Below are positions 1-64,000 of a stretch of DNA of 64,000 nt, in pieces. The DNA is taken from contig JANQOW010000137.1 of NCBI GenBank assembly GCA_028285595.1, positions 62,001-126,000 of the forward strand, written 5' to 3'. Under the pieces are notes generated by a model, which was given only the letters and a program-made list of their open reading frames with translations, did no database searches and was not told the DNA's origin. A program made the position numbers and the translations under genes. Source of the stretch: Hyphomicrobiales bacterium. GTDB taxonomy: Bacteria; Pseudomonadota; Alphaproteobacteria; Rhizobiales; CAJQND01. Each line of letters opens with the position of its first letter. Position 1 is the stretch's first letter.

Positions 1-11
1 GCGCTGAAAAC

Positions 12-296
12 ATGACGTTGCGCAAAGTGGTCCGTCAGCCCAATTCCGGCCTTGTGGTTATATTCTGCTCCAACAGTCCGAAAGGGCCTAAGCAGTATGG
101 CTATGGCGATGGGGTTGGCGAGATCGTTGTGATGTGGATGGGAAAGCACAAAAACACCTTCGTCAAAATCTACCAGTATTGGCGTGGAGACAGTTTCGAC
201 GTTAAGGATCCGACTTCTTGGCCGGTGTCCACCCAGAGGCTGGACCGTAGCGTGCTGGAATTCGCTGGAATAAAACTGTTGCCCTACAATCCGTAA
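12..296 (+). CDS. hypothetical protein, possibly 5'-truncated
   Basis: I do not recognise this 94-residue protein. It has a normal mix of residues, no signal peptide and no membrane segment, and is rich in aromatic residues in its second half. The frame stays open from the ATG at 12 back to the window edge, so this may be the tail of a longer gene. Nine bases separate its stop from the AtuA-type gene behind, which suggests co-transcription. No function is inferred. Confidence 0.4.
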   Translation: MTLRKVVRQPNSGLVVIFCSNSPKGPKQYGYGDGVGEIVVMWMGKHKNTFVKIYQYWRGDSFDVKDPTSWPVSTQRLDRSVLEFAGIKLLPYNP

Positions 297-305
297 GCTC
301 ATGAG

Positions 306-1661
306 ATGAAAACCATTTACGTTGCCTGTGGAGCTGGTTTCGGGGGGGATCGTTTTGATGCGTCGGGCCCGCTGATCGACCATCTCTCTGGCTGTGACGG
401 GCCGCGTTACCTGATATTTGAGACCTTGGCTGAGCGCACTTTGGCTATCGCCCAGAACCAGATGCTGCGCGGCGAAGGGCCGGGGTATTCTGAATTTCTG
501 GAGCGCTATCTGAAGCCCGTTCTCAAACCGTGCCATGAGGCGGGAATTAGAGTGATCAGCAATCTTGGCGCTGCCAATGTTGCCGGAGCAGGCGCGCGAA
601 CGCGTGAGCTGGCCGATGAATTGGGTCTGAGCGGGCTCAAGATCGCTGTGGTGGAAGGCGATGACCTGCTGTCCGTCACCTCCGAGGAGGCGATTGCCAA
701 CATGCAGCCCGTCGAGGGGACAAAGATCGAAAGACCTCTCGTTGGCGCAAATGTTTATTTGGGGGCGCGCCCGATCGCGGCGGCTCTGGACCTGGGCGCG
801 CAGGTGGTGTTGACGGGGCGATGCACTGATGCTGCCCTGACGCTGGGCCCGGTTGTGCATGAGTTCGGGCTAGCCGAGGATGACTTGCATATGCTCGCAG
901 CCGGCACCACAGCGGGGCATCTGCTGGAGTGCGGACCTCAGGTCACCGGTGCGTATTTTGCCGATCCTCCATTCAAGAGCGTGCCGGATCTCGCCAACGT
1001 AGGCTATCCCGTAGGAGAAATTGGCGCAGACGGCAGTGTGGTGATCACCAAGCCCGAGGGGACGGGCGGGCTGGTTTCGGAGGCCACGGTAAAAGAGCAA
1101 ATCCTCTATGAGATGCATGATCCGGCGAATTATCTGACCCCCGATGTCACTTTGGATGTGACCGGAGTGCGCGTGGCGCAAGCCGGGCCGGACAGGGTGC
1201 GGGTGAGTGGCGCTCAGGGCAAACCGCCCCCGCCCACGTTGAAGGCCACTGTCTCGATGGATGCGGGCTTTCTGGGGGAGGCTGAGATGTCCTATGCCGG
1301 ACCGAACGCCAGAGCGAGGGCGGAATTGGCCATTGAGGTGCTGCGCCAACGGTTTCAGCGTCTGGCCATATCGTGTCCGGTGCGGTTCGACATTATGGGG
1401 GTCATGAGCGTGTTCGATGACGATGACGGCACTTTACGCGCCAATTCTGAGCGGGAACCGGACGGTGATCTGCGGGTGCGGGTGGCGGCGCGTTCGGACG
1501 ACAAACAGGAATTGGAGCGCATTGCCTTGGAAGTTTACAGCCTGTGGGTCACGGGTCCGGCGGGCGGTGCCGGTTTTCGGAAGAGCTTGTCGTCTAAGGT
1601 CAAAACCGCATCTGTTCTGGTGGACCGCAGCTTACCGAATGTGACGGTGAGGTTGGTTTAA
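306..1661 (+). CDS. AtuA-type acyclic terpene utilisation family protein, large part
   Basis: A 451-residue protein of the DUF1446/AtuA family. It opens with a glycine-rich segment (CGAGFGGDR, residues 8-16) and carries GANVYLGARPI (about 148-158) and LTGRCTDAALTLGP (about 170-183), all hallmarks of this family. AtuA is needed for citronellol and geraniol breakdown in Pseudomonas, but its reaction is unknown and many homologues lie outside terpene loci. There are no other atu genes (carboxylase, enoyl hydratase) here, so a terpene role is not supported. The stop overlaps the start of the following small gene by one base, and that gene supplies the C-terminal domain. Confidence 0.85.
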   Translation: MKTIYVACGAGFGGDRFDASGPLIDHLSGCDGPRYLIFETLAERTLAIAQNQMLRGEGPGYSEFLERYLKPVLKPCHEAGIRVISNLGAANVAGAGARTRELADELGLSGLKIAVVEGDDLLSVTSEEAIANMQPVEGTKIERPLVGANVYLGARPIAAALDLGAQVVLTGRCTDAALTLGPVVHEFGLAEDDLHMLAAGTTAGHLLECGPQVTGAYFADPPFKSVPDLANVGYPVGEIGADGSVVITKPEGTGGLVSEATVKEQILYEMHDPANYLTPDVTLDVTGVRVAQAGPDRVRVSGAQGKPPPPTLKATVSMDAGFLGEAEMSYAGPNARARAELAIEVLRQRFQRLAISCPVRFDIMGVMSVFDDDDGTLRANSEREPDGDLRVRVAARSDDKQELERIALEVYSLWVTGPAGGAGFRKSLSSKVKTASVLVDRSLPNVTVRLV

Positions 1662-2017
1662 TGACCGAGGTCCCAGACAAGAAGCCGTTGCATCTGTTTG
1701 CGCACGCACGGGCAGGCGACAAGGGAAACTCGGTGAACATCAGCATAATTCCCTATCATGCCGATGCCTACAGCCATTTATTGTCCGAAGTGACAGAAGA
1801 TCGGGTGCGCGCGCTGCTGGCGCACCGGCCGATCGGAGCAGTGCATCGCTATGAAGTTCCAGGTCTTCCGGCACTCAACTTTGTTATCGATGATGCGTTG
1901 GAAGGCGGGGTCAACTTATCCCTTGGGCTGGATGGCCATGGCAAATCGCTCTCGTTTCTCGTTCTGACGATGACGGTTCAGATCCCGATGAAGTTTGCTT
2001 GTAGAACAGCACCTTAG
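1661..2017 (+). CDS. AtuA-related small domain protein
   Basis: A 118-residue protein whose N-terminal half (LFAHARAGDKGNSVNISI, about 12-29) matches the small domain found at the C-terminus of long AtuA proteins or encoded separately behind short ones. TAATG at 1658-1662 joins it to the large part, indicating translational coupling and probably a two-subunit protein. The last 20 residues, after VLTMTVQIPM, may be extra. Family membership is clear; biochemical role is unknown. Confidence 0.8.
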   Translation: MTEVPDKKPLHLFAHARAGDKGNSVNISIIPYHADAYSHLLSEVTEDRVRALLAHRPIGAVHRYEVPGLPALNFVIDDALEGGVNLSLGLDGHGKSLSFLVLTMTVQIPMKFACRTAP

Positions 2018-2186
2018 CGGACATCCCGTTTAACCGATCCATGTCTCTAACGTTTTTTCACGCTCGAATTGCGTTTTGAGTGAGAAAAATCACACTAAAT
2101 TCACGCTAACCATGTCATCGTAATTTTAGGCAAGGAGGATGCTTAAAGCAGAGCGGTGCTCTAAATGAGAGATAAAGGAGCGGGAA

Positions 2187-2423
2187 ATGCCGATTTTATC
2201 ACGTCAAGAACTGGAAGACGAACGGGCTCTAGAAACCCTGACTGTCGATGAGATGATGGATGTTTTTCATCGGCTCTATCAATCCATGGCAGGTGACCCT
2301 TGCTTGGATGATATGGCCGGTGCCATCAAAGACCTCATGATCGAGTTGGACGACAGGCGCAATCTGGCCTTGTTGGTCGCTGCGGAAGAAGACCACGAGC
2401 TGCGGAACAAACCTCTTCACTAG
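2187..2423 (+). CDS. small helical hypothetical protein
   Basis: A 78-residue acidic protein with two or three predicted amphipathic helices and no signal peptide. The sequence AAAGGAG lies 7-8 bases before the ATG and supports the start. It is monocistronic: a 170-base gap precedes it and a strong hairpin with a T-run follows. I recognise no domain. The 5' gap also holds a small inverted repeat AGAGC-GGT-GCTCT at 2150-2162, just before the ribosome binding site, which could affect translation; that is inference. Confidence 0.6.
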   Translation: MPILSRQELEDERALETLTVDEMMDVFHRLYQSMAGDPCLDDMAGAIKDLMIELDDRRNLALLVAAEEDHELRNKPLH

Positions 2424-2449
2424 CTCCACTGGTTCGAATGAAGGTATCT

Positions 2450-2488
2450 AAGCGCCGGCTTTCCTGGAGAGCCCGGCGCTTCTTTTTT
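2450..2488 (+). terminator. rho-independent terminator
   Basis: AAGCGCCGG at 2450-2458 pairs with CCCGGCGCTT at 2472-2481 and is followed by CTTTTTTCT. It ends transcription of the 78-residue gene and, read from the other side, lies just beyond the minus-strand L,D-transpeptidase gene. Confidence 0.85.
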
Positions 2489-2491
2489 CTG

Positions 2492-3310
2492 TTATCTCCA
2501 ACCCAGCACCAACTGAGGCGCCCTGGGGTCGGCTGACGCCGCTGATACTCTGAACTCGTCAGGAACGTCCGAGGGCGTTGAGAAAAACACGTAACGCCCG
2601 TCCTTTACGCCTGCCACAGGCGGCTGACCGGTGGTCAGAAACATATCGTGGCCTTGCTTCAAGTTTTGCCAAAAGCCGAACCATTTGTGGCCAACGTGGG
2701 CCAACATGGCTTCATCAGTCATCTTGAACGGGAAGGCATGAACCGGGAACTTGCGCTGGCCACCCACAAAAGCTTCGCGCGCCAAGGCATAGAGCTCTTG
2801 CACCGCTTCGTCAGTGATCGCGTAGCAGCCCGCGGACTCGCAGCCGCCGTGCACCATCAAGTGTTTGCCGGTGTAGCCGTAGGACCGGTCATAGGCGTTC
2901 GGGTAGCCAATGTTGAACGACAGATGGTACTTGCTGCGCGGGTTCATTTGTTGCGGCGTGACCACATAGAACCCTTCAGGTGCCTGTTTATCACCTTCTT
3001 TGGTTTTTGGGCCCAGTTCCCCAGACCATCTGCAGACATGATAGGTTTTGAACTTGGTGTAGCGGCCAGTTTGGTTCTGGAGCCAAACCTCAAGAGCGGA
3101 TTCCTGCTTGAAGATCCGCACGTACATCGGTGCGCCCAGCCGTATGCCCTTTGCCTTCAGGCTCGCCAATGCCTCCGGCGACAGCGGCTTTTGGTCTTTG
3201 GATTTGGGCAAACAGGCGCTTAACACCACCGATAAAGCAAGCACGGCCAAGATCTTGGCCAAGCCTGCTACGGCAATGGCTGGACTGGTGATGTGCGATC
3301 TACTCTTCAT
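2492..3310 (-). CDS. L,D-transpeptidase (YkuD) lipoprotein
   Basis: A 272-residue YkuD-fold murein L,D-transpeptidase. The catalytic motif HGGCESAGC spans residues 154-162, with His154 and the nucleophile Cys162. The N-terminus is a lipoprotein signal ending LSAC, so the mature protein should be anchored in the envelope by the lipid-modified cysteine. I chose the ATG at 3310 because it places this signal at the very start; the frame is open further upstream but that stretch overlaps accA and lacks signal character. Family members cross-link peptidoglycan or attach proteins to it. The gene follows accA on the same strand with a gap of 67 bases. Confidence 0.85.
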   Translation of the reverse strand: MKSRSHITSPAIAVAGLAKILAVLALSVVLSACLPKSKDQKPLSPEALASLKAKGIRLGAPMYVRIFKQESALEVWLQNQTGRYTKFKTYHVCRWSGELGPKTKEGDKQAPEGFYVVTPQQMNPRSKYHLSFNIGYPNAYDRSYGYTGKHLMVHGGCESAGCYAITDEAVQELYALAREAFVGGQRKFPVHAFPFKMTDEAMLAHVGHKWFGFWQNLKQGHDMFLTTGQPPVAGVKDGRYVFFSTPSDVPDEFRVSAASADPRAPQLVLGWR

Positions 3311-3377
3311 TACCGAAACAATCCGCTCCTGGCGTTTCGAAATGATTAACCAAAATACGTTCGTGCTCAACAACCGG

Positions 3378-4331
3378 TTACAAGGCGCTGCCCAGCTCAA
3401 TGAACTTGTCGCGGCGCGCCTTGCGAATTTCGTTCGGTTTGAGCTCGGAGAGTTCTTCCAAAGCGGTCCCAATGGCATCTCCCACAGCTTCTATGGCTGC
3501 TTGCGGGTTGCGATGAGCGCCCCCGACCGGTTCATCGACGACCACATCAATGACGCCAAGCTTCTTAAGGTCCTGGGCGGTGATTTTCATGGCTGTGGCC
3601 GCGTCTTCCGCCCGTGCAGAGTCGCGCCACAGAATCGAGGCCGCTCCTTCAGGTGAGATAACGCTGTAAACGGAATGCTCCATCATAATGGCTGTGTTGG
3701 CCGTGGCGATGGCGATGGCTCCGCCGGAGCCGCCTTCACCGGTGATGGTGGCGATAACCGGTACGCGCAGGCTCAAGCAGCAGTCAGTTGAGCGTGCAAT
3801 GGCTTCTGCCTGGCCGCGCTCTTCGGCGCCAACACCCGGATAGGCGCCTGGCGTGTCTACAAAGGTGAGGATCGGCAAACCGAACTTGTCGGCCATCTCC
3901 ATAAGCCGGATGGCTTTGCGGTATCCCTCTGGACGCGCCATGCCGAAGTTATGCTTAAGGCGGCTCTCGGTGTTTGAGCCCTTCTCGTGGCCGATGATCA
4001 TCACCGCCTCGCCCCGGAACCGGCCCGGGCCGCCAATAATGGCCGCATCGTCTGCGTATGCGCGATCGCCAGAGAGCGGAGAAAACTCGGTGATCAACTG
4101 TTCAATGTAGTCAGAGCAGTGCGGGCGCTCCCCATGACGGGCCACTTGGGTTTTTTGCCAGGGTGTGAGCTTTTTATAGATATCTTCAAGACTGGATTTG
4201 GCTTTGCCTTCCAGGACCTCGATTTCCTTGGCAACACCGTCGGTCTCGCCATCTTCAGCCACATCTTTCAAGTCAGCGATCTTGCCTTCGATCTCGGCAA
4301 CTGGCTTTTCGAAATCCAAATAGGTGCGCAT
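3378..4331 (-). CDS. accA: acetyl-CoA carboxylase carboxyltransferase subunit alpha
   Basis: A 317-residue AccA of the usual length. It pairs with AccD to transfer carboxyl from carboxy-biotin to acetyl-CoA, the first committed step of fatty acid synthesis, in the cytoplasm. Diagnostic stretches are the N-terminal [15 protein letters not shown], the [18 protein letters not shown] loop near residue 180 and [11 protein letters not shown] further on, which form the CoA/oxyanion site. The ATG at 4331 fits the family N-terminus; longer versions run towards xerD without conserved sequence. It follows xerD on the same strand (46-base gap), the usual order in Hyphomicrobiales. Confidence 0.97.
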
Positions 4332-4377
4332 GGGTCTTTGAGCGTTTGTTTGAAGTATGCCGTGTTCCTGCCATGCT

Positions 4378-5343
4378 CTAGGCGGCTGGCGACGAGCTGG
4401 CAAGAGGATGGTGTTGATTTACGACTTTTTTCAGGCGCTCAGACAAAACGTGGGTGTAAATCTGTGTGGTCGAAATATCCGCATGGCCAAGCATCTGCTG
4501 AACGGCGCGCAGGTCCGCCCCGTTGGCCAGGAGATGGCTGGCAAAGGCATGACGCAGGATATGTGGAGAGATGCGGTTTGCGCCAATGCCGGCTCTGGCG
4601 GCCAGCTCTTTCAACTCCAAAGCGAACATTTGCCGGGTCAGATGGCCCTGTTTGCCGCGGCTCGGGAAAAGCCATGGAGATGTGCCCTTCAGTTCCGGCA
4701 GATAAGCGTCGATGGCCGCACGTGCCGCGCCGGAGAGTGGCACCAGACGCTCGCGCCCCCCTTTGCCCTTAATGGTGAGAACCCGGTCGTCTGACTGAAC
4801 CGTTTGCCGGGTGAGGGTTACCAGTTCAGAGACCCGCATGCCGGTGGCATAGAGCAGCTCAAGCAGGCACAACATGCGCACCGCCTTCAGCCGGCGATGG
4901 CCTTTGGCCGTTTGGGTTTCGTTTTGTGCTTGTTCGAGCAGCGCCGTCACGTCGGCTTCAGACAAAACCTTCGGCAAAGCCTTGGCGCGCCGCGGCGTCT
5001 CGATGATGGCAGCCGGATTCTGCTCTGACAGACCCTCGGCAAAGAGAAATTTGTGGAACTGTTTGATGGCGCTGAGGCGGCGGGCCTGCGTTGACGCGCT
5101 GAGGCCGAGATCAGAGAGGTTGGCGAGGTAGGTGCGAATGTCGTCGGCGGTTGCATTTGGCACTTGTTGCCCGCATCCGCTCAAAAAGCCCGCATACTCA
5201 CCGAGGTCGCGCGCATAAGCCTCCAACGTGTTGCGGGCGGCACCGCGTTCCACGCTAAGCATCTCCAGGAATGTCTCGATGTGATAGCCGGTTTGCGGAC
5301 TGTCTTGGGGTGCGCCGTGCCTATTGGCTGCTGAAGCGGGCAT
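4378..5343 (-). CDS. xerD: site-specific tyrosine recombinase XerD
   Basis: A 321-residue tyrosine recombinase. The N-terminal SAM-like DNA-binding domain (about 20-105) is followed by the catalytic domain with Arg in [10 protein letters not shown], the [12 protein letters not shown] box, [13 protein letters not shown] and the nucleophile Tyr296. Together with XerC it resolves chromosome dimers at dif. The length and the conserved position before accA favour XerD over XerC. Its start lies 23 bases inside the 3' end of the upstream 47-residue gene, so the two are probably translationally coupled. Confidence 0.93.
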
Positions 5344-5464
5344 TGGGGACTTGTTTCACCACCTCGGTCGGTTGTGGCGGAAATTCTGACAAAAAGTACA
5401 TTCCGCCATATACAGCTCCACCCAAACACGCCAAGATTAATAGAAAGCGAATGCTGTCAGGCAT
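5321..5464 (-). CDS. small single-pass membrane protein upstream of xerD
   Basis: A 47-residue protein starting MPDSIRFLLIL and ending NARFSSQ. Residues 6-25 form one hydrophobic segment with glycines (LILACLGGAVYGG), followed by a short polar tail. Its 3' end overlaps the start of xerD by 23 bases. From memory, a protein with this MPDSIRF-type start and one membrane segment sits between xerD and aroK in many Hyphomicrobiales; the conserved position argues that it is real. Function unknown. Confidence 0.75.
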   Translation of the reverse strand: MPDSIRFLLILACLGGAVYGGMYFLSEFPPQPTEVVKQVPNARFSSQ

Positions 5465-5569
5465 AATGGTTCACCAATTTATTCCTCTAGAGCGGTCCGA
5501 CCACGTGCTCTGTGTCCAATCATTCGGGCGCATAATTGCACGGCAAACCGCTGCAGCGCAAACGCTGCG

Positions 5570-5620
5570 CGTTCTAAATGTTTGTAACCTTTGCTTGATC
5601 TTGAAGGATGGTTTAGAACG
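5570..5620 (+). repeat. inverted repeat upstream of aroK
   Basis: CGTTCTAAA at 5570-5578 is repeated inverted as TTTAGAACG at 5612-5620, with 33 bases between. It ends 44 bases before the aroK start. It could be a paired operator or a stem in the aroK leader. No regulator is identified. Confidence 0.45.
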
Positions 5621-5664
5621 GCGCGCTTCCTGGCGGACGCAATGAGGCGGGCAAGGGTGAGAAA

Positions 5665-6228
5665 ATGGCTCTGCAAGAGCTGGTAGATGCATTGAATGGA
5701 AGATCCATCGTGCTGGTTGGATTGATGGGGGCTGGCAAGACGTCGGTAGGTCGCCGCCTGGCGCAGCGTCTGGATCTGCCGTTCGTGGACACCGATACCG
5801 AAATCGAGCGCGCGGCGGGCAAGACCATCCCGGAAATCTTCGCAGATCACGGTGAAGAAGAGTTTAGGAGCGGGGAGAAACGCGTGATCGCCCGGCTTTT
5901 GGATCAGGGGCCGCAAATACTGGCCACCGGAGGGGGGGCCTATATGGACCCCGAGACCCGCGATAACATTGCCGCCTCAGGTGTTTCGGTGTGGCTGAGC
6001 GGGGATTTGGATCTGTTGGTGAAACGGGTCAAGCGCCGCTCAAACCGCCCTCTGCTCGCCCAAGGCGATGTGCGCAAGACCTTGGCGGACTTGATTGAGG
6101 TGAGATATCCCGTTTACGCCCTGGCCGATATTGAGGTGGCCAGCCGTGATGTGCCGCACCAGCGCATCGTGAATGCCATAATCAAGGCCTTGAAAGGCGC
6201 TGTTTCTCAGACGGAAGCACAGTCGTGA
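5665..6228 (+). CDS. aroK: shikimate kinase
   Basis: A 187-residue P-loop kinase that phosphorylates shikimate to shikimate 3-phosphate in chorismate synthesis. Walker [14 protein letters not shown] is at about 19-31, the DTDTEIE shikimate-binding segment is near 45, and the GGGAY motif is near 90. The start is preceded by GGGTGAGAAA. Its stop overlaps the GTG start of aroB by four bases (GTGA), so the two pathway genes form one operon, as is usual in this order. Confidence 0.96.
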
Positions 6229-7355
6229 ACGCCTCTCGCTCAGATCAACTGATTGTTCCGGTGGACCTTGGTGACAGGTCCTATGAGATTGCCATTGGCC
6301 CAGGATTGTTGCGCGAGGCAGGCAGGCTGATCGGCGGCCATCTGCCCCGCAAGAAAACGGCGATCGTGACGGACCAGAACGTCGCTGATGCGCACTTGGC
6401 GGACTTTCTGGCGAGCCTTAGAGCTGAAGGAATTGAAGCGGATGTCCTGACCCTGCCGGCGGGGGAGAGCACCAAGAGCCAGGCCCATTTGTTCCAGGTG
6501 ACGGACTTCCTTCTGGACGCCGGCATTGAGCGCAATGACGTGATTATCGCCTTAGGGGGCGGGGTGATCGGTGATCTGGCTGGATTTGCCGCGGCCATTC
6601 TGCGGCGCGGGGTGAATTTCATCCAAGTGCCGACAAGTCTCTTGGCCCAGGTGGACAGCTCTGTGGGCGGCAAAACGGGGATCAACGCCTCAGCGGGTAA
6701 AAACCTGATCGGCGCGTTTCATCAACCTGTCCTGGTTCTGGCCGATACGGCGGTGCTTGATAGCTTGCCGGCCCGGCAACTGAGGGCCGGATATGCGGAA
6801 GTGGCCAAGTATGGGCTTTTGGGGGATGCGCCGTTCTTTTCTTGGCTGGAGGAAAACAGCGCCTCTCTCTTTCAAGGCGATATGCAGACCCGGATGCGCG
6901 CGGTGGAAACCAGTTGCCGCGCCAAGGCGGATATTGTGGCGAAAGACGAGCGGGAAGGGTCGGTCCGGGCGCTGCTGAACCTCGGCCACACGTTCGGGCA
7001 CGCTTTGGAAGCTGCGACCGGCTACTCAGACCGGCTGCTGCACGGGGAGGGGGTCGCCATTGGCATGGCCATGGCCTACCGGTTCTCTGAAAGGCTGGGC
7101 GTCTGCAAGCCGGGGTGCGCAGAGCGCGCGGAGCGCCATTTGCGCTCGGTTGACCTGCCCACGCGCGTTCGCGACATCCCCGGGGCGCCGTTGGATGCCC
7201 AAACGCTTCTGGCGGCCATGTATCAGGACAAAAAAGCGTCCGGCGGTAAGCTGGTTTTCATCCTTGCGCGCGACATTGGGGATACCTACGTTGCACATGA
7301 TGTATCGCCGGATGATGTTCTGGCCTTTTTAGAGGACGAGCTGGCTGCGGCCTGA
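6225..7355 (+). CDS. aroB: 3-dehydroquinate synthase
   Basis: A 376-residue NAD- and metal-dependent enzyme that converts DAHP to 3-dehydroquinate, the second step of the shikimate pathway. Visible are the nucleotide-binding [11 protein letters not shown], the [19 protein letters not shown] active-site stretch, and metal ligands in [11 protein letters not shown] (Glu), [12 protein letters not shown] (His) and [10 protein letters not shown] (His). The GTG start inside the aroK stop indicates translational coupling. The length is normal and nothing is unusual. Confidence 0.97.
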
Positions 7356-7360
7356 CCACA

Positions 7361-8632
7361 ATGACCCTCACAATCGCGATTATCGCCGGCTCGGTGCTGG
7401 CCCTTATCATTCTGTCTGCTTTTTTCTCTGGTTCCGAAACCGCTTTGACCGCAACGTCTCGGGCGCGGATGCATGAGCTGGAGCGCAAGGGCGTCTCTGG
7501 CGCCCATTCGGTAAAGCGGCTGATTGAGCGGCGCGAGCGGTTGATTGGCGCGATCTTGCTGGGCAACAACCTGGTGAACATCCTGGCGTCTGCGCTGGCC
7601 ACCATGCTGTTTGTGGAGTTGTTTGGAAACGTGGGGGTGGTGGTCGCCACCGTCGTGATGACTGCACTGGTGCTGATCTTCGCCGAGGTGCTGCCGAAGA
7701 CCTATGCCATCGTCAATCATGACCGCATGGCCCTTGCGGTGGCGCCGACGATCCGGCTTGTGGTTTCGGTGTTTAGCCCGGTGGTCAAAGGCGTGGAGTT
7801 CATTGTCCGGCACACCCTGCGCCTTGCCGGTGTGAATATTGAGGGCGGAGAATCGCTCTCCGCACACGAGGAAGTGCGCGGTACGATCGATCTGCACCAC
7901 CAAGACGGGGCGTTCATTAAGGATGACCGGGACATGATCGGCGGCATCCTGGATCTTCGGGAACTGGAAGTCTCAGATGTGATGGTCCACCGCACGAATA
8001 TGTTCACCATCAACGCAGATGAACCGGCAGAGCAGGTCATCAAGGCAGTCTTGGCCAGCGGCTACACCCGGGTGCCGGTCTGGCGGGATGATCAAGACAA
8101 CATCGTTGGCATTCTGCACGCCCGGGATGTGTTGGGAGCGGTTTCGAAACGCAGAGGCGATGCCAGCAAAATCAAGATTGCCACGCTGACCACACCCCCA
8201 TGGTTCGTGCCGGACACAAATAGTGTTGCCGACCAGCTCAAGGCCTTCCGCCGCCGCAAGAGCCATTTTGCGCTGGTGGTGGATGAATATGGCGAAGTGC
8301 AGGGCCTCGTGACCATGGAGGATATCCTGGAAGAAATCGTCGGCGATATCGCAGACGAGCACGATGTGGAAGACACCGCTGGGGTGAAACGGGAAGCGAA
8401 TGGTGCCTTTTTGGTGGATGGCACGGTGCCGATCCGCGATCTGAACAGAAGCTTCGACTGGCAACTTCCCGATGAGGAGGTCACCACCGTAGCCGGCCTG
8501 GTGATCCACGAAGCTCAGATGATCCCTGAGACGGGACAGGTGTTCACCTTCTACGACTTCACGTTCGAGGTGATTGAGCGCGAACGCAATCAGGTGGTGA
8601 GGTTGCGGATCACGCCGCCGAAGCGTCGCTAG
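7361..8632 (+). CDS. CNNM/CorC family protein (DUF21-CBS-CorC_HlyC)
   Basis: A 423-residue inner-membrane protein. A DUF21/CNNM transmembrane domain occupies about residues 1-170 (first segment LTIAIIAGSVLALIILSAFF), a tandem CBS pair about 200-325 and a CorC_HlyC domain about 340-420. Relatives are linked to magnesium or other divalent cation efflux and are often misnamed haemolysins. It starts five bases after aroB, so it belongs to the aroK-aroB transcript, an arrangement conserved in Hyphomicrobiales. The transported ion is not shown by sequence. Confidence 0.9.
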   Translation: MTLTIAIIAGSVLALIILSAFFSGSETALTATSRARMHELERKGVSGAHSVKRLIERRERLIGAILLGNNLVNILASALATMLFVELFGNVGVVVATVVMTALVLIFAEVLPKTYAIVNHDRMALAVAPTIRLVVSVFSPVVKGVEFIVRHTLRLAGVNIEGGESLSAHEEVRGTIDLHHQDGAFIKDDRDMIGGILDLRELEVSDVMVHRTNMFTINADEPAEQVIKAVLASGYTRVPVWRDDQDNIVGILHARDVLGAVSKRRGDASKIKIATLTTPPWFVPDTNSVADQLKAFRRRKSHFALVVDEYGEVQGLVTMEDILEEIVGDIADEHDVEDTAGVKREANGAFLVDGTVPIRDLNRSFDWQLPDEEVTTVAGLVIHEAQMIPETGQVFTFYDFTFEVIERERNQVVRLRITPPKRR

Positions 8633-8633
8633 C

Positions 8634-8906
8634 TCACGTCTCGGGCGTGGATGCGCTGATGGCCAGGGCGTGAATGGGGCCGGCCAGTTCCTCAGCCAGG
8701 ATCTCGTTCACCATCCTGTGCCGCTGGAGCAGAGTCTTGCCTTCAAACGCCTGTGCGACAATTTTCACCCGAAAATGACTTTGACCCCCGGGCCTCGCAC
8801 CTGCATGACCTTCATGGAGGTGTGATTCGTCTATGACTTCCAACGCGTTAGGAGACAAAGCCCCGCTCAGTTTGTCGTGAATTAAGTTCGCTACCTCACC
8901 TGCCAC
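8634..8906 (-). CDS. BolA family protein
   Basis: A 90-residue BolA-fold protein. The central DESHLHEGH and SHFRVKIVAQAFEGKTLLQRHRMV carry the conserved histidines and the class II KH-like surface. BolA proteins work with monothiol glutaredoxins in iron-sulfur trafficking and also affect cell shape in stress. It converges with the CNNM gene (1-base gap between stops) and diverges from the J-domain gene, the standard neighbourhood in this group. Confidence 0.93.
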   Translation of the reverse strand: MAGEVANLIHDKLSGALSPNALEVIDESHLHEGHAGARPGGQSHFRVKIVAQAFEGKTLLQRHRMVNEILAEELAGPIHALAISASTPET

Positions 8907-9010
8907 TGCCTTGGCCTCCTCGTGAATTGTCGTAATTAATGCGAAAACTTGTGATTGCTACTCTTAGCCGCTTGGCGGCGCAGTTGTGAACAGGGTATGA
9001 TTTGCGGCTC

Positions 9011-9652
9011 ATGAAACTCGACTCAAAATATTTCGATAAGATCAGGGTCAAGCCCCAGGATGATCGCCGTGCGCAATCGAAGGTGGCGACGTGCGACTGG
9101 CCCGGATGCAACCGGCCCGGTGTACACAAGGCGCCACGCGGGCGCGAGCAGGAAGGTGAGTATTACACCTTCTGCGTGGATCACGTGCGCCAGTACAACA
9201 AGTCCTACAACTATTTCAGCGGTATGAAGGACGACGAGGTGGCGGCCTTCCAATCTGACGCCAGGAGTGGCCATCGGCCGACCTGGAAGATGGGCGAAAA
9301 TGCTTCTGCCAAGGGCAAAGCCAAGGCCCACGCTGAAGCCAAAGCCAAAGAAGAAGCGGCAAAACGCAGATTTGATCCGCTGATGGGCCGGGTGGATCCG
9401 TTCGGATTGTTTGGTGAAATGGGCGCGGAAGGCGAAGGCCGGCGCCGGCGGCCTGTCCGCAACGCCGAGCGCAAGGCGCTTTCCACCTTGGGGCTGGATG
9501 AAACAGCAACCGCGTCTGAGGTGAAGGCCAAGTACAAGGCTCTGGTGAAGAAACACCATCCGGATGCCAATGGCGGAAGCCGCGATTCTGAGGATCGTTT
9601 CCGCGAGATTGTTCAGGCGTACGATTATCTGAAATCAGCCGATTTTTGTTGA
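9011..9652 (+). CDS. J-domain molecular chaperone (DnaJ-like)
   Basis: A 213-residue protein. The N-terminal part (MKLDSKYFDKIRV; CDWPGCNRPG and FCVDHV near 30-60) contains cysteines and a histidine that look like a small metal-binding site. A Lys/Ala/Glu-rich helix lies at about 97-118 (KGKAKAHAEAKAKEEAAKRR). A C-terminal J domain (about 155-210) has the conserved VKKHHPDANGG, that is, HPD. C-terminal J domains of this type stimulate DnaK. The ATG at 9011 was chosen over an in-frame TTG nine bases upstream. It precedes cobS-cobT, as in Brucella and Rhizobium. Confidence 0.9.
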   Translation: MKLDSKYFDKIRVKPQDDRRAQSKVATCDWPGCNRPGVHKAPRGREQEGEYYTFCVDHVRQYNKSYNYFSGMKDDEVAAFQSDARSGHRPTWKMGENASAKGKAKAHAEAKAKEEAAKRRFDPLMGRVDPFGLFGEMGAEGEGRRRRPVRNAERKALSTLGLDETATASEVKAKYKALVKKHHPDANGGSRDSEDRFREIVQAYDYLKSADFC

Positions 9653-9655
9653 GCC

Positions 9656-9703
9656 GGCATGCGCGTCATTCTATCCCCCTTGGCAAGGGGCTTATGGCAT
9701 GCC
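9656..9703 (+). terminator. nested hairpin after the J-domain gene
   Basis: An outer GGCATGC/GCATGCC pair (9656-9662 with 9697-9703) encloses a perfect CCCCTT-GGC-AAGGGG hairpin (9676-9690) and is followed by AAAAAGG. Read on plus it begins four bases after the J-domain stop. The A-run downstream would be a U-run for minus-strand reading only, so this may act as a processing or bidirectional barrier element instead of a classical terminator. Confidence 0.45.
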
Positions 9704-9766
9704 AAAAAGGCCCGCTAAGTTCGCCATGGCACTGGTTAAAGTGCGTGGTTAGGAGAGATCAATTCA

Positions 9767-10756
9767 ATGGATGCTCACGCCAACGGTGGTGCCTCTGGCA
9801 TACCCGACACAAAAGTTTCTGTTTCCCAGGTGTTCGGCTTTGACAGCAACCTGGAAGTTCCCGCCTATTCGGAAGCAACCGAGCATGTGCCTCTGGTCGA
9901 TGAGGACTATCTGTTCGACAAAGAGACGACGCTCGCCATTCTGGCTGGTTTTGCCCACAATCGCCGCGTGATGATCACCGGCTATCACGGCACGGGTAAA
10001 TCAACGCACATTGAACAGGTTGCCGCTCGCCTGAATTGGCCCTGCGTACGGGTGAACCTGGACAGCCACATTTCGCGGATCGATCTGGTGGGCAAAGACG
10101 CCATCGTGCTCCGCGATGGCAAGCAAATCACTGAATTCCGCGAAGGCATTCTGCCTTGGGCGCTGCAGACCAATACGGCGATTGTGTTCGACGAGTACGA
10201 CGCCGGACGGCCTGATGTGATGTTCGTAATCCAGCGGGTGCTGGAAGTCCAAGGCAAGTTGACCCTGCTCGACCAGAGTAAGGTGATCCACCCGCACCCT
10301 TACTTCCGCCTGTTTGCAACTGCCAACACGGTGGGTTTGGGCGATACCTCAGGGCTCTATCACGGCACGCAGCAGATCAACCAAGGCCAGATGGACCGCT
10401 GGTCGATCGTGACGACGCTGAACTATCTGCCGCATGACAATGAGACCGCCATCATTGAGGCGAAATGCAAGAGCTATCACAATGATGAAGGCCGTCAGAC
10501 CATCGATAACATGGTGCAGGTGGCCGAGCTCACACGCCAAGCCTTCATGAATGGCGACCTCTCCACGGTGATGAGCCCGCGGACAGTGCTCACTTGGGCA
10601 GAAAACGCCGAAATTTTCGGTGATGTGGGCTTTGCCTTCCGGCTGACGTTCATCAACAAGTGTGACGAGTTGGAGCGCGGTTTGGTCTCTGAGTTCTATC
10701 AGCGCTGCTTTGGTGAGGATTTGCCGGAATCCACTGCAGCCGCTGCGGCCTCGTGA
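9767..10756 (+). CDS. cobS: cobaltochelatase subunit CobS (AAA+ ATPase)
   Basis: A 329-residue AAA+ ATPase. Walker [11 protein letters not shown] is near residue 72 and Walker [10 protein letters not shown] near 145; an FATANT sensor segment follows at about 185. CobS forms a hexameric motor with CobT that drives ATP-dependent cobalt insertion by CobN into hydrogenobyrinic acid diamide in aerobic cobalamin synthesis. AGGAGAG lies upstream of the ATG. CobT follows at 24 bases. No cobN or other cob gene is in the window, so its partner must be elsewhere. Confidence 0.93.
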
Positions 10757-10780
10757 GCCTCAATCCGCTGATGAACCACC

Positions 10781-12652
10781 ATGGCCACTGATACGGACGG
10801 ACCTTCAGGCGCCTTTAAACGCTCGCTGGCCATGGCCATGCGCACCATCGCCGAAGATCCGGAGATGACGGTGACCTTCGGCGCTGATCAGCCTTCGCTG
10901 GCTGGAAACCGCTGCCGTCTGCCACAGATCGACCATGAACTGCCCTCAAATGCGGTGGCTGTTGCGCGCGGGCTTTCAGATTCGTTTGCTCTCCGCCTCG
11001 CCAAACATGACGATGCGGTGCACTCCAAGATGCAGCCCCAAGGGGAGAACGCCCGTGCGGTGTTTGAATCCGTAGAGCAGGCTCGGGTTGAGTCCATTGG
11101 GGCACGTCAAATGCCCGGCATGGCGTCCAACCTCAATGCCATGCTCAACGACCGTTACCAGAAGTCTTCCCTGAACAAGGCCCGCAATCGCAATGAGGCG
11201 CCTTTGGATGAAGCAGTCTCGCTGATTGTGCGTGAACGGCTGACAGGTCAGCCGCCACCGCAGAATGCGCAGCTTTTGGTGGACTTGTGGCGGCCCTGGA
11301 TTGAGGACAAAGCCAGCGACGAACTGGATGCGCTGGTGGATCAGATCGGCGATCAGTCGGCTTTCGCGCGCCTCACACGAGACCTTATTTCCGCTCTCGA
11401 TATGGGCGACGAACTTGGGGACGATCCGGACGATTCTGAAAACGACTCTGAGGAAGATGCCGATCCAGATGGCGATCAAGCCGACGAGCAGGAAGAGGGC
11501 GATCCGGCCGAAGCAGAAGCGCAATCGTCTGAAGACGCTGAACGTTCAGAGGGGGAGAGCGAAGCCACTGATCAGGATTCCGTTGAGATCGACGTGGACG
11601 ACGTGCCCGATGATCTGGATTCCGACGATGCGCCGGACGGCCAGGAGCCCTTCCGTCCTCAGACACCGTTCTCCAACGCTCTGGAGCGGGACGCCTATAA
11701 GGTGTTCACCAACAAATTTGACGAGGTGATTGGGGCGGAGGATCTCTGTGATGCCGATGAGTTGACGCGGCTTCGCAACTATCTGGACAAGCAACTCTCC
11801 AGCCTTCAAGGGGTCGTGGCGCGCCTGGCCAATCGCCTGCAGCGGCGTCTTTTGGCCAAGCAAAACCGCTCTTGGGAGTTCGATCTTGAGGAAGGCTTGC
11901 TGGATGCAGGCCGGCTGTCCCGCGTGGTCACCGATCCCATGCATCCGCTCTCGTTCAAAATTGAGCACGACACCAGCTTCCGAGACACTGTGGTGACGTT
12001 GCTGCTCGATAATTCGGGTTCCATGCGGGGACGTCCCATAACCGTAGCGGCTACCTGTGCAGACATTCTGGCCAGAACTCTGGAACGCTGTGGGGTTAAG
12101 GTGGAGATTTTGGGCTTCACCACCCGTGCCTGGAAGGGTGGGCAGTCGCGCGAGAACTGGCTGGCGTCCGGCAAACCAGCCACGCCCGGCCGTCTGAATG
12201 ACCTGCGCCACATCGTCTATAAAGCTGCTGACACGCCCTGGCGGCGCGCACGGCGCAACCTCGGCCTGATGATGCGCGAAGGTCTGCTTAAGGAAAACAT
12301 CGACGGTGAAGCGCTGATTTGGGCTCATGCCCGCCTTCTGGCCCGGCCGGAGCAACGGCGCATCTTGATGGTGATCTCTGACGGAGCGCCGGTTGACGAT
12401 TCAACCCTCTCGGTGAACTCAGGGAATTATCTTGAGAAGCACCTTCGCCAGGTGATCGAAGAGATTGAGACGCGTTCGCCCGTGGAGCTTTTGGCCATCG
12501 GCATCGGCCATGATGTGACGCGCTACTACCGACGGGCGGTGACAATCGTGGACGCCGAAGAGCTGGGCGGGGCTATGACCGAGAAGCTGGCCGAGCTGTT
12601 TGAAGACGACAGCGGTACACCAACGCGTGGGGCTCGCCGCCGCGTTGCCTAA
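10781..12652 (+). CDS. cobT: cobaltochelatase subunit CobT (vWA domain)
   Basis: A 623-residue CobT. The N-terminal helical region is followed by a very acidic Asp/Glu-rich segment (about 205-290) and a C-terminal von Willebrand A domain (about 400-615) with the MIDAS sequence [11 protein letters not shown] (DxSxS) near residue 410. The acidic linker and MIDAS module resemble the D subunit of magnesium chelatase; CobT stacks on the CobS ring and contacts CobN. Its 3' end overlaps the possible TTG start of the phytase-like gene. Confidence 0.94.
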
Positions 12653-13691
12653 AGGCCCGTCACACCGTTTCAAATGCGCCTTTGGGCTGGTTTGCTCTTC
12701 GGGTTTGCTGGCCGGTGCTTGGCTGACCAGCGCAGAGGCTGCCGGTGAACGGATCACCGTCACAACGCGCCAGATCAATTTTTCCGTGTTGGAGCCTGAA
12801 CGGCGGACGTTTGGCGAACTGCGCTACCTGGGTGGCCTGGTTCTGAAGAGTGATGACGAGCGGTTCGGAGGCCTCTCAGGACTTGTTCTCACCCGGCAAG
12901 GACAACGGTTGCTTGCCGTCAGCGACCGGGGCTGGTGGCTGAGCGCTGATCTGAGCTTTGCGCAAGGCACGGTCAGCGGCTTGGAAAATGCGCGCCTTGG
13001 TCCGTTGGTGAACAGCAAAGGACAGCGCTTTGGCCGCAAGTCGCTGCAGGACGCGGAAGCGCTCGCCACATTCGGTGCTGGTGAGCGCCGCGGCCTGCTG
13101 GTGGGGTATGAGCGCAGGCCCCGCATGCAGCTCTACCAGGTTGATTCTGAGGGTTTCGTTGGGAAGCCACGGGCTATTTCTGTTCCCCGCGCCATGAAAA
13201 AGGGACCAAACAACAAAGAGCTGGAAGCCATAGGCCGGTTTGGTGCGGGGCCCAATGCCGGAAAGTACATCGCGCTGTCTGAACGCTATCTTGATGCGAA
13301 CGGGAACATAAAGGGTTGGCTGTGGCGGCCTGGGCGCAAGGCCGAGCCCTTCGTCATCCGCCGGCGCCGGACCTACTCGGTGACCGATATGGCGATCTTG
13401 CGGGGCGGGGATGTGGCGATCCTGGAGCGCCGCTTAGGGTTCCTCAAACTGCCCGGCATGGCCATACGCCTCATCAAGGCAGCAGATCTCAAAAGAGGGG
13501 CAACCGTTGACGCAAGGCTGCTGATGGAGGCTACCGCCCCCTCAGAGCTGGTGGATAATATGGAAGGTCTCAGCGCGCACAGATTGGAGAACGGCGATCT
13601 GGTGTTCAGTCTGATCTCTGACGACAACTACGACCGCGGGCTGCAAAGGACGGTGTTCTATCAGTTCGCCTGGCCGGCGGCGCTGCAATAA
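12600..13691 (+). CDS. secreted esterase-like/phytase-like protein
   Basis: An up to 363-residue exported protein of the phytase-like esterase family. A hydrophobic signal ([21 protein letters not shown], roughly 28-48 counting from 12600) ends in an AEA-type cleavage site. The body has beta-propeller character with [26 protein letters not shown] and DNMEGLSA, which are family signatures. The start is uncertain: TTG at 12600 overlaps cobT by 53 bases, while GTG at 12627 or TTG at 12645 would give a normal-length signal. It follows cobT in many relatives. Substrate unknown. Confidence 0.82.
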
Positions 13692-13693
13692 AA

Positions 13694-13716
13694 AAGCCCG
13701 CAGGATTTGCGGGCTT
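13694..13716. terminator. bidirectional terminator
   Basis: GCCCGC at 13696-13701 pairs with GCGGGC at 13709-13714 over a 7-base loop, with A-runs on the left and TTCTTAA on the right. It lies between the convergent phytase-like gene and rpmB and could serve both. Confidence 0.8.
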
Positions 13717-13738
13717 CTTAAACTCTTCAAAGTCACGC

Positions 13739-14032
13739 TTACGCAGCTTCAGCGGCCTGTTTCTTAGCGATCTGACGCTTGATGCGCCGCGCTTTCAGGG
13801 AAAGCTCGCTGTCACGTGCCTTTTTCAGGAACTCATCAAGCCCGCCGCGGTGCTCAACGGAGCGAAGGGCGGCTGCACTTACTTTCAGAGCCACCGAATG
13901 ACCGAGCGTGTCGCTCAACAGGTGGACGTCGCAAAGGTTCGGCAAGAACCTGCGCCGTGTCTTGTTGTGAGCGTGGCTCACATTGTTTCCGGCCTGGACG
14001 GCCTTTCCGGTTAGCTCGCAGCGACGGGCCAT
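13739..14032 (-). CDS. rpmB: 50S ribosomal protein L28
   Basis: A 97-residue L28 with the typical start [21 protein letters not shown], the RRRFLPNL core and a C-terminal Lys/Arg/Ala-rich tail. It is a basic structural protein of the large subunit. GGAG lies 8 bases before the ATG. It stands alone on the minus strand, divergent from the DUF3108 gene. Confidence 0.97.
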
Positions 14033-14345
14033 ATCTGAAGCTCCATTGTGCTCAGGTTATTCTGTTACAGCAGCGGTCGGCCCATACAAAGAAAGGCCCG
14101 CGCCAATAAATAACGACAGCGCCCGGTAGAGCACCGCCAAAGTTGCGTTCCTATATGAGTTCAAGAGCCGGACGTCAAGCCTAAACCCACGCAATCTTGC
14201 CGAAAATCCCCCAAATTGGGCTTGGGGCCGCAGCCGGACTTTCGCCCTAATCTATGTTCACACTGCGCGCTGAGTTGACGTAGGCCCGCGTGCAGCCCAT
14301 CTACACGCAGGCACAGCCCATCAACCGCTAGGGTAATAGACTGAT
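14033..14345. other. intergenic region between rpmB and the DUF3108 gene
   Basis: These 313 bases must hold the divergent promoters of rpmB and the DUF3108 gene. I see no RNA gene or long inverted repeat. CAGCCCATC occurs twice near 14295 and 14317. There is no convincing sigma-70 box pair. Confidence 0.5.
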
Positions 14346-15218
14346 ATGCATATGTCTTCGACAAATCGCCAATCCTACACCAAATCCCTTGGCCGTCTGG
14401 CTAGAGCATTGCCGCTTGCCCTGTTGCTTGCGCTGCCGGCGGGCTCGGTGTCCGCCGCCGATGTGAAGGATGCGGTCTCGTTGAAGTTTGATGTTTATTC
14501 CGGCAGCCTGAGGATCTTCAAAATCTCAATGGGCATGCAGATCGGCAAGGACGATTATGCCATCAACACGCGCATCAAAAGCAAGGGCGTGGCCAGTTTG
14601 TTTGCCAAGACGAAGATCAATATGAGTGCGACCGGGAGCGCGAAAAAGAAACTCGTGCCTCTCAATTACGTGTCAAACTCCAAGTCCAAAGGCAAGAAAC
14701 GCTCCGTCAACATGACCTGGACCTCGAAGGGAAAGCATCAGGTCAAGCGCAGCTTCAAACTCAGTGCATATAAGGCAAACTCACTAGCACGTGCGGTTCG
14801 TCCGGGAATGATGGATCCCTTGAGCTACCTCATGAAAATGGTTCGGGCCACCAAGCAGCCTTGCGGCGGGAGCGAACGGGTTTATGACGGCCGACAGGTG
14901 GCTGAGTACCGCTACGCTCTGCAAGGGGTGTCTACCTTCAACCGCAGTACCGGCGGGGTTTACCGCGGCAAGGCATTTAAGTGCGCTCTGACCTATCGCA
15001 CGATTGCCGGCCTGTCGGCGAACAAGCAGAAGAAGCGCGATCAGGGACCGCCTGCGACATTTATGGTGTGGTTTGCCCCAGTGGCCGGGAAGACCCGCAA
15101 TCTGTTTGTGCCCATTGCGGCCAGTGGCGAGGTTTCAGGCCGGGCATTCACCATGCGCTTGAGCGAAGGGTCCGTTTCAGGGACGCCGATTTCCAAGCGT
15201 GTGATTGCAACGAACTGA
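14346..15218 (+). CDS. DUF3108 domain periplasmic protein
   Basis: A 290-residue exported protein. A basic N-terminus and hydrophobic core (LPLALLLALPAG) end at VSA-AD near residue 38, giving a signal peptide. The mature part begins with the DUF3108 beta-sheet pattern (VSLKFDVYSGSLRIFKISM) and is rich in lysine. An ATG at 14352 is an alternative start. DUF3108 proteins resemble lipid-binding envelope beta-barrels, but no role is established. It follows rpmB in Hyphomicrobiales and precedes a long non-coding interval before the helicase. Confidence 0.85.
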   Translation: MHMSSTNRQSYTKSLGRLARALPLALLLALPAGSVSAADVKDAVSLKFDVYSGSLRIFKISMGMQIGKDDYAINTRIKSKGVASLFAKTKINMSATGSAKKKLVPLNYVSNSKSKGKKRSVNMTWTSKGKHQVKRSFKLSAYKANSLARAVRPGMMDPLSYLMKMVRATKQPCGGSERVYDGRQVAEYRYALQGVSTFNRSTGGVYRGKAFKCALTYRTIAGLSANKQKKRDQGPPATFMVWFAPVAGKTRNLFVPIAASGEVSGRAFTMRLSEGSVSGTPISKRVIATN

Positions 15219-15834
15219 CCCGCACGCGGCAGGTGACTCATAAGTTGTACCGCCCCGGCGCCCGGGAGAGCCGATGACTCAGTCTGAGACACGTCGTTAA
15301 CGTTTTCAGATCCGATGGCGCGAGGGCACGCATTATGTGCTCAATATGTGGTAGCCGGCTGAGCGACAATCACCATATGTCTGGAGAACAAACCCAGAAA
15401 GATGCCAGGTCAGTGATTCGGTCCAGCTTTGTTCACCTTCGTTCTAAGTGTTAATAAAATAAGGAAAAATCGCGTTATCGCGGATACTGGCCGTTAACCT
15501 TCTGTTTAATTGCATGAACAGTGTGATGTTGAAAAAGGAGTACGACAGTCACGAACTGTGGATAAGTTGGGGGCCGGTGCGTTGCTGAGGCAATATGTGG
15601 TGTGAACAAATGATGATTCTCCGTGAGTCAGCGATTCGGGCACGGTTCGTTCTAGACTCGTTCTGGTTGTTAAAACAGTGTGTGAACATGGCACACAAAA
15701 GGGCTGATGCATGCGGCCACACGGAGGCATCAAGTTGGGACTGCGCTCTTGCAGAGCGGCCCGGAAGCGCTTAGAGCAAGCCCCGGTCAGGTTGAACGGC
15801 TTTGACACATCATCCGCTGCGAAGGGTTCGGGAT
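15219..15834. other. long intergenic region with repeated sequence blocks and one DnaA-box match
   Basis: No gene is supported in these 616 bases. Five short blocks occur twice in the same order: CAATATGTGGT (15342, 15591), GAACAAA (15386, 15604), GTCAGyGATTCGG (15409, 15627), TTCGTTCTA (15438, 15646) and TGTTAA (15449, 15668). The spacing differs between copies, suggesting an old duplication or paired protein sites. TGTGGATAA at 15557-15565 is the complement of the DnaA box TTATCCACA. An AT-rich run lies at 15450-15470. It probably contains the helicase promoter. Confidence 0.55.
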
Positions 15835-18660
15835 ATGCATAACGCGCGAAATGTTTCAGCCGTTTTGGGGCCAACCAATACGGGCAAGACCCATTTGGCT
15901 GTTGCTCGGATGCTGGATTATGAAACCGGCATGATTGGCCTGCCGCTTCGGCTTCTGGCGCGGGAGGTCTATGACAAGATCTGCTCGCGTGCTGGGACCG
16001 AGAGCGTGGCGCTGATCACTGGCGAAGAGAAGATCGTGCCGCCCGAGCCGCGCTTTTACGTGTGCACGGTGGAGGCCATGCCGCGGGATCTGAAGGTCGA
16101 CTTTCTGGCGGTGGATGAAGTGCAATTGGCCGCTGATCTTGATCGCGGACATATCTTCACCGACCGGATTCTTCATGCCCGCGGCGTTCAGGAGACGATG
16201 CTTCTGGGCTCGGACACGGTGCGTGGGCTGCTGAGCGATTTGCTTCCTGGCCTTAACATCGTGACCCGGCCGAGATTCTCCAAGCTTACCTACGCAGGGA
16301 CGAAGAAGATTACCCGCCTGCCGCCACGCTCAGCCGTGGTAGCGTTCTCTGCTGAGACGGTTTACGCCATCGCCGAGTTGATCCGGCGCCAGCGCGGCGG
16401 TGCGGCGGTGGTTTTGGGGGCGCTAAGCCCACGCACGCGCAATGCGCAGGTGGAGTTGTTTGAGTCCGGTGATGTGGATTTCATCGTGGCCACTGATGCG
16501 ATCGGCATGGGGCTCAATATGGATGTGAGCCACGTTGCCTTTGCCGCTACCCGGAAGTTTGACGGCCGCATGTTCCGCGATCTCAATCCGGCTGAGCTTG
16601 CTCAAATCGCCGGCCGCGCCGGCCGCTATATGGAAGACGGCACCTTCGGTACCACGGGGGAAGCCAATCCGCCTCAAGGCGATGTGGTCAACCAGATCGA
16701 GGACCATCGCTTCGAGCCGGTGCGCGTGATCCAATGGCGCAATCGGGTGCTGAATTTCTCCACGTTGGACGATCTCATGCAGTCCCTGCTCATTTTGCCC
16801 AAGACCAGAGGCCTGACCCGCGCCATGGGCGGTGATGATGTGCAGGCACTGGAGATGATGATGCGTGAGCCGGAGATCCGCGACATGGTCACGTCCGAGG
16901 CGGATGTGCGAATGTTGTGGGATGTGTGCCAGATTCCCGACTACCGAAATATTACGAGCGGCGAGCATGTCCGCATTGTTGGCCAGGTTTTCCGCTCGCT
17001 TATGTCTGCGACGGGCAGGGTTCCGGATGAATGGTACCAGCGCCAATTGTCATATGCGGACAGCACCGATGGTGATATAGACACCTTGGCGGGACGGATC
17101 GCCCATGTGAGAACCTGGACGTTCATTGCGAACCGGCCAGACTGGCTGGAAGATCCTTACCGTTGGCAACAGCAAGCAAAGGCCATTGAGGACAGACTGT
17201 CGGATGCTTTGCACGAGCGGCTGACACAGAGATTTATTGATCGGCGCACAAGTGTGCTGATGAAGCGTATGCGTGAGAAGGAAGAATTGATGGCGTCGGT
17301 TTCGTCAGACGGCGACATTCATGTGGAAGGCGAGTTTATCGGACAAATGACGGGGTTCCGTTTCATGCCCGATGACAGCGCCACAGACAGCCAGGCAAAG
17401 GCGCTGAAGGCGGCGTCGTTGAAAGCCATTGCAGCGGAAATCACCAGCAGGGCAAAGGCCTGTATTGGCGCGCCCGATCGTGAGTTTGCTGTTAAGCGCG
17501 ATGGAGCGGTTGATTGGAACGGGGCAAAAATTGCCCAGTTGGAACCCGGCGCCACAATCTTAAAACCCAGAAGCAATCTCTTGGCCAATGATCAATTGGA
17601 AGGACCGGACCGGCTTGCCGTGCAGTCGCGCGTGGAGACCTTTGTGGCCGATCACATATCCACCGTCCTTGAGCCTCTGGTGAAGCTGGCAGCGGCAGAG
17701 GATGTGGACGGGTTGGCCAGAGGTCTGGCCTTTCAGCTGACGGAGAATTTGGGCATCCTGGTCCGCGATGAGGTGGCAGATGAGGTTAAAGCTCTAGACC
17801 AGGCCGCCCGGGGAACGTTGCGTCCCTATGGCGTGCGGTTTGGGGCTTACCATGTGTTTATGCCTATGTTGCTGAAGCCTGCTGCGGCGGAGCTTAAACT
17901 TCTGCTATGGGCGCTTTGGCAAACGGCGCAGCCAGACACACAATCGCGTGTTTCGCTGGACCAGTTGCCGGAACCGCCTGGTCAGGGGTTGACGTCCGTG
18001 GTGTTTGACCGGTCAACGCCCAATGGGTTCTATCGGTCCGTTGGCTACCGCGTTTGCGGATCTCGGGCCGTGCGGATTGACATGCTGGAACGGCTGGCGG
18101 ATTTGATCCGGCCGTGCATCTACTGGAAGCCGGAAAAGGAGGGCGATGAACGTCCTGCCGGTTCGGTGGAAGGCGGTGGCTTCACGGTAACGCCTGATAT
18201 GATGTCGCTGGTTGGGTGTTCAGGCGAGGACTTCTCGTCCATCTTGAAGGGGCTCGGCTACCGATTGGAGCGGCGCCCGATCAAGATCGAACCCAAACCT
18301 GAAGAGGCAGAGGCATCTCAAGACGATGGTGCCGCCGCCGACGAGGCCGCAGAGGTTAAAGAGAGCGAAGAGGCTAAAACGACCACGGAGGACGCGCCCC
18401 AGATGCTCGAAATCTGGTGGCCCGGCGGGAAGCGTCAAGGCGGTCGGCAGGGCGGACGCCAGAAAACCGATCAGAGACGTCAAAAGCCAGGCCGTCCTCA
18501 CCAGAAGCACCAGAAAAGACAGGGGGGCAAGTTTGGCCGGGCGGCCAACAACAACACCAAGCCACCCCGTAAAGAGCGCGAAAAGCAGCCTGACAAAGAC
18601 TCGCCCTTCGCCGCGCTCGGCGCCTTGAAGGCAGAGCTGGAAAAGAAAGGCAACGGGTGA
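15835..18660 (+). CDS. Suv3-like DExH/D-box helicase
   Basis: A 941-residue superfamily 2 helicase. Walker A GPTNTGKTH is at about 13-21; motif II is DEVQ in VDEVQLAADLDRG, as in mitochondrial Suv3 RNA helicases; motif VI QIAGRAGRY is near 258-266. A Suv3-type C-terminal region follows, and the last 90 residues are Lys/Arg/Gln/Gly-rich, a likely RNA-binding tail. The ATG at 15835 matches the family N-terminus better than an upstream TTG. The stop overlaps the S4 protein start by four bases, so both probably act on RNA together. Confidence 0.9.
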   Translation: MHNARNVSAVLGPTNTGKTHLAVARMLDYETGMIGLPLRLLAREVYDKICSRAGTESVALITGEEKIVPPEPRFYVCTVEAMPRDLKVDFLAVDEVQLAADLDRGHIFTDRILHARGVQETMLLGSDTVRGLLSDLLPGLNIVTRPRFSKLTYAGTKKITRLPPRSAVVAFSAETVYAIAELIRRQRGGAAVVLGALSPRTRNAQVELFESGDVDFIVATDAIGMGLNMDVSHVAFAATRKFDGRMFRDLNPAELAQIAGRAGRYMEDGTFGTTGEANPPQGDVVNQIEDHRFEPVRVIQWRNRVLNFSTLDDLMQSLLILPKTRGLTRAMGGDDVQALEMMMREPEIRDMVTSEADVRMLWDVCQIPDYRNITSGEHVRIVGQVFRSLMSATGRVPDEWYQRQLSYADSTDGDIDTLAGRIAHVRTWTFIANRPDWLEDPYRWQQQAKAIEDRLSDALHERLTQRFIDRRTSVLMKRMREKEELMASVSSDGDIHVEGEFIGQMTGFRFMPDDSATDSQAKALKAASLKAIAAEITSRAKACIGAPDREFAVKRDGAVDWNGAKIAQLEPGATILKPRSNLLANDQLEGPDRLAVQSRVETFVADHISTVLEPLVKLAAAEDVDGLARGLAFQLTENLGILVRDEVADEVKALDQAARGTLRPYGVRFGAYHVFMPMLLKPAAAELKLLLWALWQTAQPDTQSRVSLDQLPEPPGQGLTSVVFDRSTPNGFYRSVGYRVCGSRAVRIDMLERLADLIRPCIYWKPEKEGDERPAGSVEGGGFTVTPDMMSLVGCSGEDFSSILKGLGYRLERRPIKIEPKPEEAEASQDDGAAADEAAEVKESEEAKTTTEDAPQMLEIWWPGGKRQGGRQGGRQKTDQRRQKPGRPHQKHQKRQGGKFGRAANNNTKPPRKEREKQPDKDSPFAALGALKAELEKKGNG

Positions 18661-19049
18661 GCGGATCGGAGCAGGCTGAGCGCCAACGCGTCGACAAATG
18701 GCTGTGGTTTTCGCGGATCGTGAAAAGCAGAACTCTGGCCAGCGAGTTGGTGTCGAGCGGTAAGCTGCGGGTCAACAAGCTGAAAATAGCAAAGCCCAGC
18801 CACCTGGTGGGACCTGGTGATGTGCTGACATTCACCCATTATGGCCGCCTCCGGGTCATCTCGATTGTGGCGATCGGTGCGCGCAGAGGTCCTGCGCCTG
18901 AGGCTCAAGCGCTGTATGAAGATCTTAGCCCGCCGCAGGAATCCAAAGAAGACACCCCAAACGCCGCCGACCCCGGCCAGCGGGAGAGCGGAGCCGGCCG
19001 GCCAACCAAGAAAGACCGCCGCGATCTGGAACGCTGGCTGAAGGCGTAA
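18657..19049 (+). CDS. S4 domain RNA-binding protein (Hsp15-like)
   Basis: A 130-residue protein with an S4 RNA-binding domain at about 9-70 (QRVDKWLWFSRIVKSRTLA, then LRVNKLKIAKPS) and a charged, Pro/Arg-rich C-terminal tail. Hsp15-type proteins bind stalled 50S subunits carrying nascent chains. Start is GTG overlapping the helicase stop (GTGA), giving tight coupling. The specific Hsp15 function is inferred from family only. Confidence 0.87.
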   Translation: MSGSEQAERQRVDKWLWFSRIVKSRTLASELVSSGKLRVNKLKIAKPSHLVGPGDVLTFTHYGRLRVISIVAIGARRGPAPEAQALYEDLSPPQESKEDTPNAADPGQRESGAGRPTKKDRRDLERWLKA

Positions 19050-19154
19050 GGCTGCGGCCCATGCGCTCATGGCGCGGTTCGCCTTGCCGCCGTCCAGGTG
19101 ATCAGATAGAAACCGCCGCAACTTCTTTCTTCTCGTGCACTAAAGACCAATCCA

Positions 19155-20651
19155 ATGGCGAAGAAAAACAAACCGGTTCGGCCCAAGGCGCGGCTGCCGA
19201 AAGGCTTGCAGGACGTGGATGCCCGCGAGCTCAGGGCACAAAGGCGCATGCTGGCCACAATCGAGGAGATTTACGGGCTCTACGGCTTTGAGCCCGTGGA
19301 GACACCGGCCATGGAGTATACCGATGCGCTGGGCAAGTTCCTGCCTGACGAAGACCGCCCCAATGAAGGGGTCTTTTCGTTCCAGGACGAAGATGAGCAA
19401 TGGCTGTCTCTGCGCTACGATTTGACGGCACCTTTGGCGCGCTATGTGGCGGAGAATTACGACCACCTGTCCAAGCCTTATCGCAGCTATCGGGCCGGCT
19501 ACGTCTACCGCAACGAGAAGCCGGGGCCTGGTCGGTATCGGCAGTTTATGCAGTTCGATGCGGATACCGTGGGCACGCCCACCCCTGCGGCGGATGCGGA
19601 GATTTGCATGCTGGCGGCTGACACCATGGAGGCTTTGGGCATTCCGCGCGGTTCCTACGTGATGAAGGTGAACAACCGTAAGGTACTGGACGGCGTGCTG
19701 GAGCAGATCGGGATTGCGCAGGACGGCGCGGACTTTGAGCTGCAGCGCCTCACCGTGCTCAGGGCCATCGACAAGCTCGACCGTCTGGGGCCCGATGCGG
19801 TGAGATTGTTGCTTGGCGAAGGCCGCAAAGATGAGAGCGGCGACTACACCAAGGGGGCTGGCCTGGGCGCCGGACAGATCGAGCAGGTGATTGCGTTCGT
19901 GGAAGCAGGCGCAGAACAATCAGCACAGGTGCTTAGCAACCTTCGCAATGTGGTCGGCCAAAGCGAGACCGGCCTTGAGGGTGTCGGCGAGCTTGAAGAG
20001 ATGGCTGATTTGTTCGATGCCGCAGGCTATGGCACCGATCGGATAATGCTCGACCCGGCCGTCGTGCGTGGACTTGGCTATTACACCGGGCCGGTGTTTG
20101 AGTGCGAGTTGACCTTTGAGGCGGAAGGTGAAGACGGCGAGATCACGCGCTTTGGGTCCGTTGGCGGGGGTGGACGTTATGATGACCTGGTCGCCCGCTT
20201 TAAGGGCATTGAAGTGCCGGCCACCGGGTTCTCCATTGGCGTTTCGCGTCTGATGACCGCGCTTGATCATTTGGGCAAACTGGACAGTGATGCGGTGTTT
20301 GCGCCGGTCATTGTTCTCGTCATGGACCCGGCGCGCAAGGCAGACTATCAGCGGATGGTGCAAACGCTGCGCAAGGAAGGTGTACGCGCGGAAATGTATT
20401 TGGGCGGATCGGGCATGCGGGCACAAATGAAGTATGCGGACAAGCGCGGTGCCCCTTGCGTGGTGATCCAGGGTGAGGATGAACTGGCCGCCGGCGAAAT
20501 CCAAATCAAAGATCTGATCGAAGGTGCCAAATTGTCTGAGGAGATCGACGACAACAAGGCCTGGCGCGAAGGCCGCCCGGCCCAGTTCTCTGTTCCGGAA
20601 GCCGATCTTGTTGAAGCTGTGCGTTCGGTTCTGGCGCGCCACGAGCCCTGA
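19155..20651 (+). CDS. hisS: histidyl-tRNA synthetase
   Basis: A 498-residue class II aminoacyl-tRNA synthetase. Motif 2 ([24 protein letters not shown]) contains the ATP-binding arginine, and [11 protein letters not shown] plus [13 protein letters not shown] mark the histidine pocket. A C-terminal anticodon-binding domain covers about the last 100 residues. The version is the longer alphaproteobacterial or eukaryote-like type. It is followed after 6 bases by its paralogue hisZ and then hisG, linking histidine charging to histidine synthesis. Confidence 0.95.
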
Positions 20652-20657
20652 TGATCC

Positions 20658-21821
20658 ATGACCGGCAAGTCTCCAGAAGAGCGCTTGGCGCTGGATAGCC
20701 AATCGGCGATCATGAGCGGCCTGTTTGAAGGGGCCGGCTACCGTTACATCGAGCCTGAAATCCTTCAGCCGGCCGACGTTTTTCTTGATCGGTCCGGCGA
20801 AGACATCCGGCTGCGCACCTTCGTGTTCACCGATCCTGAGGGTAATGAGCTGTGCTTGCGGCCGGATCTGACGGTTCCTTCCTGCCGGTATCATTTGGAG
20901 CATGCAGCGAAGGTCACCGAACCTGCCAAGTACTGCTACGTGGGTCCGGCTTTCCGCTTTCAACGGGGAGGAGCGACGAAATTGCGCCCCCGGGAGTTTG
21001 AACAGGTTGGGGTCGAGAACTTTGGAGCCACGGATCGCGAACGGGCTGAGGCTGAAACGTTGTCGCTAGCGATCGATGCGGTGGAAACGGCCGGGCTTGA
21101 AAGCTATACGGTTCAGGTGGGTGATCTTGGGTTGTTCGATGCGGTGCTTGCCGGTTTTGAGATGCCCAACCGCTGGCGCGCTCGGCTGCACCAGCAGTTT
21201 TGGCGCCCGCAGGCCTTTCGCGATTTGCTGCAGCAACTGTCGACCGCCGGCGGTCCGGCTGAGGGCTTGGCGGGCGAGTTGAGCGGACGGGATGTGACCG
21301 AGGCCCGGGAACGGGTGGATGCCCTGCTCACGGAACGTGCAATTCCCCTGGTGGGCGGGCGCACTGTTGAGGAAATCGCCGAGCGTTTGCATGAAAAGGC
21401 CGCTGATCGTGTGGCTGAGCCATTGAAACCTGAGATGGTGGAGAAGATTAAGGGCTATCTTGCAGTGCGGGGCACGCCGGCAGACGCTCTTGAGGAGATC
21501 TCAAAGCTTGAGCTGCCTGGCGCAGCGCTGGATCGTGCGCTTGATGTGTTTGCCCGGCGCTTCGTGCTCCTCTCAGAGCACGGTGTTGACACCAGCGCAT
21601 TTCAGTTCTCAGCAGAGTTTGGCTACAATCTGGAGTACTACACCGGCCATGTCTTTCAGATCGCAACTGAAGGCGGGGATGGGTCCGTGCAATTGGTTGG
21701 TGGTGGGCGCTATGACCGGCTGATGTCGGATTTGGGGGCAGGTGAGACCATTCCCGCTGTGGGGTTTGCTGTCCACACCGAGCGTCTGGCAGCGATTACC
21801 GGGAGCATCCGGGATGACTGA
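20658..21821 (+). CDS. hisZ: ATP phosphoribosyltransferase regulatory subunit
   Basis: A 387-residue HisZ, a catalytically inactive class II synthetase paralogue that activates and gives histidine feedback to short HisG. Synthetase-like stretches remain (LCLRPDLTVPSCRYH, then VGGGRYDRL near the end) but the tRNA-binding domain is absent. Its last 8 bases overlap hisG, implying coupled translation of the two subunits. It lies directly behind hisS. Confidence 0.93.
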   Translation: MTGKSPEERLALDSQSAIMSGLFEGAGYRYIEPEILQPADVFLDRSGEDIRLRTFVFTDPEGNELCLRPDLTVPSCRYHLEHAAKVTEPAKYCYVGPAFRFQRGGATKLRPREFEQVGVENFGATDRERAEAETLSLAIDAVETAGLESYTVQVGDLGLFDAVLAGFEMPNRWRARLHQQFWRPQAFRDLLQQLSTAGGPAEGLAGELSGRDVTEARERVDALLTERAIPLVGGRTVEEIAERLHEKAADRVAEPLKPEMVEKIKGYLAVRGTPADALEEISKLELPGAALDRALDVFARRFVLLSEHGVDTSAFQFSAEFGYNLEYYTGHVFQIATEGGDGSVQLVGGGRYDRLMSDLGAGETIPAVGFAVHTERLAAITGSIRDD

Positions 21822-22500
21822 GCAGGCCATCATCGCCATCCCCTCCAAAGGCCGGCTCATGGAGAAGGCCGAGGAACTGTTTGCCGACGCAGGTTTCATT
21901 ATTGAACGCGCGGGCGACGCCAGAGGATACCGTGGCCGGCTTGCCGGCGTCGGAGGTGTGGAGGTCGCGTTCCTCTCTGCCGGCGAGATTGCGCACAGAC
22001 TGGGTGACCGGTCGGTTCATATGGGGGTGACCGGCATCGACCTGTTGCGCGAACATATTCCCGACACAGACGATAAGATCGACCTGGTGCGGCGTCTTGA
22101 TTTTGGCCATGCTGATGTTGTGGTGGCCGTGCCGGAGTGCTGGTTCGACGTGGACACAATGGCCGATTTGGATGAGGTCTCAGAGCGTTTTTATGAGCGC
22201 CAGAAGCGCCGCATGCGCGTGGCGACCAAGTATCTGAACGTGACCCGGCGCTTCTTCAACCGGAAGGGCGTCACCGGCTACCGAACCGTGGATAGTCTGG
22301 GCGCTACGGAAGGCGCGCCGGCCGCGGGCGTGGCGGAGCTGATTGTGGACATAACGTCCACGGGGTCTACGTTGAAGGCCAATAACTTAAAGATCTTGGA
22401 TGATGGTCTGATCTTGCGGTCTGAAGCCTGCTTGAGCGTCATAAAGGGAGATGAGATTATGGCCGGTCCCCTGAGGGATGTGATTGCAAAACTGAGTTAA
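21814..22500 (+). CDS. hisG: ATP phosphoribosyltransferase catalytic subunit, short form
   Basis: A 228-residue short-form HisG, the first enzyme of histidine synthesis (ATP + PRPP to phosphoribosyl-ATP). IPSKGRLMEKAEELF opens the protein and VDITSTGSTLKANNLKIL is the PRPP-binding segment. The C-terminal regulatory domain of long HisG is missing, which fits dependence on the overlapping hisZ. The ATG at 21814 is used; the longer open frame is hisZ sequence read in another frame. Confidence 0.95.
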   Translation: MTEQAIIAIPSKGRLMEKAEELFADAGFIIERAGDARGYRGRLAGVGGVEVAFLSAGEIAHRLGDRSVHMGVTGIDLLREHIPDTDDKIDLVRRLDFGHADVVVAVPECWFDVDTMADLDEVSERFYERQKRRMRVATKYLNVTRRFFNRKGVTGYRTVDSLGATEGAPAAGVAELIVDITSTGSTLKANNLKILDDGLILRSEACLSVIKGDEIMAGPLRDVIAKLS

Positions 22501-22506
22501 GCAGCG

Positions 22507-23676
22507 ATGCGGACAGGGTCTTTCCTGGCGGTGGTGTGGGCGGTCAGCGTTCTGGCTCTGAGCGCAGCCGAGGCAGCCTCTCGAAACTTCTCTCAGTATC
22601 CAGGCTTTGATGAGTGGTATGCCGCAAATCCACCGTCCGATGCACTGCCCTCAGCCGAAGAACAGGCCCTTCTGGCCAGATACCGCCCGCGCTTTTTCCT
22701 GGAGACCGGGCAAACGGGCTTGATTGATTTTTACAGCGACTACATCGCCAGGGGTACGCTGCGAAACGAAGATGGCAAGGTGATCTCCAATGCGGTCACA
22801 GCCGAGCTCTTAAATGCCCATAAGGATGATCCAGGTGTCATCTTCACCCACGAGCCAACGGTGGGACAGACCGCGGGCCCGCCGCCCAAGGTGTATGGCC
22901 GGATCTCTCAAGGCAGCCTTGACTGGCTCGGCACCACTCAGACGATCACGTTCTTGAGCTATAATGCCGTGTTCGCCCACTCTGGGCTCACCAGCGGCCT
23001 GTTGGGATGGCAAAAGATTGCGCTTGGACTGGCTGGGGATCTGGACGATTGGCACCAACTTGATCATTACACAGCGGTCACGGTCATTCTTGATGGGGAG
23101 AAACGACCCTTTGCGGTCATGTTGCAACAGCACAACTACCTCAGAACATACATCGTGGGCGAGCAGATCGATCTGCCCGAAGATGGGCGCCCTCTCATTG
23201 CCGTGGCTAAGGGCTCCAACGAGCTGTTTCCATACAAGAAGGGCCGCACCAGCCACCGCGCCGTGCCGTTTCTGACGCCAACGAACTTCCGCTACATGAT
23301 TGGGGTTGGACGCCGACCCCTCTTTACGGCAGACGACATCACAAACCCTGAGCTGGAGGCCGATTACGAGTTGGCTTTCCTCGCACCGTCTGATGCGTTC
23401 TACACGTTCAAAGGGTTTTTGGGCGAGGTGCGGATGCTACCGGGACGTGACGGTCCGCCGGGGGCCGACTACAACACCTTGCCAGAGCTCAAGCCCATGC
23501 CCCTGCAGATGCTGTTCGGGTATTGGCGCTACCAAAACCCCGGTGATGTTGCGCGCATGGAGGCCGCGTTCGCCGATGACACCTATTGGCTGGCCTTTGC
23601 CAAGGGACAGCTTGAGGTGTTTTTCTCAAACGCCGCGTGCGCCAAAGCTTGGGGGAAGGAGTGTGCGTTTGACTGA
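22507..23676 (+). CDS. secreted protein of unknown function
   Basis: A 389-residue protein I do not recognise. Residues 1-24 form a signal peptide ending ALSAAEA-AS. The mature part is a single globular domain with many aromatic residues and conserved-looking stretches DDWHQLDHYTAVTVILDG (about 179-196) and LQQHNYLRTYIVGEQIDLP. The DDWHQLDHY/VMLQQHNYL arrangement loosely recalls Vps62/NPP1-type beta-sandwich proteins, but I cannot assign it. Only two cysteines (NAACAKAWGKEC) lie near the C-terminus and may form a disulfide. It starts six bases after hisG and is probably on that transcript. Confidence 0.72.
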   Translation: MRTGSFLAVVWAVSVLALSAAEAASRNFSQYPGFDEWYAANPPSDALPSAEEQALLARYRPRFFLETGQTGLIDFYSDYIARGTLRNEDGKVISNAVTAELLNAHKDDPGVIFTHEPTVGQTAGPPPKVYGRISQGSLDWLGTTQTITFLSYNAVFAHSGLTSGLLGWQKIALGLAGDLDDWHQLDHYTAVTVILDGEKRPFAVMLQQHNYLRTYIVGEQIDLPEDGRPLIAVAKGSNELFPYKKGRTSHRAVPFLTPTNFRYMIGVGRRPLFTADDITNPELEADYELAFLAPSDAFYTFKGFLGEVRMLPGRDGPPGADYNTLPELKPMPLQMLFGYWRYQNPGDVARMEAAFADDTYWLAFAKGQLEVFFSNAACAKAWGKECAFD

Positions 23677-23759
23677 GGGCGCCGGTTCAGCCCCCGCATT
23701 TCTGCCCGCCTGCCTTGAAACCCTGCGGCATCTTTAACTCACTTCTTGCGGACGATGCT

Positions 23760-24191
23760 CTAGCTATCAGGCTCAAACGGAAACGTCGTGGCGCCCATGG
23801 GGATTGGTGTGGAGGGCAGGCCATAGGCTGTCCAGATATGAATAGCTGCAGCCGCCTCCACGGGTTGGTCCACGGTACCCGCCTTGACGCTGAGCTCATC
23901 AGGCCAGCTTGAGGAGGCATGATAAAGCCGGCTGCCACACTCTGGGCAAAACCAACAATCGACATTAGAGCCTTGCGCGGAGGGGCGAGACCAGCATTTG
24001 GGCTCGCCTGCGGTGAGCTTGAACGCGGCTCGCGGCACGATCAATGACATGCCGAACGAAGAACCGGACTGTTTGCGGCATTCGCCGCAATGGCAGGCAT
24101 AAAGGTTTAGCGGCTCTGCGCTGATCTCGTAGCGCACAGCACCGCATTGGCAGCCGCCGGTGAGAGGTCTTTCATCGCTTTCGATCATCAC
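23760..24191 (-). CDS. GFA family zinc protein (glutathione-dependent formaldehyde-activating type)
   Basis: A 143-residue protein with the GFA/CENP-V zinc pattern: CQCG near residue 14, CHCGEC near 33 and FCPECGSRL near 81. Members may help glutathione add to formaldehyde, but most are uncharacterised. The motifs are complete. It lies on minus just downstream of a DUF1127 gene (29-base gap), so the two may be co-transcribed. Confidence 0.88.
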   Translation of the reverse strand: MMIESDERPLTGGCQCGAVRYEISAEPLNLYACHCGECRKQSGSSFGMSLIVPRAAFKLTAGEPKCWSRPSAQGSNVDCWFCPECGSRLYHASSSWPDELSVKAGTVDQPVEAAAAIHIWTAYGLPSTPIPMGATTFPFEPDS

Positions 24192-24220
24192 CTCTCCTTC
24201 CGGCGGCCTTCTGTTGTTGT

Positions 24221-24475
24221 CTAGATCCGCGGGTTCAGCCCGATGAAGCTGGGCGGAGCCTCTGCGGGAATGTCGCTCTTGTCGAGACCAATATCTTTCA
24301 ATTGGTGCTCGCTGAGCAAGCGCATTTCGCGCAAAGCCTTACGAGCTTCTAACCAGCGGCGCACCAGAGTGATACCGTCCAGTATCGCGCCGGCAATCAG
24401 GTTGCCTGCGGTTGCTTGTGAATATGCCGTGTGCGCCGCGATTTGAGCGCCAGACATGTGGTCTATATAGGCCAT
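24221..24475 (-). CDS. DUF1127 domain small protein
   Basis: An 84-residue protein with a C-terminal DUF1127 (YjiS-like) module, ARKALREMRLLSEHQLKDIGLDKSDI. Such Arg-rich proteins are common in alphaproteobacteria and have been tied to RNA turnover and phosphate or carbon stress, without a firm mechanism. AAAGGAAAAG lies just upstream of the ATG. The gene diverges from the LysR-type gene and shares a 114-base control region with it. Confidence 0.85.
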   Translation of the reverse strand: MAYIDHMSGAQIAAHTAYSQATAGNLIAGAILDGITLVRRWLEARKALREMRLLSEHQLKDIGLDKSDIPAEAPPSFIGLNPRI

Positions 24476-24554
24476 TTTCTTTTCCTTTCGGCGGGTTGGC
24501 AGTTGCGTTGAGCTCTAAATGGGCTGTCGGAAGGAAAACCACAAACGCCTTTGC

Positions 24555-24584
24555 TTGACAGGTCATGTAAGAAAAAGTCACATG
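24555..24584 (+). promoter_or_regulatory. putative LysR box and promoter for the GcvA-like regulator
   Basis: CATGT at 24564-24568, an 11-base spacer, and ACATG at 24580-24584 make a perfect T-N11-A inverted repeat, the LysR-type operator form. TTGACA at 24555-24560 is a perfect -35 box; 17 bases on, TCACAT (24578-24583) could be a weak -10. This would place the start of transcription at or next to the ATG at 24590, so the mRNA may be leaderless. Confidence 0.5.
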
Positions 24585-24589
24585 TCAGA

Positions 24590-25483
24590 ATGGTCAGACG
24601 CTTACCCCCACTCAACGCGGTTCGTGCATTCGAAGCGGCGGCACGGCACGAGAGTTTCTCCAAGGCGGCCGAGGAGCTGAATGTGAGCCATGCGGCGATC
24701 AGCCGGCATGTGCGCGGCCTTGAAGAACGCCTCGGTGTCCTGTTCTTCCGCACCGCCAAGCGCGGGGTGGAGTTGACCGAGGATGGCCAAGACTATCTGA
24801 AAGCCATATCGCCGGCACTGGATACGATCGCGGAAGCCACCGACGCCCTGTCCGATTGGCCGGAGGGGGTTGTCTATATCACGTGCGAGCCGACCTTCGC
24901 GGTGAAGTGGCTGATGCCGCGCCTGGGTGAGTTCCAGGAGCAGAACGAGGCCGTTGAGATCAGCATCGATTCATCTCCCGCGCTCGCCGACCTGAAGCGC
25001 CATGAGTTCGATTTGGCGATCAGATTTGGCAAGGGAGAGTGGTCCGGGCTGGAGACGGACCTTGTCAGCAATGCAAAAGTCTATCCGGTGGGCTCGCCGC
25101 GCCTGCTGCGTAAAACCGGTGACATCACCACGCCGCTGGATCTATCCAAGTTGAAGCTTCTGCATGAGGATGAAGATGGCTGGTTGTGGCGCCATTGGTT
25201 CGCGGAGGCCGGTGTCCCGGATGTCCATCTGCCTCCGTTTCCGGGACCCTTGAGCACGGTGCTGGCCATCGAAGCGGCGGCGGCGGGCCAAGGGGTGGCG
25301 CTGCTCTCCGATGACCTGGCGGCGCGGGATTTGGATGAGGGGCGCCTGGTGCGGTTTCACGAAACCGGAATGGATTTCGGGGGCTATTACCTCGTCTACC
25401 TGAAAAGCGCGTTGCGTCAGCGGGCTGTTAGAACCTTTCGCGACTGGCTGCTGAAGAGCAGCGAAGAGTTCAGGGCTGTGTAA
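24590..25483 (+). CDS. LysR family transcriptional regulator, GcvA-like
   Basis: A 297-residue LysR regulator. The N-terminal winged helix-turn-helix (RRLPPLNAVRAFEAAARH, then FSKAAEELNVSHAAISRHV) is very like GcvA, and a periplasmic-binding-like effector domain covers about 90-290. The ATG at 24590 is the family start; there is no Shine-Dalgarno sequence before it. It diverges from the DUF1127 gene. The effector and targets are unknown; resemblance to GcvA does not prove control of glycine cleavage, since gcv genes are absent here. Confidence 0.9.
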   Translation: MVRRLPPLNAVRAFEAAARHESFSKAAEELNVSHAAISRHVRGLEERLGVLFFRTAKRGVELTEDGQDYLKAISPALDTIAEATDALSDWPEGVVYITCEPTFAVKWLMPRLGEFQEQNEAVEISIDSSPALADLKRHEFDLAIRFGKGEWSGLETDLVSNAKVYPVGSPRLLRKTGDITTPLDLSKLKLLHEDEDGWLWRHWFAEAGVPDVHLPPFPGPLSTVLAIEAAAAGQGVALLSDDLAARDLDEGRLVRFHETGMDFGGYYLVYLKSALRQRAVRTFRDWLLKSSEEFRAV

Positions 25484-25500
25484 GTCTGACTTCTTCGGAG

Positions 25501-26031
25501 ATGATGACAGAACCACATGCACAGATCGTCGAACGCCTTACGGGTCTCTATGAATGTGAGCCGGGGACCGTAGCCATATTGCTGTTCGGCAGTCTGGCGA
25601 AGGGGACGGGCACGCCCACCTCTGATGTGGATCTGGAAGTCATCACCTCTGCGGTTTCTGAATGGCGTTTGGAGAAGAGTGAGCAGGAGGGCATTGCGGT
25701 CGATCTTGTGCTTTGTCCTCTGGGACATTTTCAGGATCAAGTCCGGACCCTGCCTTATTTGAGCTACGACTATCTATCCATGCGTTGTCTCTTCGATCCG
25801 GGCGGCCTGTTCGCCGAGGAGCAAGCCAAACTCGCCGCCTACTTCGATGCGCACCCTGAGGTTTCCGCCTATTGGGAGAGCAACTTGAAAACCATGGCTA
25901 CCCAGAAACGGGCCGGCACGCACAGGATGGCCGATATTGTGGCGGCCTATGACAAGGCTGAGCGCTTGTTCTCTGAAGACGGCATTGTAAGGCGCACGTT
26001 TCTCCGCGGTCCTTCGGGGCGCCAAGCGTGA
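25501..26031 (+). CDS. nucleotidyltransferase domain protein
   Basis: A 176-residue protein with a minimal nucleotidyltransferase fold: LLFGSLAKGTGTPTSDVDLEVI (about 24-45), containing GS and the DxD metal pair (SDVDLE). Such proteins include MNT-type antitoxins and aminoglycoside adenylyltransferases. The C-terminal part is helical. No HEPN partner gene is adjacent, so a toxin-antitoxin pair is not supported. It starts 17 bases after the LysR gene. Confidence 0.78.
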   Translation: MMTEPHAQIVERLTGLYECEPGTVAILLFGSLAKGTGTPTSDVDLEVITSAVSEWRLEKSEQEGIAVDLVLCPLGHFQDQVRTLPYLSYDYLSMRCLFDPGGLFAEEQAKLAAYFDAHPEVSAYWESNLKTMATQKRAGTHRMADIVAAYDKAERLFSEDGIVRRTFLRGPSGRQA

Positions 26032-26109
26032 GTTTTTCTGACATTGACAGGTTCGGGCTCCAGGCCTCTCAATTGCCGACCTTTGACAGCTCGAAGGGGA
26101 GAGACTGCC

Positions 26110-26949
26110 ATGAACGCACAAACCGATGTGCTCCGCGCCCTAGTCGACCTGGAGCGCTATCCTATCCTTGACCTTGGAGACGAACGCGGCCGCGCCTTTC
26201 TCCGGGAGTGCTGTGATCACATGGCGGCGCACGGATGGTGCAACCTGGATGGATTTATCCATTCTGACGGGCTTCGTCTCTTGGCTGATGAGGCAGGCGG
26301 GCTTTTGCCTGACGCCCAACACCTGACGATCAAACGCACCATTTACGGCGGCACGGTGGACCGCTCCGTGCCAGAAGGCGATCCACGACGACGCGAATAC
26401 ACCCATCACGCTCTCCAACTGGCCGACGACCAGATCCCCGCGCAAAGCTTGATCCAGCAATTGTACCGTTCCGATCTGCTCACAGATTTCGTGCGGCGGG
26501 TGCAGGGAAAGAGCGAGCTCTATCATTATGCGGACGAGTTTCAGGCCCTGAACATCGTAGCGCTGCCGCCGGGCGGCTGGCACGGGTGGCACTACGATTA
26601 CAACGAGTGCACGGTCACTCTTCTTCTGCAGGCTGCAGAGAAGGGGGGTGAGTTCACTTTTCTGCCCGATGTGCGCAGCGCGGAAGGAGAAGACAGCGAA
26701 CGTGTGGACCGGTTTCTTGCCGGCGACATGAGCCTGGCCAAGACCTTCAGCCGGAGCGCCGGGGCGCTGACCTTGTTTCGTGGGGAGTATTCGCTGCATG
26801 GCGTCACGAAGATCGAGGGCGATCTGCCCAGAATTACAGCGATCTTCACCTACGATGAACAACCCGGCCGGGTGGCCAGTGACGAGATCAACGTGCGGAT
26901 CTACGGGCCGCGGGTGGAACGTATTCTGGCGGAACGGCGCGCATCGTGA
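26110..26949 (+). CDS. Fe(II)/2-oxoglutarate oxygenase, HalD/BesD-like with intact HxD
   Basis: A 279-residue protein resembling the HalD/BesD amino-acid halogenase family in the stretch LPPGGWHGWHYDYNECTVTLLLQ. The iron ligands appear to be His161, Asp163 (HYD) and His230 (SLHGV), with an Arg in LPRITAIF for 2-oxoglutarate. Radical halogenases of the family have Gly in place of the Asp so that chloride can bind iron; Asp163 here predicts a hydroxylase. GGGGAGA lies 10 bases before the ATG. The substrate is probably a free amino acid or amine, by analogy. It converges with the GNAT gene. Confidence 0.75.
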   Translation: MNAQTDVLRALVDLERYPILDLGDERGRAFLRECCDHMAAHGWCNLDGFIHSDGLRLLADEAGGLLPDAQHLTIKRTIYGGTVDRSVPEGDPRRREYTHHALQLADDQIPAQSLIQQLYRSDLLTDFVRRVQGKSELYHYADEFQALNIVALPPGGWHGWHYDYNECTVTLLLQAAEKGGEFTFLPDVRSAEGEDSERVDRFLAGDMSLAKTFSRSAGALTLFRGEYSLHGVTKIEGDLPRITAIFTYDEQPGRVASDEINVRIYGPRVERILAERRAS

Positions 26950-26965
26950 TCTGGTGCACTTCACC

Positions 26966-27448
26966 TCACAGCATTCGGTACATCCATTGATTGGGCAGGG
27001 TTGGGCCAAACCCAGCTTTTTCGTATGCGCGCCGTGCTGGGGCGTGGCTGGGGTCTGCGCCAGTGCCGACCACGGCGGCTTTCATGCCGGCCTTCCGCAT
27101 CACGTCCAGCGCGTGTTCATAGAGCTGGGTGCCATATCCGCGTCCGCAGTGGCTTGGGTGCACGGCGTTTAAGCCAAGCTCACCTAAAAGGCTCTCGTGA
27201 TCCAAGGTGAGCGATACAAAGCCCACAATGTCCCCAGCTCGTAAGCCCACATAAACTTGCTGGGGCGCTTCGGGCGCGCAGATTTGATCCAGATGTTCTG
27301 CTTGCTCCGTCTCTGCGTTCGCCAGGGCGACGGATGCAACAGGTGCGCCCAGAATGCTGCGGAAACTTGCAAACACCGGAGCAAATGCGAGCGTCCGGAT
27401 CTCGTGCAACACCGGCAGATCCGCCGGCACAAATTCTCGTATGCGCAA
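26966..27448 (-). CDS. GNAT family N-acetyltransferase
   Basis: A 160-residue acetyltransferase of the GNAT fold. LGLNAVHPSHCGRGYGTQLYEHAL holds the acetyl-CoA pyrophosphate loop (R/QxxGxG, here CGRGYG) and the C-terminal ARRAYEKAGF is typical. The acceptor substrate cannot be predicted. It is convergent with the oxygenase gene and shares a 17-base gap with it. Confidence 0.85.
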   Translation of the reverse strand: MRIREFVPADLPVLHEIRTLAFAPVFASFRSILGAPVASVALANAETEQAEHLDQICAPEAPQQVYVGLRAGDIVGFVSLTLDHESLLGELGLNAVHPSHCGRGYGTQLYEHALDVMRKAGMKAAVVGTGADPSHAPARRAYEKAGFGPTLPNQWMYRML

Positions 27449-27512
27449 GGCTTCTGTCTATCCTGCTGGTTTGATCGTCTGCTTGTTCGATCATACAGGC
27501 CGCATCGCGATG

Positions 27513-27546
27513 AAAAAAGCCGCCCGCGGTTTCCCACGGGCGGCTC
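27513..27546 (-). terminator. rho-independent terminator of groES-groEL
   Basis: On the minus strand AGCCGCCCG-TGG pairs with CCG-CGGGCGGCT (27519-27545) around a GAAA loop and is followed by TTTTTT. It lies 27 bases past the groEL stop. Confidence 0.9.
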
Positions 27547-27572
27547 TTACATTCCGGTATGTGCCGGGTGGC

Positions 27573-29243
<1,671 letters not shown>

Positions 29244-29290
29244 TCAGGGAGCTCTTACGAAAAAACCCAGCGCGAAGGCCGGGATTCAAA

Positions 29291-29581
29291 TTACTTTTCG
29301 ATGACGCCCATGATGTCGGATTCTTTCATGATCAACAGATCGTCGCCGTTGATCTTGACTTCCGTGCCGGACCATTTGCCGAACAGCACGCGGTCACCAG
29401 CTTTGACGTCGAGCGGGGTTACCGAACCGTCTTCAGCTTTGGCGCCAGCGCCAGCGGAAATGATTTCGCCTTCCATAGGCTTTTCTTGCGCAGTGTCTGG
29501 AATGATGATGCCGCCCGCCGTTTTTGTGTCTTCTTCAACACGGCGAACCAACACACGATCATGGAGAGGACGAAATTTCAT
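29291..29581 (-). CDS. groS: 10 kDa co-chaperonin GroES
   Basis: A 96-residue GroES with [17 protein letters not shown], the mobile loop [15 protein letters not shown] that contacts GroEL, and [19 protein letters not shown]. It forms the heptameric lid of the chaperonin. It is the first gene of the operon and lies 99 bases downstream of a CIRCE element. Confidence 0.98.
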
Positions 29582-29680
29582 CTCTCGATTACTCCTCGAA
29601 GTGTTAGTCTGTTTGCTCTTAGGTTTTCAAGTCTTTGCGGGTGATGCGCCCCAAGCGCCCCGTCCGCGTGGATATCTGTG

Positions 29681-29707
29681 TTAGCACTCTCGTTATGTGA
29701 GTGCTAA
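29681..29707. promoter_or_regulatory. CIRCE element (HrcA operator) of groES-groEL
   Basis: TTAGCACTC (29681-29689), a 9-base spacer and GAGTGCTAA (29699-29707) match the CIRCE consensus perfectly. It is the binding site of the heat-shock repressor HrcA, whose gene is not in the window. It lies about 100 bases before groES. Confidence 0.97.
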
Positions 29708-29999
29708 CAGCAGCCGGGGATGTAGGGATAAAGCCCATTTATGTCAAGAGTGCCAGCTTAAAAAAATCCTAACGCCGGCCATTAAGCGCTTATGGTTAAT
29801 TGATTTTCTCAAATTGTCTCTAATTGATATCCGCCGTGAACCATGTGCTCTTCCGCATGGGGTCTTGGCGAGTGATTTCCTCTTACGGTCTCAGCAATAC
29901 TTCCCCAAATGCATCGAGCTAAGTGTGTAAAGGGAGCGCTGGAGAACATGCCCAAGACGCATCGGACATCCTGGCAGTGCAGGTCACCGGGTGACAGGG
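29708..29999. other. AT-rich intergenic region
   Basis: Between CIRCE and the PAS-like gene. It is visibly richer in A and T than its surroundings around 29755-29835. I see no RNA gene or strong hairpin. It should contain the promoter of the following plus-strand gene. Confidence 0.4.
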
Positions 30000-30470
30000 A
30001 TGCATAAGCGTTCACCAGTCCAGGTCCAGAGCCTTCAGCCTCACCAGGTCAAGGCCAAGCTTCTCCTCTCGGGCCTGGCATGGTGGGAGGCCAGCTCTGG
30101 CCGTATCAGGCGGAGCGACAAGGTGCTGAACGCGCTGTTTCCGGCGCTGCAGATCTGCGCCGACAACGGGCGTGACTGGCCGCCGCCGGTGTTATGCGTT
30201 GGACCGGAAAGTGACTTCGCTCGCCTCTTCGGTGGCAGGATCGTCACCGATCTGATGCACGACTGCCAAGGCTATCTGCAGGTGCGCCAAACCCGCCAAC
30301 CGGTGATTGAGTGCGTGAAGTCCAGGCCTGTGGAGATGGGGGATGACCGGGTTTGGATATCTTATGAGCGGCTGATTTTGCCTGGCAGCCTCTGCTCCAG
30401 CCGGAAGCTCTATCTTGTTCTGAGCAAGATCGAGCGCGTGCTGCGCGATGTGGATGCCGCCAAAGCCTAG
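30000..30470 (+). CDS. PAS-like domain protein, uncertain
   Basis: A 156-residue protein. The segment CVGPESDFARLFGGRIVTDLMHDCQGYLQV resembles the PAS_5-type sensory domain common in alphaproteobacteria, with the final strands in RVWISYERLILPG. No output domain is present. A GTG nine bases upstream is an alternative start. It overlaps the 3' end of rmuC (convergent) by four bases. A sensory or regulatory role is only a suggestion. Confidence 0.55.
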   Translation: MHKRSPVQVQSLQPHQVKAKLLLSGLAWWEASSGRIRRSDKVLNALFPALQICADNGRDWPPPVLCVGPESDFARLFGGRIVTDLMHDCQGYLQVRQTRQPVIECVKSRPVEMGDDRVWISYERLILPGSLCSSRKLYLVLSKIERVLRDVDAAKA

Positions 30471-31651
30471 CCGAGACCTCCTGAGACCAGCTTTGGAGCT
30501 GGCTCCGGCGGAGGTGCCGCCTTGCTGTCATCGTCAGACCCGGCCTCTTCAAGTTCCAATTGACCGATCTTCAGCGCGCGTTTGGTGACCTTGTCTGACG
30601 AGGTGAGAATCATATCGATGTCTTTGTTGGCCATACCAAAGTGCTTTTGCAGCGCGAGCACGCGGTCGCGCAGACGGTGCACGTCGTCCATCATGCGACC
30701 CACCTCTTGCTGGATGAGGCCCGCCTGTTCGCGCATCTGACTGTCTCTAAAGAGGGTTTGCAAGGTTTGCACGGCCAGCATGAGCATGGTGGGCGAGACG
30801 ATCATGACCCGGGCGCGGTAGGCCTTCTGCACCACATCGTCGAACTGCTCGTGCAAATCGGCATAGATGGACTCCGACGGCACAAACATGAGAGCGGTTT
30901 CCTGGGTCTCACCGGGGATCAGATACTTCTCGGAGATATCCTTGATGTGCTTGCCCATGTCGCCGCGCAACTGCTGGCTGGCCAGCTTGGTGTCTTGCGG
31001 GTCCTTGGCCTCGCGGAAAGCGGTAAAGGCCTCAAGCGGGAACTTGGCGTCGATGACGATATCAAGGCCGCCGTCGGGCATTTTCACGATGCAATCGGGC
31101 CGTGAGCCATTTGAGAGGGTGGGCTGGAACGCGTAGGCGCTGGCCGGCAGCCGGTCGGCGATAACCGCTTCCATCTGGGCCTGGCCAAAGGCACCCCGGG
31201 TCTGCTTGTTGGCGAGGATGTCCTGCAGCCCCACCATCTGGGTGGAGAGTTCGGTGAGATTCCTCTGGGCCGTGTCGATCACAGCCAGGCGCTCATGCAG
31301 GATGCGGAGGTGTTCGCCTGTGCGCTCGTTGTTCTCGTGCAGGTTCTGGCCGAGCTTGAAGGTCACCCCATCCAGGCGCTCATTAAGGTTTTGTGCCAGA
31401 TGGGCATCCCGGTTCGCGGTGGCCTGCATGAAAGTGTGCAGACGGCCCGTCATCTCAGCCAGCTGGGTTTGCAGTTCGGCTTCGCGCCGCTTGGCGTCAA
31501 TCTCGCTCACCTGGCGGTTGCCCGCCGCACGCATAAGCAGGACTACAATGGCGACCAGCAACAGCCCAAACCCTGCCGCGCCAAGCAGCAGAGTTTCACC
31601 AACTGTGATGACCATATGGCCGATCGTGATCAAAGGCTGGGACATATCCAT
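30467..31651 (-). CDS. rmuC: DNA recombination protein RmuC
   Basis: A 394-residue RmuC-family protein. An N-terminal membrane segment (LLLGAAGFGLLLVAIVVLLM, about 18-37) is followed by a long coiled coil (to about 140) and the RmuC nuclease-like domain with DCIVKMPDGGLDIVIDAKFPLEAF near 190-212. RmuC limits recombination at inverted repeats; its biochemical activity is not settled. It ends against the PAS-like gene. Confidence 0.92.
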   Translation of the reverse strand: MDMSQPLITIGHMVITVGETLLLGAAGFGLLLVAIVVLLMRAAGNRQVSEIDAKRREAELQTQLAEMTGRLHTFMQATANRDAHLAQNLNERLDGVTFKLGQNLHENNERTGEHLRILHERLAVIDTAQRNLTELSTQMVGLQDILANKQTRGAFGQAQMEAVIADRLPASAYAFQPTLSNGSRPDCIVKMPDGGLDIVIDAKFPLEAFTAFREAKDPQDTKLASQQLRGDMGKHIKDISEKYLIPGETQETALMFVPSESIYADLHEQFDDVVQKAYRARVMIVSPTMLMLAVQTLQTLFRDSQMREQAGLIQQEVGRMMDDVHRLRDRVLALQKHFGMANKDIDMILTSSDKVTKRALKIGQLELEEAGSDDDSKAAPPPEPAPKLVSGGLG

Positions 31652-31745
31652 AACCGCCCAGCATAGTCCGATTCGCCGTCAGGTAAAGATCAAAACGTGA
31701 ACATTTGCCGATATGTTTAAGATATCAACAAGCTGACACCGGTGA

Positions 31746-32702
31746 TTAGCTTCGCTGAACCTTGATCTCGTAGCCGGGCTCTTCGGGTTCATCATCGACG
31801 ATTTCGGCCGGGAAACCAGGGGCCAGCAGGTCCGTCCCCACAGCTTCCTCCAGCCGCTTTACAATGTTGGGTGAGAGCTCCCGTTCGCCATAGCGCGCGA
31901 TGCCGTCATCAAAGATGTCTATCAGCAAAGGCGAGATCTCCAGTGGCACATTGGCCCGGTCAGCCACCGCCTGGAAGAGACCGATGTCCTTGCGGACCAG
32001 GTCCATCGTGAAGCTGATGTCGCGGCTGCCGTTTAGGATCACCTGGCTCTCTGTTTCGTGGACAAACGAGTTTCCAGAGGAAATGCGGAGGGCTTCGAAC
32101 GCCACGTTTAGGTCCATCCCAGCCTGCTTGGACACCATGAGCGCTTCGCAGCAGGTGACGAGGTTTGCTGTGGCCAGATAGTTGGTGACCACCTTCAGAA
32201 TGGAGGCCGAGCCAAGCTCGCCGGTGTGCAAGATGCGCCGGCCCATGGTCGTGAGAACAGGCAGCATGCGTTCAAATGTTGCGCGCTCGCAGCCGGCAAA
32301 GATCGCGATGTTGCCGGTTGCCGCCCGGTGGCAGCCGCCGGAGACTGGGCAGTCCACGGGCTCTGCGCCCTTGGCCTTCACCAGAGCGCCCAGGCGCTTG
32401 ACCTCCGTTTCATCGGTGGTGCTCATCTCCGCCCAGATCTTGCCTTCAGAAAGACCGGCCAGAATGCCGTCTTCGGCCTCCATCACTGCCGCGCTGGCTG
32501 CCGGGGAGGGCAGGCAGGTAATGATGAGATCGCAAGCTTCTGCCATCTCCTTCGGGCTGTCGGCCCAGTGGGCCCCGCCGTCGAGGAACGTCTGGGCGGC
32601 GTCCTTGTCCAGATCGCGAACCGTGAGGTCCAGACCATTGCGCAACACGCTGCCCGCCAGCTTGCCCCCTACATTGCCGAGGCCGATAAATCCAACTTTC
32701 AT
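31746..32702 (-). CDS. beta-hydroxyacid dehydrogenase (3-hydroxyisobutyrate dehydrogenase family)
   Basis: A 318-residue NAD(P)-dependent dehydrogenase. MKVGFIGLGNVGGKLA is the GxGxxG Rossmann start, DCPVSGGCHRAATGNIAIF is the substrate loop, and Lys in ILKVVTNYLATAN is the catalytic lysine. The family includes tartronate semialdehyde reductase and L-threonate dehydrogenase (LtnD), which fits the sugar-acid genes around. It starts 14 bases after the enolase-superfamily gene, so the two form an operon. The C-terminal 35 residues, rich in Pro and Glu, are longer than usual. Exact substrate unknown. Confidence 0.87.
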   Translation of the reverse strand: MKVGFIGLGNVGGKLAGSVLRNGLDLTVRDLDKDAAQTFLDGGAHWADSPKEMAEACDLIITCLPSPAASAAVMEAEDGILAGLSEGKIWAEMSTTDETEVKRLGALVKAKGAEPVDCPVSGGCHRAATGNIAIFAGCERATFERMLPVLTTMGRRILHTGELGSASILKVVTNYLATANLVTCCEALMVSKQAGMDLNVAFEALRISSGNSFVHETESQVILNGSRDISFTMDLVRKDIGLFQAVADRANVPLEISPLLIDIFDDGIARYGERELSPNIVKRLEEAVGTDLLAPGFPAEIVDDEPEEPGYEIKVQRS

Positions 32703-32716
32703 GGGTCTTAAGTCTC

Positions 32717-33925
32717 CTAACGAACGGGATCAGGTCCCATTTCAAGATGCAGTTCGGTGCCGTCGTAGGGATGCGCTTCGGCCACCTCTTCGTTGAGTTC
32801 CACCCCGATCCCGGGTTCAGAAGGCGGGATCACATAGCCGTCTTCCCACCTCATGGGTTTCTTTAAGATCTGCGCGTGGAAGCCGCCCCACTGCTCGATG
32901 CTCTCCAGGATGAGGAAGTTCGGTGTGCATGTGGCAAGCTGGGCATTGGCCGCGCCTTCGATGGGGCCGCAATACAGGTGCGGCGCCAATTGCGCGTAGT
33001 AGGTTTCCGCCATGCCGGCGATCTTCTTGCCTTCCAACAGTCCGCCCACTCGCCCGAGGGCCATTTGAAGGATCGCAGCGGCCTGGTGCTCAAGCACCCG
33101 GGCAAACTCCCATTTGGTGCACAAGCGTTCCCCGGTGGCCACGGGGATCGAGGTTTGGCGGGCAACGCGCGCCATTTCCTTCGGGTTCTCAGGTGGTGTG
33201 GGCTCTTCAAACCACAGGGGATCATAGGGCTCAAGCCGCTTGGCCAGGCGGATGGCGCCCGCCGCTGTGAACTGACCATGCGTGCCAAACAGCATGTCGG
33301 CCCTGGTGCCCACGGCTTCACGGATCTGGCGCACGAAACGCTCCGAACGATCCAGCTCTTCCATGGTCGGCATACCGCCGTCGTAGACCGTGTAGGGGCC
33401 GGCGGGATCGAACTTCAGCGCCGTGAAGCCCTGGTTCACATATTCAACGGCCCGTTCGGCGGCCATGTCAGCGTTTGCATAGACCTCGCTCGTCTCGTCA
33501 TTGTCGCCGTAGGCGCTGCCGTGCTTGGGGTAGATGTAGGTGTATGAGCGGATGCGTTCACGCACCTTTCCGCCCAGCAGCTCGTAAACCGGCTTGTCGA
33601 CGGCCTTGCCCACAATGTCCCAGCAGGCGGTCTCTAGGCCCGACAGCACGCCCATCAACGAGACGTCCGGCCTGAGCGTGTATCCGCTGCCATAGACCCG
33701 TCGCCACATCTGCTCAATATGGAAGGGGTCCTGGCCTTCCACATGGCGCTCAAACACATCTTGCACCATCTGGGCAATGACGTGGGGGCTGAAAGTGGCG
33801 GCATAGACCTCGCCGAAGCCTTCGATGCCGTTGTCGGTGGTGAGCTTGACGAAGATGAAATAGCGCCCGCCGAAATGGGGTGGCGGGTTTCCGACTACCC
33901 AGGTTTTGCACTCTGCAACTTTCAT
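32717..33925 (-). CDS. mandelate racemase/muconate lactonizing enzyme family protein
   Basis: A 402-residue enolase-superfamily enzyme. The capping domain covers about 1-125 and the barrel follows, with KFDPAG near 163, WFEEP near 238 and ATGERL near 263 for two of the metal carboxylates. At the usual first metal position (DxH in galactonate dehydratase) it reads FGTHGQ with His216 but no Asp. It is probably an acid-sugar dehydratase or cycloisomerase. First gene of a minus-strand pair with a beta-hydroxyacid dehydrogenase. Substrate not assignable. Confidence 0.85.
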   Translation of the reverse strand: MKVAECKTWVVGNPPPHFGGRYFIFVKLTTDNGIEGFGEVYAATFSPHVIAQMVQDVFERHVEGQDPFHIEQMWRRVYGSGYTLRPDVSLMGVLSGLETACWDIVGKAVDKPVYELLGGKVRERIRSYTYIYPKHGSAYGDNDETSEVYANADMAAERAVEYVNQGFTALKFDPAGPYTVYDGGMPTMEELDRSERFVRQIREAVGTRADMLFGTHGQFTAAGAIRLAKRLEPYDPLWFEEPTPPENPKEMARVARQTSIPVATGERLCTKWEFARVLEHQAAAILQMALGRVGGLLEGKKIAGMAETYYAQLAPHLYCGPIEGAANAQLATCTPNFLILESIEQWGGFHAQILKKPMRWEDGYVIPPSEPGIGVELNEEVAEAHPYDGTELHLEMGPDPVR

Positions 33926-34147
33926 TGTCCGGACTCCCCAGAGGCCTTTTCATGACGATTTTAACGGGGTCTCATGCGGCAAACGAAGCGATCTGTAAAT
34001 GGCAGAATTTCTCATCACTGTGCGCGATTGCCTCATCTGCAGGGTGCGCGCATTGGGCCGCTTTCAGAATCGGTCGAGCTTCTGTCTTGATGCATGCGCA
34101 GGCTTTGCTATTAGTGAGGCACAGGGTGGGGCCACAAAGGACAGAAC

Positions 34148-35080
34148 ATGTTACGCCGATTGATAATTGCCTGCGGGATCTTGGCTGTGATTGGTTTGGC
34201 CATCTTCTTCTTCCTGACCCAACCAAAAACAATTGCTGAAGCTGCTATTTCCGGCCTCACGGGTGATGTGAAGCGCGGCGAATACATGTTCTATGCGTCC
34301 GGGTGCGCATCATGCCATGCCGCGCCAGGCGCCAAGGGCGACGAGAAGCTGAAGCTTGCCGGTGGCCATGAGTTCAAGACGCCGTTTGGCACCTTCTATG
34401 CGCCCAATGTTTCGCCCGACCCCAAGCATGGCATTGGCGGATGGACCACAGCACAGTTCGTCAACGCGGTTATGCGCGGTGTGTCGCCTGAGGGCAGCCA
34501 CTATTATCCCTCTTTTCCGTTCATGTCCTACCAGCGCATGGAGGTGAGCGACGTTGTCGACTTGAAAGCCTACATGGACACGCTTCCTCCCGTTGCCGGG
34601 GATGCACCTGACCACGATCTTCCCCTGCCGTTTCGACTGAGACGGGGGCTGGGCCTATGGAAGCTCCTGTTCATGGACTACGAGCCGTTCAAGCCGGATC
34701 CGAACGCAAGCGAGAAGATCAACCGCGGGGCTTACCTGGTCAACGGGCCGGCCCATTGCGGGGAATGCCACACACCGAGGAACTTCATTGGCGGCCCCAA
34801 TACCGGCCTGCTTCTTGCTGGTGGTCCATCACCGGAAGGCGATGGTGTCATTCCCAACCTGACACCTCATGAAGACGGGCTGAAGAGCTGGAGCGAAAGC
34901 GACATCGCGTACTCGTTGGAATCAGGGTTCATGCCGGACTATGACAGTTTTGGTGGCACCATGGTGGCGGTTCAGGAAAACATGGCCAAGCTTACCAAAG
35001 CGGATCGGGATGCGATGGCCGCCTATTTGAAGTCAATTCCAGCCCACCCCAGCAGCTGGAAACAGAAGAAAGCCAACTGA
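34148..35080 (+). CDS. membrane-anchored dihaem cytochrome c
   Basis: A 310-residue cytochrome c with an uncleaved-looking N-terminal anchor (residues 4-24) and two class I haem sites: CASCH at 53-57 and CGECH near 203-207. The layout resembles the cytochrome subunits of membrane alcohol or aldose dehydrogenases and other dihaem electron shuttles; no dehydrogenase subunit is adjacent. AAAGGACAG precedes the ATG. A DUF4384 protein follows after 23 bases and may share its transcript. Confidence 0.9.
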   Translation: MLRRLIIACGILAVIGLAIFFFLTQPKTIAEAAISGLTGDVKRGEYMFYASGCASCHAAPGAKGDEKLKLAGGHEFKTPFGTFYAPNVSPDPKHGIGGWTTAQFVNAVMRGVSPEGSHYYPSFPFMSYQRMEVSDVVDLKAYMDTLPPVAGDAPDHDLPLPFRLRRGLGLWKLLFMDYEPFKPDPNASEKINRGAYLVNGPAHCGECHTPRNFIGGPNTGLLLAGGPSPEGDGVIPNLTPHEDGLKSWSESDIAYSLESGFMPDYDSFGGTMVAVQENMAKLTKADRDAMAAYLKSIPAHPSSWKQKKAN

Positions 35081-35103
35081 CCTTAAGGGACAAGGCGCGC
35101 GCA

Positions 35104-37215
35104 ATGAGATTCAACAGAAACCGCTTTGCCAGCGCCAGCCGTTGGGCCGTGCTGTTAGGTTATTTTTGCGTCAGCGGGGCAACCTTGTTGGCGGCCCAGG
35201 ACGGGATTTCGCGGATCAAAGTGAAATTCGGCGCGGAGGCAGGCCACACCACCGATGAGCTTAAGCAAAAGGCCGAGACGAGCCCACTGCCTGTAGAACC
35301 TGCGCCGAAGCGAACTGAGCCCCAGCCGGCCGCCGCGCCGAAGCTGGCAGCGACCAAGGCGGCTGACAACGATGAGATGCCGGATAAGCCTGCCGCGCCC
35401 GATCCTATCGAAGGTTTGATCGAGGTGGTGAAGCTGCTGGAGGCGCCGAAGACCTGTGGGCGCGAAGTGATCAACCTGGATGCGGTTGCCCAAGCCATCG
35501 AGGCGGACTTGAAAGCAATGCCGCGCGAAAAGGCTGACGGCACGCGCTACCTCACGTTTGCCAACCTTTACAATGCTTGCGTCAGTGATGGAGACCTCGC
35601 TGCCCATAAGAATGCGGCCGTCAAGCTGCTGAACAGTCTCACCTGGTTGCCCTCGACCATTTCTCCGGCGCTGCTCGGTCCTGAAAATCTGGTCATGCGG
35701 TTCCACCAAAAGGATTTGGGGTGGACCGATAAGACCTGGCAGAAGATCCTGCTCTCTTATCCATACTCGGTACAGACCGCCGTAAAGCGCCACAAGACTA
35801 TCTGGAACACGTCGCGCAGCATCATGCCTTATGTGCGGGCAGACTGGTTTGCTTTTGCCGCGTCTCGCCCGGCAATGTACTACTCCATCCTAGGGATGCC
35901 AAAATCTCTTGCCGGGTTGCGCAAGAAGCTTGGCATGCCCCCTAAGAGCGAAACGAAGGTTGCCCGCACAGGCTTTCAGCTCTACGGGGTGAAAAGCGCC
36001 AGCCGGGTGCTGGAGCGTCACGCCCGCGAAGATGGTGTCTACTGGCAGACCTATGAGTTTGCGGGGCTGGACAAACGCAGCAACCTGTTCGACTTTCCGC
36101 TAGGGCCGGGCGGAAAGGGCCGCTTCAGCTCAGTTGGCGGGACCATCCAATTCAGCTTGCCCAACGGGCTGAGAGCCTGGTTCATTCACAATGCCAGTGG
36201 CGGGCGCATCAATGGCGTGCGCCTGAAGACCTTCGATCCGTCTGACTGGCGCACCTCCAACGGTTATTATTGCCCGGAGTGCAATTTCGCACCGCTTCAG
36301 TTTGTGCCGGACCGCATCAGGGCGCATGTGAACGGCAACTCTGAGTTTTCGCCTGAGGTTCAAGATGTGGTGCGCAAGCTCTACCCTCGCCACGATTACA
36401 TGAACTTCCTGCGTGGCCGCGACGATACGTTCTATGCGGATGCATATGAGCGCGCCGGGTTGGTGACGGCGGGCTCCAAAGAGCCAATTCGGGCTCTGGC
36501 CGATCATTACGAAGCGCGGCTCGTGGACCTGCAAACCGCGGCGGCCGATTTGGGCGTCACAACAGAAGTTTTCAATCAGACCATGGCCGACAAGGGCCTG
36601 AAATCGTTCAACACAGGCCGGGTGATCGCCCAGCGCGGGATGCCGCGGCTGACGTTTGAAGCCAAATTCGCAGCCATTGTGCGGATCACAACGGATTATG
36701 CGCCGCTCCGTGCCAAGTCCGTGGGCCGCCTTATAGGGTTTCGCAGCGGGGTGCCTCGGCGTTCGCCGAACGATGAACGCGATACGGGCGCTTTCAAACT
36801 GTCCATGGTGTCCAACAAGTCACGCTATCAGCGCGGCGATGAGATTGCTTTTTCCATTCAGACCTTCAACGAATGCTCGCTGACGGTGATTTTGGCCAAC
36901 AGTGACGGTTCGGGGACGGTTGTGTTTCCGAACAAGTTCCGCTCCCATCCGACGATCAACGGCGACCGGGAAGTGCGCGTGCCGAGTGGTTCTGCGCCGT
37001 TCCAATTGACGCTTGAGAATGCAGGTCAGGAGACCGTGGTGGCCCTGTGCGACGGCTCCAAGCGCCGCAGCGGGATCCGGCACAATTTCAACAAAGAACC
37101 CTTCACCAAGATCAAAGATGTGCGGGCGCTGTTGGAATCGTGGATCAGCAAAAGCTCCAAGAAACGCAAGAAGCGTCTCGCTTACACCGCTATGCGTCTG
37201 CCGGTTGAGCCATAA
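35104..37215 (+). CDS. exported DUF4384 protein with a degenerate haem-binding-like domain
   Basis: A 703-residue exported protein. A signal peptide ends near residue 31 (LLAAQ-DG) and a Pro/Ala/Lys-rich linker follows to about 105. The central region (about 330-460) has the pattern IQFSLPNGLRAWF...GRINGV, then C390-P-E-C393-N394, DRIRAHV and VRKLYP. In proteins I recall with this pattern, the site is a haem motif CxSCH; here the His is Asn394. The C-terminus (about 555-640) is DUF4384, a beta-sandwich with SRYQRGDEIAF. Next to a dihaem cytochrome c. Function unknown. Confidence 0.8.
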   Translation: MRFNRNRFASASRWAVLLGYFCVSGATLLAAQDGISRIKVKFGAEAGHTTDELKQKAETSPLPVEPAPKRTEPQPAAAPKLAATKAADNDEMPDKPAAPDPIEGLIEVVKLLEAPKTCGREVINLDAVAQAIEADLKAMPREKADGTRYLTFANLYNACVSDGDLAAHKNAAVKLLNSLTWLPSTISPALLGPENLVMRFHQKDLGWTDKTWQKILLSYPYSVQTAVKRHKTIWNTSRSIMPYVRADWFAFAASRPAMYYSILGMPKSLAGLRKKLGMPPKSETKVARTGFQLYGVKSASRVLERHAREDGVYWQTYEFAGLDKRSNLFDFPLGPGGKGRFSSVGGTIQFSLPNGLRAWFIHNASGGRINGVRLKTFDPSDWRTSNGYYCPECNFAPLQFVPDRIRAHVNGNSEFSPEVQDVVRKLYPRHDYMNFLRGRDDTFYADAYERAGLVTAGSKEPIRALADHYEARLVDLQTAAADLGVTTEVFNQTMADKGLKSFNTGRVIAQRGMPRLTFEAKFAAIVRITTDYAPLRAKSVGRLIGFRSGVPRRSPNDERDTGAFKLSMVSNKSRYQRGDEIAFSIQTFNECSLTVILANSDGSGTVVFPNKFRSHPTINGDREVRVPSGSAPFQLTLENAGQETVVALCDGSKRRSGIRHNFNKEPFTKIKDVRALLESWISKSSKKRKKRLAYTAMRLPVEP

Positions 37216-37290
37216 GTTCACTTGAGTTTGCCCCCCGGGCTGGTAAATCATCTGGCAGAATCGTTCACCGCTACATCAAGGAGCATCAAC

Positions 37291-38475
37291 ATGGCGCGCG
37301 AAGTTGTCTTTCTGTCCGGGGTCCGCACAGCAATTGGAACATTTGGGGGCGCTCTGAAAGACACCAGCCCCACGGCTATGGGAACGGCGGTCATCACCGA
37401 GGCGCTCAACCGTGCTGAGACGGCACCTGAAGAGGTTGGCCATGTGGTGTTGGGCAATGTGATCCACACCGAGCCGAGGGATATGTATCTGTCTCGGGTG
37501 GCGATGATCGATGCCGGACTGCCTATTGAGACGCCAGCTCTCACGTGCAACCGGTTGTGCGGTTCTGGCGCCCAGGCCATTGTTTCCGCGGCACAGACGG
37601 TGATGCTCGGCGATGCGGATGTTGCGATCGCCGGCGGGGCCGAGTCCATGACGCGGGCGCCTTATGCTTCGCTGAACGCGCGCTTTGGTGTGAAGATGGG
37701 AGACGCCAAGGTGGTGGATATGATGCTGGGCGCGCTGCATGATCCGTTCGGCCACGGCCATATGGGCAACACCGCTGAGAATGTTGCGCGCAAGTGGCAG
37801 ATCAGCCGGCAGGATCAGGACGAGTTTGCTCTGCAAAGCCAGCAACGCGCTGCGGCCGCCATTGCCGAAGGACGGTTTAAGGATCAGATCCTTCCCCTCG
37901 AAGTGAAGGTCAAGCGGGAAATGGTGATGTTCGACACGGACGAACATGTGCGCCACGACGCCACCGCGGATGCTCTGGGCGGCCTCAGACCCGTTTTTGA
38001 TAAGGAAGGTTCGGTGACGGCGGGCAATTCCTCCGGCATTAACGATGGGGCAGCGGCCCTGGTGTTAATGGAGGCGGAAGCTGCCGACAAGGCCGGGCGC
38101 AAGCCGGTGGCCAAACTTCTGGGGTATGCTCATGCAGGCGTTGAGCCGTCTGAAATGGGTGTGGGCCCCATCCCGGCCGTCAGAAGCCTTTTGCAGCGCA
38201 CTGGGCTGAAGAAGGATGATTTTGATGTGATCGAGTCCAATGAGGCCTTTGCCGCTCAAGCTTGCGCGGTCTCAAAGGAGCTGGGGCTGGACGGCGCCAA
38301 GGTGAACCCTAACGGTGGGGCCATTGCTCTCGGCCACCCTGTGGGGGCCACGGGCGCCATCTTGGCGGTGAAAGCGATCTCAGAGCTCCATCGCACCGGT
38401 GGACGCTATGGCTTGGTGACCATGTGTATCGGCGGCGGACAGGGCATCGCACTGGCCATCGAAGCCGTGCATTGA
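37291..38475 (+). CDS. acetyl-CoA C-acyltransferase (thiolase)
   Basis: A 394-residue thiolase. NRLCGSGAQAI near 84-94 has the nucleophilic Cys, NPNGGAIALGHPVGATG near 345-361 the His, and CIGGGQG near 382 the second Cys. AAGGAG lies 7-8 bases before the ATG at 37291, fixing this start over an upstream TTG-type frame. It could be biosynthetic (acetoacetyl-CoA) or degradative; sequence alone does not decide. An Stf0 gene follows at 18 bases. Confidence 0.92.
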   Translation: MAREVVFLSGVRTAIGTFGGALKDTSPTAMGTAVITEALNRAETAPEEVGHVVLGNVIHTEPRDMYLSRVAMIDAGLPIETPALTCNRLCGSGAQAIVSAAQTVMLGDADVAIAGGAESMTRAPYASLNARFGVKMGDAKVVDMMLGALHDPFGHGHMGNTAENVARKWQISRQDQDEFALQSQQRAAAAIAEGRFKDQILPLEVKVKREMVMFDTDEHVRHDATADALGGLRPVFDKEGSVTAGNSSGINDGAAALVLMEAEAADKAGRKPVAKLLGYAHAGVEPSEMGVGPIPAVRSLLQRTGLKKDDFDVIESNEAFAAQACAVSKELGLDGAKVNPNGGAIALGHPVGATGAILAVKAISELHRTGGRYGLVTMCIGGGQGIALAIEAVH

Positions 38476-38493
38476 TCTGTCATCTGGAGAAAC

Positions 38494-39249
38494 ATGGCCG
38501 GCTTTGATGCTTATGTAATCTGCACGTCTCCGCGCAGTGGCAGCACTCTTTTGTGCAAGCTTTTGGCCGCCACTGGAATTGCGGGCAAGCCGGCCTCTTA
38601 CTTCCATGAGCCGTCTGTGGCTGAGTGGGCAAAGGATCTCGATCTCTCCATCGATATGACGCGGCCTGAGCGGCAGGTGCTGGACCATGTGTTTGCGGCG
38701 GCGGTGGCCGAGGGCAGTGGCGGCACGGGGCTATTCGGCTTGCGGCTGCAGAGACACAGCTTTGAGTTCTTCACCCGCAAGCTTGCCGTGCTCCAGCCCG
38801 AACATCAGAGCGATCTGGATCGGCTGAAAGCCGCGTTCGGGCGCACCGCGTTCATCCATCTGACCCGGGGAGATAAGGTCGAGCAGGCCGTATCCTATGT
38901 AAAGGCGGGCCAGAGCGGGCTCTGGCACGCGGCCCCGGATGGCACGGAGCTGGAACGCCTCTCAGAGCCCCAGCCGTTAGCCTATGATGCGGCCAGCATT
39001 GGCGCCTCTGTTGCGGAGTTCACTGCGTATGACCGCCTTTGGAATGAATGGTTTCAATCGGAGGGTATCACTCCATTGCGCCTGACCTACGATGGGCTTG
39101 CAGGGGACCCCCAAGGCGTTCTGGGAAGCGTCCTGGAGTATCTGCGCTTGGACCGGCGCGCAGCCTCCGGCGTTCAGCCCGGCGTGGCGAAGCTTGCTGA
39201 TGAGGTGAGTGCCGAGTGGGTTCGGCGGTACCGCGCCGAGCACCCTTAG
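38494..39249 (+). CDS. Stf0 family sulfotransferase
   Basis: A 251-residue PAPS-dependent sulfotransferase of the Stf0 type. CTSPRSGSTLLCKLL (about 9-23) is the 5'-phosphosulfate loop and FGLRLQRHSFEFF plus FIHLTRGDKVEQAVSYVKA form the 3'-phosphate region. The founding member, in mycobacteria, sulfates trehalose at position 2. The acceptor here is unknown. It converges with the Gfo/Idh/MocA gene, overlapping it by four bases. Confidence 0.88.
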   Translation: MAGFDAYVICTSPRSGSTLLCKLLAATGIAGKPASYFHEPSVAEWAKDLDLSIDMTRPERQVLDHVFAAAVAEGSGGTGLFGLRLQRHSFEFFTRKLAVLQPEHQSDLDRLKAAFGRTAFIHLTRGDKVEQAVSYVKAGQSGLWHAAPDGTELERLSEPQPLAYDAASIGASVAEFTAYDRLWNEWFQSEGITPLRLTYDGLAGDPQGVLGSVLEYLRLDRRAASGVQPGVAKLADEVSAEWVRRYRAEHP

Positions 39250-40268
39250 AGGCTGATACGTCGACCTTCCGCTGAGGAGCGGTAGACGGCCTCCTCTATC
39301 TCCAGGTTCGTAAGATAGTCCTGCGCGGTGTTCTGCACCGGTGCGCCTGTGGTGAGGTGGTCCAGGACGTGCGCCTGGAGCCGGTGCACACTGTCGCCGG
39401 CGAAACCTTGGTTCTGCCAGTCATAGGCGTGTGGGCGCCAATCGTTCTGGCCGTGCGGGCGGGTGTGGATCTCGCCATCTCCGTTCAAGCTGAGCACGCC
39501 GTCTGAACCTTCGATTAGCATCTCGCCCATGGTCAGTCGGCGGTTCTCGGCGGGGTGATCGGCCAGCCTGTTGCCATCGAACAGGCCGCGGCGACCATCT
39601 TTGAAGTCGAAGATGATGATGCCTGCGTCTTCGCCTGAAATCACCGGATTGAGCTGGCGCAAATCGGCTGTCACCTCGCTCACCTCGCCAAGCAGGAAAC
39701 GAAACACATCGATCAGGTGAATGGCGGTCTCATGGATGAGAAAGCGCGGCATCTTCTGGAAATAGGGCTGGCGGGCGAGATAGGCTTCCGGGCCCTGACC
39801 ATCGCCGGGACGAAGGCGGAACGAGACCTGGTAAAGCTCGCCCACTGCCCCGCGGTCGATCAGGGCCTTTAGTTCCCTGTGCCAGGGTTGAAATCGGAAA
39901 TTCTCGTGGACGACCACCGTTGCACCCTGGGTGGCGATCTCGTCAGTGAGGTTTTTCGCTTCATCCAGGCTCGTGCAGAACGGTTTCTGACAAATCACAG
40001 GGATGTTCCGGGCCATGGCGGCGCGCACGAAAACCTGATGTGTTGGGGGCGGTGTGATGATGTCCACCAGGTCGGGCTTTGTCTCATCAAGCATGTCGGC
40101 AAAATCGCTGAAGGTGTTTGCGATCTGGTGGGTCTTGGCCACGTCGCCCAATGCCGCCTCATCCAGCGAACAGCAACCCACCAAGTCCACCGGCAGACGT
40201 GACCAGCCGTCATAATGAAACTGAGAGAAATAGCCGGTCCCGGCGCAGGCGACTTTGAGACGGGTCAT
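39246..40268 (-). CDS. Gfo/Idh/MocA family oxidoreductase
   Basis: A 340-residue NAD(P)-dependent dehydrogenase. LKVACAGTGYFSQFHYDGW is the Rossmann start, CQKPF near 96 corresponds to the catalytic EKP-type lysine, and the C-terminal half is the alpha/beta substrate domain with IHETAIHLIDVFRFL. Members oxidise sugars and inositols. The ATG at 40268 overlaps the stop of the SMP-30 gene by four bases, so lactonase and dehydrogenase are translated together. Confidence 0.88.
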   Translation of the reverse strand: MTRLKVACAGTGYFSQFHYDGWSRLPVDLVGCCSLDEAALGDVAKTHQIANTFSDFADMLDETKPDLVDIITPPPTHQVFVRAAMARNIPVICQKPFCTSLDEAKNLTDEIATQGATVVVHENFRFQPWHRELKALIDRGAVGELYQVSFRLRPGDGQGPEAYLARQPYFQKMPRFLIHETAIHLIDVFRFLLGEVSEVTADLRQLNPVISGEDAGIIIFDFKDGRRGLFDGNRLADHPAENRRLTMGEMLIEGSDGVLSLNGDGEIHTRPHGQNDWRPHAYDWQNQGFAGDSVHRLQAHVLDHLTTGAPVQNTAQDYLTNLEIEEAVYRSSAEGRRISL

Positions 40269-41233
40269 GTGAAGCTCCAATGGCTGGGGGCGAGGCCGGC
40301 TACGGGAGCGTCGAACCGGGCGATTTGAGCGCCCAGCAAGCATCCCAGATAGGCGGTGCGAAGGTCCGGGCCGCCGAACGCCAGACTGGAGATGTTACGC
40401 AAGACCTTGCCTTTATTGTCATCCAGATGGGGCCGGCCCATGGTGCAGGTCTGGAAGGCCTCTTCCACCCAATCCAGGAAGGCCGGATCGCAGTCCTGCA
40501 TGACCAGCTCTTGTTTGCCGTCCCGATCTACCCTGATCACCCGGTTGGAGACGATCGAAGTGATCCAGAAGCCGCCATCCGCATCGAACGTCAGCCCGTC
40601 TGGAAACGTGCCCGCGCCATATTCCGCAATGGTCCGCTTGTTCGACAAGTCGCCGCTTTCAGCCACGTCAAAGAGCACAGAACGCCGGGCGAATGTTTCG
40701 TTCACATAAAGCTGGCCGCTGACCGGGTGGATCAGGCATTCATTGGTGTAGCCCAGACCATCGGCCACAATCCGGGAACCTTTTGTATCTTTCAGGACAA
40801 TGAAGCCTGTGGAGGCGGTTGGCCGGTAATCGTCCCCGCGAGGCTGGATGCGCGTTGAGACGGTGACCCACACCCGGTGGTCGGCATCCACGTGCACATA
40901 ATTGGTGGGCGGCAGCGGTATTCCATCAACCTCCAGCAGATAAGGGTCAAGCGTGCCGTCCGGTTTCAGGTAATAGACCCCGCCATCGCTATCGCCCAAA
41001 TGCGCCAGCAGCCAGCCACCCTCGGGGTGGATTGCGATGCCGTTCGGCTTGGGTGTGAAGGCCCCTTGGGCAAGCACTGAGTTTTGGCTGCCGTCCGGCG
41101 CGATAATGGTGACGCCGCCGCGCCAATCGGCGACGTGGAGGCTACCGTCCGGCAAGGTGAGGACGCATTCCGGCCGGGAAAGCTCCTCGCCGACGAACGA
41201 GAGAGCATCAAGCGGGATCATCTGCCCATCCAA
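40265..41233 (-). CDS. SMP-30/gluconolactonase family protein
   Basis: A 322-residue six-bladed beta-propeller of the SMP-30/LRE family, with metal-ligand-type stretches RPECVLTLPDGSLHVADW, PNGIAIHPEGGWLLAHLG, GYTNECLIHPVSGQLYV and FPDGLTFDADGGFWI. Such enzymes open sugar lactones made by dehydrogenases; the overlapping Gfo/Idh/MocA gene could supply the lactone. ATG at 41221 is an alternative start. It diverges from the DUF1537 kinase operon. Confidence 0.87.
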   Translation of the reverse strand: MDGQMIPLDALSFVGEELSRPECVLTLPDGSLHVADWRGGVTIIAPDGSQNSVLAQGAFTPKPNGIAIHPEGGWLLAHLGDSDGGVYYLKPDGTLDPYLLEVDGIPLPPTNYVHVDADHRVWVTVSTRIQPRGDDYRPTASTGFIVLKDTKGSRIVADGLGYTNECLIHPVSGQLYVNETFARRSVLFDVAESGDLSNKRTIAEYGAGTFPDGLTFDADGGFWITSIVSNRVIRVDRDGKQELVMQDCDPAFLDWVEEAFQTCTMGRPHLDDNKGKVLRNISSLAFGGPDLRTAYLGCLLGAQIARFDAPVAGLAPSHWSFT

Positions 41234-41299
41234 GTCTGGTTAATCTCATGTCATGTGGCCCATGTTGTGAAATACCCTCTGAAACACAAGGGCTGTGCT

Positions 41300-41311
41300 T
41301 GCACCGGTGCA
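41300..41311. promoter_or_regulatory. palindromic operator candidate
   Basis: TGCACCGGTGCA is a perfect 12-base palindrome with a central CG, the form typical of LacI-family operators. It sits between the divergent lactonase and kinase genes, 46 bases before the kinase GTG. No LacI-type regulator gene is in the window. Confidence 0.45.
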
Positions 41312-41356
41312 TGGTAAGACTTAGCATGCGGCGCTCAAGTGCGGAGGGGAAAACGC

Positions 41357-42646
41357 GTGTTGCTGGGCTGCATAGCCGATGATTTTACCGGAGCCACCGA
41401 TCTTGCCAATGTGCTGACCCGCGGCGGCATGTCTTGCGTGCAGCTCAACGGGCTCGGGGCGCTGCGTGATGGTGCAGCAGAACGCGTCGCAGATGCAGAT
41501 GCGGTGGTTGTCGCCCTGAAAAGCCGGTCTATCCCTGCCGCAGATGCCGTTGCGCAGTCTCTGCAAGCCCTCTCATGGCTACGTTCGCAGGGCTGCGAGA
41601 AGTTCTTCTTCAAGTACTGCTCCACGTTCGATTCGACCGATGAGGGAAACATTGGTCCGGTCGCCGAAGCCCTGATGGAGGCGTTGGGTGCCGACTTTAC
41701 AATCGCCTGTCCGGCTGCGCCTGAGAACGGCCGGACGGTCTATCAAGGCCATCTGTTTGTGAACGGTGTCCTGCTTTCAGAAACCGGTATGCGCCATCAT
41801 CCGATTACCCCCATGACCGATGCCAATCTGGTGCGCGTGCTCGCCCGCCAGAGCGCCGGGGAGGTGGGGTTGATCGAGACCTCGGCGGTACACGCTGGCG
41901 CCGGGTCCATCGCGGAACGTGTCGGGCAGCTTCGGGCAGAGGGCACACGTCTGGCGATTGCAGACGCGATCAGCGCGGCTGATCTCGTTGCCCTCGCCGA
42001 CGGCACGGAGGAATTGTCCTTGCTGACCGGTGGGTCCGGTCTTGCCTTGGGGTTGCCTGACCTCTTTAAGCGCTCCGGGCGCATGGACGGGCGCGGTGCA
42101 AAGTTGAACTGGCCGGTTGACGGCTATGGCGCGGTGATTTCCGGCAGCTGTTCGCAGGCCACCAACGGGCAGGTTGCCGTTATGAGCAAGACCCATCCGG
42201 CGATGGCGCTGAGCCCCGCCGCGCTTGCGTCTGATCAAGCCGGTGAGGTTGAGAAAGCCGTACACTTTGTGCAATCAAACCGGTCGGCGGGCCCGGCGCT
42301 TATCTATTCAACTGCACCGCCTGATGAGTTGGCAGCCGTGCAGGCCTCGCTTGGCCAGGAGCAGGCCAGCCAATTGATCGAAAGTGCCATGGCGGAGATT
42401 GCACAGCAGCTTGTGGCGGGCGGGGTCAGACGCCTCGTGGTCGCCGGTGGGGAAACCTCCGGCGCTGTGGTGACGGCGTTGGGACTGGATACCCTGGCCA
42501 TCGGGCCCGAGATTGACCCTGGTGTGCCATGGACCCTTGCTCTGGGTGATCCGGACTTGGCTCTGGCGCTGAAGTCCGGCAACTTCGGTGGGCCGGACTT
42601 TTTCAGTAAAGCGTTTTCCGTGTTGGATGATTTGGCGGCGGTATGA
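41357..42646 (+). CDS. four-carbon acid sugar kinase family protein (DUF1537, OtnK-like)
   Basis: A 429-residue DUF1537 kinase. The N-terminal domain starts LLGCIADDFTGATDLAN, with the Asp pair of the substrate site, and has FKYCSTFDSTDEGNIGP; the C-terminal nucleotide domain ends with VVAGGETSGAVV. Characterised members phosphorylate 3-oxo-tetronates or D-threonate at O4. GGAGGGG upstream supports the GTG at 41357 over the GTG at 41339. It overlaps the OtnC-like gene by four bases (ATGA), matching the known kinase-decarboxylase pairing. Confidence 0.9.
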   Translation: MLLGCIADDFTGATDLANVLTRGGMSCVQLNGLGALRDGAAERVADADAVVVALKSRSIPAADAVAQSLQALSWLRSQGCEKFFFKYCSTFDSTDEGNIGPVAEALMEALGADFTIACPAAPENGRTVYQGHLFVNGVLLSETGMRHHPITPMTDANLVRVLARQSAGEVGLIETSAVHAGAGSIAERVGQLRAEGTRLAIADAISAADLVALADGTEELSLLTGGSGLALGLPDLFKRSGRMDGRGAKLNWPVDGYGAVISGSCSQATNGQVAVMSKTHPAMALSPAALASDQAGEVEKAVHFVQSNRSAGPALIYSTAPPDELAAVQASLGQEQASQLIESAMAEIAQQLVAGGVRRLVVAGGETSGAVVTALGLDTLAIGPEIDPGVPWTLALGDPDLALALKSGNFGGPDFFSKAFSVLDDLAAV

Positions 42647-43275
42647 GTGAGAGCGAACTTAGAGAACAGATAGCCCGGTTTGGCCGTTCCTTGTTCATGC
42701 GCGGGTATAGCTGCGGGTCGTCCGGCAATATCTCGGTGAAATTAGACGATGGTGTTCTGGTGACGCCCACCAACTCGTGCCTTGGCTTTTTGGAGCCGGA
42801 GCGGATTTCCAAGGTGGCCTTTGATGGCACTCATCTGGCCGGTGATCCGCCGTCGAAAGAGAGTTTTTTCCACCTGGCCCTGTATGAGGAACGCCAGAAG
42901 GATACTGCAATCGTTCACCTGCATTCTCCCTATTTGGTTGCTGTCTCCTGTCTCGCGGACCTGAATGAGGAGAACGTGCTGCCTCCCATCACGGCTTACT
43001 ATGTCATGCGTGTTGGCAAGCTGCCGCTGGTGCCCTATTTCCGACCGGGCGATAAGGCTCTGGCCGATGCTGTGCGCAAATATGCCCGCGAAAACCATGC
43101 CATGCTCTTGGCCAATCATGGGCCTATCGTCTCCGGCAAAACCCTGGATGCTGCGGTCTATGCGGCTGAAGAGCTGGAGGAGACCGCCAAGCTCTATCTG
43201 CTGCTTGACGGGCGCAAGATACGGCTGCTGAACGATCAACAAATTGCAGACCTCCACGAAGCTTTCCCCAATTGA
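42643..43275 (+). CDS. class II aldolase/adducin family protein (OtnC-like)
   Basis: A 210-residue class II aldolase-fold enzyme. SGNISVKLDDGVLVTPTN is the phosphate pocket, IVHLHSPYLVAV has the HxH zinc pair, and LLANHGPIVSGK a third His. Next to an OtnK-type kinase, such enzymes (OtnC) decarboxylate 3-oxo-tetronate 4-phosphate to dihydroxyacetone phosphate. The coupling (ATGA overlap) supports that role, though the sequence does not prove the substrate. Confidence 0.88.
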   Translation: MSESELREQIARFGRSLFMRGYSCGSSGNISVKLDDGVLVTPTNSCLGFLEPERISKVAFDGTHLAGDPPSKESFFHLALYEERQKDTAIVHLHSPYLVAVSCLADLNEENVLPPITAYYVMRVGKLPLVPYFRPGDKALADAVRKYARENHAMLLANHGPIVSGKTLDAAVYAAEELEETAKLYLLLDGRKIRLLNDQQIADLHEAFPN

Positions 43276-43293
43276 ATGAGTTGACCCCCTGAC

Positions 43294-43593
43294 ATGTATG
43301 TTGTGACTGTGAAGTTCACCCTGGCCGAGGGTGCTGCTGAGACCTTTATGGGTTTCATGCGGACGCAGGCCCAAAACTCGCTGGAATTGGAGGCCGGATG
43401 CCACCAGTTCGATGTGTGCACCGATCCGAACGATGCGCGAGCCGTTTTTCTGTATGAGCTCTACAGTGATGAAGCCGCATTCCAGGTTCATTTGACGAGC
43501 GATCACTTCAAGCGGTTTGACGCCGATGTGGCCGACCTGGTCGCTGAGAAACAGGTGGCATGCTACCACCTCGACACTCCTGACCGAGGCTGA
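43294..43593 (+). CDS. antibiotic biosynthesis monooxygenase (ABM) domain protein
   Basis: A 99-residue ferredoxin-like ABM domain: MYVVTVKFTLAEG, NSLELEAGCHQFDV and FLYELYSDEAAFQVHLTSDHF are family features. Family members include cofactor-free quinol monooxygenases and sugar-related mutarotase-like proteins. It lies between the aldolase and dehydrogenase genes with gaps of 18 and 3 bases, so it is part of this operon. Its reaction here is unknown. Confidence 0.82.
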   Translation: MYVVTVKFTLAEGAAETFMGFMRTQAQNSLELEAGCHQFDVCTDPNDARAVFLYELYSDEAAFQVHLTSDHFKRFDADVADLVAEKQVACYHLDTPDRG

Positions 43594-43596
43594 CTG

Positions 43597-44691
<1,095 letters not shown>

Positions 44692-44707
44692 TCTGGTAGG
44701 GAAAACT

Positions 44708-44750
44708 GCCGGGCATCGCTGTGGGGCTTGATTACTGTTCGATGCCCGGC
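44708..44750 (+). terminator. large inverted repeat after the sugar-acid operon
   Basis: GCCGGGCATCG (44708-44718) pairs perfectly with CGATGCCCGGC (44740-44750) over 21 bases, 17 bases after the stop. There is no T-run, so it may be a rho-dependent or mRNA 3'-stabilising hairpin. Confidence 0.5.
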
Positions 44751-44903
44751 AAGAGGGCAGTGAGAGAAACTTTTGCTTGCAACCTGTCGGGCACATGCGG
44801 GTGAGGGGGGACTACTGTGCCGCTGGCTGTTTGACGCCTTACTCTGTTCTCTCACCCGGGCTTATACGTGGCGCCGGTGACAGTTAGGTGACAAAAGTCC
44901 TCT

Positions 44904-46910
44904 CTAAAACGCCACGCACCTGCCGAACTCATAGAAGAAACCGGGCGGGCACACATCATAGCTTGGAACCCGATAACGCCGGCGCACGCAGCGGCTGCCT
45001 TGGCGGCGATATCCGGGTCCGCAATACTCCGCAACGTAGCGGCGATGGACGCATTCTCCTTCAAGATACACGTAGCGGCGCGGGCAGCGGGCCCTGCGTT
45101 GCTGGCGCTGCGGCTTGGGTCTCAGCTGAGGATCAACATTCACCGTTTTCGGGGGCTCATAGCGTGCGCACTCCGCCGACTTCACACCGCAGCTCTTCAA
45201 CATGCTGCACAGCGCACGCCGCGAGCCTTTAAGCTGGAAGGAGGCTGCAAAAGGTGGCGCGGACAGCGTGAGCTGGTTGGCGCTCATGAGGTCGCGCACA
45301 ATGCGGCTGCTGGCAGAAAACCCCTTCGATCCATCGCCGATCTCCACCTCTCCGGTAAGGCCGGCAACGGATGCGGGCAGAGAGTGTTTGGCGCCCGTGT
45401 CAAAACTGAGCGGCAAAGATGCGCCGGCCGCCTCAAGCGCTTTCAGCCCGCGCTCCACGCGTCCGTCAAAATCAGGGTAAACCCCTCGCTTCTTTTCGCG
45501 CAAGACGGCCGAAACACGTTTCTTCGGGCTGCAATAGGCCAGGAACTCAAGGCCGTTTGCCTCCACGCCGGCCGCTGGAGAGGACGCGTTGCCTTCATCT
45601 TGCTTATACTTGAAGGGGCGCCAGGCTGACTTGCCGGGGCCGAGGTTCACGGTCTCTTCAACCTCCGGCTCAGCGTCTGGTGGCGCCGCGGCGGCCTGGT
45701 CACCGCCTTGCAGGCGCTTCACGTAGGCGCGGGCGAGGTCTGAGCGAACGCCTTCGGGGAAATCGCGCAGATAAGCTTGCCAGCCTTCCAGAGTGTTTGT
45801 CTCAAGCGCCGTTTCGAAGGCTTCTTTGGCTGTGGGAGAGTCCTGCGGCGCAGGCGGGTCGGTCTGCGTGGCTGCGACGTTGGGTTCCTCATCGAAGCTG
45901 CCGGCATAGCCGGTGCAATCAGCCAGGAAGTTGAGGATCGGATCGGTCGCACCGGAAAGGGAAACCGGCACGGCCTTGAAGCTGTTCACTTGGTAATCGA
46001 TATCCGGCAACTCCTGCAGGGTCTCCCACAAAGCGTCATCGTTTTTGACGGTGATGCGGGCGCCGGAGACAGGTTCATCGGTGCCTTTCGCAACAACCGT
46101 CCCATCGAACGAATGGTCCTTATTGTTGCCTGAGAAGGCGACTTTGACCGAGGCCGCTTCTTCCAGGTCACCGGTCTGCGAGCTGAGCTTCAGAACCGAG
46201 ACGTTCTCCTTGAAACCGACCGCGCAATAGCCCTGGATCAGCACGGTATCGCTGTCTGAGGCCTTGACGGTAAGCGTCGAGGCGGTTTTGCCTTGATTTG
46301 CCTCGTCCTTGAATTGCCGATAGGACCATTTCAGCTCTGGAGTTGCTTGAGGCTTTTCCTCGGTCTCGGCGGTGCTTGCCGCGTCTGGCTTGGGCTCCGC
46401 TTCGCTGTCCGGCACCACGGTGACGGCCTTCGGCTCATCGGCGGGTTCGGTTTCAGCCACTTCGGGCTCCGGCGTGGGTGCGGGTTCGGGTTCAGGTGTT
46501 GGGGTCTCTTCGGCGGCGACTTCCGGCTCTTTCTCAGGCTCCGGCTTGGCGGGCACGGGCTGTTCTGAGGCCACATAGCCCTCACATTGTCTGAACGTGC
46601 CCTTCACCTGGACCTTGCGTGAGCATAAAACGCCGCCCCACTTGTAGCCGGTTTTGCCTTCGCCAAACTCAATCTTGAACCAGGGGAAGCCGTTCATTTG
46701 TACGCCGGTATCTTCCAGGATTTTGACCGTGTCGCCCTCTTTCAAGCCGGCCACCTGTTTGAAGCTGGAACCGGGCCCAGTGCGCACTTTGCCGCCCCAG
46801 GAGCCAGCCTCCACCGGAAACGTGTCCTGCGCCTGAGCGATAGGGCTCAAGATCAATGTGGTGGCTGCGACAGCAAGTGTTTTGGTCAGCAGTTTCAAAC
46901 GAAGAGCCAT
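44904..46910 (-). CDS. exported SH3 domain protein with C-terminal cysteine repeats
   Basis: A 668-residue envelope protein. A signal peptide ends near residue 27 (SPIAQAQ). A bacterial SH3 domain follows (about 33-100, VRTGPGSSFKQVAGLKEGD), then a Pro/Glu-rich linker (about 115-200), two globular parts of unknown type and a basic C-terminus. The last 60 residues hold three repeats: CPRRYVYLEGECV, CGPGYRRQGSRCV and CPPGFFYEFGRCV. AAGGA supports the ATG at 46910; a TTG two codons earlier is less likely. SH3 and proline-rich parts suggest cell-wall association. Confidence 0.8.
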   Translation of the reverse strand: MALRLKLLTKTLAVAATTLILSPIAQAQDTFPVEAGSWGGKVRTGPGSSFKQVAGLKEGDTVKILEDTGVQMNGFPWFKIEFGEGKTGYKWGGVLCSRKVQVKGTFRQCEGYVASEQPVPAKPEPEKEPEVAAEETPTPEPEPAPTPEPEVAETEPADEPKAVTVVPDSEAEPKPDAASTAETEEKPQATPELKWSYRQFKDEANQGKTASTLTVKASDSDTVLIQGYCAVGFKENVSVLKLSSQTGDLEEAASVKVAFSGNNKDHSFDGTVVAKGTDEPVSGARITVKNDDALWETLQELPDIDYQVNSFKAVPVSLSGATDPILNFLADCTGYAGSFDEEPNVAATQTDPPAPQDSPTAKEAFETALETNTLEGWQAYLRDFPEGVRSDLARAYVKRLQGGDQAAAAPPDAEPEVEETVNLGPGKSAWRPFKYKQDEGNASSPAAGVEANGLEFLAYCSPKKRVSAVLREKKRGVYPDFDGRVERGLKALEAAGASLPLSFDTGAKHSLPASVAGLTGEVEIGDGSKGFSASSRIVRDLMSANQLTLSAPPFAASFQLKGSRRALCSMLKSCGVKSAECARYEPPKTVNVDPQLRPKPQRQQRRARCPRRYVYLEGECVHRRYVAEYCGPGYRRQGSRCVRRRYRVPSYDVCPPGFFYEFGRCVAF

Positions 46911-46922
46911 AGTCAATCCTTC

Positions 46923-48113
46923 TTACCTGCCCTCAGCGTGTGCTTTGCGCATCTCGCGGGCAATGATCAATTGTTGGATCTGGGTGGTGCCTTCATAAAG
47001 CCGGAAGAGACGTACATCCCGGTAAAAGCGCTCAATGCCATAGTCGGCAATATAGCCCGAACCGCCGTAGATCTGAACCGCGCGGTCTGCCACACGGCCG
47101 ACCATTTCGGAGGCATACATCTTACAGCAGGCCGCTTCCAGGGTGAGGCTGTCACCCCGGTCATACTTGGCAGCGCTGTCGGCAACCATGGTTTCCGCCG
47201 CATAGCATTCGGTGTGGCTGTCGGCCAGCATGGCCTGGATCAACTGAAACTCGCCTATGGGCTTGCCGAATTGCTGGCGCTCAGCGGTGTAGGTGAGGGC
47301 ATCGTGAATGAGGCGGCGCGCTGCGCCAATACACACCGAAGAGATGTGCAACCGGCCGCGGTCCAGCACTTTCATCGCTGTGATGAAGCCTTTGCCGGGC
47401 TCACCGCCAATGATCGCAGAGGCCGGCACACGGGCATTGTCGAACACCACGTCGGAGATATGGGCACCCCGCTGGCCCATTTTCTTTTCCGCCGCCCCGA
47501 CGCTGACCCCGGGCGTGTCCGTGTCGACGATGAAGGCGGAAATTCCGCGAGCCCCCGGAACATCCGGCTCGCTGCGGGCCATGACCGTGAGCACACCGGC
47601 ACGCCGAGCATTGGTTATGTAACGCTTGGTGCCGTTCAGAACGTAATGATCGCCGTCCCTGACGGCTTTGGTGCGTACGGACGCTGCATCGGAGCCAGCT
47701 TCCGGCTCGGTGAGGCAGAACGAGCCGATGAGATCACCTGAGGCCAAACGCGGCAGATAGGCCTGCTTTTGCTCCTCGGTGCCGTCAATCAGAATGCCTT
47801 GAGATCCAATCCCGACATTTGTGCCCACAACCGAGCGGAACGCCGGCGAGGTCCAGCCTAACTCGCGGGCAAGTGCCATTTCCTGGGTGGCCGATAGTCC
47901 AAGTCCGCCATAGGCCTGGGGGATGGACAGGCCGAAGAGGCCCAAGTCGCGCATTTTGTTCACAATGGTGTCGGGGACCAGATCATCCTCATCGACCTTG
48001 GCTTCCAGCGGCAACAGTTCGTCGCGCACAAAGCGGCGCACGGTCTCGATGAGTTGATCCATGGTTTCCGCGTCAATGGCGCCATGAGGATGGGCTTGCG
48101 CAATATCGTCCAT
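46923..48113 (-). CDS. acyl-CoA dehydrogenase
   Basis: A 396-residue flavoprotein dehydrogenase. GSFCLTEPEAGSDAASVRTKAV near 132-153 binds FAD, YGGSGYIADYGIERFYRD and LYEGTTQIQQLIIARE near the C-terminus contain the catalytic Glu. It oxidises an acyl-CoA to the enoyl-CoA and passes electrons to ETF. It lies upstream of the SH3 gene on the same strand with a 12-base gap; chain length preference cannot be read. Confidence 0.93.
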   Translation of the reverse strand: MDDIAQAHPHGAIDAETMDQLIETVRRFVRDELLPLEAKVDEDDLVPDTIVNKMRDLGLFGLSIPQAYGGLGLSATQEMALARELGWTSPAFRSVVGTNVGIGSQGILIDGTEEQKQAYLPRLASGDLIGSFCLTEPEAGSDAASVRTKAVRDGDHYVLNGTKRYITNARRAGVLTVMARSEPDVPGARGISAFIVDTDTPGVSVGAAEKKMGQRGAHISDVVFDNARVPASAIIGGEPGKGFITAMKVLDRGRLHISSVCIGAARRLIHDALTYTAERQQFGKPIGEFQLIQAMLADSHTECYAAETMVADSAAKYDRGDSLTLEAACCKMYASEMVGRVADRAVQIYGGSGYIADYGIERFYRDVRLFRLYEGTTQIQQLIIAREMRKAHAEGR

Positions 48114-48200
48114 GGGGTTTTCCTGCTTTTGGGCCAGCCTGTTTTGCCCAATTGTGCGCGAGGGTCAAGGCGAAGTAAAGGCAGCGTCCAGGTCGAAGCA

Positions 48201-49124
48201 TCAACGCTTCTTAGACCTGTAGACGATGCAAACCCCGCCAGCCCGTCGCAAACGTTTGCAGAACTTGTTGGCTTTTTCGCGGCTGGGTTGACCAATGCGG
48301 ACCTCATATCGCCTGGCAGCTCCGAAACTGTAGTTCACTTCACGTAAAACCATCGGCTTTAAGCCACCCAAAACCTTCGGAAACCGTCGCTGGATCTTGC
48401 CAAATTGGCCGAGTGCCTTGCTCAAAGACCAGTTGGCGGCCAAGTGCACGCCCCATGGCTGCCAAGGTGCGCTGGCGTAGCGCTGCTGCAGTGCATAGCG
48501 TTTGACCGGCAACCGGCGGCAGGCATCCTGAAACGGCCTCTTGGGATCAAGCGTATATTTGGCCTCTGGCGGCGTCTCTGCGGCCCAGTCCGCTGCCGGA
48601 TAGCCTGTGATGGTGATGACGAAGTTCTGCGTTTCCGCCGGCAGCCTGGAACGACCTTTGCGCCAACGTTCCACTCGGTTTTCCCCGGAATTGTAGGCCG
48701 CCGCTGCCAGGCCCAGATTGCCGAACTGACGTTTGAGCTTGGCCAGATAGCGGGCGGAGGCCTCTATTGCCTCGCCGGGATTGAATGGGTCCTCCAAGCC
48801 TCGCAGTTTTGCGGTGCCCGGCATGAACTGTGCGATGCCCATGGCGCCTTTCGGGCTGACGGCGTTGGGATTGAAGCGACTTTCCTGCCAGAGCAGACGG
48901 GCGAAGAAACCGGGGGGCAGAGCGGAGCCTCGCGCGGCTTTCTCGATGCGTTGGCAAACGTCCGTGATGAAGGATGTTCGGTCGGCTTGCTTGGCGGCCG
49001 GGGCCTTGACCGTTACGGCTGCGATGACGCCGGCAAGGACCAGCCAAAGGCATTGCTTAGTCTGTGTCGGCAGCATTGGGGCACCAGACTTCGGTTGATC
49101 GCGCGAGACGGTGCCATGTAACAT
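48201..49124 (-). CDS. lytic murein transglycosylase (SLT domain)
   Basis: An up to 307-residue exported protein with a lysozyme-like SLT domain at about 70-185: FFARLLWQESRFNPNAVSPKGAMGIAQFMPGTA holds the catalytic Glu (QESRFN), and YNSGENRVERW the second conserved block. A hydrophobic N-terminal segment (LWLVLAGVIAAVTV) is the export signal. ATG at 49076 would place it at the very start and is a good alternative. The last 30 residues carry a small basic domain. It cleaves glycan strands to anhydro-muropeptides. Confidence 0.88.
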   Translation of the reverse strand: MLHGTVSRDQPKSGAPMLPTQTKQCLWLVLAGVIAAVTVKAPAAKQADRTSFITDVCQRIEKAARGSALPPGFFARLLWQESRFNPNAVSPKGAMGIAQFMPGTAKLRGLEDPFNPGEAIEASARYLAKLKRQFGNLGLAAAAYNSGENRVERWRKGRSRLPAETQNFVITITGYPAADWAAETPPEAKYTLDPKRPFQDACRRLPVKRYALQQRYASAPWQPWGVHLAANWSLSKALGQFGKIQRRFPKVLGGLKPMVLREVNYSFGAARRYEVRIGQPSREKANKFCKRLRRAGGVCIVYRSKKR

Positions 49125-49156
49125 CTCTCAGGGCGCAATGCCCAAGCACAAAAAGG

Positions 49157-49187
49157 CGAAGCCCGGCGCGGGCAACGCCGGGCTTCT
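49157..49187 (-). terminator. terminator of glnK-amtB
   Basis: AAGCCCGGCG (49159-49168) pairs with CGCCGGGCTT (49176-49185). On minus the hairpin is followed by CGCCTTTTT. It lies about 100 bases past the amtB stop. Confidence 0.75.
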
Positions 49188-49285
49188 GGGACCAGGTCCC
49201 CTGGACCGGACGATCAGATCACGTGATGGGATTTGATCTGGCGTCCGGTTACAGGGTGAGCTTCCTGGCCATGCTTTTGACGGCG

Positions 49286-50632
49286 TCAGACCATCTGACT
49301 GCCGCGGCCAAACTCCGGATAGGCTTCAATGCCGATCTCTGCTTGGTCGAGGCCGGCCATCTCTTCTTCCTCTGTGGGACGCAGACCCATCGTGCCTTTG
49401 AGCACCAGCCAGAGCGCGGCGCTGGCTGCCGATACAAACACGCCGACTGCGATCACGCCTGTCGCCTGTGCGACAAAGTTCGCGTCCGAGTTGGTGAGCG
49501 GAACAGCCAGGGTGCCCCAGATGCCGGCCAACAGGTGGACCGGGATGGCGCCGACCACGTCGTCGATCTTGAACTTGTCGAGCATCGGCACTGCGAAGAC
49601 CACGATGGCACCACCGATACCGCCGATGATGATGGCCATCGGGACGGACGGTGTGAGCGGCTCTGCCGTGATGGCCACCAGACCGCCAAGAGCGCCGTTG
49701 AGGGCCATGGTCAGGTCAATCTTCTTGTACATCACTTGAGTGAGCACCATCGCCACAACAACACCGGCGGCAGCCGCCAGGTTGGTGTTCACGAAGATCT
49801 TGGAGACCGAAGAGACATCTTCAATGGTGCCCATAGCAAGCTGAGAGGCACCGTTGAAGCCGAACCAGCCGAGCCACAGAATGAAGGTGCCCAGCGTCGC
49901 CAGAGGCATGGAAGAGCCCGGAATGGGGCGAACTTCACCGTCGGGGCCGTATTTGCCAAGCCGCGCGCCGAGGATGATGGCGCCCGTCAGCGCTGCCCAG
50001 CCGCCGGTGGAGTGCACCAGGGTGGAGCCGGCAAAGTCGGAGAAGCCCATGTCGTCGAGCCAGCCCGTGCCCCATTCCCAGGAGCCTTGGATCGGGTAGA
50101 TGAAGCCGGTCAGTACGATGGTGAAGATAAGGAACGGCCACAGCTTGATCCGCTCAGCCAAGGTGCCGGACACGATGGAAGCGGTGGTGGCGCAGAAGAC
50201 CATCTGGAAGAACCAGTCGGACGCTGCTGAATAGTCACCGGCGTCAGCGCTGGGTTCCGGAATGTCTTTCGGCGAAAGCGTGCCGATCACATCAGCAATG
50301 ATCCAGTTGCCATCGCCCGGATACATGAGGTTGTAGCCAACAATCCAGTACATCAGGCCAGCGAGTGAGTAGAGCGCTATGTTCTTGGTGCACTGCATGG
50401 CCACGTTCTTGCTGCGCACCATGCCAGCTTCCAGCATGGCGAAGCCCGCGGCCATCCACATGACCAGAAAGCCGCCCATGAGGAACAAGAGCGTGTTCAT
50501 AATGTATTTGCCGTCGGCCGGAAGCGCGGTGCTGGCATCCTGGGCGGCGGCGGGACTTATGATAAGGGGAACTAGGGCCGCGCCGGCAAGCACGGCGGCA
50601 GTTGTGCGTCCAGTGAGGATACGGGTCGTCAT
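49286..50632 (-). CDS. amtB: ammonium transporter AmtB
   Basis: A 448-residue Amt/Rh channel with a leading hydrophobic signal-like segment and about eleven membrane helices. FAMLEAGMVRSKN, LVHSTGGWAALTGA and the conserved His pair region (GGWAALTGA and ALNGALGGLVAI) mark the pore. It imports ammonium and is blocked by GlnK. GGAGAAG before the ATG at 50632 fixes the start; a longer frame runs into glnK. It follows glnK by 19 bases. Confidence 0.95.
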   Translation of the reverse strand: MTTRILTGRTTAAVLAGAALVPLIISPAAAQDASTALPADGKYIMNTLLFLMGGFLVMWMAAGFAMLEAGMVRSKNVAMQCTKNIALYSLAGLMYWIVGYNLMYPGDGNWIIADVIGTLSPKDIPEPSADAGDYSAASDWFFQMVFCATTASIVSGTLAERIKLWPFLIFTIVLTGFIYPIQGSWEWGTGWLDDMGFSDFAGSTLVHSTGGWAALTGAIILGARLGKYGPDGEVRPIPGSSMPLATLGTFILWLGWFGFNGASQLAMGTIEDVSSVSKIFVNTNLAAAAGVVVAMVLTQVMYKKIDLTMALNGALGGLVAITAEPLTPSVPMAIIIGGIGGAIVVFAVPMLDKFKIDDVVGAIPVHLLAGIWGTLAVPLTNSDANFVAQATGVIAVGVFVSAASAALWLVLKGTMGLRPTEEEEMAGLDQAEIGIEAYPEFGRGSQMV

Positions 50633-50651
50633 CTCGATCTTCTCCAATGTC

Positions 50652-50990
<339 letters not shown>

Positions 50991-51048
50991 TCACTACACC
51001 TCCTTAGGTTAATCCTGATGAGCCTCGAGCGCCCGTCATCAGGCGTGC

Positions 51049-51062
51049 GCAAAGGAGAGGCC
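51049..51062 (-). promoter_or_regulatory. sigma-54-like promoter of glnK-amtB
   Basis: On the minus strand GG (51062-51061), ten bases and GC (51050-51049) give the invariant GG-N10-GC of -24/-12 promoters, with CTTTGC at the -12 part. Transcription would start near 51037, about 47 bases before glnK. The rest of the -24 box departs from TGGCAC. Confidence 0.5.
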
Positions 51063-51097
51063 CCCCACAGTCGGCGTTAACCATTTCAAGGTGTGTG

Positions 51098-51146
51098 CCA
51101 GTTTTGTGAAAACTGGTAAGACTCTGATTTTTCAACGAAAAACTGG
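51098..51146. promoter_or_regulatory. palindrome and extra half-site upstream of glnK
   Basis: CCAGTTTT-GTG-AAAACTGG (51098-51116) is a perfect inverted repeat. A further AAAACTGG occurs at 51139-51146, exactly 30 bases from the second arm, about three helical turns. It lies 60-110 bases upstream of the predicted glnK transcript start and lacks a T-run, so operator fits better than terminator. It does not match the NtrC consensus. Confidence 0.5.
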
Positions 51147-51214
51147 TTCTCGCGTGCCGTGACGCAGTAATTAAATGCCTATAAATTGGGCAAATAGGTT
51201 AATTTGCTTATTAA

Positions 51215-51628
51215 TTAGGCGGAATTTGCGCTGACCGAAGCAAAGGTCCGGCGCCGGGCCCGACGCATGGAACGCAGCAGAGTTACAACGATGCCGGCGA
51301 AGGCGAGGCCTAGGCCGTTGGCGGCGAAATCTGCCAGATCGGTTGTGCGGTTGAATTGACCCTGCACGATTTCGATGACACCGCTGAGATAGAAGATCAC
51401 ACCGGCCGTCAGCAGGGCGCTGGACAGGCGGCGGCGATGGTACATGGCCAAAACCCCCACCACGGCGTAACACGCAAAATGGCCGATCTTGTCCACACCC
51501 ACAAAAGAGACGAGATGGGATGGCACAGCTACAGGCAAGGAGAGGAATGACAGGGCAACGATCACGGCCCCGGCGCCCAGTGCGGCATAGTCCGTCCATC
51601 CAACGGTTCTGCTTCTGCGATAACCCAT
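51215..51628 (-). CDS. VanZ-like family membrane protein
   Basis: A 137-residue protein with four hydrophobic segments and the VanZ-like features VDKIGHFACYAVVG (Asp, Lys, His) and EIVQGQFNRTTDLADFAANGLG. VanZ gives teicoplanin resistance in enterococci; most relatives are uncharacterised. The tail is very basic. It stands alone between glnK and the fusion gene. Confidence 0.83.
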   Translation of the reverse strand: MGYRRSRTVGWTDYAALGAGAVIVALSFLSLPVAVPSHLVSFVGVDKIGHFACYAVVGVLAMYHRRRLSSALLTAGVIFYLSGVIEIVQGQFNRTTDLADFAANGLGLAFAGIVVTLLRSMRRARRRTFASVSANSA

Positions 51629-51784
51629 GTGTGGCCTCTTCAGGTTTTGATCCAGAACAAGAAGGCAGCAAGATCCGGGCCGCAGAACTTGGCTCGGTGG
51701 ACGGCGGCAAATGCCGGCAGAATCTGCGACATTACCGGTCGGACTTCATCTCGTCTTAAGACATTATAAATAGCGTGCGCCGCT

Positions 51785-53809
51785 ATGGGACAGAGTGCAC
51801 AATCCACCCCTTTGGTTCAAGCCGATGGCGCGAAGTTGAAGAAACTGCGCGCCCACGCTGCAGCCCTTTACCGCCGCGGCCAGACCAAAGCGGCGATCAA
51901 GGCGCAGCAACGGCTGGTGGAGCTTGCCGGCGAGCACGTCCAGCGCCAAGATTGGGCGTTTCTGGGGCTCTATCACTTCGCCGCCGGAGCCGAACTCAGG
52001 TGCGCCGAGATTATGGAAGAGGCGCTGCGCCAGTTTCCCGATTCCAGCGATTTTTTGAACAACGCGGTGGTGGGGTTCTTGCGAGCCGGCCAACCAGGGC
52101 GCGCTGAGCCTTATCTGCAGCGCGCGCTTGAGCGCGACCCGTCTTCGGCCATGCTGCATGATGCGGCCGCCCGGCTGTTCCTGGATCTGGGCCAGTTGGA
52201 GCGCTCGGTCCACCATGGTGGCCGGGCGCTGGAGCTAAAGGATCAGGCGGCAGCGCAGGTCGATGTCAGCGCCCATGATCTGACCCGCGTACCGGTCGCG
52301 CCATTCGACGCGAAGCGGCCCGAGCGTAACGTGATCGCCTTCTCGCTGTGGGGTGAGGATGAGCGTTATCTTGAAGGCGCGCGGCAGAATGCTGCATTGG
52401 TGCGGCATATCTATCCCGGGTGGCAATGCCGGATCTACTGCGACGAGACCGTGCCCGCCAGAGCTATCGGCGCGTTCGGGGCCGAAGGCGCTGATGTACA
52501 CCTGATGCCGCCGCAACAGCGGCTTTACGAGGGGTTGTTCTGGCGGTTCTTGGTGGCCTTTGATGACCAGGTGGAGCGCTACATTGTGCGCGATGCGGAT
52601 TCGCTCATTTCCGTGCGCGAGCGTTTGGCCGTCGAAGATTGGATCGGCTCTGCGCGCCATTTCCATGTGATGCGCGACTTCTACACCCACACCGATCCCA
52701 TGCTCGCAGGGCTCTGGGGCGGGGTGCGCGGGGCCGTGCCGGCTGGCTTGCGCGAAGACATGAAGAGCTATCTGGATGATCCCACCAAGACGGCCAACGC
52801 CGATCAGAAGTTCCTGCGGGAGAAGGTCTGGCCGGTGGCGCGGAGCAGCGTCCTGATCCATGACAGCAAGTTTGATGTGCTGGAGGCTAAACCTTATCCG
52901 CGGCACACGGCTGTTGGACGCGATGAGCTGCATCTGAGCCATATCGGCTCCAATGCGCATCTTTTGAAGAAGACCCCTCCGCGCAGTGCCACCGGGGCGG
53001 TAGACGCGCGCGAGCAATGTATCTTCACGATTGCGCCCGGGCGTTCGGGCACCGCCTATACGGCCGAGCTTCTGCAGCGCAACGTACCTGATGCGGAGGT
53101 CTATCATGAGCGCATGGGGCCTGGGCAGTTCGGGCTCCATTCGCCGGATATCTCCCACATGATGCGCTTCAACACAGAGGGCAATGTGGCGGACGTTCAC
53201 CAGTTCTGGCGCCGGAAGGCAGCGCTGATCGGCTCGGGCGCCGCGCCGGTCTACGCAGAGATCTCGCATCTTCTCGCCAAGGCGGGGCTGATGGAGAACA
53301 TCGGCCTCCTGTGCCGCACAACCCGTGTGGATGTGGTGGTGCTGCGCCGCGACATCACCAAGACCGTGCAGAGCTTTATTGCCCGCGGCGATTTCATCAA
53401 CACCGGCCTTGCTTGGGCCTTCCTACTGGACTGGAACTACCCCAAGCGGGTCATCGATCCTGAGCCGTTCAAGCCTTATGGCATGGTGGGCCGGGCCTAT
53501 TGGTACGTGGCGGAGATGTTTGCCCGCGGGGAGTTCTACAGACACAGGCTCGCCAGCATAGCGAACCTCCACTTTCATGTGGCCGACCTGAAGGAAATCT
53601 CCACCCAGAAAGGCGCTGAGCGCCTGTTCGCAGCGCTGGGCCTGCCGTCGGCGGAGGGCGGCCTGATAACCCCGGAGGCCCAGAACAAGCGCACATTGGA
53701 GCTGTTTCCTGATATGCGCGAGGAGGCTGCCCGGCTGGTGGACACATTGGCGGTGGACCCCATTGCCGAGGCCCGTGCGTTCCACGACAGAGGCGGCTGG
53801 TTGGGATAG
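51785..53809 (+). CDS. TPR - glycosyltransferase-like - sulfotransferase-like fusion protein
   Basis: A 674-residue protein with three parts. Residues about 15-155 are TPR-like helical repeats (LYRRGQTKAAIKAQQRLVE, AGQPGRAEPYLQRALERDP). Residues about 178-395 look like a GT-A type glycosyltransferase: ALVRHIYPGWQCRIYCDE and the DxD-type Asp270-Ala-Asp272 in YIVRDADSL. Residues about 412-650 look like a sulfotransferase: APGRSGTAYTAELL (417-430) as phosphosulfate loop and LRRDITKTVQSFI as 3'-phosphate site. No signal peptide. It may build and sulfate a glycan. Domain assignments rest on motifs only. Confidence 0.7.
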   Translation: MGQSAQSTPLVQADGAKLKKLRAHAAALYRRGQTKAAIKAQQRLVELAGEHVQRQDWAFLGLYHFAAGAELRCAEIMEEALRQFPDSSDFLNNAVVGFLRAGQPGRAEPYLQRALERDPSSAMLHDAAARLFLDLGQLERSVHHGGRALELKDQAAAQVDVSAHDLTRVPVAPFDAKRPERNVIAFSLWGEDERYLEGARQNAALVRHIYPGWQCRIYCDETVPARAIGAFGAEGADVHLMPPQQRLYEGLFWRFLVAFDDQVERYIVRDADSLISVRERLAVEDWIGSARHFHVMRDFYTHTDPMLAGLWGGVRGAVPAGLREDMKSYLDDPTKTANADQKFLREKVWPVARSSVLIHDSKFDVLEAKPYPRHTAVGRDELHLSHIGSNAHLLKKTPPRSATGAVDAREQCIFTIAPGRSGTAYTAELLQRNVPDAEVYHERMGPGQFGLHSPDISHMMRFNTEGNVADVHQFWRRKAALIGSGAAPVYAEISHLLAKAGLMENIGLLCRTTRVDVVVLRRDITKTVQSFIARGDFINTGLAWAFLLDWNYPKRVIDPEPFKPYGMVGRAYWYVAEMFARGEFYRHRLASIANLHFHVADLKEISTQKGAERLFAALGLPSAEGGLITPEAQNKRTLELFPDMREEAARLVDTLAVDPIAEARAFHDRGGWLG

Positions 53810-53826
53810 GGCCAAGCGCTCTTGCC

Positions 53827-54618
53827 CTAATTAGCTGCCGCGCCCGCCTTAACCTCCGGATCGTAATCGTAGTGCCAGGGCTCAAACGGGGTCTGTAGAG
53901 GACCGACAAACGAGGGGCCGGCCGCCTTTATGCTGGCGTTCAGCTTCTCAGCCCAGCCCTCTTCCTGCCAGACCTTTTCGATGTCGGTGAGGCGGGTGCC
54001 GGCGAAAATCTTGCCGTCTTTCATGATCTGAAAATCCACGGCCCTGGCGCGGCCGTGGCGCGACATGCCTGGGGCGGCCAGATAGGCGCGGCGGGTGACT
54101 TTGAACCCTCTCAGCCAGGTCCAGAACTTTTTCGGCTCCCACTTGGCGGGCTCTTCGCCTTCCGGCTCAAACGTCTCTTTCCAGGCTTTGAAGATCTCCT
54201 CGGCAGCGACGCCGACCGAGCTGTTCTTGTTCCAGTTTTTGATTTGAACATCGAGGCTGCGCACCCGCGTGCCGGCGTAAAGCTCATAGCCGGGGTTGGC
54301 GGCGGCGAAGTGGGCCACGACCTCACCGACCTCCGCCAGCAGGGCTTCTTGCTCGGCCGAGCCGCGATAAGCTCTGATCTGCTTCTCCGTCCAGCTCCAG
54401 CGTTGCACCAGGGGTGTTCGCGAGCGGGCATAGCTGCGCAGTGCGAGCAGGCGGCGGCCCAGGTCTGGGATCTGCAGAAGCGTGTCTTTGGCAGGTGAAT
54501 CCGAGAGGTCTTCAAAGATGCTTTCCAGCCGGCTCGGCTCCTCCGCCCGGGCCACAGGGGCGCCGGTGAAGCTCAAGACCAGCAAAACGAGTGCGCAGCG
54601 GCGCATGACCCCCGTCAT
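53827..54618 (-). CDS. VanY-like M15 family peptidase, exported
   Basis: A 263-residue exported protein. A signal peptide ends near residue 25 (APVARA-EE). The C-terminal domain has SRHGRARAVDF, corresponding to SxHxxGxAxD with Ala for Gly, and EPWHYDYD, giving the zinc ligands His, Asp, His and the catalytic Glu of M15 D,D-carboxypeptidases. Likely acts on peptidoglycan side chains. The gph gene ends three bases before its... start region on the same strand, so the two form a unit with gph first. Confidence 0.82.
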   Translation of the reverse strand: MTGVMRRCALVLLVLSFTGAPVARAEEPSRLESIFEDLSDSPAKDTLLQIPDLGRRLLALRSYARSRTPLVQRWSWTEKQIRAYRGSAEQEALLAEVGEVVAHFAAANPGYELYAGTRVRSLDVQIKNWNKNSSVGVAAEEIFKAWKETFEPEGEEPAKWEPKKFWTWLRGFKVTRRAYLAAPGMSRHGRARAVDFQIMKDGKIFAGTRLTDIEKVWQEEGWAEKLNASIKAAGPSFVGPLQTPFEPWHYDYDPEVKAGAAAN

Positions 54619-54621
54619 GAC

Positions 54622-55293
54622 TTACTCCATCAGTATGTCAATGGCTCCAATCAGTTCATCGAAGTGATCTATTACGTGATCTGCGCCGAGCTCTCTGGGC
54701 GGAATGTCCGTGTAGCCAAAACTGACAGCGATGGACTTTACGCCCGCGTCCTTGGCTGCATCGATATCGTTGTGACTGTCGCCGACCATGATCGTCCGGG
54801 CCGCATCGCCCCCCACCCGTCCAATGGTGCCCAGCACATGCCCGCCATCCGGTTTTCGGATGGGTAAGGTGTCGCCGCCAATAACGACGCCAAAATGGTG
54901 GTCCAGCTCAATCTGCCGCAAGAGTGAGTGAGACAGCTCTTCAAACTTGTTCGTGCACACGGCCATGAGCGCTTCGCGCTGCGCCAAACTCATAAGGGCT
55001 TCGCGCACGCCGGGGAAGGGGACCGTGTTCGCCGCGATATTGGCGCCGTAATGGTCAAGATATTCCGGCAGCATGGCTTTGAGCTCTTCGCGGGTGGCGG
55101 GCTCGCCTGTGGCGGCCATCATTCTTTCCATGAGCACAAGCGCGCCCTTGCCCACCATGGAGCGCACATCATCCAGAGACACTTGTGCACGGCCGCGGCG
55201 GCGCAGCAGCTCATTGCCTGTAGCGGCAAGGTCCGGAGCGGAGTCCACCAAGGTGCCGTCCAGATCGAAAATGATGCAGAGAGGTTTCGTCAT
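54622..55293 (-). CDS. gph: phosphoglycolate phosphatase (HAD family)
   Basis: A 223-residue HAD hydrolase: IIFDLDGTLVDSAPDLAATGNELL is motif I with the Asp nucleophile and the Gph-typical cap start, CTNKFEELS motif II, KPDGGH motif III (Lys) and MVGDSHNDIDAAKDAG motif IV. It removes 2-phosphoglycolate. ATG at 55293 fits the family. It lies divergent from gabD (90-base gap) and just upstream of the M15 peptidase gene. Confidence 0.88.
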   Translation of the reverse strand: MTKPLCIIFDLDGTLVDSAPDLAATGNELLRRRGRAQVSLDDVRSMVGKGALVLMERMMAATGEPATREELKAMLPEYLDHYGANIAANTVPFPGVREALMSLAQREALMAVCTNKFEELSHSLLRQIELDHHFGVVIGGDTLPIRKPDGGHVLGTIGRVGGDAARTIMVGDSHNDIDAAKDAGVKSIAVSFGYTDIPPRELGADHVIDHFDELIGAIDILME

Positions 55294-55382
55294 GGGCGCT
55301 TTCTTGCTGGGCTTGGTCCGTGCTAATGAAGGCGCCAAAGAGCACGCCCGCACTATGCGGTCAACAGGAGGACGCGCTTACC

Positions 55383-56837
55383 ATGGATACCCTCAACGAT
55401 AAATCCCTCATCAAGGACAAGTGCCTGATCGCCGGCAAATGGATCGGCGGTTCTGAGACAGCCGATGTGATCAACCCGGCCACCGGCGAAGTGATCACCA
55501 CCGTGCCGCGCCTGGGCGCCAAAGAAACCGAGGAGGCGATTGCCGGGGCGGCTGAAGCCATGAAGGGCTGGGCCAAGAAGACCGCCAAGGAACGCTCAAT
55601 CGTCTTGCGCCGCTGGTACGACCTGATGATGGAGAACCAGGACGATCTCGCCCGCATCATGACCGCCGAGCAGGGCAAGCCCCTGGCCGAGGCCAAGGGT
55701 GAGGTGGTGTATGGCGCTTCGTTCACCGAGTTCTATGCCGAAGAAGCCAAGCGGATCTATGGGGAGACCATTCCCAGCCATAAGCCGGACGCGCGCATTG
55801 TGGTGCAGCGCCAGCCGATCGGTGTGGTTGCGGCCATCACCCCATGGAACTTCCCGATGGCGATGATCACCCGGAAAGTGTCGCCGGCCCTGGCGGCAGG
55901 ATGCGGGGTGGTGTGTAAGCCGGCCAGCGATACGCCGCTGACCGCCTTGGCGATTGCCGAATTGGCCAACCGCGCCGGCCTGCCTGAGGGGCTCTTCAGT
56001 GTCATCACCGGCAGCGCCGGAGCCATTGGCGGTGCGCTCACATCGTCCGACACGGTCAAGGCGCTGACCTTCACCGGCTCCACGGAAATCGGCCGTGTGC
56101 TCATGGAGCAGTGTGCCGCGACGATCAAGAAAGTGGACCTGGAGCTGGGCGGCAACGCGCCCTTCATCGTCTTTGATGACGCCGATCTGGATGCGGCGGT
56201 CACGGGCGCCATGGCCTCCAAGTACCGCAACGCCGGACAGACCTGCGTGTGCGCCAACCGGATCCTGGTGCAGGACGGGGTTTACGACACGTTTTCGGAG
56301 AAGCTGGCCAAGGCGGTGATGGACTTGAAGGTGGGCCAGGGCACCGAAGTTGGCGTTACCACGGGCCCGCTGATCAATGCGGCCGCCATCGAGAAGGTGG
56401 AAGAACATGTTCAGGATGCGGTTGCCAATGGTGCTGAGATCGTCGTGGGCGGTAAGGCCCATGAGTTGGGCGGCAACTTCTATCAGCCCACGGTGCTGAA
56501 GAATGTCACCACCAAGATGCTGGTGACCAACGAAGAGACCTTCGGCCCTGTGGCACCGCTTTTCCGCTTCAAAACCGAGCAGGAAGCCATCGATCTGGCC
56601 AACGATACCGAGTTTGGCCTCGCCTCTTACTTCTACAGCCGGGACATCGGCCGGTGCTGGCGGGTGGCCGAGGCGCTGGAGACCGGTATCGTGGGCATCA
56701 ACGAGGGTATCATCTCCACCGAAGTTGCGCCCTTTGGCGGGGTCAAGCAGTCGGGCCTCGGGCGCGAGGGCTCGCACCACGGCATCACCGAGTTCACCGA
56801 GATAAAGTATATGCTGATGGGCGGGCTCGACAGCTAA
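55383..56837 (+). CDS. gabD: NAD(P)-dependent succinate-semialdehyde dehydrogenase
   Basis: A 484-residue aldehyde dehydrogenase. ITPWNFPMAMITRK binds cofactor, ELGGNAPFIVFDDAD carries the general-base Glu, NAGQTCVCANRILVQ the nucleophilic Cys, and the end SHHGITEFTEIKYM is typical of GabD. It oxidises succinate semialdehyde to succinate, and family members also accept glutarate semialdehyde. AGGAGG before the ATG at 55383 fixes the start. rpiA follows after 9 bases. Confidence 0.93.
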   Translation: MDTLNDKSLIKDKCLIAGKWIGGSETADVINPATGEVITTVPRLGAKETEEAIAGAAEAMKGWAKKTAKERSIVLRRWYDLMMENQDDLARIMTAEQGKPLAEAKGEVVYGASFTEFYAEEAKRIYGETIPSHKPDARIVVQRQPIGVVAAITPWNFPMAMITRKVSPALAAGCGVVCKPASDTPLTALAIAELANRAGLPEGLFSVITGSAGAIGGALTSSDTVKALTFTGSTEIGRVLMEQCAATIKKVDLELGGNAPFIVFDDADLDAAVTGAMASKYRNAGQTCVCANRILVQDGVYDTFSEKLAKAVMDLKVGQGTEVGVTTGPLINAAAIEKVEEHVQDAVANGAEIVVGGKAHELGGNFYQPTVLKNVTTKMLVTNEETFGPVAPLFRFKTEQEAIDLANDTEFGLASYFYSRDIGRCWRVAEALETGIVGINEGIISTEVAPFGGVKQSGLGREGSHHGITEFTEIKYMLMGGLDS

Positions 56838-56846
56838 GCTGCCACG

Positions 56847-57539
56847 ATGACGCAAGATGAACTGAAGAAAGCGGCCGCTGAGGCGGCCCTGGTGCATGTG
56901 CGAGATGGCATGACGCTGGGGCTCGGCACCGGGTCAACGGCGCGTCCGTTTGTGGATCTGGTGGGCGGCCTTGTGGCGGACGGGCTGAACGTCACCTGTG
57001 TCCCCACGTCTGAGGTCACCGCCGCACAGGCGCGGGGGCTTGGCATCCCGCTCTCCACGCTTGATGAAACTCCGCACCTTGATGTGACCGTGGATGGGGC
57101 CGACGAATTGGACGACCGCTTGCGCCTCATCAAAGGTGGGGGCGGGGCCTTGCTGCGCGAAAAGATCGTGGCCAGTGCTTCGGATGAAATGGTGGTGATT
57201 GCTGATGCCTCCAAGCATGTGGAGATGCTGGGAGCCTTTGCTCTGCCCATCGAAGTGGTGCAGTTCGGTGCCCAGGTGACCGTCGGCAAGGTGGCCGCGA
57301 TCTTGAGCGAGCTCAAGCTGACGCCGGACGTGCGCCGGCGCGAAGGCAACGATGGGCCTTTTATCACCGATGGCGGAAACTTCATCTTCGATTGCCACCT
57401 GGAGCGCCTGCCCAATCCCGAAGAGCTGGCCTCCGCCCTCGAAGCGCAGACCGGCGTGGTGGAGCATGGTCTGTTCTTAGGGCTCGCCGCGCGGGCCTAT
57501 GTGGCCGGACCTGACGGCGTGAAGGAGCTGACGGCCTAG
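56847..57539 (+). CDS. rpiA: ribose-5-phosphate isomerase A
   Basis: A 230-residue RpiA interconverting ribose 5-phosphate and ribulose 5-phosphate. GLGTGSTARPFVDLV is the phosphate loop, DGADELDDRLRLIKGGGGALLREKIVA contains the catalytic residues, and DGGNFIFDC follows. Normal length. It lies between gabD and a DUF2059 gene, all within 10 bases of each other. Confidence 0.95.
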   Translation: MTQDELKKAAAEAALVHVRDGMTLGLGTGSTARPFVDLVGGLVADGLNVTCVPTSEVTAAQARGLGIPLSTLDETPHLDVTVDGADELDDRLRLIKGGGGALLREKIVASASDEMVVIADASKHVEMLGAFALPIEVVQFGAQVTVGKVAAILSELKLTPDVRRREGNDGPFITDGGNFIFDCHLERLPNPEELASALEAQTGVVEHGLFLGLAARAYVAGPDGVKELTA

Positions 57540-57548
57540 GAAAGGAAA

Positions 57549-58052
57549 ATGCAGATGAAAGTGAAACTCTTCGGAATGTGTGCCGCGCTCAGTGCTCTTG
57601 TCCTGGCCGGCCCGGTTTTGGCCGAACAACCCTCGGCCCAGCACGTGAAGGCCGCGCGTGAGATGCTGCGCCTGACGGAAGCCGATAAAATGTTCAACGG
57701 GGTTCTTCCGGTGCTGTTGAAGCAGCAGATGGAGTTGGTGAAACAGCTTAAACCCACCATTTCGCCTGAGGCTTTGCAGCGTTTTGAGGTCTTGTTTGTG
57801 GCCGAAGCCAAAAAGGGCATCCAGAAGGTGATGGACGATGTGGCCGTGGTCTATGCCGAAGCGCTGAGCGAACAAGAGCTTGGCGAGATTGCCGCATTTT
57901 ATAAGAGCCCTGTCGGGCGCAAGATGATTGAGATCAAGCCGGAGATGGCCCAGAAAGCCATGAAGATCGGCATCGCCTGGGGCCAGGAAGTTGGCTCCAT
58001 CGTGGGCGAGAAGGTGATCGAGCAGTTGAAGGAAGAAGGCCACACGTTTTAG
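57549..58052 (+). CDS. DUF2059 domain periplasmic protein
   Basis: A 167-residue exported helical protein. The signal peptide ends near residue 25 (GPVLA-EQ). The DUF2059 part includes YAEALSEQELGEIAAFYKSPVGRKMIEI near 108-135. Function unknown in the family. The second ATG (57555) is an equally likely start, with AAAGGAAAA just before. It is linked to rpiA (9-base gap) and followed by the bicupin gene (13-base gap). Confidence 0.88.
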   Translation: MQMKVKLFGMCAALSALVLAGPVLAEQPSAQHVKAAREMLRLTEADKMFNGVLPVLLKQQMELVKQLKPTISPEALQRFEVLFVAEAKKGIQKVMDDVAVVYAEALSEQELGEIAAFYKSPVGRKMIEIKPEMAQKAMKIGIAWGQEVGSIVGEKVIEQLKEEGHTF

Positions 58053-58065
58053 GGAGAGCGCCGAT

Positions 58066-59196
58066 ATGACCGAGACCGTGCGGGACGAACGAGACAGCCA
58101 AGTGGGCCGTGCCATCGTTGAGGACGATGCGGAGCTTGAAAGCTACTATGACGATCTGGCGGGCCTGGAGACCGGCGCGCTTTGGACGGTGGCCAATGAT
58201 ATCGAGCCCTGGGAGCCCACACCCGCCTCCGCCCCCACCATCTGGCGCAACAAGGAGCTGCGCCCTCAGGTGATGCGCTCGCTGGACCTGGTCTCGCCGG
58301 AAAAGGCCGGACGGCGGGTGGTTTATCTGCGGAACCCCAAACGCAAGGATGTGAGCGCCTGTTGCGGCTGGCTGTTCAGCGGCATCCAGGTGATGCGGCC
58401 GGGCGAGAAGACGTCGGCGCACAAGCATGCCGCGTCTGCTTTGCGGTTCATCATGGAAGGCGCGGGCGGCTACACGGTGGTGGACGGCCACAAGATCACC
58501 TTCGGCGCGCGGGACTTTGTGATCACCCCGAACGGCACCTGGCACGACCATGGCGTCTTGGAGGATGGCGAAGTGTCCATGTGGCAGGACGGCCTCGATA
58601 TTCCGCTCACCAATGCGCTTGAGGCCAACTTTTATGAGGTGCATCCCGACCTCTACCAAAAGCCCAACTACCCTGAGAACGATTCCCCCGGCACCTATGG
58701 GGCGCCAGGCCTGTTGCCCGCCAAGGAGACCTGGGACAAGCCCTATTCGCCGCTCATGAAATATTCCTGGGAGGAGACCTATGAGGGGCTTCAGGCCTAC
58801 GGGAAGGTGTCGGACGGATCGCCCTATGACGGGCTGATCATGCGCTATTCGAACCCGCACACAGGCGGCCACGTGATGCAGACCATGGGTGCGCACATGC
58901 AGATGCTCCGCGGCGGCGAGGCCACCAAGGCGCACCGGCACACCGGCAACGTGATCTACCATGTGGCCAAAGGCTCAGGGCATTCGGTGATCGGCGGCGT
59001 GCGCTATGACTGGAGCGAGAAGGATATCTTCTGCGTGCCGGCCTGGATGTGGCACGAGCACGCCAACGCCTCAGACAGCGAAGACGCCTGCCTGTTCTCG
59101 TTCAACGATTTCCCGGTGATGGAAAAGCTTGGCTTTTATAGGGAAGAGGCGTTTGAGGAGAATGGCGGTCACCAGGAGGTCACGGGAACGGCTTAG
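58066..59196 (+). CDS. bicupin, gentisate 1,2-dioxygenase-like
   Basis: A 376-residue protein with two cupin domains. The first (about 105-185) has HKHAASALRFIMEG and FVITPNGTWHDHG, giving metal ligands His, His, His and matching gentisate 1,2-dioxygenase closely. The second (about 275-355) has HRHTGNVIYHVAKGSG and VPAWMWHEH. Such Fe(II) enzymes cleave gentisate or salicylate-type rings. GGGAGAG lies upstream of the ATG. No maleylpyruvate isomerase or hydrolase gene is adjacent, so the substrate is open. Confidence 0.8.
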   Translation: MTETVRDERDSQVGRAIVEDDAELESYYDDLAGLETGALWTVANDIEPWEPTPASAPTIWRNKELRPQVMRSLDLVSPEKAGRRVVYLRNPKRKDVSACCGWLFSGIQVMRPGEKTSAHKHAASALRFIMEGAGGYTVVDGHKITFGARDFVITPNGTWHDHGVLEDGEVSMWQDGLDIPLTNALEANFYEVHPDLYQKPNYPENDSPGTYGAPGLLPAKETWDKPYSPLMKYSWEETYEGLQAYGKVSDGSPYDGLIMRYSNPHTGGHVMQTMGAHMQMLRGGEATKAHRHTGNVIYHVAKGSGHSVIGGVRYDWSEKDIFCVPAWMWHEHANASDSEDACLFSFNDFPVMEKLGFYREEAFEENGGHQEVTGTA

Positions 59197-59277
59197 AGCG
59201 GGACGTCTGAATTTTGATCTGGATTGCAGGGGCTTAGCCGTGTACGAGGCACCGGACCTTTATTCAGGAGAGATCAA

Positions 59278-59955
59278 ATGGACGTTCACGAAGCCATCAT
59301 GTCGCGCCATTCCTGCCGGCGGTTCAAATCCGATCCGGTGCCCGAAGACGCCTTGCGGCGGATTCTGACCGGCGCCGGCAAGGCACCGAGTGGGCACAAT
59401 ACTCAGCCGTGGAAAGTCTATGTGGTGCAAGGTGCCGCGAAAGAGCGGATCACTGAGAAGGCGCTTGCCGCCGCGCAAGGGATCTCATCGCTGAAGGCCA
59501 GCGATCCTGAGTTTGACTATTACCCAACCAATTGGTTTGAACCCTATCTGGAGCGGCGCCGGGCCACCGGATTCGGGCTCTATGGGGCGCTGGGCATCGG
59601 GCGCGATGACAAACAGGCGCGCGGTGAACAAATGCTCCGCAACTTCAAGTTCTTTGACGCGCCTGTTGGTCTTTTCATCACCTTCTCACGCCGCATGTCA
59701 GTGGGCTCGTTCATGGATATCGGCATGTTCATTGAGAACATTCTGATCGGGGCCAGAGGCGAGGGGCTCCACACCTGCGGTCAAGTGGCCTGGTGCTCGC
59801 ACCATCAGTTGATCCGCGAAGAGCTGGGGATCGACGAAGATGAACTCCTGGCGTGCGGCATCTCGGTGGGCTACGGGGTTGAGGATGCGCCGGAGAACGT
59901 CTGGCGCACAGATCGGGCCGGGATTGATGAATGGGTGACGTTCTACAATGAGTGA
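59278..59955 (+). CDS. nitroreductase family protein
   Basis: A 225-residue FMN-dependent nitroreductase. MSRHSCRRFKSDPVP is the FMN-phosphate site, GKAPSGHNTQPWKVYVV the typical SxxNxQPW stretch, and GEGLHTCGQVAW and GVEDAPENVWRTDR close the fold. GGAGAGA lies before the ATG at 59278. It probably reduces quinones or nitro compounds with NAD(P)H. The gene follows the bicupin by 81 bases. Confidence 0.88.
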   Translation: MDVHEAIMSRHSCRRFKSDPVPEDALRRILTGAGKAPSGHNTQPWKVYVVQGAAKERITEKALAAAQGISSLKASDPEFDYYPTNWFEPYLERRRATGFGLYGALGIGRDDKQARGEQMLRNFKFFDAPVGLFITFSRRMSVGSFMDIGMFIENILIGARGEGLHTCGQVAWCSHHQLIREELGIDEDELLACGISVGYGVEDAPENVWRTDRAGIDEWVTFYNE

Positions 59956-60190
59956 AGCTTCGCCGCGTTGAATCCAGTTCTCAAGTAAAAATTCAAATAT
60001 AAATCTCCCGAATGGCAATATTTCAACAATATTGTTTGAATTCTCTGTCCATTCTCTGAATTTGTTTGACTCAGATTTCTGTTTTTTATTTAATGAAGTT
60101 GGAGGGGCGCACTGCAACCCGTGCTGAGGGTGAAGTTTGCTCAGCGGGGTTGATGTTCAGACTCACACCATCACCGATGGAGCTCCTCAG
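59956..60190 (+). promoter_or_regulatory. AT-rich control region with palindrome and helical-phase repeats
   Basis: This stretch is far richer in A and T than its neighbours between 59985 and 60095. CAATATT-TCAAC-AATATTG (60016-60034) is a perfect inverted repeat. ATTCTCTG occurs at 60040-60047 and again at 60051-60058, 11 bases apart. GTTGGAGGGG and the following bases lead into the protease gene. It is likely a regulated promoter; the composition also fits acquired DNA. Confidence 0.55.
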
Positions 60191-62305
60191 ATGTCAAACC
60201 ATGAATTTCACAATCGGGTTCTCGATGCGCGGCCCGACAGAATAGACTTTCGCGACAGGCCCTATTCGCCGCCGCTCGTGTCGCTGCCGGCCTCGTTCCC
60301 CTCTGAGGAAGAGATCTCCCACTATCTGCCCGAATATCACCGGACGTCAAAGATCCTTGATCAGGGCCGGGAAGGGGCGTGTACGGGCTTTGGGCTTGCG
60401 GCGGTCATCAACTACACCCTGTGGGACAACTGGCTGCGCAGGAACGGCGGCGACCTGGAGGCGGGGGACCGCCCGGAGCATGTCAGCCCTTGGATGCTCT
60501 ATGACAATGCACGGGTCTACGATGAATGGGAGGGGGAGGATTATTCCGGATCAAGCTGTCGCGGCGCCATGAAGGGATGGCACAAGCACGGGGTCTGCCG
60601 GTCAGAACTGTGGGAGAAGCGCAGTCGGCGCACTCCCCGACCGGATCCGACCTGGAGTTCGGATGCCGCGCTGCGCCCGCTGGGAGCCTACTACCGGGTG
60701 GATGTGCGCTCGATCAGTGACATGCAGGCGGCGGTCCGCGAGGTGAGGGCCGTCTATTGCTCTGCACGCGTCCATGCCGGCTGGTGGTTGGAAGGCCGGC
60801 AGCAGACCCAATCCGTCGCGGGTCTGGAACTCCCCCTGATCGAACTCCATGAGAAGATCACCGGCGGACACGCCTTCGCTGTTGTGGGTTACACGCCTTA
60901 CGGTTTCATTGTGCAGAACTCTTGGGGGCCAAGCTGGGGCATGAAGGGGTTTGCGGTTCTGACCTATGATGACTGGGCGCGCAATGGAGACGATGCCTGG
61001 GTGGCAGCGATTGCCGCGCCCATGCGCGTTGCCGAGAAAGTCTCCGTGCCTGCGGCCCGATCGCGCGGCGGATCGGAAATGTCCACGTCGACCTTGAGCG
61101 CGGCGATCCAGACCACAGCCAGCAAAGGGCCCTGGAGTGAAGCCAAGGCCTATGAGCATTCGGTTGTGATGGGCAATGACGGCAAGGTGTTGCGGCGCCT
61201 TGTGGACACGGCTGACCCGGCCGACAATCTGCGCAAAGTCGTGTTTGAGCTGCCGCAAGCGGCGATCGACAGCGGCAAGAAACACATTCTGGTTTACGCC
61301 CACGGCGGGTTGAACAGCGAAGAAGATGCAATCAACCGTGCCCGCCACCTTGGGCCCTGGTTTGATGCCAACGGCATTCACCCGATCTTCCTTGTGTGGC
61401 GCACCTCTTTGATGGAGTCCATCGGGCAGATCGGCGGCGACATTGTGGGGCCGTTCCTGAAGCAACGCGAGGAGATGCGCTCGCGCGGCATTGGAGATCT
61501 TGTGGACCGCGCGCTGAACAAGATGCAGAACAAGTTCGACAGCGCCTTCGAGGCCGCCGCGGAGAAGGTTTTGGGTAAGGCGGTTTGGTCACAGATGAAG
61601 CAGAATGCCGAGGCGGCCGCCAACGGGAACGGCGGCACGCGGCAAGTGACCAACATGCTGAAAGAACTGAGCGCGGCGCAGCCTGATGCGTCTTTCCACA
61701 TGCTGGGGCATTCTGCGGGCTCAATCCTGCTGGGCCACATGCTGGACGACATGAACCCGGACATCAGGCTCGGCACGTTCGGGCTTTATGCGCCCGCCTG
61801 TTCATTGCGCTTTGCGGTTCGGCACTTTGGTGGCGCCTTGCGCAAAGGCGTGTTGGCACCGGGCCAGCTTCATGTGGACAATCTAACCGATCAAAATGAG
61901 CGTGATGACACGGTGGGGCCTTACGGCAAATCATTGCTCTACCTTGTGAGCCGGGCGTTCGAAGATCCTCGCAAGATGCCTCTTATGGGGTTTGCGAAAT
62001 GCTGGGATCCGAAGACCAGCGATCTGAAGGAGCTCAAGGAGCAGTTCGGCGCAGACTTTGCCGACAGTCATATCAAGGACATTCGGGACTGGGACGCGAT
62101 TGCTGATCAGTTCGGCGTGAAGCACACGGCGCATAAGCAAAAGCAGGTTGTGACCAGGATCTCGACAAATGACGCCGAGGAACTGAAAATCGACATTGCG
62201 CATGGCAGCTTTGACAATGATATCGCGGTCGTCAGCGGCTCGGTGGCCAGAGTGTTGGGGCAATCCAAACCCAGAGTTCCCATCACGAATTTGGTAGGGT
62301 ATTAG
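60191..62305 (+). CDS. C1-family (papain-like) protease fused to an alpha/beta serine hydrolase
   Basis: A 704-residue protein. The N-terminal papain-like domain (about 10-290) has DQGREGACTGFG with Cys64, GGHAFAVVGY with His227 and VQNSWGPSWG with Asn243, a complete C1 triad. After a linker, the C-terminal part (about 350-600) reads as an alpha/beta hydrolase: VYAHGGLNSEEDA with an HGG oxyanion segment and MLGHSAGSILLGH with Ser508. No signal peptide is seen, so it may be cytoplasmic or exported by another route. The ATG at 60191 fits; an upstream frame from 60137 is less likely. No prodomain is visible. Confidence 0.78.
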   Translation: MSNHEFHNRVLDARPDRIDFRDRPYSPPLVSLPASFPSEEEISHYLPEYHRTSKILDQGREGACTGFGLAAVINYTLWDNWLRRNGGDLEAGDRPEHVSPWMLYDNARVYDEWEGEDYSGSSCRGAMKGWHKHGVCRSELWEKRSRRTPRPDPTWSSDAALRPLGAYYRVDVRSISDMQAAVREVRAVYCSARVHAGWWLEGRQQTQSVAGLELPLIELHEKITGGHAFAVVGYTPYGFIVQNSWGPSWGMKGFAVLTYDDWARNGDDAWVAAIAAPMRVAEKVSVPAARSRGGSEMSTSTLSAAIQTTASKGPWSEAKAYEHSVVMGNDGKVLRRLVDTADPADNLRKVVFELPQAAIDSGKKHILVYAHGGLNSEEDAINRARHLGPWFDANGIHPIFLVWRTSLMESIGQIGGDIVGPFLKQREEMRSRGIGDLVDRALNKMQNKFDSAFEAAAEKVLGKAVWSQMKQNAEAAANGNGGTRQVTNMLKELSAAQPDASFHMLGHSAGSILLGHMLDDMNPDIRLGTFGLYAPACSLRFAVRHFGGALRKGVLAPGQLHVDNLTDQNERDDTVGPYGKSLLYLVSRAFEDPRKMPLMGFAKCWDPKTSDLKELKEQFGADFADSHIKDIRDWDAIADQFGVKHTAHKQKQVVTRISTNDAEELKIDIAHGSFDNDIAVVSGSVARVLGQSKPRVPITNLVGY

Positions 62306-62423
62306 ACCTGGCGCTCAAGATCTCGTGTGAGAAAAGGGCCATCCCATTCGTGGTCAAATGTGATACGAAGCCTGCGCGCACTCCTCGCGCACCACCTCCT
62401 TCAGTGTCTGAGAAAGAGCAAAC

Positions 62424-63794
62424 ATGGCTGAGTATGATTTTGACCTGTTCGTTATCGGTGCCGGTTCTGGCGGCGTTCGGGCCGCGCGGATGGCCGCAAG
62501 CCACGGCGCCAGCGTGGCGGTGGCTGAGGAATACCGGGTGGGTGGCACCTGCGTGATCCGGGGCTGTGTGCCCAAGAAGCTTTTCGTCTATGCCAGCCAT
62601 TTCCCGGAATATGTGGAAGATGCGGCAGGCTATGGCTGGTCCATAGCCCCTGGCGGCTTTGATTGGACGACGCTTAAGGACAACAAAGACAAAGAGATCG
62701 ATCGGCTGAACGGGATTTACATCCGCAACCTGGAAGCCTCCAGGGTCAAGATCATCCAATCGCGCGCGACATTGAAGGATGCCCACACGGTTAGCCTGGA
62801 GAGCGAGGGGACGAGCGTTACCGCCAAACATATCCTGATTGCCACCGGCGCCACGCCCTTTGTGCCGGAGTTCCCAGGGTCCGAACACGCCATTACCTCC
62901 AACGAGGCGTTTCATCTGGATGCTCTGCCGGAGAAGGTCATAGTTGTGGGCGGCGGTTACATTGCTGTTGAGTTTGCCGGCATTTTCAACGGGTTAGGGC
63001 TACAAACCACCCAGCTCTACCGGGGCCCGCAGATCCTGCGCGGATTTGACGATGATCTAAGAGACAGCCTGGCCGACGAGATGCGGGCGAAAGGCATTGA
63101 TGTGCGCACACAAAGCGATATCGCGAAGATCGAGCCCTCCGGTTCTGGCTACGTGGCCACGCTCAAATCGGGCGAGACCCTTGAGGCCGGGCTGGTGATG
63201 TATGCCACCGGCCGGGTGCCCAACACGGCGGGCCTTGGCTTGGAAGAGGCAGGCGTTGAGCTGAACGATAATGGAGCGGTTGCGGTGAATGCCTACTCGC
63301 AAACCTCCGTGCCCAACATCTATGCGGTGGGCGATGTGACCGACCGGATGAACCTGACACCCGTGGCCATTCGCGAGGGCGCGGCGTTTGCAGAAACGGT
63401 CTTCAACAATACCCCCACCGCGGTGGATCATTCCAACATCGCCACAGCGGTCTTTTCCCAACCGGAAATCGGCACCGTGGGGCTGACGGAAGCGGAGGCG
63501 CAGGAGAAGTATGGCGAGTTGGACATCTACAAGTCCCGCTTCCGGCCCATGAAGTTCATTCTGCCGGGGCGCGAGGAGAAGATGATGATGAAGCTCATCG
63601 TCGATGCGGCCTCCGACAAGGTGGTGGGCTGCCACATTCTGGGGCCTGATGCCGGCGAAATGGCTCAGCTCTTGGGGATCGCGGTGAAGATGGGCGCCAC
63701 CAAGGCTGATTTCGACGCCACCGTGGCTGTTCATCCCACCGCCGCGGAGGAACTGGTCACCATGCGCGAGAAATGGACCGCGCCCGCTGGATGA
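62424..63794 (+). CDS. gor: glutathione-disulfide reductase
   Basis: A 456-residue FAD-dependent disulfide reductase. LFVIGAGSGGVRAARMA binds FAD, GGTCVIRGCVPKKL has the redox-active cysteine pair, VVGGGYIAVEFAGIFNGLG the NAD(P) fold and AVHPTAAEEL the catalytic His-Glu. The length and the GCVPKK form indicate Gor and not lipoamide dehydrogenase. It reduces GSSG with NADPH in the cytoplasm. It stands alone, 118 bases after the protease fusion. Confidence 0.94.
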   Translation: MAEYDFDLFVIGAGSGGVRAARMAASHGASVAVAEEYRVGGTCVIRGCVPKKLFVYASHFPEYVEDAAGYGWSIAPGGFDWTTLKDNKDKEIDRLNGIYIRNLEASRVKIIQSRATLKDAHTVSLESEGTSVTAKHILIATGATPFVPEFPGSEHAITSNEAFHLDALPEKVIVVGGGYIAVEFAGIFNGLGLQTTQLYRGPQILRGFDDDLRDSLADEMRAKGIDVRTQSDIAKIEPSGSGYVATLKSGETLEAGLVMYATGRVPNTAGLGLEEAGVELNDNGAVAVNAYSQTSVPNIYAVGDVTDRMNLTPVAIREGAAFAETVFNNTPTAVDHSNIATAVFSQPEIGTVGLTEAEAQEKYGELDIYKSRFRPMKFILPGREEKMMMKLIVDAASDKVVGCHILGPDAGEMAQLLGIAVKMGATKADFDATVAVHPTAAEELVTMREKWTAPAG

Positions 63795-63894
63795 CTTCCA
63801 TAAACCATTTGGTGGTTACTCCGAGCCGTGTTTGAATGCCTTGGCTTGATGGATGGGGCCGATTGTCGGCTGAGACAACATGGAGGAAACATCA

Positions 63895-64000
63895 ATGAAA
63901 CTGCATAAACTGGGCTGTGGTGCAGCCATGGCTGTCGCGGGCGTGTTCGGACTGTCGTTGGCGCTGACGCCCGCCTTGCCGATCAGCAATGCCGAGGCGA
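63895..64000 (+). CDS. exported protein, 5' part only
   Basis: The first 35 codons of a gene cut by the window edge. TGGAGGAAAC before the ATG is a strong ribosome binding site. The sequence MKLHKLGCGAAMAVAG continues as a hydrophobic stretch to ISNAEA, a signal peptide with a probable AEA cleavage. The mature protein is outside the window. Confidence 0.75.
   Translation, partial: MKLHKLGCGAAMAVAGVFGLSLALTPALPISNAEA

Follow-up and report, generated by a model that had tools for sequence, protein, structure and literature searches.

A papain-like protease fused to a lipase-type serine hydrolase in a Hyphomicrobiales bacterium, probably a self-destruct or defence effector

Several described bacterial systems contain parts of the arrangement analysed here. 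Kaur et al (2020; PMC7159879) independently report that papain-like and lysozyme domains accompany NucA-trypsin systems, and that caspases are paired with α/β-hydrolases in VMAP systems. In tested antiphage systems, proteases activate nucleases, and caspases or trypsins unmask an MBL-type nuclease (Tuck et al, 2025; PMC12799240). Prokaryotic C1A peptidases are commonly single-copy and often multidomain, and the multidomain forms were explicitly left unanalysed in a 2023 survey (PMC10380794). No publication describing a papain-hydrolase fusion was found in the open-access literature; in the literature searched, both the theme and its parts have been described, and the fused core with its range of partners was not encountered.

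The gene in question encodes such a fusion of a C1 peptidase and an α/β-hydrolase (704 aa; 60191..62305, forward strand, of the window, the whole 64,000-nucleotide stretch of DNA analysed). Its family resembles the “System 3” of Kaur et al in that a trypsin-NucA gene lies beside the fusion gene in alphaproteobacteria, in its papain- and lysozyme-like parts, and in the involvement of multiple peptidase clans. It differs in carrying papain and α/β-hydrolase in one chain, which is not mentioned in the available parts of that article. NucA and trypsin do not adjoin the window gene, though they do so in four related loci. EAD1, to which a subset of the papain-like effectors of System 3 is coupled, was found neither in the fusion protein nor anywhere in the window's genome (G000); among 22 carriers, one has EAD1 elsewhere in its genome. 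Operons of Campylobacterota that combine a Lamassu-type MBL nuclease and a caspase with the fusion gene resemble caspase-nuclease (canu) loci (PMC12799240), but their order is MBL, caspase, fusion gene, whereas in canu the caspase precedes the nuclease and the description includes no C1-hydrolase. The canu combination of a caspase and a gated MBL nuclease in one operon is absent around the window gene and present beside two homologues (L028 and L032). System 3 and canu are thus the closest kinds described so far, and the window gene belongs to neither of them. With the VMAP ternary systems (PMC7159879), the family has in common an α/β-hydrolase accompanied by a caspase or other cysteine protease, the likeness being one of hydrolase class; neither VMAP nor MoxR-vWA was identified as a partner at the fusion loci.

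Two predicted enzymes in one chain

Frame and coordinates of the gene, as proposed by an earlier sequence-only reading, were correct. A GGAG is located at 60179-60182, 8 nt 5′ of the ATG at 60191, which is favoured over an in-frame TTG at 60137 because alignments of close relatives begin at this residue. That the fusion is a reading error or due to chance is ruled out by frame, conservation, and structure. Of the AT-rich control region proposed upstream, the composition stood (59990..60090; 28% GC at −200 to −100 versus 59% overall), but it is not constant among relatives. A conserved promoter element in this stretch was rejected, as it contains no sigma-70-like match and GC is not low in all relatives.

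The AlphaFold2 model of the whole protein, for which a 72-row alignment was the input, had a mean pLDDT of 89.6 and a pTM of 0.88; only residues 114-117 and the linker (284-309) fell below 50. The papain half (residues 1-278; 60191..61024, forward strand) includes a conserved N-terminal RPDxxDFRD segment. Its match to Peptidase_C1 (PF00112) was barely above the Pfam cut-off (E 4e-4; 20.9 versus 20.7 bits). Xylellain (3ois) matched over residues 15-272 (phmmer, E 1e-9) and was the best structural match as well (VIA-align; Z 25.6, rmsd 2.9, 239 residues, 28% identity). The likeness extends to the fold, the active-site residues, and the N-terminal segment; the difference is that xylellain is a single-domain protein without a hydrolase half. 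Cys64 (60380..60382), His227 (60869..60871), and Asn243 (60917..60919; all forward strand), previously read as a clan CA site, are conserved in 80 of 80 aligned family members, as is Gln58, and D16, D19, R21, and D22 of the N-terminal segment are invariant in the same 80 sequences. By its predicted fold and its Gln/Cys/His/Asn active site, the first half belongs to papain family C1A, xylellain-type. A classical prodomain is absent, as had been stated, but the conserved N-terminal stretch matches the N-terminal part of xylellain.

The two halves are joined by a linker predicted to be disordered (residues 284-309; 61040..61117, forward strand; pLDDT <50), which across the family is variable in length and Ser/Ala-rich. 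Arg and Lys are not enriched there; a protease-sensitive linker was therefore rejected, and cleavage at this site by a caspase or trypsin is without support.

Since the structure list for the whole model was filled by papains, the hydrolase half (residues 312-704; 61124..62302, forward strand) was folded and searched separately (AlphaFold2; pLDDT 94.1, pTM 0.92). It resembles lysosomal phospholipase A2, the A. fulgidus lipase, LCAT, and many others at low identity (∼5-17%) and with Z between 11 and 12.8, from which no substrate is readable; the Tle-type T6SS lipase 8boz is also among the fold matches. It shares the GHSAG elbow and the core fold with these lipases and with DUF900 (PF05990), but its DUF900 scores (17.7 and 19.7 bits) lie below the Pfam cut-off of 20.5, and its nucleophile strand is preceded by a helical insertion (∼407-496) that contains the conserved motif GKAxWxEMKENA. 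The nucleophile Ser508 (61712..61714, forward strand) is present in 78 of 80 family members, and the two exceptions are overlapping pieces of a single gene (in G031) which has Gly at this position and intact papain residues. Candidate catalytic acids, Glu570 or Asp573 (61898..61909, forward strand; 79/80 and 77/80), lie between the nucleophile and a candidate catalytic His671 (62201..62203, forward strand; 78/80), and the oxyanion-type HGGL at 371-374 is nearly invariant in the 80 sequences. As modelled, the second half is a lipase-type α/β-hydrolase in which GxSxG elbow, acid, and His follow in this order. Where Pfam just admits the first half and leaves the second below its cut-off, structure assigns both folds.

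The sequence-only reading had held both hydrolase sites to be intact within one chain, a view that homologues without the serine, or a prediction without an α/β-hydrolase core, would have contradicted. Relatives retain Ser508, one gene excepted, the predicted structure has that core, and both sites are supported by family conservation and predicted folds. The conservation of papain and hydrolase residues across the family indicates that selection has kept both sites.

Spread of the family and setting of the window copy

In the genomes of 84,980 species, one scan detected 193 related stretches. The best 80 of these include members of Alpha-, Beta-, and Gammaproteobacteria, Campylobacterota, Verrucomicrobiota, Planctomycetota, Bacteroidota, Acidobacteriota, Cyanobacteriota, and Thermodesulfobacteriota; judged by these matches, the papain-hydrolase fusion is an old family of at least eight phyla. 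Its distribution is very patchy, with a full-length copy in 11 of 387 alphaproteobacterial genomes. In cyanobacteria, the hydrolase half was found in only 1 of 146 genomes. A phage origin was rejected, the hydrolase half having no match in 50,697 phage records; a full-length copy was present on one IMG/VR contig, which looks bacterial. Near that copy lies a restriction-endonuclease-looking gene (L155:3086-4072, reverse strand) without a PADLOC match. In two other loci (L011:9998-12110 and L025:3334-5490), the fusion gene is split into several frames, which represents either decayed copies or assembly errors. The family tree separates a long form, which includes the window copy, from a shorter one. 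The closest relatives of this copy on the tree belong to other families or orders (Salaquimonas, Geminicoccaceae, and Rhizobiaceae), which suggests that it was acquired by transfer.

The window gene is solitary and the single copy in its genome, in line with the earlier statement that it stands alone, and is located in the gap between cupin and gor in a housekeeping neighbourhood. A nitroreductase-like gene (59278..59955, forward strand) shares this gap. In the sister species, a member of the same genus, the order is rpiA-DUF2059-cupin-gor; both genes are missing there, and cupin and gor are 136 bp apart. Therefore, ∼3 kb, nitroreductase-like gene and fusion gene together, were gained here or lost there. 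That the fusion gene is patchily distributed and missing from the sister species is consistent with an accessory gene. Neither NCBIfam nor PADLOC (E up to 10) had a match to the fusion protein, so that a defence system known to PADLOC was rejected. No obvious defence island, sensor NTPase, or linked sensor gene was found around the window copy.

Partner enzymes in related loci

A survey of the genome context of homologues, as the sequence-only reading had proposed, revealed caspase, trypsin-NucA, Lamassu-type MBL nuclease, endolysin, and lysozyme partners. Most loci, the window's among them, show no such partner gene; flanking genes were picked as longest ORFs, by which weak or short neighbours may be missed. 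In 102 near neighbours, the only Pfam family represented more than twice was Peptidase_C14 (six members), and few immediate neighbours matched PADLOC defence models. In six loci, of Campylobacterota where named, a caspase gene with an intact YSGHG/DSCHSG-type dyad lies immediately 5′ of the fusion gene, on the same strand and with gaps of a few nt. In two of these (L028 and L032), the caspase is preceded by an MBL-fold gene that matches the PADLOC models LmuA (E 4.6e-78 and 7e-72), Avs1a, and RTasMBL. One near neighbour matched LmuA at 1.8e-87 and was not recognised among ten rescanned neighbours. The MBL-fold gene carries HxDxDH and PHHGS motifs, which resemble those of ComEC-type enzymes.

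A trypsin-NucA gene adjoins the fusion gene in four alphaproteobacterial loci, at gaps of 23-36 nt. As this gene was matched in only 10 of 387 alphaproteobacterial genomes, chance adjacency is very unlikely. The four loci are related, corresponding to two changes on the tree, and three of them are within the 11-row clade that holds the window copy. The window's genome has an intact trypsin-NucA copy (motifs TNHHV, GSSGSP, and DRGH), which is unlinked and on a different contig (C125). Across alphaproteobacteria, trypsin-NucA occurred in 2 of 11 carriers of the fusion versus 8 of 376 others (p 0.03), a weak association for which genome size and kinship are confounders. Caspases occurred in 8 of 11 carriers versus 85 of 376 non-carriers (p 7e-4), likewise confounded by both. 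In the window's genome itself there are 17 caspase-domain matches, some of them clustered (e.g., C36, C59, C66, and C128).

Other partners are part of the chain or encoded in a row with it. A phage-type GH19 endolysin is fused N-terminally in 12 loci of one clade (99% support; phrog_181, E 2e-64), and a phage-lysozyme-like domain, also N-terminal, in about five. The papain-hydrolase gene with the Ser-to-Gly exchange (G031; L137:8058-14493) is followed in an operon-like row by a GDSL-lipase-caspase fusion and subtilisin genes. On plasmid pA of Kovacikia minuta (L140:7116-10100), a 994-aa chain joins peptidoglycan amidase, a hydrolase of the family described here, and caspase with an intact dyad, without papain, and on plasmids of Paracoccus and Roseivivax (L086:7071-9602 and L087:6912-9788), trypsin precedes papain and the hydrolase half is degenerate. 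Read from these gene orders and fusions, exchange of attack enzymes around a papain-hydrolase core is a recurring theme in the relatives.

Possible roles of the fusion protein

Earlier, a processing enzyme, a toxin, and a defence effector had been named side by side. The partners of relatives tilt the choice towards a conflict or cell-death effector, but the window copy itself lies among housekeeping genes; a role in self-destruction or defence is the probable one. Specifically, and with a probability of roughly one half, the protein would be an intracellular bifunctional executioner in a conflict or cell-death system centred on proteases, directed against an invader or suicidal. This reading builds on what was computed, i.e., the fusion, the folds, the conserved active sites, and the partner enzymes of relatives. 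The protein would presumably act in the cytoplasm: once a sensor or a partner protease has fired, the fusion enzyme would be activated, its xylellain-type half would cut selected proteins or a pro-enzyme partner, and its lipase-like half, joined to it by a flexible linker, may attack lipids or another ester, by which the cell would be disabled. The proposed activation by a partner and the suicidal or antiphage outcome follow the precedents of Kaur et al (2020) and Tuck et al (2025). Likely partners in the window's genome would be those encoded elsewhere, the trypsin-NucA gene and the caspase-domain proteins.

In a special and rather unlikely form of the executioner, the protease half would only activate, by cleaving a partner or the hydrolase, and the serine hydrolase would be the sole effector; activator and pro-enzyme would then share one chain, much like nuclease-protease pairs. 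A disordered linker between well-predicted domains, the exchange of the protease partner (papain, caspase, or trypsin-papain) around the hydrolase, and the precedent of proteolytic unmasking (PMC12799240) are consistent with this. However, loss of the hydrolase serine in G031 with retention of the papain residues, and the degenerate hydrolase halves of the trypsin-papain proteins of Paracoccus and Roseivivax, argue that the protease can matter alone. It is about equally improbable that the protein is an ordinary cytoplasmic enzyme of processing or scavenging which hydrolyses peptides and esters and whose neighbours in other species are incidental. A mostly solitary gene, single-copy in the window's genome and in housekeeping surroundings, would fit such a role, as would the generic lipase-type fold matches and the single-copy, multidomain habit of prokaryotic C1A peptidases (PMC10380794); the repeated adjacency of attack hydrolases at operon-like spacing in separate clades, the occurrence in so few alphaproteobacterial genomes, and the absence from the sister species speak against it.

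It is similarly doubtful that the protein is aimed at other bacteria, as an antibacterial or lytic effector that is delivered to them or set free on them and attacks protein, lipid, and, in the fused versions, peptidoglycan. The GH19 and lysozyme-like fusions and the Tle-type lipase among the fold matches point in this direction, and T6SS delivery needs no signal peptide. The T6SS sheath gene was found in 6 of 7 GH19-fused carriers versus 6 of 49 others, a link confounded by Burkholderiales kinship. However, the sheath gene (VipB) was not found in the window's genome and is missing from 44 of 56 carriers searched, no T6SS family was among 25 listed of the 73 families in the flanks of GH19-fused loci, and the closest relatives have no conserved small neighbour fit for an immunity gene. 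As a general role, a T6SS effector was rejected for the window's genome, in which no sheath gene was found; for the GH19-fused kin it is a possible one.

In its at least eight phyla, the family connects a protease of cathepsin-like kind and an enzyme resembling lipases with caspases, Lamassu-type nucleases, NucA, and endolysins. If the preferred reading of an executioner holds, the fusion is a new effector pairing for protease-activated bacterial immunity. More tentatively, such proteins might form an unrecognised class of immune or cell-death executioners, a cathepsin-like protease plus lipase that individual lineages have combined with caspase, trypsin-nuclease, Lamassu-type nuclease, and endolysin modules. 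This would be a prokaryotic parallel to lysosomal-type cell death, in which protein, lipid, DNA, and wall are hit together.

Some further genes were observed in passing. Beside the trypsin-NucA gene of the window's genome lies a gene (L102:4819-6708, reverse strand) for a 629-aa apparent membrane protein with an α/β-hydrolase-like N-terminus, possibly a further partner. The gene after the 994-aa chain of Kovacikia has a metallopeptidase-like HEITHALLDG motif and no Pfam match, and the Paracoccus and Roseivivax fusions each adjoin a divergently oriented, very long (∼7 kb) hypothetical gene. Related amidohydrolase genes (phmmer, E ∼1e-19) are found near the fusion gene in Verrucomicrobium (L020:12025-13398) and Sulfurovum (L042:7674-9023). 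In the window, positions 53827-54618 (reverse strand) encode a protein that contains a 'SRHGRARAVDFQ' motif; it is apparently secreted and may be a muramyl peptidase, of M15 type or related.
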